Part shown: in pieces, positions 1 to 21,505 of the stretch
How positions within the stretch are numbered: position 1 is the first letter of the stretch
Layout: every line of letters begins with the position of its first letter
Virus record (IMG/VR): IMGVR_UViG_3300025127_000338
Location: 1-21,505 of that record
DNA from: a virus
Reading direction: 5' to 3' (one strand)
DNA: 21,505 nucleotides
Notes under the pieces: model-generated
Databases searched by the model: none
The model's input: only the letters and a program-made list of their open reading frames with translations
What the model was told of the DNA's origin: nothing
Position numbers and translations under genes: made by a program

Positions 1-1612
1 TTGATTCATCGACCGTTGCTGCTCCTATACTTGTAGACGCAGAATTGCCGGTAATTATTACACCAATATCAATTACACTAGACTCTGATGACATGGTCAT
101 TTGTTGTCCAGTTACAGCTTGAAGAATTGAAGTTCCGCCAATTGATGTGCCTTGTGAGGATGTTATTTGTATTCCTGTTGCACTAACATTAGCATCTGCA
201 GTTGTAGTTACGGATCCAATAGATGAAGTGGCTACAGATCCAACAGCAACTGGATTAGATCCTGATAGATCACCCCATTCATTTTCACCCCAGGTGTCAC
301 CACCCCAACCAACTTCAATGATACCATCTCCAACAGCGTTACCTACGGATAAAGTAGATTGTATTCCAGAAACTGTAACACCTAAATCAATTACCTCTTC
401 ACCAATTTGTGAAGTTATTTGTTGACCAGTCATTGTAAGTGTAGATCCGAAAACTACAGAAGCTTCAGAAGATACAGCTGTACCAAAAGTAGGAACATAA
501 TTTTGTTTGAATCCATCACTGAGTTGTGCTCCCCATAAAAATATAGATGAGCTTCCATCACCAGTTCTTGAATAATTACCAAAGCTTGTAATTGTAGGCG
601 TACCAGTATCCGATAAAATAACTTTAGGAAAAATATTAGAACTACCTTGTGTAAAACCTCTTAACGAACATCGATACCATCCGTTACCATATTCCTCAAT
701 TTCAAAAGCTTGAAGACCTCCTGTTGCTCCACTTCCTGAAGCTGTTTGTGTACCAGTTTGTAAATCTATTACTCCGTATAACCAATTTGTAGATCCATTG
801 GCTAAGATAACTATTGCATATCTTCTATCATTATTTTTTAAAAATACACTCCACGTAACTACTTGGTTTGCTGTGTATGAAAGGCCACCTGTTTCATAAA
901 CTTGATGTGTGCCAGTTCCAGAAGTTTCAGCAAGTTGGTCTGCTGTTTTTGTGCCATTTGGTGCAATCGTTGCATCTGCAGTTAATGTTCCTAAATTTTT
1001 TGTCCACGAACTATCATCAAATTTTTCGGAATATGTAATTTGATTTTCTCCTAATACATTAATAGTTGCTGAGACACCTGTAACATCTACATTAGCGTTT
1101 GCGGTAATAGTATTAGTGCCAATTGATGATGTTAATGATACTCCTGTAACCGATACTGGTTGATCATTTTGTGCAGACCAAGCCCCTTGATTCCAAGTTA
1201 AAGCACCCCATGTTGATTGTGTGATATCAAAAATACCACCCATACCAATACCATGCACATAACAAAGATAATAAAAATCTGTTTCGGAGGATGGTGTTAC
1301 CTCAACGTATCTTGTTGTGGCTGCATTAAAATTAGTGGTATTAACGTAGTTAGAATATGTGGTAGCTCCGTCTAAGTAATACGTAACCCCAGAAGTTAAG
1401 TAATCAGATTGACTTGTTGTTGACGAAAAAATTAAAGGGTGATTGTTATTTGAGCTATCGTTTTGATTAAATCTTAATGTTGCTCCTGCAACCCATTCAA
1501 CAGTTCCAGGGCCTGTAGAATTTCTAGCACCATCTAAATAATATACATTTCCGGTGCCGCCTCCATAGAGGTTCCCTGAAGCTACGGTTACTACATAAGT
1601 TCTTTCCGCCAT
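1..1612 (-). CDS. Modular tail/fibre-type virion protein, C-terminus cut by window edge
   Basis: The frame opens at the ATG at 1612 and stays open for 537 codons to base 1 with no stop, so the 3' end lies outside the window. Residues 1-130 form a beta-rich domain resembling a cupredoxin (H58, C117, H120, M124; see findings). Two Trp-containing segments (WGALTWNQGAW, 135-145; WGGDTWGENEWGDLSG, 436-451) flank the middle. Residues 188-376 resemble a carbohydrate-binding jelly roll of the type often seen in phage fibres (ENQITYSEKF at the start, GWYRCSL at 311-317, FLWGAQLSDG at 358-367, NYVPTFG at its end). Short Thr/Ser/Gly modules of the form VTG-x-TSSIG recur at about 154-187, 384-427 and 455-537. 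It lies last in the tail-side gene block, 17 bp after the preceding stop. A GGAG lies very close to the ATG and an AAGG further upstream, so the ribosome site is imperfect. Likely a surface fibre or receptor-contact protein; the exact role is inferred. Confidence 0.8.
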   Translation of the reverse strand, partial: MAERTYVVTVASGNLYGGGTGNVYYLDGARNSTGPGTVEWVAGATLRFNQNDSSNNNHPLIFSSTTSQSDYLTSGVTYYLDGATTYSNYVNTTNFNAATTRYVEVTPSSETDFYYLCYVHGIGMGGIFDITQSTWGALTWNQGAWSAQNDQPVSVTGVSLTSSIGTNTITANANVDVTGVSATINVLGENQITYSEKFDDSSWTKNLGTLTADATIAPNGTKTADQLAETSGTGTHQVYETGGLSYTANQVVTWSVFLKNNDRRYAIVILANGSTNWLYGVIDLQTGTQTASGSGATGGLQAFEIEEYGNGWYRCSLRGFTQGSSNIFPKVILSDTGTPTITSFGNYSRTGDGSSSIFLWGAQLSDGFKQNYVPTFGTAVSSEASVVFGSTLTMTGQQITSQIGEEVIDLGVTVSGIQSTLSVGNAVGDGIIEVGWGGDTWGENEWGDLSGSNPVAVGSVATSSIGSVTTTADANVSATGIQITSSQGTSIGGTSILQAVTGQQMTMSSESSVIDIGVIITGNSASTSIGAATVDES

Positions 1613-1629
1613 AGCTCCAGGACCTTAAA

Positions 1630-2076
1630 TTACGCTAATCTTAATATTGCAGCAGATGTAGTGAAAGCCGGGAACTGAATAGTAAATGTCCCAGAAGTTG
1701 CAGTCTTGTCACCACCAAAATCTAATACAGCGACAGCATCAGTAGTGTTAGAACCACCATCAGTTGTTGTGTTATAGATTAATGCTCCTCTTGCAGTAAG
1801 AGTTACGTTTTGAAATGATAAATCAGCAAAATCAGTAATCGCAACAGAAGATGATACTTTTACTCCTTGATTAACTAACGCTTTACCTCCAGCTGTGTAT
1901 CCAGATGGTGATGAAACTTCGTTTGTAGTCGCGTAGTTTGTAGTTGATTTACCTAAAGTTGCAGATGATGTATACATCGCTAATTTGTAAGTATCAGATG
2001 ATGTATCAAAATCGTGCTTTCCTTGCAGTAACTCTTTTTTAAAAGAGTCACAGATCGCATTTGTTGTTATAGCCAT
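1630..2076 (-). CDS. Conserved phage tail/virion-associated protein, 148 aa
   Basis: This 148-residue protein begins MAITTNAICDSFKKELLQGK, continues with YKLAMYTSSATLG and ends in a beta-rich half with TARGALIYN (about 94-102), AVAVLDFGGDKT and FTIQFPAF. This layout is common in phage proteins encoded beside tail genes and usually annotated as tail or hypothetical proteins. No enzymatic motif is visible. Translation starts at 2076 behind a good Shine-Dalgarno (TAAGGAG). It sits between the second adaptor-like gene and the large fibre-type gene. The position and Thr/Ser-rich beta composition suggest a structural component at the tail tip or fibre base, but no assay-level function is known to me. 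Confidence 0.75.
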   Translation of the reverse strand: MAITTNAICDSFKKELLQGKHDFDTSSDTYKLAMYTSSATLGKSTTNYATTNEVSSPSGYTAGGKALVNQGVKVSSSVAITDFADLSFQNVTLTARGALIYNTTTDGGSNTTDAVAVLDFGGDKTATSGTFTIQFPAFTTSAAILRLA

Positions 2077-2087
2077 AGTTTTTCTCC

Positions 2088-2750
2088 TTAATAAGTTGTG
2101 TTTGGAGTAGGACTTTGGATTTTAATTCTTGGTACTCCATCGTCATATTCCGCACGTCTTCTTCTGCCCATTTGTTGTAGGGCAAAATTTTGTAATTCTT
2201 CATCATACTTGCTTTTATACAGGTTGTATAGATTGTCGGGTCCTTTTAAGTAACTATAAGCCTCTGTTAAAACACCATGTAAGAGCATAGATTCCTGATA
2301 AGTAGATAAAAAAGTATTATTTGTAGATGTGAAATTTGGTGGATCTTTAATATAATTAATTTGCACCGTTAAGGCTGTAGCAGGCATTGGTGCAACTAAA
2401 ATTGTAAAATCATCCCAGTTTGCATAATATTTTGGAGTGCCTTGCGAACCAGTGCTATTAAACTCAGAGATAAAACTTGTATCTCTTTTTTCTAAAAATA
2501 CTCTAGTGCTTCCATCAATGACTTGTACGGATCTAAGTATTAAAGAATCTGAAGGTATAGTTACATATCTATTTCCAGCAGTAAAGTTTGAGGTAGCATA
2601 TTTTCTCAAATCATCATAGTCCACTTTACCAGCTACATCTAACTCAACATGTCTTATAAAATCTTGTATGATTGCATCAGTTAAAACGTTTGAGTCCACT
2701 TCTGTATAGTTTCTTACTTGTGTCAAAAAATTTGCGTGTGTTATAGCCAT
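2088..2750 (-). CDS. Probable neck/adaptor (tail tubular A-like) protein, 220 aa
   Basis: A 220-residue protein with an N-terminal helical part (MAITHANFLTQVRNYTEV), a central beta region (NRYVTIPSDSLILRSVQV, then GTPKYYANWDDFTILVAPMP at about 104-123) and a C-terminal helical part (LLHGVLTEAYSYLKGPDNLY). It ends in an Arg-rich patch (GRRRRAEYDDG). The helix-beta-helix plan and gene position fit head-to-tail connector proteins of short-tailed phages, such as T7 gp11-like or related adaptors. Its ATG overlaps the preceding gene's TAA by one base (TAATG), suggesting coupled translation. It is followed by a gene with its own strong ribosome site. The family assignment comes from pattern recognition, not a search. 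Confidence 0.65.
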   Translation of the reverse strand: MAITHANFLTQVRNYTEVDSNVLTDAIIQDFIRHVELDVAGKVDYDDLRKYATSNFTAGNRYVTIPSDSLILRSVQVIDGSTRVFLEKRDTSFISEFNSTGSQGTPKYYANWDDFTILVAPMPATALTVQINYIKDPPNFTSTNNTFLSTYQESMLLHGVLTEAYSYLKGPDNLYNLYKSKYDEELQNFALQQMGRRRRAEYDDGVPRIKIQSPTPNTTY

Positions 2751-3190
2751 TATGTTATACTAACCTCCACTTTTCCTATTAAAGATAATAATTCTCTTCT
2801 TCTATTTTGTAATGCAGGATCCTCAGGAATCATGCTGTGTAATGTTGATGTAACTCCATTTCTTGTTATTTGAAAATCTTGTGTTTTGAAAGCAAAATCA
2901 CCGGGTAATGATAAATTTGCAACACCTACTGATGCTCCACCAGAATCTGATATTGTAACATCTTCAGAAAATTTTACAGAAGGTTGTTGAAATTTCATAT
3001 TTCTAGAATTTTGTAATGCTATTGCATCTGCAGTAGTTCGTCTTCTTCTAATTTGAGGATGTTTTGGTTCAAATTCTGATATGTGTACTAAAGATCCATT
3101 CCACTCCTTTACCATTTCTACATAAGGAAATGCTTGACCAGATCTATCTGATATAGCTTGAGATCTCTTACCTGTTGCGTACTTTGCCAT
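2750..3190 (-). CDS. Conserved small virion/neck protein, 146 aa
   Basis: This 146-residue protein starts with a basic stretch and the conserved-looking segment SDRSGQAFPYVEMVKEWNGS followed by LVHISEFEPKHPQ (about 34-46). That N-terminal signature is frequent among marine phage structural-module proteins. The rest is Ser/Val-rich with a C-terminal Arg/Leu helix (NRRRELLSLIGKVEV). There is no membrane segment or catalytic motif. It starts directly at the TAG of the adaptor gene (TAGATG) with an AGGA about six bases upstream. Being sandwiched between two adaptor-like genes, it is probably a head-completion or neck component. The exact role is unknown. Confidence 0.65.
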   Translation of the reverse strand: MAKYATGKRSQAISDRSGQAFPYVEMVKEWNGSLVHISEFEPKHPQIRRRRTTADAIALQNSRNMKFQQPSVKFSEDVTISDSGGASVGVANLSLPGDFAFKTQDFQITRNGVTSTLHSMIPEDPALQNRRRELLSLIGKVEVSIT

Positions 3191-3886
3191 CTATAATCCT
3201 GTCGGGTAAAATGATTGTGGTGTAATAAATGTAGATGTTCTTTGACCATCTTCATCTAATGCTCTTTTTAATTCATCTTCGTAAACTAATTTATTTTGTT
3301 GAACCAATTGCGGTGCTTTTTTCATTGCTAAATAATAAGCTAAACCAGCACACATACATGGCAAAAATCTGTATGCAACGTCAGCATCATTTGTATATGC
3401 CCCTGCATCTTCAATTCTTTTAATTACATAATATTTTAGAGTTGTATAAGTATTTAAATCAGGTGCTTGATATAAATAAATTTTTGGAGTTTTCTCTCTC
3501 TCCACATAATATTGTGATGGTTGTCCCAAAGCTAGTTTGTTAGGTAAAGCAGCATAAGCTGATCTATCAATTTTAGTTAAAGATACATCTTGAGTATCTG
3601 CATTATCAGACGCTGTTGCCGTTGTGGAAACAAATGCTTCTAATACATCACTTACATTTGATGTTACAGAATATTCTGCTTGACCACTAACTAAAGCGTT
3701 AGAATGAAGATCTACCTTCCATAAATGTATGCCTCTGTTGCCCCATTCTGCAAATAGTAAATTTAAACTTCTTCTAGCTGATCTTAAATCGTAACCAGAA
3801 TTAGTAGATAGACCACATCTTTCATAACCTTCATCTATTATCTCATCTATATTTAAATTAAACGATACTGTTCCTGATGTTGCCAT
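3191..3886 (-). CDS. Probable P22 gp4-like head-to-tail adaptor, 231 aa
   Basis: The 231-residue product opens with NIDEIIDEGYERCGL and RSARRSLNLLFAEWGNRGIH (about 35-54), a helical bundle layout typical of phage tail accessory/adaptor proteins of the P22 gp4 kind. A beta section (LVSGQAEYSVTSNV) and a C-terminal helical part (CAGLAYYLAMKKAPQL) follow. In short-tailed phages these proteins dock below the portal ring. The ATG overlaps the upstream TAA (TAATG). Together with the next two genes it forms a contiguous connector block, consistent with the P22-like portal found at 15-17 kb. The assignment is by motif layout and context; another neck protein family cannot be excluded. Confidence 0.65.
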   Translation of the reverse strand: MATSGTVSFNLNIDEIIDEGYERCGLSTNSGYDLRSARRSLNLLFAEWGNRGIHLWKVDLHSNALVSGQAEYSVTSNVSDVLEAFVSTTATASDNADTQDVSLTKIDRSAYAALPNKLALGQPSQYYVEREKTPKIYLYQAPDLNTYTTLKYYVIKRIEDAGAYTNDADVAYRFLPCMCAGLAYYLAMKKAPQLVQQNKLVYEDELKRALDEDGQRTSTFITPQSFYPTGL

Positions 3887-4185
3887 TATATTTTAAATCC
3901 TTTCAACATTGATCCATAATATTTTTCGTAACTTTTATTTGATATTTTTGTGCCATCTATATCTGATTTTATGTAACTACCTGTGTAAGGTTCTTGTTTC
4001 ATTTGACCTTTTCCTGGTGCTTTAGATACAGATTGACTAAACATAGCTCTACCCATAGCAGCTTTTTCAACACCTTTTATTTTACCTTTATTTTTTGATG
4101 CGTAGAAAACTGATTCACCCTCTTTTTTGCCATATTGTTGTTTCATGGCTTTCATAATTTTTTTACCTTTTTTATTAAGTGGCAT
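3886..4185 (-). CDS. Small basic phage protein of unknown function, 99 aa
   Basis: A 99-residue, strongly basic protein starting MPLNKKGKKIMKAMKQQYGK followed by GESVFYASKNKGKIKGVEK. This N-terminal segment (GKKEGESVFYASKNKG) is recurrent in marine and podovirus-like genomes, usually as a stand-alone hypothetical protein. No membrane span or catalytic motif is seen. It has a strong ribosome site (TAAGGAG) at 4185 and couples by TAATG to the adaptor gene. It is the first gene after a 43-bp AT-rich gap following the oxygenase gene. It could be a minor virion or DNA-binding protein; the function is unknown. Confidence 0.65.
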   Translation of the reverse strand: MPLNKKGKKIMKAMKQQYGKKEGESVFYASKNKGKIKGVEKAAMGRAMFSQSVSKAPGKGQMKQEPYTGSYIKSDIDGTKISNKSYEKYYGSMLKGFKI

Positions 4186-4228
4186 GTTTACTCCTTAAAT
4201 ATATAATATAACACTTTTGTGGCTAAAT

Positions 4229-4858
4229 CTACAACCTGATCAGGCTATCATTCCTACCAATTTGTCCAATTGGCTTAATATTCATGGCGATAGAATATCT
4301 ATCTTGATCTCCGAAATAATAGAAAATTCTATGTTTTAAATAGCTAGGAAAAACTATTAAATCACCCTTTTTTACATTTTGCCTACAAATATTGTTAAAA
4401 AAGAAACTATCTAATGGCTCTTTATTTATATCCCATGGTAAAATTTGTGGTCTTACGAATTCTATTTTTATATCATCTTCTATTGTTCCAGATGGGTAAT
4501 AAACAGCACTTAACCAATAATTAGCATGATAATGAGTTTCTGAAAAACCTTGATTTTTAACTAGGGTAGACCAACTATTTTGTATTTCAAAATCTTGATT
4601 TATACCCATATCTTTTAAACCATCTTTAATTATATTTTTTAATTTTTCTTTTATTAAATCACCATACGTTAAGATTGAAAAAATATTTTTATTTTTAGAT
4701 ATCAAAGATTTAGTGATGTTTTGCATATTTGTATCATCATCACAAAACTCATATTGTAATTTTTTTAAGTCTTTTAAAATTAACTCATTGTTTAATTCAA
4801 GATCTTCAAAGTACAAAAACCACTCAGAAAAAGGAATAACCGTATTTTTTTTCATCAA
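4229..4858 (-). CDS. 2-oxoglutarate/Fe(II)-dependent oxygenase-like protein, 209 aa
   Basis: Residues 95-197 carry the pattern of putative 2OG-Fe(II) oxygenases. ETHYHANYWLSAVYYP (107-122) has the His-x-His segment (H109/H111). KKGDLIVFPSYLKH (163-176) holds the distal metal-ligand candidate H176, and DRYSIAMNI (186-194) carries the likely 2OG-binding R187. Such enzymes couple decarboxylation of 2-oxoglutarate to hydroxylation of a substrate; the substrate here cannot be told. The N-terminal ~90 residues are helical and Lys/Asn-rich. The start codon overlaps the upstream peptidase stop (ATGA); a second ATG follows immediately at 4855. Oxygenases of this type are known as cargo in marine phages, where roles in nucleic-acid or surface modification have been proposed. 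Confidence 0.8.
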   Translation of the reverse strand: MMKKNTVIPFSEWFLYFEDLELNNELILKDLKKLQYEFCDDDTNMQNITKSLISKNKNIFSILTYGDLIKEKLKNIIKDGLKDMGINQDFEIQNSWSTLVKNQGFSETHYHANYWLSAVYYPSGTIEDDIKIEFVRPQILPWDINKEPLDSFFFNNICRQNVKKGDLIVFPSYLKHRIFYYFGDQDRYSIAMNIKPIGQIGRNDSLIRL

Positions 4859-5331
4859 ACTAAATCAGTGGCTTTACCTAATATTGGTTTGTATTTTGTT
4901 TTTCCTTCTGATTTATATGCGTGTAAAAATGATGCTCTTGGTGTTCCATCAACCCAACTACAATGAATCCACCCGCTGTTGGGTTCTCCTGGAGTATAGA
5001 ACTCGAGGATTAGCTGGTCTGGCGTAAGGTTTGATTTTATCCAATCAAAAAGCTCAGCGTTATCCACACCAACACATTCAAAGTCTGCGGCCTCTGCGCG
5101 TGCATGCTGCGAATTTACAGAACTTCCAATAGCAGTGCATAATTCTGGGCTACGGAATCCGCTAGTCACCTTAACCCTGCCAAAGTGATCCCGAACTGGT
5201 TGAAGAATATTTTCACATAGTAATTTTAATTTTTCTATTTGATCAGCATTAGGATTATTATCAATACCCTTCCTAATCGCTGTGTCTGATTTAGTTAGCT
5301 CTAACAAACTAAAGTTTCGTGTCAAATTCAT
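4855..5331 (-). CDS. M15-type D-Ala-D-Ala peptidase, probable endolysin, 158 aa
   Basis: A compact single-domain peptidoglycan peptidase of the M15A/peptidase_M15_3 type. Visible motifs are RVKVTSGFRSPELCTAIGSS (52-71), the zinc-binding SQHARAEAAD (S74, H76, D83), LILEFY with E110 as candidate catalytic acid, and GWIHCSW with the third zinc ligand H123. These enzymes cut the stem-peptide cross-link of the cell wall. No signal peptide or membrane anchor is present, so export would need a holin or another pore. Its length of about 150 residues fits stand-alone phage endolysins. The ATG overlaps the preceding gene (ATGA) and has a GGAGG ribosome site inside that gene. The neighbouring small membrane and amphipathic proteins support a lysis role. 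Confidence 0.85.
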   Translation of the reverse strand: MNLTRNFSLLELTKSDTAIRKGIDNNPNADQIEKLKLLCENILQPVRDHFGRVKVTSGFRSPELCTAIGSSVNSQHARAEAADFECVGVDNAELFDWIKSNLTPDQLILEFYTPGEPNSGWIHCSWVDGTPRASFLHAYKSEGKTKYKPILGKATDLV

Positions 5332-5972
5332 TTTTTTTCCTCCATTTCATAAAACATTTTATCAGAGTCTTCTGTAACCATCTTTGTGTCCTCTGCATCC
5401 CAATAAGTATTTTGGACTTTATAGTCAGGCCAAGTGTTATCAGTAGTGTAGCTATTAACGTGCCACAAAAGGCGATTATTAGGCTGAGCTGCAAAATTAC
5501 CGTTATTAAGAGCCAGTATATGTGCACACTTATGTTCTTGAGGTATTTCAGAATGTTCCACATCCAAGATATTAGTGTCTGGATGAGCCCAGTCAATAGT
5601 AAATAAATATTGTCCATGATAAAACTTTTTATCCAGCCCCAAAAATTTACCATTTATACCATCCAACCAATCAAAGCAATGAACACTAGGCCAATAGCTA
5701 AAACAATTCCACAACTCCAACTGCTGAACCGACATATCCGGCACTTCGGCTCTAGAAAAACGTTTTTGGAAAAACGCTGAGATAGGCAACCTCCAATAGC
5801 ACGCACCATTGGGTAACATAATGTTAAATAATAATGCACGACCTGAAATGGAAGTAAGGCCAAAGATAACGCAGTCACTATAAAGTTTTTTATATTTTTC
5901 TTCCATGTCATAGAGATATTCTTTTCTAACTTTACAATATATGGGAGGAATGTTTGCGTTCAGATAAGCCAT
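5328..5972 (-). CDS. Conserved phage protein of unknown function, 214 aa
   Basis: A 214-residue protein rich in Trp, Tyr, Phe and Cys, opening MAYLNANIPPIYCKVRKEYL and followed by CVIFGLTSISGRALLFNIML (34-53) and ACYWRLPISAFF. The middle has QLELWNCFSYW and the C-terminal half YLFTIDWAHP and NRLLWHVNSYTTDNTWPDYK. I recognise this as a conserved hypothetical protein recurring in marine and cyanophage genomes, but its function is not known to me. No transmembrane helix is evident. It starts inside the 45-aa gene upstream with GGAGGG about 12 bases before the ATG, and its stop overlaps the peptidase start (ATGA). Frames on the same strand inside it encode hydrophobic strings but have no ribosome sites and are treated as shadows. 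Confidence 0.75.
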   Translation of the reverse strand: MAYLNANIPPIYCKVRKEYLYDMEEKYKKLYSDCVIFGLTSISGRALLFNIMLPNGACYWRLPISAFFQKRFSRAEVPDMSVQQLELWNCFSYWPSVHCFDWLDGINGKFLGLDKKFYHGQYLFTIDWAHPDTNILDVEHSEIPQEHKCAHILALNNGNFAAQPNNRLLWHVNSYTTDNTWPDYKVQNTYWDAEDTKMVTEDSDKMFYEMEEKK

Positions 5973-6069
5973 TTTTATATTTTTCCCTCCAATAATTTTT
6001 TCTTTCTAAAAGTCTAATACGTTTTTCTAGTATATCAAATCCTAATAATTTTTTTAATAAATTTATCAT
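5932..6069 (-). CDS. Candidate 45-aa cationic amphipathic small protein
   Basis: A 45-codon frame begins at an ATG sharing one base with the TAA of the upstream gene (TAATG at 6071-6067), the same junction used elsewhere in this operon. The product opens MINLLKKLLGFDILEKRIRL and continues LERKNYWREKYKN, giving a long amphipathic helix with many Lys/Arg and a heptad-like Leu/Ile pattern. It overlaps the start of the 214-aa gene by 41 bases and carries that gene's ribosome site. It fills the otherwise empty 97 bases between two genes. Support is junction type, composition and gap-filling; no homology can be claimed. It could be a membrane-surface peptide or a small coiled-coil partner of the lysis-region proteins. 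Confidence 0.5.
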   Translation of the reverse strand: MINLLKKLLGFDILEKRIRLLERKNYWREKYKNGLSERKHSSHIL

Positions 6070-6284
6070 TATTCTATAATTAATTTTTTGATACTTTTAC
6101 TACCATCTATGTTCAATTCTAATTCTGCAGAACCCTTCCAGCATTTGTAGGTTACCGATTCAGAATATTCACGTTCCGCGTGACGCTTGCCTCGTAAACA
6201 TTGTGCCATACCATCAACCTGCAAACGAGCTTCTTTAATTTCTGCGTTTACAAACATCAGGAGGGCTACCACACTTTCAATCAT
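6069..6284 (-). CDS. Small predicted secreted protein with two cysteines, 71 aa
   Basis: The 71-residue product begins with a short hydrophobic stretch (MIESVVALLMFVNA, with a possible cleavage after VNA). A soluble part follows with C29 and C48, and a C-terminal beta-like end (AELELNIDGSKSIKKLIIE). The pattern cys-x-RGKR... to YKC... to DGSKSIKKL is one I associate with small hypothetical proteins of marine phages. A disulfide between the two Cys in the periplasm is plausible. No lipobox precedes either Cys, so it is not a typical outer-membrane spanin. Its start overlaps the upstream gene by four bases (ATGA). The neighbours are a membrane-anchored coiled-coil protein and small amphipathic genes. 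The function is unknown, possibly envelope-related. Confidence 0.65.
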   Translation of the reverse strand: MIESVVALLMFVNAEIKEARLQVDGMAQCLRGKRHAEREYSESVTYKCWKGSAELELNIDGSKSIKKLIIE

Positions 6285-6703
6285 TGTCCGTTACCATTTT
6301 TGTAGTGCATGTCTCTAGCCTCGTCTTTTAAATTTTCTATATCTTCTAAGACTTTATCCATTTGTTTTCTTAAAAATTCTATATTAACTTTATTTAATGC
6401 CATAGACTCTATGTGTTTGTTTAACTTGTCTGTGGTCTTATAAAGATCCTCGATCATCATGAACTGCTCAGAATCTGCGGGCAATGATCCTAATTGTCCA
6501 CGTGGCCACTTAATTCTAAACTCTGTGTTTTCTTCCAGATCTTTCTCCATAATCTGTATACGAGTGTCTGCAACATTAAGACGTTCTATAATTTGAAAGT
6601 AACCCATAGTGCCAAGTGCTACGATGACGATCAGCGAGGCAACCGTCTTCATAGGCATCTGCACGGCTGCCTCTTCCGATATGTTGAGAGGTTTTTTACT
6701 CAT
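6281..6703 (-). CDS. Membrane-anchored coiled-coil protein, 140 aa (spanin-like topology)
   Basis: Residues 1-16 are cytoplasmic-like. Residues 17-38 (KTVASLIVIVALGTMGYF) form one transmembrane helix. The rest (40-135) is a charged, mostly helical region with two coiled-coil stretches separated by FRIKWPRGQLGSLPAD (about 62-77). That central segment recurs in marine phage hypothetical proteins. The topology (N-terminal anchor, long periplasmic coiled coil) is that of an inner-membrane spanin, but the size and central motif are not diagnostic. The ATG shares a base with the TAA of the 35-aa gene (TAATG), and the stop overlaps the next start (ATGA). The position near the peptidase supports an envelope role. 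No name is assigned. Confidence 0.7.
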   Translation of the reverse strand: MSKKPLNISEEAAVQMPMKTVASLIVIVALGTMGYFQIIERLNVADTRIQIMEKDLEENTEFRIKWPRGQLGSLPADSEQFMMIEDLYKTTDKLNKHIESMALNKVNIEFLRKQMDKVLEDIENLKDEARDMHYKNGNGQ

Positions 6704-6810
6704 TATTTAATATAACCTGGTTCTAAGAAGATAGCCAGAAGACATAATAATATAACTAACAGTGCTGTGAACCTGTAATCCATCCTGGCTATCTCCATAA
6801 CTTTATCCAT
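6703..6810 (-). CDS. Candidate 35-aa single-span membrane protein
   Basis: A 35-codon frame starts at 6810 inside the end of the upstream gene (start ATGGATAA contains that gene's TAA). It ends in TAATG, sharing a base with the next start. The first 14 residues (MDKVMEIARMDYRF) are charged, followed by an uninterrupted hydrophobic helix (TALLVILLCLLAIFLEPG) and a short tail. Tight coupling on both sides and a perfect fit into an 87-base gap argue for a real gene. Small single-span proteins beside phage wall hydrolases can be holins, pinholins, antiholins or lysis regulators; which applies here is unknown. Confidence 0.65.
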   Translation of the reverse strand: MDKVMEIARMDYRFTALLVILLCLLAIFLEPGYIK

Positions 6811-6883
6811 TCAGCCAATTATGTATTTTTTTAAATGGCCATGCAATTATATTCCATACCCATTTTACAATTTTTTTTACCAT
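6803..6883 (-). CDS. Candidate internal-start 26-aa Trp-rich cationic peptide
   Basis: Within the 73-aa frame, Met48 is preceded by AAGGAGGA about seven bases upstream (near 6891-6898), the best Shine-Dalgarno in this neighbourhood and much stronger than that of the full-length start. Translation from here would give a 26-residue peptide with four Trp, five Lys and one His (MVKKIVKWVWNIIAW, then PFKKIHNWLNG), predicted as a cationic amphipathic helix. Such peptides bind or disrupt membranes. Dual starts are known in phage lysis genes (for example the lambda holin), but the role here is inferred from sequence only. Confidence 0.4.
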   Translation of the reverse strand: MVKKIVKWVWNIIAWPFKKIHNWLNG

Positions 6884-7024
6884 ACTTTTATCCTCCTTTA
6901 CTATTGGATGACTGCAAGTTCTACAATCGCAATCATACCCAATACATTGATTAGTATTTAAATAAGGGCCAACTCCTTTACAATGACAAGGATGAAAACA
7001 TAATGTACACTTTAACACTTCCAT
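6803..7024 (-). CDS. Cys-rich N-terminus plus Trp-rich amphipathic tail, 73 aa
   Basis: The N-terminal 40 residues carry eight cysteines and three histidines (CTLCFHPCHCKG, CIGYDCDCRTCSHP), a spacing suggesting a small zinc-binding knuckle. After an acidic linker, residues 48-73 form a basic Trp-rich amphipathic helix. The start at 7024 overlaps the previous gene by 13 bases with a weak GAAG site. A far stronger ribosome site precedes the internal Met48, listed separately. The stop overlaps the 35-aa gene start. The combination of a metal-knuckle-like head and a membrane-active-looking tail is unusual; no family is recognised. Alternatively the two halves may act as separate products. Confidence 0.6.
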   Translation of the reverse strand: MEVLKCTLCFHPCHCKGVGPYLNTNQCIGYDCDCRTCSHPIVKEDKSMVKKIVKWVWNIIAWPFKKIHNWLNG

Positions 7025-7446
7025 CTTCTTCTAGCCTGCCTTAATCTTGAGTTAGGATCCTTTGCAGCTTTTGGGAATTTTTTCATTTGCCCAGCTGATC
7101 TAGCGCAAAATGATTTACGCCTTTTTGCAGCCGCTGAACCAGGTTTTACTTTACCAGTAACAGCTGTTTTTAATTTTGATCCGGGGTTTGCTCTTCTGTA
7201 TGCAGCAACTCCCGCTTTTGTCATTCCAGCACCTTTTTCAGTAGGTCTAAAATTTTTTTTATTACGAGCTGGCATAACATCACCACCTCTTTTCATTTTT
7301 CTATACTCACCATCAGAACCAGTAAAAGGTTTTCTTTCTGGAATTTTTGGTAAAGGTTTAGGTTTAGGCTTACCCTCTTTATCAAAAAGTAAAAAAGGTT
7401 CTCGAGTATATCCTTTACGTTTTGGTCTTCTATATGGTCTATACAT
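7012..7446 (-). CDS. Basic DUF6321-like small protein, 144 aa
   Basis: A 144-residue, very basic protein. The first 45 residues are Pro/Lys-rich (GKPKPKPLPKIPERKP). The C-terminal half has the segments EKGAGMTKAGVAAYRRANPG, KLKTAVTGKVKPGSAAAKRR and FCARSAGQMKKF, ending RLRQARRRWKC. The K-R-R-K-S-F-C-A-R-S-x-G core and the terminal W-x-C match my memory of the DUF6321 type found in many phages. A KRGG motif occurs near residue 53. The ribosome site is AAGGA before the ATG at 7446. It is probably a nucleic-acid-binding or minor virion protein; its function is undescribed. The domain name is from recall and should be checked with a profile search. Confidence 0.7.
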   Translation of the reverse strand: MYRPYRRPKRKGYTREPFLLFDKEGKPKPKPLPKIPERKPFTGSDGEYRKMKRGGDVMPARNKKNFRPTEKGAGMTKAGVAAYRRANPGSKLKTAVTGKVKPGSAAAKRRKSFCARSAGQMKKFPKAAKDPNSRLRQARRRWKC

Positions 7447-7454
7447 TTTTTTCC

Positions 7455-7748
7455 TTACGTAAATGTAATTGTTACTCCACCTGTGCCTGCTATAGTTGCG
7501 TGAATCCCCTCTACAAATAAAATTCCAGAGCCAGGTAAATACATATCTAATCCTTCTTCTCCGAATAAATAAGTAGTAATTACTGTTCCAGATCCGCCAC
7601 CACTTCTAAAGATTATAGATCCACTCGCACTATTTCCTTTTGCTTGTATAGAAGTTAATCTCGCTCTTCGAGTCGTAGGCACCATTTGTGCTGTGCTCGT
7701 AGCGTGTGCTGCCGATTGATCTGAAGTAAAGCTTCCACCACCACTCAT
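7455..7748 (-). CDS. Small beta-rich protein, paralogue of the preceding gene, 97 aa
   Basis: A 97-residue Gly/Ser/Thr-rich protein with alternating beta-strand composition (RLTSIQAKG, SIIFRSGGGSGTVITTYLFG, GSGILFVEGIHATIAG). It matches the upstream 109-aa protein in strand order and in the shared P/S-x-x-GILF-x-x-GI core, so the two look like tandem duplicates. The ATG follows the upstream TAG by two bases with only a weak GGA, suggesting translational coupling. It is likely a capsid-surface or tail-associated trimeric beta protein, judging by its place between the decoration-like gene and other virion-type genes. The function is unknown. Confidence 0.65.
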   Translation of the reverse strand: MSGGGSFTSDQSAAHATSTAQMVPTTRRARLTSIQAKGNSASGSIIFRSGGGSGTVITTYLFGEEGLDMYLPGSGILFVEGIHATIAGTGGVTITFT

Positions 7749-7750
7749 AA

Positions 7751-8080
7751 CTATCCGTTCTGACCTGTCATGTTAGGCCCTGAAAATTTATCAGTTAATA
7801 AAGTATATGCTGCAATATTTGTTTTTGTTTTACAAAATATACCTTTTGGAAACAGAATACCGTCTTCTGGAAAATTAAAATTAATTACATCTCCTGTAGG
7901 CACATCTGCTTGAAATAGAGTTGTTCCTGAATTTGATGTTGTTGTAAGTTCTAAAACTCCTGCACCTCCACCATTAGACGCAATAATTATACCCTTCAAT
8001 CTTATAGGTTGTGCGATGATTGCGGATGCGCCAGCTGCTGCATCGGATCTAGTAGCCTGTATATCGCCTTTAAAAGACAT
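7751..8080 (-). CDS. Small beta-rich virion-type protein, 109 aa
   Basis: A 109-residue protein with Ala/Gly/Thr-rich beta strands (QPIRLKGIIIASNGGGAG, LELTTTSNSGTTLFQADVP, EDGILFPKGIFCKTKTN). The GILFPKGI core and the strand order mirror the following 97-aa gene. It begins at 8080 behind AGGAG six bases from the ATG. A cUUCGg-capped hairpin lies just upstream of the ribosome site. The position between the decoration-like protein and the paralogue suggests a repeated structural unit of the virion surface. No catalytic motif or membrane segment is visible. Confidence 0.65.
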   Translation of the reverse strand: MSFKGDIQATRSDAAAGASAIIAQPIRLKGIIIASNGGGAGVLELTTTSNSGTTLFQADVPTGDVINFNFPEDGILFPKGIFCKTKTNIAAYTLLTDKFSGPNMTGQNG

Positions 8081-8097
8081 AAAATTCTCCTATGTTT

Positions 8098-8117
8098 GTG
8101 GCTCCCGAAGGAGCCAC
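8098..8117 (-). other. Perfect 8-bp RNA hairpin with cUUCGg tetraloop
   Basis: On the minus strand GTGGCTCC and GGAGCCAC pair perfectly around a TTCG loop, giving the extra-stable C(UUCG)G tetraloop in the operon's own transcript. It lies 10 bases past the stop of the 181-aa gene and just upstream of the next Shine-Dalgarno. No U-tract follows, so it is unlikely to be a strong rho-independent terminator. mRNA processing, 3'-end protection or attenuation are plausible. Confidence 0.75.
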
Positions 8118-8127
8118 TAATTATTTA

Positions 8128-8673
8128 TTATTGTGAATCAAAAGGTGTTGCAATTGTTCCATTACCAAGTAACTGACCTTCCACAGCATATAAGTTAGCT
8201 GCGATTGCAGTAAATTTGATTCTTGAACCTTTTAAACCACCTGTTGTAGCGTTAGATCCACCAGCTTCACCATTAAGATTAACTTCGTTATCACCTGTTG
8301 AAACTTGAAATTGTTTACCAGCTGTTGACGCAGTGATACCAACTGTAACAGCACCAACAAATTTGTCAGCAGTGTCAGCAGTCTTGATAGTTCCTGTGAA
8401 ATTGTCAATGAAAAGAATTTCAAAAGTCGTACCAATCGTGCTTGGGTTGTTTGGATCACTTCCTGGTCCCGCTTGTGCTGAGTCAGCTGTAGCGTTTATT
8501 GCAGGAATAGTGATTGCAGTTGGTGTTCCTGTGGGATCCATAGTTACAAGTCTTCCTGCGTGATCAGCAACAGTTAAATCTGTAGCTAATGTCTCTGCTT
8601 TGACTGCACCTGGTCCTATATTTATAAAACCATTTTTAGATCTTACTGGTCCACTAAAAGTTGTGTTTGCCAT
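8128..8673 (-). CDS. Decoration-like virion protein, 181 aa
   Basis: A 181-residue Ala/Thr/Gly-rich protein, low in charged residues. It opens MANTTFSGPVRSKNGFINIG and continues with LTVADHAGRLVTMDPTGTPT, FEILFIDNFTGTIKTADT and FVGAVTVGITASTAGKQF, and ends SRIKFTAIAANLYAVEGQLL. The beta-rich composition and the position just after the major capsid gene fit head decoration or surface proteins of marine phages, where similar ORFs are common. It has a good ribosome site (AAGGAG) and follows a terminator and a candidate promoter, so it probably heads its own transcript. No named family could be fixed by eye. Confidence 0.65.
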   Translation of the reverse strand: MANTTFSGPVRSKNGFINIGPGAVKAETLATDLTVADHAGRLVTMDPTGTPTAITIPAINATADSAQAGPGSDPNNPSTIGTTFEILFIDNFTGTIKTADTADKFVGAVTVGITASTAGKQFQVSTGDNEVNLNGEAGGSNATTGGLKGSRIKFTAIAANLYAVEGQLLGNGTIATPFDSQ

Positions 8674-8686
8674 AATATTCTCCTTT

Positions 8687-8734
8687 GTATAGCGTTAATT
8701 ACGTTGTCTCTATACCGTCTGCCTAGCCAGTCAA
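8687..8734 (-). promoter_or_regulatory. Candidate promoter and 6-bp dyad upstream of the decoration-like gene
   Basis: On the minus strand TTGACT (8729-8734, five of six to the sigma-70 -35 box) is followed by TATAGA (8709-8714). The 14-base spacing is short, so the match is imperfect. An inverted repeat GTATAG...CTATAC with a 17-base spacer (8687-8692 and 8710-8715) overlaps the -10 side. Placement directly after the capsid terminator and before a strong ribosome site is where a promoter would be expected. Weak evidence otherwise. Confidence 0.3.
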
Positions 8735-8767
8735 CATAATAATTTTCTAGGTTTTAATAGTATACAT

Positions 8768-8799
8768 AAAAAAAGGGGCGATGTAAAACACCGCCCCTT
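8768..8799 (-). terminator. Rho-independent terminator after the major capsid gene
   Basis: On the minus strand, AAGGGGCG pairs with CGCCCCTT (GC core 8775-8780 with 8792-8797), with an extra inner TGT/ACA pair, and is followed immediately by a run of seven T. It lies 26 bases past the capsid stop. The high-GC stem in an AT-rich genome and the U-tract in the direction of transcription are classic. Confidence 0.9.
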
Positions 8800-8824
8800 A
8801 ATAATTAATACTAATATGTATTTA

Positions 8825-9742
8825 TTAGCTAGTTGGTAAATTTCCGTTACCAAAAATACATCTTGGATCAGAGAATCCAAAAGAGTATCTTTCTCTAGCT
8901 TTAAATCTCATATTACCAGTATCGAAGTCACCTTCCATTGCAGTTTTGATTGGTGATCTAACGAACATTTTTAGTCCATTAGGCACATCAGTCAATAAGA
9001 AGTATGAATCTGTATCAGTTAAAAAGTTATTAACTCTGTAACCTTCAGGTACCATACCCATATTATTGATTGCATTAATGTCATTATCTGCAGTTCCTGT
9101 TCTCATAGGAGACTTCATAATTCTCTCAGCAGTAAATTGTAATTCTTTTGGAATTATCATTTTTCTACCTTGAGCTGCTATTTTCAAGCCTCTCTCATCA
9201 ACAAAACCAGCAATGTCAATTAATGACTGCTCAAGTGAAGTTTCGTTTAAATCTGCAGCTGTAGCAAGAACGTTTGAGAAAGTTCCACCAGTTGCTAATG
9301 GGTGTGAAGCATTAATTAGGGATACTCCATCTCCACCAGTTACTGTTGTTACTTGCGCATTGTTCAATACATTTGCAGCTTTCACTTGTTTTGTGTTTGC
9401 CATAGATCTCGCAAGAGCTCTTGTGTATCTGCCTGCTAATCTATCGTATAGGTTATCTTCAATTGCTTCCTCAGTAATAGCAAATGCTAATGCGATAGTT
9501 TCGTGATTGTATCTTGCTGTGAAAGTTTCACCTGCTTGATCAAACACTACTCCAGCACCTTCTTGTTTAGTTGGTGCAGAAGCAAAACCGCTTAACATTA
9601 CTTCTTCTTCGAAAGCTCTGTCTGATGTTTCAGTAGTATAAATCTCAGCGTGCTGATTATCATATCTACTATATTCCAGGCCGAATAAAGCATTCAAACC
9701 TGGCTCTAGTTCTTTAACTAGCTGTGATCGTGATATTGCCAT
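8825..9742 (-). CDS. Major capsid protein, Mu gpT-like (HK97 fold), 305 aa
   Basis: A 305-residue protein, the usual size for a Mu gpT-like major capsid subunit. Characteristic parts are KELEPGLNALFGLEYSRYDN near the N-terminus, RYNHETIALAFAITEEAIED (about 78-97), RLAGRYTRALARSMANTKQV (101-120), ASHPLATGGTFSN (E-loop-adjacent region) and the C-terminal FVRSPIKTAMEGDFDTGNMR and RYSFGFSDPRCIFG. The helix KQVKAANVLNNA following RYTRALARSM is typical of gpT-type capsids. It would assemble on the scaffold encoded upstream. It has a strong ribosome site (AAGGAG) and is terminated by a hairpin, consistent with high expression. Alternative: an HK97-fold capsid of another branch. Confidence 0.8.
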   Translation of the reverse strand: MAISRSQLVKELEPGLNALFGLEYSRYDNQHAEIYTTETSDRAFEEEVMLSGFASAPTKQEGAGVVFDQAGETFTARYNHETIALAFAITEEAIEDNLYDRLAGRYTRALARSMANTKQVKAANVLNNAQVTTVTGGDGVSLINASHPLATGGTFSNVLATAADLNETSLEQSLIDIAGFVDERGLKIAAQGRKMIIPKELQFTAERIMKSPMRTGTADNDINAINNMGMVPEGYRVNNFLTDTDSYFLLTDVPNGLKMFVRSPIKTAMEGDFDTGNMRFKARERYSFGFSDPRCIFGNGNLPTS

Positions 9743-9761
9743 AGTTATTCTCCTTTATCTA

Positions 9762-10337
9762 TTATAGCCCAGTACCACTTCTGTAGAAGTGATTGTTGAT
9801 TCTAACAAGAATATTAGCATTAGCTGAACTCGTGTCAGAATTATCTGGATCCTGACAAATATCGATCGCCTGAATGACGAAAGTTTGTGCAGTACCTGAT
9901 ACTGATACATCAAGCTGTGCTTTTGATATTCCTGTTGCTGTTACACCAGTAGTGTTTGTTACTGAATAATTCTTAAACAAATCTGCTCTAGTGAAAGCCG
10001 CATCAGCATCAATCAAGAAAACTGCATCAGGGTCATCTACAACGAATGCTGTGATGTCACTTGCTGCAATTCCACCTGGATAGTGATTGCTGAAAGTTGG
10101 CTTTTGAGTAGTTGGATCTGTATAAAAACATCCGTTGAAAACACCCACAACAGCATCCGATGTGTTAGCACCATGTTTCTGAATATTACCAGATGTTAGT
10201 GGTTCCACTAAGTCACCTTGATAAATCGCAGTCGCATAGCCACTCGCAATCGTATATCTGTTTTGAGCTCCTACTAATGGTGTTCCGTCTAGTTTTCTGT
10301 ACGGTCTTAGACCGAACTTTTCACTTACGTTTGCCAT
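9762..10337 (-). CDS. Head-module structural protein, 191 aa
   Basis: A 191-residue protein starting MANVSEKFGLRPYRKLDGTP followed by QNRYTIASGYATAIYQGDLV (about 26-45). A Gly/Thr-rich beta body (DAVVGVFNGCFYTDPTT, NHYPGGIAASDITAFVVDD) and a C-terminal LVRINNHFYRSGTGL complete it. The layout is that of a conserved protein found directly upstream of capsid genes in many marine phages, possibly a decoration or capsid-stabilising protein. Its GGAG site is about 10 bases before the ATG. It lies between the 155-aa gene and the major capsid gene. The role is inferred from position and composition only. Confidence 0.7.
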   Translation of the reverse strand: MANVSEKFGLRPYRKLDGTPLVGAQNRYTIASGYATAIYQGDLVEPLTSGNIQKHGANTSDAVVGVFNGCFYTDPTTQKPTFSNHYPGGIAASDITAFVVDDPDAVFLIDADAAFTRADLFKNYSVTNTTGVTATGISKAQLDVSVSGTAQTFVIQAIDICQDPDNSDTSSANANILVRINNHFYRSGTGL

Positions 10338-10404
10338 AGTTGTTTATCTCCGTTTATTTATATTTAACTTATCCAAGCTAACCCGGGTAGGTAATGCAAA
10401 AAAA

Positions 10405-10872
10405 TTATTTTTTACGACTACCACCAAAGGTAACTCTAGACTGCCTATCAATATTGATGGGCATGTCCGGGTGTTGTTCCTTCATAAGATCTCTATCTAT
10501 CGCGTCTGTTCTGTCTTGAGTTATTTTTCTAAAATACTCAGCACGACTTTTTAAAATCTCTTCTGGTATCCTTGCCAACACAAGGCCACCAATTCCAATG
10601 AGACCAGCATGTTTTCCTTCGTGAATGACTGGAAAATCGTTTGGACCTATTTCATTAATAATGGTTTCAGCCTTTACAAATTCCCAACCTTCTCTAAGTT
10701 TTTTAGACACATTACCTGGGTCCTCAAAACCTGCGGTTGCAGTTCTTATCCACCTATGTGCATATCCCTGCGGTGCAGCTGGCGCATCCAAACTGGATGG
10801 TGGAGTCCAATCTTTTTTTCTAGCTTGTTTAGTTCTAGAAACAGACTCGCGTGAAGTTTTTACTTTTTCCAT
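10405..10872 (-). CDS. Conserved head-module protein of unknown function, 155 aa
   Basis: A 155-residue, basic and soluble protein. Recognisable segments are GYAHRWIRTATAGFEDPGNV (about 36-55), KLREGWEFVKAE, HEGKHAGLIGIGGLVLARIP (85-104) and SRAEYFRKITQDRTDAIDRD. The end is basic (RVTFGGSRKK). The protein recurs between scaffold and capsid genes in marine phages as a hypothetical. Its start lies one base past the scaffold stop, with the AAGGAG ribosome site formed by the last scaffold codons. The context suggests a head-assembly or minor capsid role; no catalytic motif is visible. Confidence 0.7.
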   Translation of the reverse strand: MEKVKTSRESVSRTKQARKKDWTPPSSLDAPAAPQGYAHRWIRTATAGFEDPGNVSKKLREGWEFVKAETIINEIGPNDFPVIHEGKHAGLIGIGGLVLARIPEEILKSRAEYFRKITQDRTDAIDRDLMKEQHPDMPINIDRQSRVTFGGSRKK

Positions 10873-10873
10873 G

Positions 10874-11884
10874 TTATACTCCTTCCTTCACGTATTTTGC
10901 GTATTCCTCTAGTGGCACCCCTAATTTCTTAGCGATAACTACCTGTGATTTGGTGAGTTTCACAGATTTGCGTCCACCTGATCTTCTACTAACTGAACCT
11001 ACATTTTGGACGGGTTCTCTTGCAGGTTTAGAATCTTCAGTAGAATCCTGTGCAAACTTTTGAGGGAAATACTCCTTCATACGTTTGTTTATTTGATTAT
11101 AATACTCATCTGTCTCAGCATCAATACCCTGCCCCAAAAGGTCTTCATGAATACTCATGGCAGCCCCTGTCATTACTCTATCAGAGCCAAACCACTCATT
11201 ATCCTCAGCCCATTTTTGAGCTTTTTGTGAAATTGGTGGGGGTGCTTGATTTTCAGCAGATGGTGCTTCAGTCTTTTTTTCTTCTTGCCTTACTTTTTTC
11301 TCAGCTTGTGCAAGAGAAACTTTTTCCTTTTCAACCGATAATTTAGAAAGATGATCTTGAGCTTCAGCAATTTTATCTACGTCATTAGACTCAAGTGCTA
11401 GTTTTAGCTCTTTTTTAACTTTATCTCTTTCAGCATCAATCCTAGAATCGTATTCTTTTAAGTAATTGGAATCAGTCTCTTCAAACTTTTTCTCAATTGT
11501 ATCGTATTTATTTTTCAGACCTTTTGCATACTCAAGTGCAGCTTTTTCTCTTCTCTCTGATTCTCTTATTTGAAAAGTTAATTTTTTTATTCTTTTCTGT
11601 ACTTTGTCAGAATAATCAGCCAAACCTTGATCGTCTTGTTCTTCTTCTTTTTGTTCAAACTTTGGTTCTGGTTTAGTTTCTACTTCCTCTTTAGTTTCTT
11701 CCTTAGTTTCCTTTAGAAGTTCTTTTGCAGATTTGCCTCCGTTACTTACATCAACATATCCTAAGTCGACTTCTTGTTTTTTTTCGAAAGCTTCATTTGA
11801 AACTTCGGGAGCTTCTACACTTATTGTTTCTTCTTTGACTCCATCAGTATCAATATCTATTTCATTGTTTTTATCTTCAGCCAT
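10874..11884 (-). CDS. Probable capsid scaffolding protein, 336 aa
   Basis: A 336-residue, highly charged protein located just before the head genes, as scaffolds usually are. Residues 1-95 are acidic and Glu/Lys-rich. About 95-205 is a long coiled coil (YSDKVQKRIKKLTFQIRESE is its start). A Pro/Gln linker (about 207-220) follows, then a folded-looking stretch (KWAEDNEWFGSDRVMTGAAM). The C-terminus is basic with a short helical hairpin (SRRSGGRKSVKLTKSQ, then AKKLGVPLEEYAKY at 318-331), like the capsid-binding tails of scaffolds. It has a strong TAAGGAGG ribosome site. Confidence is limited by the lack of a sequence-level diagnostic motif; the architecture and position carry the call. Confidence 0.75.
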   Translation of the reverse strand: MAEDKNNEIDIDTDGVKEETISVEAPEVSNEAFEKKQEVDLGYVDVSNGGKSAKELLKETKEETKEEVETKPEPKFEQKEEEQDDQGLADYSDKVQKRIKKLTFQIRESERREKAALEYAKGLKNKYDTIEKKFEETDSNYLKEYDSRIDAERDKVKKELKLALESNDVDKIAEAQDHLSKLSVEKEKVSLAQAEKKVRQEEKKTEAPSAENQAPPPISQKAQKWAEDNEWFGSDRVMTGAAMSIHEDLLGQGIDAETDEYYNQINKRMKEYFPQKFAQDSTEDSKPAREPVQNVGSVSRRSGGRKSVKLTKSQVVIAKKLGVPLEEYAKYVKEGV

Positions 11885-11893
11885 TTTTCCTCC

Positions 11894-12340
11894 TTAATAA
11901 TGGTGCAAAATATTTGTAGGATCTGTAATAGTTGCTATGACTTCATCGTCATTTAAAACTCTTACTTCTCCCCCATCTATTTTGAATCTTGACCCTGCAT
12001 ATCTACTAAATATTACCCAATCATTTAGTTTACACCAAGGTCCGTTTGAGAATTTATCTTTGTCTTGGTAACAAAGATCTCCCATTTTTAGCACAAGACC
12101 ACATACGGTTGTCATTTGTATGGTTTCTTGAGTTGTATCAGAAAGCAAAATCCCACCTTTTGTTTTTTTAGGGCCAGCATAGGGTAATACTAACAACCTA
12201 TAACCTGTTGGTGAGGGTAAACTTTCTAAAGTTGATTGTTCGATCGCGCTTGGATCTAGAACTGTTTTTATCGCTTCTTCAGCTTTGTAAGCATCTAAAA
12301 GTGCTTCAGTCCTCTTCGGTGTCTCCTGGGACTTTGTCAT
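11894..12340 (-). CDS. GroES-like co-chaperonin (Cpn10), 148 aa
   Basis: Residues 45-141 form a Cpn10 domain. It opens with PTGYRLLVLPYAG, is followed by a glycine-containing mobile-loop segment (KKTKGGILLSDTTQE, 58-72), the beta core TVCGLVLKMGDLC, then NDWVIFSRYAGSRFKIDGGE and VRVLNDDEVIATI. The mobile loop is where GroES contacts GroEL. The N-terminal 44 residues are an extra helical extension not found in bacterial GroES (about 97 residues). Phage GroES-like proteins such as T4 gp31 adapt the host GroEL to fold capsid protein. Its place immediately upstream of the scaffold and capsid genes supports that job. The start overlaps the upstream gene and has a GGAG site. Confidence 0.9.
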   Translation of the reverse strand: MTKSQETPKRTEALLDAYKAEEAIKTVLDPSAIEQSTLESLPSPTGYRLLVLPYAGPKKTKGGILLSDTTQETIQMTTVCGLVLKMGDLCYQDKDKFSNGPWCKLNDWVIFSRYAGSRFKIDGGEVRVLNDDEVIATITDPTNILHHY

Positions 12341-12524
12341 CGTTGTACTCCGTGTTTGACAGCAGGTCTTTTATATCCTGTTGCAGGTCTTCAAGTGACC
12401 TGATTTGCCCCCTAACATATTGTAGTTTCTCTATAGTGTCAACACCATATATAGCGTTATCCTTATGTTGTAAAAGATTACGCTGAATTATTTTTTGTAT
12501 TAATGAAATTGTATCTACATCCAT
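12306..12524 (-). CDS. Small helical protein of unknown function, 72 aa
   Basis: I chose the ATG at 12524 because AAAGGA lies about five bases upstream; an in-frame ATG at 12542 lacks such a site. The product is acidic and mostly helical: MDVDTISLIQKIIQRNLLQH, then EKLQYVRGQIRSLEDLQQDI, and an acidic tail. It overlaps the end of the methyltransferase gene by 10 bases and the start of the co-chaperonin gene by 35, so the three genes are translationally linked. The heptad spacing suggests a short coiled coil. No family is recognised; position suggests a head-assembly accessory protein. Confidence 0.7.
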   Translation of the reverse strand: MDVDTISLIQKIIQRNLLQHKDNAIYGVDTIEKLQYVRGQIRSLEDLQQDIKDLLSNTEYNDDKVPGDTEED

Positions 12525-13099
12525 AACATCCTTTCTAAACAAACTTTATTTTTTCCAGCTTCATGTACTTGGAAGCTCCAATAACTTAATGCTTTTGCTA
12601 CTACTTCAATATTAAAATATTCACAATCATCGAAAACAAATCGTGTGCCTTTTCTAGATTTATCAGCAAACCATAAAGCTTCTCTTAAAACATCTCTTGT
12701 CGTGTGTGGTCCATCAAAATGAACTAAATCAAATACTTTATCTGTAGAATTAAATAGACTCATGAATTGTAAATCGGTGAGATGATAAAAATTAAAATTT
12801 TTTTCGTGAGCTAAATCTTTTTGCATTTGTATTCTCATCTCATCTGTATAATCAGCTGTCTCTGGTTCTCTCCCATCATAGTGTTGATATTTTAAATTAT
12901 TATAAGGATCTATACCGATGTGTTCATAGGGTACATTTCCAATTCTTTTTTGAATACCCATCATCATTACTTTAGAGCCTAAACCCTCTCTAATTCCTAT
13001 TTCACAAGTTGTAACTGATTTTGGTTTATCGTAAAATTTTAGAGTGCCACACCATCTATTTAAAAGTTCATATTCGGTAGAATCCCCTCTTATGGTCAT
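12515..13099 (-). CDS. Class I SAM-dependent methyltransferase-like protein, 194 aa
   Basis: The protein shows the Rossmann-type order of a class I methyltransferase of the methyltransferase-24 kind. Motif I is VTTCEIGIREGLGSKVM (29-45), the acidic tip of strand 2 is HIGIDPYNN (60-68, D64), motif IV is FDLVHFDGPHTTRDVL (123-138), and RFVFDDCEYF (153-162) matches strand 5. The substrate is unknown; small-molecule or sugar O-methyltransferases use this fold, and DNA-methylase motifs (NPPY/DPPY) are absent. The start at 13099 has no clear Shine-Dalgarno, so translation may be coupled or leaderless. It is cargo-like among head genes, perhaps modifying a virion component or host glycan. Confidence 0.75.
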   Translation of the reverse strand: MTIRGDSTEYELLNRWCGTLKFYDKPKSVTTCEIGIREGLGSKVMMMGIQKRIGNVPYEHIGIDPYNNLKYQHYDGREPETADYTDEMRIQMQKDLAHEKNFNFYHLTDLQFMSLFNSTDKVFDLVHFDGPHTTRDVLREALWFADKSRKGTRFVFDDCEYFNIEVVAKALSYWSFQVHEAGKNKVCLERMLWM

Positions 13100-13119
13100 G
13101 AGGGCACTATAGATATTAT

Positions 13120-13398
13120 TTAAGCTTTTGCAAATGTTTTAACATTAGTAGGTTTAGGTCCCACATTGGCAACTGCCCGTTTCCTGGCAACGGCAGATCT
13201 TCTCTGACCCTCGCTCATTCTTCGAGCTTTCGCTAGAGGTACGCATTTTGGATACTTTCTCTTCGCGTCTGCTTTCTGTTTGGAACGGCCACATTTTGCG
13301 AATGATCCATCTTTTCGTTTGCTCCCAATATCTACCCATTTTTGTGCGAACCATTTCTTCAGTCCACCTGATTTCATGTACTGAATATTTTTTTGCAT
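13120..13398 (-). CDS. Small basic DUF5872-like protein, 92 aa
   Basis: A 92-residue, Lys/Arg-rich protein. Residues 10-55 carry MKSGGLKKWFAQKWVDIGSK, then FAKCGRSKQKADAKRKYPKC with two Cys. The W-F-x-x-x-W-V-D-I-G start and C-G-R ... K-Y-P-K-C-V-P spacing match what I recall as the DUF5872 type of phage and giant-virus proteins. The last third is a basic helix. The ATG shares its A with the upstream TAA (TAATG). It may bind nucleic acid or zinc; the function is not established, and the domain name needs a profile check. Confidence 0.7.
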   Translation of the reverse strand: MQKNIQYMKSGGLKKWFAQKWVDIGSKRKDGSFAKCGRSKQKADAKRKYPKCVPLAKARRMSEGQRRSAVARKRAVANVGPKPTNVKTFAKA

Positions 13399-13874
13399 TA
13401 TCTTACGCCTTGAAAATTTAAACCTCTTATAGCCATGCCACCACCTCTAACTTTAATAGAGTCTAATGTTTTAGCTTGTCCTTTATGCGCTGCAGATGCT
13501 TTGTGTAAAGCTTTTGCAACTTTTTTAATTTTCATTCCACCTGTGTTCATTTTTAAACCTGATTTTTGTAATCTTCCCATTCCAGATTGTGAACCTGCGC
13601 TTACGGCTTTACCAACTTTCATTCCTAAAATTTTTTTCTTAGCTGCCAAAGATAAACCTGCCATTGGCATTAAACCTTTTTTTCTTGCTTGCTTAGCTAA
13701 TAACAAACCACCTAATGCTCTTTTAGGTCCTTTAAAATCTTTTCTTTTAACACCAGAAGGATCTTTAATTTTACCCGCACATATTTTTGAAGCGTAAGCG
13801 TTAGCATATGCTGACGGGTACACTGCAAATTTTCTTTTCGCTGCTGCTTTACCTCTTGGACATAATTTAGTCAT
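13398..13874 (-). CDS. Basic Lys/Gly-rich protein, 158 aa
   Basis: A 158-residue, highly basic protein opening MTKLCPRGKAAAKRKFAVYP and continuing YPSAYANAYASKICAGKIKD. The K-F-x-V-Y-P-S-A-Y-A-N-A-Y-A-x-K-x-C-x-G-K signature is common in marine phage proteins, sometimes fused to the domain of the next gene. The remainder is Lys/Gly/Met-rich with GG motifs (MNTGGMKIKK, VRGGGMAIRG). There is a strong ribosome site (GGAGG), and it overlaps the downstream gene by one base (TAATG). It is probably a DNA-associated or internal virion protein; no enzyme motif is seen. Confidence 0.7.
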   Translation of the reverse strand: MTKLCPRGKAAAKRKFAVYPSAYANAYASKICAGKIKDPSGVKRKDFKGPKRALGGLLLAKQARKKGLMPMAGLSLAAKKKILGMKVGKAVSAGSQSGMGRLQKSGLKMNTGGMKIKKVAKALHKASAAHKGQAKTLDSIKVRGGGMAIRGLNFQGVR

Positions 13875-14261
13875 TTATTTTTTTCCTCCGTTCCTAAATA
13901 TTTGTGTTCCCTTTATACCATATATTGAAGCCACAACCAAGATCCACAAGTTTGTGAACCATGACGGGAGCTGCGAGAACATTTCGAAGAACAGTTTTAC
14001 TTTATTCATCGCTTCAGGATCTTCACTTATCACTGACCACGCCAAAACAGCGATTGGCGCAGACAAGATAATAAGAACCGCCTCGTCCTTCCAGTCTGAT
14101 TGTCGGGCCTCTAATAATTTACCTTGGTAAGCTTCTTCACCTCGGGCCATCTTAGCAGCATGCATGTGTTGTGCATCTGCCATTGCCATTTTAGTCTCTT
14201 GACGCTTCTTATAGATATGACTAGCTGCGTTTAATCCCAATTTTAAGGCACTGAACCACAT
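13875..14261 (-). CDS. Holin-like two-span membrane protein, 128 aa
   Basis: A 128-residue protein with a long N-terminal basic/amphipathic part (MWFSALKLGLNAASHIYKKR, then MHAAKMARGEEAYQGKLLEA). Two transmembrane helices follow: AVLIILSAPIAVLAWSVIS (about 60-78) and FTNLWILVVASIYGIKG (about 102-118), separated by a loop. The SDWKDEAVL...W...YGIKG plan resembles phage proteins annotated as 3TM-type holins. Such proteins form the membrane lesion that releases endolysin. AAGGAG lies 10 bases from the ATG, inside the homing endonuclease gene that overlaps it by 41 bases. It is 9 kb from the peptidase gene, so its lysis role is a hypothesis. Confidence 0.65.
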   Translation of the reverse strand: MWFSALKLGLNAASHIYKKRQETKMAMADAQHMHAAKMARGEEAYQGKLLEARQSDWKDEAVLIILSAPIAVLAWSVISEDPEAMNKVKLFFEMFSQLPSWFTNLWILVVASIYGIKGTQIFRNGGKK

Positions 14262-14655
14262 TTTTAAATTTCTCCTTACGTCTTTTACTAAGATAATCTA
14301 TCATTATATCAATCGTATTTAAAGCCCCTTTACCATTGATTCTCCATCTCCACGTATTTTTGTGATGTTCCTGCCTTTTTTTGCACAAATAAAAAGCACC
14401 ACCAAAAAAATCATGAAATCTTTTAACCATATCTTTATCTGTCATTTCTACAGAACAGGCAAAGTATTTTTTGGTTTTAAGTTTAGACCAGATGCCAAAA
14501 CTTCCCTCACCATCAAACACACCAGCCAAAAATATTATTTTTTCTTTTTGGGAGAGGTTATCGTAAACCGATGAACTTTTTTCCGGATACTTGTATGTTT
14601 TTAATTCCTTTGATATCAGATTTTGCTCCTGGTTCTCTATGAGGGCAACCACCAC
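14221..14655 (-). CDS. LAGLIDADG-type homing endonuclease, 144 aa
   Basis: Residues 43-54 (LAGVFDGEGSFG) are a clear LAGLIDADG motif, with E50 as the likely metal-binding acid. YFACSVEMTDKDMVKRFHDF (64-83), GGAFYLCKKR and WRWRINGKGALNTIDIMIDY follow, matching a one-motif LAGLIDADG domain that would act as a homodimer. These enzymes cut a specific DNA site and spread their own gene. The annotated start is GTG at 14655 without a good ribosome site. A CTG at 14622 has AGGAG six bases upstream, so the true start is uncertain. The gene overlaps the upstream small gene by about 100 bases and the holin-like gene by 41, as if wedged between them. No intron or intein is seen. Confidence 0.85.
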   Translation of the reverse strand: MVVALIENQEQNLISKELKTYKYPEKSSSVYDNLSQKEKIIFLAGVFDGEGSFGIWSKLKTKKYFACSVEMTDKDMVKRFHDFFGGAFYLCKKRQEHHKNTWRWRINGKGALNTIDIMIDYLSKRRKEKFKNVVQCLKIGIKRS

Positions 14656-14764
14656 GCTTTAACTTTATAGGCGGTACTTGTGGATTAGGCCCTTGTTTAG
14701 GAGGCGGTCCTGATTTTATGCCTCCACTAAGTCCTTTACGTTTTTGCTGTCTTTCTGATTTCAT
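14558..14764 (-). CDS. Small basic protein with PPPK/KRGG motifs, 68 aa
   Basis: A 68-residue protein, basic and Pro/Gly-rich: GLSGGIKSGPPPKQGPNPQV, then PIKLKRGGCPHREPGAKSDI, ending KGIKNIQVSGKKFIGLR. The S-G-P-P-P-K-x-G-P-x-P-Q-x-P-P core and the CPHR segment recur in marine phage hypotheticals. It starts at ATG 14764 with AAGG five bases upstream, overlaps the upstream gene by 29 bases, and its 3' third is overlapped by the homing endonuclease frame. The single Cys next to His may bind metal. The function is unknown. Confidence 0.65.
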   Translation of the reverse strand: MKSERQQKRKGLSGGIKSGPPPKQGPNPQVPPIKLKRGGCPHREPGAKSDIKGIKNIQVSGKKFIGLR

Positions 14765-15023
14765 TTTTGCCTTTTTTAAAAATTGATACTACTCTTGTTT
14801 TACCCATCACCTTTGCTCTTTGTTCACCTACGGTTAAGATTTGAATCTTCCTTGCAAAAGGTTTGTTAATTCTTTTAACTTTTCTTACAGTTGCACTAGC
14901 ATCCGCGGGGGTTGCAAATTTTATTTTTACCGTATCTCTAGGATTTTCATCTGTATACAATCTTCTCCCAGAACCCTTAGGTTTCTTACCAGTGCCTGTT
15001 TTTGGATCTCTATTTTTTTGCAA
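14736..15023 (-). CDS. Small basic protein with likely TTG start, 95 aa
   Basis: No ATG opens this frame. A TTG at 15023 has GAGG seven bases upstream and is preferred; another TTG at 15038 lacks a good site. The protein is Lys/Arg-rich: GTGKKPKGSGRRLYTDENPR, then VKIKFATPADASATVRKVKR, then ARKIQILTVGEQRAKVMGK. The K-P-K-G-S-G-R-R-L-Y-T-D-E-N-P segment recurs in marine phage genes beside the portal. It overlaps the portal stop by 14 bases. Its function is unknown, perhaps portal- or DNA-associated. Confidence 0.65.
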   Translation of the reverse strand: MQKNRDPKTGTGKKPKGSGRRLYTDENPRDTVKIKFATPADASATVRKVKRINKPFARKIQILTVGEQRAKVMGKTRVVSIFKKGKNEIRKTAKT

Positions 15024-17346
15024 GTTTCTGCCTCGCAATCTCTAATCTTTCATCTGACTGATCAGATTGTTCTGATAATTTATCATATTGAAAGTCTAAT
15101 CTATTAGCTTCTTTAGTCATGTCTAATTGTGCTCTTAACTCTGTTTCTCTCTCTTTACGCTGCATATCCATTGCACGTAAATCTATTTCTTGTTGTTTTA
15201 ATCTTACTAATGGATCCACTTGACCAGCTTTAGCTTGTATTTCACCTCTAACTAACTCTTCAGTTATTTCTGCAACCGCAGTTGCAACAGCTTTATCAAA
15301 CTGAATTTGAAATTGTTGTGGGTCCTGTTGAGCTAAAGCAACCATTGCCGGCTCTTGCATTAATTGTTCTCTGACTTCTATCTTAGCTTTGAAAGAAATA
15401 TGATCAGATATATGTGATTGAAGCAAAGCATAAACAGTTGGATTAATTTGAACCATTCTAGATGCCATAAAAGCCATGTGAGCAGCAATATGTGCATCAT
15501 GATCTTGAAATTCAAATGCAGTAAGTAACTGCATTTGCAGTGCACGTGCGTTTTCTTTTGCAGGATCCATAGGTTCAGGTTGTTTTGGTGGTGCTTTTAA
15601 CAAAGTTTCAATTTGTTTTGTCCCTAATGCTTCATAAACACGTCTATATGCTTCATGAATGTTATGAATTTGTGGATTTGACATTGCAGTTTGCAATTGT
15701 TGCTGTGCAAGCATAACTCTTTGAGCCATTGACATGATATTTGGGTCAGCAACCGGTAAAATATCTACACGATTGTCAAAATCTACCTGTTTTATCATTC
15801 TTGGGCCACCATAAACGTCATATGGATACTCTGGAGGCAGTGCATCAGCCATAATTCTTGCTAATATTTTAAATTCTAACCTCATTGCGTAGTAACAACG
15901 CTTGTGAACACCACTCATTACACGTGATCCACGTTCCATTAAGGCCATTGTCGTGCCAACAGCCCTATTTTGTAGGTCATTACCTACGTTAGAGTCTGTA
16001 ATCGCAGCAAATTTTTGTCCCGCGCCCACAACAAAACCTAATAAATTAAATAATGTTGTACTTGGCTCTGAAAAGGGTAGGTTAAAAAACTGATCTCTGA
16101 TGTTTCCGCCCGGAGCATCGACATCTCTAAACTCTCCCGGCTGTATCGGTTGGTCATCATCTCTAACTCTTATACCTCTAGACTTAAATCCCGCAGGTAA
16201 ATTCTTTAAAGTTCCTGCATCTATCAATTGTCTTAATGATTGAGTTGCAGCTAATGATAAACCACCTATCATGTGTGTTAAACCAAAACCATAAAAGCCT
16301 AATCCGGGTAAAAATTTATAATGAACAAAATATTCTATCCTTTTGTAAGTAGGATCATCAGGTCTATAGTTTCTGTAAATAGATAAAACTTCACCTGAGT
16401 TCTCATCAATGGTTACTACATAAGGTATTTTAATTTTCTTAGCACGTGAATCAAATTTTTCATAATCATCTAAATGTAAATCTACATGCATTTCTAAAAT
16501 TGTATGTAAGTAATCTTCTCCTGTTTTTTTGACACCCTCTAATTCGTTTATCTTTTTCTGTACGTTGTCCGGTTGATCTTCTCCAGCTTTAGGTAGCTCT
16601 ATATCTCTGTAAAAACCACCGGCCATAAGTTTTACGACTTCGTTTTCCGTTAGCCGTTGTACGTGAGTAATTCTATCTGTATCTTTTAGATCTGAAGCAT
16701 AGTATGGAACAACTAAATCTTCTGCCGGTATAAATTTAGAAACTGGTCTTTTTAATATTTCATCGTAGTATATCTTTTTAAAACTACTACCGGATAACGG
16801 TAAATGAAACAACATGCTATCCATATCTGTAGTATACTCCTCCATCTCCTCCATAAGCATATAGTTCATGTAATCCCTTACTCTATCTGCTTGATCTTCA
16901 ATTGGTGGTGTTTTTAAACCTACTACTTGGGTCCTTACAGGTCCCTCTGATGGAACTAATTCTTTATAAGCTTGTGCTTGAAATTGTGTTACAGATTCAG
17001 CTAGTAATGGGTGAGTTACATTTGAAGCCCCTTTAAAAGGTTTTGTAACTTCCATGTACTTTGTACCAAGAAGATCTAAACCTTTAATATAAGCCTCTTC
17101 CCATTCTTTTCTTGATGTTTTATCTTTTTTGTATTCAGATACGAGATCATTACCCATTCTAGATAAAGTTCTCTCATCCATAAATTCTGCAAGATTAGCA
17201 TTGAAATCGTCTTGTGGTCTTACTTCTGGTTCTTCTTCTCCCTCAATTGAAACTTCATCTACCTCATCTTCAACAATTGGTGTGCCTTGACCTTCTTCAA
17301 TTTTTTCCTCTTCAGAAATATCTATATTATCTTTTTCAACAGCCAT
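15010..17346 (-). CDS. Portal protein, P22 gp1-like, 778 aa
   Basis: At 778 residues the protein is in the size range of P22-type portals. Residues 1-50 are acidic. The body has YIKGLDLLGTKYMEVTKPFK (about 86-105) and GASNVTHPLLAESVTQFQAQ (106-125), a hallmark region of these portals. Further on are RNYRPDDPTYKRIEYFVHYK and FLPGLGFYGFGLTHMIGGLS, with LRQLIDAGTLKNLPAG after it. The C-terminal ~150 residues are Gln/Glu-rich coiled coil (QQEIDLRAMDMQRKERETEL), as in barrel-bearing portals. The dodecameric ring forms the DNA gate. It follows terL and the basic 441-aa gene. The ribosome site is weak (TAGG), and a small bulged hairpin lies just upstream at 17353-17372. Confidence 0.9.
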   Translation of the reverse strand: MAVEKDNIDISEEEKIEEGQGTPIVEDEVDEVSIEGEEEPEVRPQDDFNANLAEFMDERTLSRMGNDLVSEYKKDKTSRKEWEEAYIKGLDLLGTKYMEVTKPFKGASNVTHPLLAESVTQFQAQAYKELVPSEGPVRTQVVGLKTPPIEDQADRVRDYMNYMLMEEMEEYTTDMDSMLFHLPLSGSSFKKIYYDEILKRPVSKFIPAEDLVVPYYASDLKDTDRITHVQRLTENEVVKLMAGGFYRDIELPKAGEDQPDNVQKKINELEGVKKTGEDYLHTILEMHVDLHLDDYEKFDSRAKKIKIPYVVTIDENSGEVLSIYRNYRPDDPTYKRIEYFVHYKFLPGLGFYGFGLTHMIGGLSLAATQSLRQLIDAGTLKNLPAGFKSRGIRVRDDDQPIQPGEFRDVDAPGGNIRDQFFNLPFSEPSTTLFNLLGFVVGAGQKFAAITDSNVGNDLQNRAVGTTMALMERGSRVMSGVHKRCYYAMRLEFKILARIMADALPPEYPYDVYGGPRMIKQVDFDNRVDILPVADPNIMSMAQRVMLAQQQLQTAMSNPQIHNIHEAYRRVYEALGTKQIETLLKAPPKQPEPMDPAKENARALQMQLLTAFEFQDHDAHIAAHMAFMASRMVQINPTVYALLQSHISDHISFKAKIEVREQLMQEPAMVALAQQDPQQFQIQFDKAVATAVAEITEELVRGEIQAKAGQVDPLVRLKQQEIDLRAMDMQRKERETELRAQLDMTKEANRLDFQYDKLSEQSDQSDERLEIARQKLAKK

Positions 17347-17381
17347 AAATTTAACCTAGCCTTTTAATGGCCTAGAATCAA

Positions 17382-18707
17382 CTAATAAAGTTTTGTTGGT
17401 TTAGTTCTACCTAATTTTGTGCTTACAGATACTGAACCACCAGTATTAAATCTTTTTTTACCTCTTTTGTTCATCTCCATAATTTTTTTGATTCCAGGAT
17501 AATCTTTTGCTTTACCTACTCCGATAGCAATTTTTATAATAGGTTTCTTACCTTTTATTCCACCTTTTTTGTATCCTTGTGCACTTAATCTTCTAGTAGC
17601 TTCAGTTAAACCACCCCCCATTTTTTTCATTTTTTTTGCAAGAGGGATCATAGTTTTTGGTTTGTCGAATTTAAATTTTTTTCTTAAATCTTCAATTTGC
17701 TTAGGAGTCAATTTACCTTTAGGTTGTCGTCCTAAACCTTTTAATCTACCTTTTAGTGTAGCAAGTGTACTTTTTATTTCACCCATTCTTCCTGTATCAG
17801 CTCCACCACCTTTTGTATATTTCATCATGCCGCCTTTCTTAACTGCAATACCTTTTTTCATTTGCTTTAATCTTTTTTTATCTTTTTTCATCTCTTCCAT
17901 TCTTTGCATCATTTTTCTCTGATCTTCCATTTGGTCTCTCATTTTATTGTAAGCTCCAAACTCGCTTTGAGGGCCTAATGCTCTTTTTCCTTTAACACCC
18001 ATTTTACCTCTTTTAGCTTTCATAACTTTTCCTGGTTTTACTCTTTCGTCTTGTAAACCCATTCCCTTTCTTCTAGCGGCACCGAATCCTCTTATAGCAC
18101 CACCAAATCTTTTTCCTGACATTGCTTTTTCAATAGCCATTCCTCTTTTCTTTTCATAACCGGAAAGTTTTCCGTCTTTATCTAAATCTGCTTTACCTGG
18201 GTTTTTGAGCATCGCTCCTCCTTTACTTTTTGCCATGGGTTTTGGATTTTTTTCTTGCATATTTCTATCAGTTTCTCTTCTCAAAAAAGAAGGAGCTGGA
18301 GAAAATTTATCTGGATTATTCATTATATCTTTTTCTGATACAAAAGTCATTCGACCAGTATCTTTATTAAGAACTTTTAATAGTCTCTGTGTCCTAGTCT
18401 CTGCAGTTTCACTTTTCTTAACATAGTCTTTAAGACCTGGAGTTTCTCCACCTCTTTTTAATTTAGGTTTACCAAATTTTTTTTTCAACTTTTCTCTTAA
18501 ACTTTGCATTCTACCCTCAATTGTGAACTGACCTTTTTCTGCCCTTAATTTATTCGTTCTTGATATACCACCTCTTCTTAACTCCATAGGTTTACCATCG
18601 TACTTGCCATAACTTTTGAATATGTCTAATTTAGAAGAACCTTTTGGTTTTTTCTTTTTGTTTTGTTTTTTTTCGTCTTCGTCTTTTTTTAACATTCTCA
18701 ATGGCAT
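17382..18707 (-). CDS. Highly basic Lys/Gly-rich protein with EF-hand-like loop, 441 aa
   Basis: An extremely Lys-rich 441-residue protein between terL and portal. Residues 174-185 (DLDKDGKLSGYE) match a canonical EF-hand calcium loop, with D174, D176, D178, G179, S182 and E185 in place, followed by the helix KKRGMAIEKAM. About ten short motifs of the form K/R-x-GG are spread along the chain (LRRGGIS, LKRGGET, VKKGGMM, YKKGGIK, FNTGGSV and others). A Met/Lys/Glu helix lies at about 255-285. There are no membrane segments. It has a good ribosome site (AGGAG) overlapping the terL stop. A DNA-compacting or internal head protein is plausible from charge and position; the family is unknown to me. 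Confidence 0.7.
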   Translation of the reverse strand: MPLRMLKKDEDEKKQNKKKKPKGSSKLDIFKSYGKYDGKPMELRRGGISRTNKLRAEKGQFTIEGRMQSLREKLKKKFGKPKLKRGGETPGLKDYVKKSETAETRTQRLLKVLNKDTGRMTFVSEKDIMNNPDKFSPAPSFLRRETDRNMQEKNPKPMAKSKGGAMLKNPGKADLDKDGKLSGYEKKRGMAIEKAMSGKRFGGAIRGFGAARRKGMGLQDERVKPGKVMKAKRGKMGVKGKRALGPQSEFGAYNKMRDQMEDQRKMMQRMEEMKKDKKRLKQMKKGIAVKKGGMMKYTKGGGADTGRMGEIKSTLATLKGRLKGLGRQPKGKLTPKQIEDLRKKFKFDKPKTMIPLAKKMKKMGGGLTEATRRLSAQGYKKGGIKGKKPIIKIAIGVGKAKDYPGIKKIMEMNKRGKKRFNTGGSVSVSTKLGRTKPTKLY

Positions 18708-18715
18708 AAAAGCTC

Positions 18716-20200
18716 CTAATAATATTTATACTCTTTTTCAAGTTTCATTGGCGGGTCGTCCCAATCGTCCGAATACGTTGTAACAAATCCACCTTGTCGA
18801 TATCTTAACACAGCTTGTGTCATAGAATCAACATAGTCATCGTATTGTCCATTAGGGAAAGCTGCGCATTCTTCGATTACGTCCTGAGCAAATTTTTCAT
18901 CTAAAGGAGCAAATACCATACCGGATTCAAATATAGGAGCACAACTATTAATTCTAGTATATTTATCTCTACCTTTTGCGGGGACATAATCAATTACTGG
19001 TATTCCAGCTCTTCTTAATTCGTGTATTAATGGTTGCCCCGAGGCCTTTGCTTCTACAATAACTGTTTCAGGTTCCCAGTAATTATACTGATCTAAAGCC
19101 ATATTTTTAAGCTCAGGAAAATCATATCTACCCTTTATGGCATCTAATAATATTATTGCTTGCTCGTATCCTTGAACAGGTTCAAATATTCCCCACGTTG
19201 TAATTGCAGAGTAGTCTGCAGTTTCTTTCGCACTAAATGCTGTATCATAACTTTGTATTACATGTAGTAATTTTGGAAGATGTTCTGAATCATAATCTTG
19301 CCACCATTCCCTTTTGATTATTGCACCCTCCTCTGAAGTTGGGTCCTGCATATATTGTGCGTTCCAGTTTTTTGTTGATACTGAAGCCTTAACCGCTTCT
19401 AAATCTTTTAACGACCAATACTCAGGCCAAACTGGTTTTCCATCTGGCATGATAGCTGGAAATTCAATTACTTTCCATTTATCTGCTTTTGGTTCTGATT
19501 GAGCCTTCACTAATCTACCAGTCAAATCATCTGTGGCCCAACGAGTCATAACCACAATAATTTTACCACCTGGTTGCAAACGTTGTCTTGGACCGGAGCT
19601 GTACCATTCAAATGCACGATCCATTGCTTTATCAGACATTGAGTCTTGTTCTGTATGTGGATCATCGATAATAAGTAAGTCCGCCCCTCGTCCTGTGATA
19701 GAACCGCCAACACCCGCTGCAAAATATTCCCCACCATGATTGGTCTCCCAACGTCCTTTTGCCTTACTATCTTCTCTTAGTTTAACATCTCCAAAAATCA
19801 TTTTGTACTCTTCAGTATCCATTAAATTTCTTACCTTGCTACCAAATCTAACTGCTAGTTCTGCGTTGTGTGAAACCTGCATAAGTTTCATTTTAGGATA
19901 TTTCCCTATCATCCACGCAGGAAATAAGTATGAAGCAAACTCTGACTTAGTATGTCTTGGTGGCATATTTATTATTAACCTCTTTTCTTTATCCATTGAT
20001 ATAGCTTGAAACTTTTCAGCAATAATCTGATGGTGCCCGTATCTTTTTGGGTCCTTTGTTTTTCTATAAATGAAGTCAGGCCATACTGCTTGTGCAAAAG
20101 CTAAGAAGTCATCTTGGCATAATTTTATATATTGCAGCTGCTTCTCTAACACTAAGTCCTTTAGCTCATCATCAGTCAGCGTGTCTAAGTTTTTAATCAT
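18716..20200 (-). CDS. terL: Terminase large subunit
   Basis: A full-length 494-residue packaging motor. The ATPase half has the Walker A-like MPPRHTKSE (79-87), the Walker B LLIIDDPHTEQ (175-185), and TRWATDDLTGRL (219-230), the coupling region. The nuclease half has QSYDTAFSAK with D319, VIVEAKASG with E383, and the C-terminal YDDYVDSMTQAV with D455/D458, the three acidic sites of the RNase H-like fold. It cuts concatemers and translocates DNA through the portal. The start at 20200 directly follows a TAG and has only a weak ribosome site. A candidate promoter lies 25 bases upstream. No small-subunit gene is recognisable nearby. Confidence 0.95.
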   Translation of the reverse strand: MIKNLDTLTDDELKDLVLEKQLQYIKLCQDDFLAFAQAVWPDFIYRKTKDPKRYGHHQIIAEKFQAISMDKEKRLIINMPPRHTKSEFASYLFPAWMIGKYPKMKLMQVSHNAELAVRFGSKVRNLMDTEEYKMIFGDVKLREDSKAKGRWETNHGGEYFAAGVGGSITGRGADLLIIDDPHTEQDSMSDKAMDRAFEWYSSGPRQRLQPGGKIIVVMTRWATDDLTGRLVKAQSEPKADKWKVIEFPAIMPDGKPVWPEYWSLKDLEAVKASVSTKNWNAQYMQDPTSEEGAIIKREWWQDYDSEHLPKLLHVIQSYDTAFSAKETADYSAITTWGIFEPVQGYEQAIILLDAIKGRYDFPELKNMALDQYNYWEPETVIVEAKASGQPLIHELRRAGIPVIDYVPAKGRDKYTRINSCAPIFESGMVFAPLDEKFAQDVIEECAAFPNGQYDDYVDSMTQAVLRYRQGGFVTTYSDDWDDPPMKLEKEYKYY

Positions 20201-20224
20201 CTAAAGTGTCCATTTGATTTGAAC

Positions 20225-20253
20225 CTTATATACATCTATGCAACTTGCCACAA
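20225..20253 (-). promoter_or_regulatory. Candidate sigma-70-like promoter for terL
   Basis: On the minus strand TTGTGG (20248-20253) and TATAAG (20225-20230, five of six to TATAAT) are separated by exactly 17 bases and end 25 bases before the terL start. The -35 match is moderate, and AT-rich sequence makes chance matches common. The position in the only sizeable gap upstream of the packaging genes supports it. Confidence 0.35.
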
Positions 20254-20342
20254 GTGTCGTGTCGTAAGTTACATTTTTCGCGCGCGGTGGTGTTTTTTTC
20301 TTTTTTTAATGTTTCTGTTTTCGCGTTTCTTTTGAGCCTTCT

Positions 20343-20392
20343 AACGGCCCGCGGTCACCGGTCACCGGTTCGGGAGCAATTTTCAACGGCCA
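20343..20392 (-). repeat. GC-rich direct-repeat island in the gap upstream of terL
   Basis: The 196-base gap between the nuclease and terL holds a GC-rich patch that stands out from the AT-rich genome. It has two abutting copies of GGTCACC plus a third partial GGT (20353-20369), which create two ACCGGT palindromes seven bases apart, next to CCGCGG (20349-20354). AACGGCC occurs at 20343 and 20385 and again inside the nuclease gene at 20434. Purine-rich tracts (minus strand) follow toward terL. No complete gene with a start codon is found here. A packaging (cos/pac-type) or regulatory site is possible. Confidence 0.6.
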
Positions 20393-20396
20393 CGTA

Positions 20397-20789
20397 TCAA
20401 GTCAACACGGCACGTCTAAAACGATCAACCAACAACGGCCAATTTACCGGGATTTCACAAATAAAAACGGGCTCAATCGCTCGCGGATCTGTAAAAAATG
20501 ATCTGGGTTCATATATTTTTAAGGCTTTTTCCTTTTGGGCCTTATGCAGGATTAAGATCTTAATATTGTTTTTAATGGCTCTGTTAATCCAGACTATTTG
20601 ATATTTATTAAGGGTCGGAAAACTGACTTTATTTGATTTTAATTCAAGCCAAAAACTAACACCATTGAACGCGCCAAAAACATCTGGCACGCCAGAAATT
20701 GTCTGAGTTTCAATTCTAGTTAAAAAAAATTTCTCAGGCTCTAAAACTTTTTTTATTGATTTCCAAAGTTGGGCCTCCGGTTGTGACAT
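20397..20789 (-). CDS. PDDEXK-type nuclease (VRR-NUC/resolvase-like), 130 aa
   Basis: A 130-residue protein with the PD-(D/E)xK core: ISGVPDVFGAFNGVSFWLEL (31-50) contains P35-D36, and E49-L-K51 completes the motif. R25/E27 and KYQIVWINRAIKNN follow as expected for small VRR-NUC or Holliday-junction-resolvase-like enzymes. These cut branched or specific DNA, and phages use them in recombination or in resolving replication forks before packaging. It is the first gene of the leftward block, with a divergent gap upstream, and lies 196 bases before terL. The C-terminal 25 residues (IPVNWPLLVDRFRRAVLT) are beyond the core. No strong ribosome site is seen. Confidence 0.8.
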   Translation of the reverse strand: MSQPEAQLWKSIKKVLEPEKFFLTRIETQTISGVPDVFGAFNGVSFWLELKSNKVSFPTLNKYQIVWINRAIKNNIKILILHKAQKEKALKIYEPRSFFTDPRAIEPVFICEIPVNWPLLVDRFRRAVLT

Positions 20790-20807
20790 GTGATTTATTT
20801 ACTATGA

Positions 20808-20827
20808 GTGTTGCAAAAATACAACAC
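20808..20827. promoter_or_regulatory. 6-bp dyad in the divergent intergenic region
   Basis: GTGTTG (20808-20813) and CAACAC (20822-20827) are a perfect inverted repeat with an 8-base AT-rich spacer. They lie in the 137-base region between the leftward nuclease gene and the rightward genes. A shared operator for divergent promoters is a reasonable reading, but promoter boxes here are not convincing. It could also be chance. Confidence 0.3.
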
Positions 20828-20926
20828 AACTTATACGGGAAAATAATTTGGGGGGTGCGACAATCTTGTTCTTTAATTTATCTTATTGATCTATATATTG
20901 ATGGGATAACTAAAGGAGAAAAAAAC

Positions 20927-21139
20927 ATGAGTACATTTAAACAAAGAGAAGAGGCTAGACACTTGATCAGAAAATTTGACAATGCGACAGGCCTCAAAGA
21001 TGAACAGAGACACTTTCAAATGAGAAGACTGGCGCAGGGTGAGAGAGACAGACACACTCAAGCCATCTCAAGAAATGTATCTAATTTTTTACATGAAAAA
21101 ACTTTGATCGAGAGAATAGAAAAAAGCGGTAAGTTGTAA
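20927..21139 (+). CDS. Small charged helical protein, rightward, 70 aa
   Basis: The start at 20927 is set by AAAGGAG seven bases upstream; the open frame extends farther upstream but without a ribosome site. The 70-residue product is rich in Arg, Glu, Lys and His and almost wholly helical: MSTFKQREEARHLIRKFDNA, then FQMRRLAQGERDRHTQAISR, then FLHEKTLIERIEKSGKL. No family is recognised. It diverges from the late operon, so it belongs to another transcription unit, perhaps early or middle. A GC-only hairpin follows its stop by ten bases. Confidence 0.75.
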   Translation: MSTFKQREEARHLIRKFDNATGLKDEQRHFQMRRLAQGERDRHTQAISRNVSNFLHEKTLIERIEKSGKL

Positions 21140-21149
21140 AAATCGAAAT

Positions 21150-21169
21150 CCGGGGGCGCAAGCCCCCGG
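21150..21169 (+). other. GC-only 8-bp hairpin with GCAA (GNRA) tetraloop
   Basis: CCGGGGGC pairs perfectly with GCCCCCGG around GCAA, a stable GNRA loop on the plus-strand transcript. It sits between two rightward genes and lacks a following T-run on the plus strand, so it is more likely an mRNA-stabilising or partial attenuation element than a full terminator. On the minus strand a broken T-rich tract follows, so weak termination of leftward transcripts cannot be excluded. Confidence 0.75.
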
Positions 21170-21229
21170 GTCTGTGTGGGTGGCGGCCATGCACTGATGA
21201 GAAGCCAAAAACTAAAGGAGAAAAAAACA

Positions 21230-21505
21230 ATGATTAAAGTAAAAGTCACAAAAGAGTGGATAGACATTGGCAATGCAAAAAATAATAGAGAGTGTCCAAT
21301 TGCTAACTGCTTCAATAGAGGTAAAGGCGTAAAGGGGGTGGGCCATGCGTTAATATTTGATACTCATTCAACTTTATTTCTAAAAAAGAAAATCAACGGC
21401 AAAACACCAACGCTTGATTTTAAACACTCAGACCAAATAAAAAATTTTATTGAAAAGTTTGATAACGGGGGCGCAGTACATCCTCAGGAGATTATTTTCA
21501 GTAAG
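21230..21505 (+). CDS. Hypothetical protein, 3' end cut by window edge, at least 92 aa
   Basis: An ATG at 21230 with AAAGGAG eight bases upstream opens a frame running 92 codons to the window end without a stop. The sequence begins MIKVKVTKEWIDIGNAKNNR, then ECPIANC with C22 and C27, GVGHALIFDTHSTLFLKKKI and LDFKHSDQIKNFIEKFDNGG. The leader closely copies that of the preceding gene. No family is recognised. The two-Cys segment could bind metal, but only one pair is visible. It is rightward, in the same unit as the 70-aa gene. Confidence 0.65.
   Translation, partial: MIKVKVTKEWIDIGNAKNNRECPIANCFNRGKGVKGVGHALIFDTHSTLFLKKKINGKTPTLDFKHSDQIKNFIEKFDNGGAVHPQEIIFSK

Follow-up and report, generated by a model that had tools for sequence, protein, structure and literature searches.

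A gene pair almost confined to SAR11 phages is a candidate for envelope or lysis control

Introduction

Does a dense chain of seven small, overlapping phage genes that ends in an M15 peptidase form one lysis or envelope module, and which of its genes might open the outer membrane of the host? SAR11 are the ocean's most abundant bacteria and their phages rank among the commonest of known viruses, and in the pelagiphage literature that we examined there was no account of outer-membrane opening and no paper on pelagiphage spanins. A survey of 677 phages found 91 (about 13%) without a spanin and raised the question of an alternative route (PMC6139136). We analyzed the chain in a 21,505-nt stretch of viral DNA (positions 1 to 21,505 of IMG/VR record IMGVR_UViG_3300025127_000338; hereafter, the window), which had been predicted to hold a single undescribed lysis/envelope module.

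Results

All seven consecutive minus-strand frames of the original prediction were present, each overlapping or abutting the next (7024-6803, 6810-6703, 6703-6281, 6284-6069, 6069-5932, 5972-5328, and 5331-4855). The chain extends upstream into a basic 144-aa gene (13 nt overlap) and downstream into a gene for a 2OG-Fe(II) oxygenase (PF13759) whose start lies inside the M15 stop codon. Tight packing is also seen in other parts of the window, so overlap by itself does not mark lysis genes. The frames are nevertheless real genes, since their median dN/dS values (0.06-0.25) were far below those of shifted-frame controls (1.2-1.5); purifying selection, a check proposed with the original prediction, acts on every small frame of the chain. 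Gene order across relatives, another such check, gave a divided answer: the pairing of the 140-aa and 71-aa genes was kept, but the seven-gene order was not, with the 45-aa and 214-aa genes shifting position and the 35-aa and 73-aa slots varying. A SAR11 single-cell contig carried the window's cassette, with a capsid identity of 93%.

The chain ends, as predicted, in an M15 peptidase. The 158-aa product (4855-5331, minus strand) matched Peptidase_M15_3 (PF08291; E = 1.4e-16, 61 bits against a curated cut-off of 23.2) and phrog_894 'endolysin' (2.6e-40), and it matched the M15 protein of HTVC034P at 83%. The zinc-binding and catalytic motif SxHxx[A/G]xAxD at residue 74 (SQHARAEAAD) is accompanied by WIHxS at residue 121 (WIHCS), and the motif was kept in 161 of 162 relatives. 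No export signal or hydrophobic segment was present, and the protein had no match among PDB sequences. The gene probably encodes an endolysin of an already known kind, sharing with the Peptidase_M15_3 phage endolysins its domain, zinc-ligand and catalytic motifs, size, and leaderless state, and having close relatives in HTVC034P, HTVC035P, and HTVC023P.

As in HTVC023P, the probable holin gene lies 9 kb away. Its 128-aa product (phrog_2524; 13875-14261, minus strand) is a small membrane protein, as a holin would be, with a clear span at residues 61-79 followed by a second, weaker one around residues 98-116. In the window this gene is not adjacent to an endolysin gene, and its membership in the same system had been left in doubt. 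The family occurs in 14 of 16 pelagiphage genomes and directly abuts M15 in HTVC034P/035P, GH24 in HTVC200P, and Amidase_2 in HTVC033P; because of this adjacency in relatives the 128-aa protein is likely a holin, and probably that of the M15 lysis system despite the distance.

Two further genes of the chain stand out as a pair. The 140-aa protein (phrog_20984; 6281-6703, minus strand) has a short cytoplasmic N-terminus, one transmembrane span at about residues 21-39 (KD 2.07), and a heptad-rich C-terminal domain, presumably periplasmic, in which residues 80-134 show heptad periodicity (P = 0.0045; weaker in some relatives), in agreement with the anchored coiled coil that had been proposed. Its gene has a dN/dS of 0.061, and its profile found only coiled-coil matches in the PDB. 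The 71-aa protein (phrog_24646; 6069-6284, minus strand) had been described as a secreted protein with two cysteines. The cysteines (29 and 48) are invariant in the alignment, but no signal peptide, membrane span, or lipobox was found by hydropathy or structure, and we reject secretion on the AlphaFold structure and hydropathy. The model is a confident soluble beta-hairpin/helix/beta-hairpin domain (pLDDT 91.9) without structural relatives in the PDB; outside the PDB the only relatives were viral proteins without names.

The 140-aa and 71-aa genes are a near-obligate pair, almost confined to SAR11 phages. They were paired in 151 loci. Counts independent of M15-locus sampling placed the 140-aa protein in 45 phage records and the 71-aa protein in 40, all from pelagiphages or uncultured marine phages and covering several unrelated genome types. 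A search of 84,980 bacterial and archaeal species gave 10 matches, and in all 10 the 71-aa gene directly followed the 140-aa gene or lay a short way downstream of it, on contigs that also bear other phage cassette genes. When 42 relatives with 4 kb on each side of M15 were compared, 36 had the 140-aa gene within that distance and 32 had both members of the pair, in loci that were partly retrieved using these very genes. The M15 gene adjoins the pair or lies less than 2 kb away in HTVC010P, HTVC034P, HTVC106P, and HTVC027P. In T7-like pelagiphages the pair is flanked by a holin-like gene on one side and the terminase genes on the other, the position at which T7 has Rz/Rz1. The order is holin-like - 140 - 71 - TerL in HTVC021P, HTVC109P, and S42-C7, and GH24 lysozyme - holin-like - 45 aa - 140 - 71 - TerS-like - TerL in HTVC200P. 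The association with endolysin genes is not invariable, as in phage 023Pt_psg01 some 10 kb separate the pair from the M15 gene, and HTVC104P, HTVC111P, and HTVC115P carry the pair without an adjacent stand-alone endolysin. HTVC023P, HTVC033P, and Kolga have no pair at all, which shows that SAR11 can be lysed without it. For these two genes the proposed lysis neighbourhood recurs in diverse SAR11 phages, and their position and predicted features make them candidate envelope or lysis-control genes, although proximity to the terminase genes could equally reflect packaging or another late role.

Comparison with known spanins yielded a partial likeness. The 140-aa protein has the N-terminal span and helical C-terminal domain of an i-spanin, the location of that domain being predicted, and it resembles the corresponding components of two-component systems (Rz/Rz1; T7 18.5/18.7) in its heptad-rich C-terminal domain; the adjacent downstream partner and the holin-like/TerL position in T7-like pelagiphages also recall these systems. 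The 71-aa partner differs from theirs, being a compact beta-alpha-beta domain that is neither a lipoprotein nor preceded by a signal sequence. Without an export signal or lipobox, it cannot be read as part of a two-component spanin, and a role as secreted spanin-like subunit was not borne out. The absence of a lipobox spanin, noted in the original prediction, held in a scan of the window, which covered the unusual lipoboxes of PMC6139136 in part, so that no o-spanin lipoprotein was found. Nor did any frame in the window combine an N-terminal lipobox with a C-terminal span as a unimolecular spanin does; the span of the 140-aa protein, unlike that of a unimolecular spanin, is N-terminal only. 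Related pelagiphage cassettes encode a 64-80-aa protein, anchored at its C-terminus, that is weakly similar to PHROG 'hemolysin' (XhlA-like) small membrane proteins; no member of this group was found in the window's cassette.

The 45-aa gene (5932-6069, minus strand), which overlaps the start of the 214-aa gene (5328-5972, minus strand) by 41 nt, was followed by it in 47 of 51 loci. Because the two travel together and occur either before or after the 140/71 pair, we regard them as a separate mobile unit. The 45-aa protein is cationic (+7), as had been noted, but we found no support for amphipathicity (no amphipathic periodicity, P = 0.59). Disruptins are cationic peptides of spanin-less phages; the 45-aa protein is likewise small and cationic and differs in having no amphipathic periodicity and in its linkage, which is to the 214-aa gene and not to lysis genes. 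The 214-aa protein, which falls outside the lysis assignment, is not the unknown it had been called: it belongs to phrog_3704, a family widespread in cyanophages without this neighbourhood and labelled there 'PurM' or 'ferredoxin'. Both labels are unsupported by our comparisons. We found no Pfam or NCBIfam match to AIRS or AIRS_C (PurM) domains, and a 61-sequence profile of the family had no match among PDB sequences, on which grounds PurM is set aside. The AlphaFold model (pLDDT 78) is beta-rich and gave only weak Tudor-like Foldseek matches (E = 0.027, TM 0.2). Two hydrophobic frames nested in this gene (5309-5653 and 5654-5911) were considered as overprinted genes and rejected as not conserved: the nested frame had a median of 6 stops in 128 homologues, the same as the mean under synonymous shuffling (6.0), with just 2 stops in the window itself (P = 0.01), and the shifted frame had a dN/dS of about 1.2.

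The 73-aa and 35-aa proteins are products of variable-slot genes, and both match their first descriptions. The 73-aa protein (6803-7024, minus strand; dN/dS about 0.21-0.23) has an eight-cysteine N-terminus, zinc-ribbon-like by pattern, and an amphipathic Trp-rich C-terminal helix. The 35-aa single-span microprotein (6703-6810, minus strand) belongs to a family with forms of up to 36 aa, of about 45 aa with a Pro-rich tail, and of 176-224 aa with a secreted domain; the short form (26-36 aa) has a dN/dS of 0.096. A CsgG/curli link for the long form was rejected, as none of three contigs had CsgG.

Discussion

We propose, with a probability of roughly 0.45, that the window comes from an HTVC023P-like phage of SAR11 (Pelagibacter) with a dispersed lysis system that lacks recognisable spanin lipoproteins. 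Beyond the enzyme class of the M15 protein, the lysis roles that we infer are as follows. The phrog_2524 protein (13875-14261), as holin, would give the leaderless M15 peptidase (4855-5331) access to the periplasm, where it would cut peptidoglycan cross-links. The 140-aa protein, anchored in the inner membrane and extending into the periplasm as a rod, would be a conserved accessory in the manner of an i-spanin or class III holin, and it may bridge or destabilise the envelope or set the moment of lysis, with the 71-aa protein as its soluble, probably cytoplasmic partner. The 73-aa Cys/Trp-rich and 35-aa proteins may serve the envelope as exchangeable accessories, with the 45-aa and 214-aa genes as a passenger unit of their own.

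It is also possible, though we think it somewhat unlikely, that the pair is directed at the host envelope late in infection for purposes unrelated to lysis, such as excluding superinfection or shielding the infected cell, and only happens to reside in the endolysin/terminase neighbourhood. A host-directed function would predict the restriction to one host clade across unrelated phage types, and the pair's absence from some pelagiphages and its inconstant adjacency to endolysins agree with this. However, the holin-like/terminase position in T7-like pelagiphages and the M15 adjacency elsewhere fit lysis genes better, and a very low dN/dS is unlike that of arms-race genes.

Unlikely, in our estimation, is a bolder form of the lysis proposal, in which unrelated SAR11 phages share a host-specific spanin replacement. 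Here the membrane-anchored rod of phrog_20984, controlled by the two-cysteine beta-alpha-beta partner of phrog_24646, would disrupt the outer envelope, which is thin in these streamlined marine bacteria, or trigger lysis, without an outer-membrane lipoprotein.

We consider it rather improbable that the pore is formed by the 140-aa protein itself, with the 71-aa protein as cytoplasmic antiholin and the 128-aa protein otherwise employed. Class III holins (T4/T5 type) have one span, an N-in orientation, and a large periplasmic C-terminal domain (PMC9636201), a topology that the 140-aa protein matches with its single N-terminal span and large C-terminal domain, and a very weak similarity to PHROG holins exists, at E = 0.059 (phrog_1296) for this protein and at E = 4.5e-4 for the HTVC027P cassette's 103-aa coiled-coil protein. 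This is not a convincing sequence relation to class III holins, and another holin candidate exists in phrog_2524. It is this gene rather than the 140-aa one that immediately adjoins endolysins of three families, and it also occurs in pelagiphages that lack the 140-aa gene.

A virion or host-recognition coiled coil is more doubtful still. Homologues in uvMED fosmid phages are annotated exactly as 'fibrinogen-like coiled coil protein', and genes so named are listed among the under-recruiting host-recognition genes of marine phages (PMC3909814), but an N-terminal transmembrane span, a dN/dS as low as that of the 140-aa gene, and a fixed small soluble partner are not typical of a receptor-binding protein. 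That the seven genes together make up a single lysis module of an undescribed type, as first suggested by their contiguous overlapping frames, all under selection, is very improbable given the independent movement of the 45-aa and 214-aa unit, the other cyanophage contexts of the 214-aa family, the variable 35-aa and 73-aa slots, and comparable overlap elsewhere in the window.

Our comparisons correct annotations in circulation, namely 'fibrinogen-like host-recognition protein', 'PurM', and a Skadi-1 'peptidase M15'. For the dispersed lysis system that we favour, the compact, recurrent, SAR11-specific pair beside an endolysin or holin gene would be a direct candidate for the outer-membrane step.

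Selection and composition of the seven-gene chain

All seven consecutive minus-strand frames that the original prediction placed at 4855–7024 are present and overlap or abut, although the overlap runs on past the chain, upstream into a basic DUF6321 protein and downstream into a 2OG-Fe(II) oxygenase, neither a plausible lysis gene. Median pairwise Nei–Gojobori dN/dS was 0.086 for the M15 gene (4855–5331; PF08291), 0.11 for both the 214-aa (5328–5972) and 71-aa (6069–6284) genes, 0.06 for the 140-aa gene (6281–6703), 0.10–0.21 for forms of the 35-aa family (6703–6810), 0.21–0.23 for the 73-aa gene (6803–7024) and 0.25 for the portion of the 45-aa gene (5932–6069) outside its overlap; dS approaches or exceeds 1 for several families, and the figures therefore demonstrate protein-level selection but are rough. 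Because the ratios are low compared with 1.2–1.5 in the +1 frame of the 214-aa and M15 genes, all frames of the chain are genes. The proposal of a lysis/envelope module stood only in part: the dense block around a probable endolysin is real, but as one module it is not supported, because it mixes at least three things, namely the endolysin, a SAR11-phage pair (140 and 71 aa) and a passenger unit (45 and 214 aa), and has variable accessory slots besides. Beyond the enzyme class of the M15 protein, the lysis roles discussed here are ones that we infer.

Using the 140-aa, M15 and 214-aa proteins as queries, we retrieved 220 loci and mapped all genes on these and on isolate regions; the loci were chosen by these very genes, so that order and overlap, not presence alone, are the independent evidence. 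The 45-aa gene is followed by the 214-aa gene (unit A) in 47 of 51 loci, overlapping in every case where both were measured, and the 140-aa gene is followed by the 71-aa gene (unit B) in 151 loci, overlapping or abutting in 97 of 144. Both B-A-M15, the order in the window, and A-B-M15 were found. The HTVC027P order (214 aa, Cys/Trp 52 aa, 103-aa coiled coil, 177-aa secreted protein, 140 aa, 71 aa, M15), with DNA polymerase adjoining, points to a portable cassette.

The family of the 214-aa protein, phrog_3704, carries the labels ‘PurM’ or ‘ferredoxin’ in cyanophage and pelagiphage homologues and has been scored as an auxiliary gene for purine synthesis in 45% of 82 HTVC023P-type genomes (PMC9599517). 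Since the window, HTVC027P and P-SSM4 members contain no PurM/AIRS domain and the family profile has no sequence match in the PDB, the ‘PurM’ label looks wrong.

The slot of the 35-aa gene varies among loci. Members of its family share an MxYxFTaxLIxLLCLLA span and come in three sizes: ≤36 aa (20 loci), ~45 aa, bearing a PLPKPKINE-like tail (19 loci), and 176–224 aa, where a secreted domain is present (26 loci). Because the short form is clearly under selection (dN/dS 0.096), the 35-aa gene is a genuine microprotein and not merely a decaying signal peptide. Further single-span frames of 33–40 aa, with no sequence relation to the 35-aa protein, recur in pelagiphage lysis neighbourhoods (mapped loci L238, L235, L231, L237 and L233); one example, MIIYGxTxxxWKN..., is found on either side of the holin and 71-aa genes.

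The 140/71-aa pair

A tblastn search of 50,697 phage records detected the 140-aa protein in 45 of them and the 71-aa protein in 40, and each of these records is a Pelagibacter phage or an uncultured marine phage. Their genomes are of unrelated types: HTVC010P and Skadi; HTVC034P/035P; HTVC106P; HTVC027P; Autographiviridae HTVC019P/021P/200P/109P and S42-C7; and HTVC103P/104P/111P/115P. Across 84,980 bacterial and archaeal species, ten contigs encode the 71-aa domain. In every one the 140-aa gene lies closely upstream, and the majority also carry further phage cassette genes, so that nothing in that set points to a cellular family. In the Autographiviridae members the pair has a holin-like gene on one side and the TerS-like/TerL genes on the other, as in HTVC200P (GH24 lysozyme, holin-like 126 aa, 45 aa, 140 aa, 71 aa, TerS-like, TerL), a position matching that of Rz/Rz1 between the holin and terminase genes of T7. 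HTVC010P and HTVC034P have the order M15, holin-like, small gene(s), 140 aa, 71 aa. The pair is missing from HTVC023P, HTVC033P and Kolga, the M15 gene of 023Pt_psg01 lies ~10 kb from it, and in HTVC104P, 111P and 115P no stand-alone endolysin adjoins it.

The 140-aa protein has a single span (KD 2.07 at residues 21–39) and significant heptad-band periodicity in its C-terminal part (residues 80–134, P = 0.0045), weaker or absent in some relatives; a PDB search returned coiled-coil matches and nothing else. The 71-aa protein, with invariant Cys29 and Cys48 in the alignment, is predicted to fold as strand-strand-helix-strand-strand (mean pLDDT 92), with no fold match in the PDB. It had been described as secreted, but its hydrophobic N-terminus forms strand 1 of the model and it has neither a charged n-region nor a membrane span, so it is probably not secreted. 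Many pelagiphages encode a second small Cys-containing family, phrog_19893 (~70–80 aa; 5247–5477 in mapped locus L002, and relatives), close to the holin or endolysin; it shows a similar Cys-helix-Cys-strand pattern and is possibly a distant paralogue.

A putative holin outside the chain

The M15 protein has no export signal and would therefore need a holin. Whether the 128-aa holin-like gene (13875–14261, minus strand) belonged to the same system had been left open, and relatives favour this despite the ~9 kb gap: its family, phrog_2524, which has no function assigned in PHROG, abuts or adjoins three endolysin families, namely M15 (HTVC034P/035P/204P/100P/Greip/Lederberg/HTVC010P), GH24 (HTVC200P) and Amidase_2 (HTVC033P). 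From this context, its product is the putative holin of the window’s phage. The family is present in 14 of the 16 pelagiphage genomes examined; in the other two, Skadi-1 and HTVC104P, the membrane protein close to the pair is a different one, of 143 aa. A 144-aa LAGLIDADG-type homing endonuclease frame (PF00961; 14221–14655, minus strand) overlaps the start of the 128-aa gene, which suggests an insertion beside the putative holin.

The Skadi-1 ‘peptidase M15’ gene (OP131302.1 12009–12440; 4010–4441 of the mapped region L238) has been cited as that phage’s lysis gene (PMC10504331). It lacks an M15 domain and looks like a membrane protein of 143 aa (phrog_38283); the Skadi-1 genome has no PF08291 match.

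Host and outer membrane

The window is a linear virus fragment of 21.5 kb with terminase, SU10-type portal, capsid and tail-region genes; a protein with a Cpn10 (GroES-like) domain is encoded within the structural region (11894–12340, minus strand). HTVC023P is the closest cultured relative by gene order, with the 128-aa homologue, capsid, basic protein, 214-aa gene and M15 in the same order and, as in the window, ~9 kb from the holin-like gene to M15. SAR11 is most likely the host, because the best matches of the window’s genes are Pelagibacter phages and the same stretch occurs on a Pelagibacteraceae single-cell contig (identity: capsid 93%, 140-aa 86%, 71-aa 69%, M15 78%).

No lipobox-type frame of ≥35 aa was found in the window, and none that was convincing in the related regions scanned. 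Because the 71-aa protein does not fit the definition of an o-spanin, we do not class the pair as spanins. By published criteria (PMC6139136), phages of the window’s type would fall in the spanin-less class, and an i-spanin-like or class III holin-like role would most plausibly be played by the 140-aa protein.
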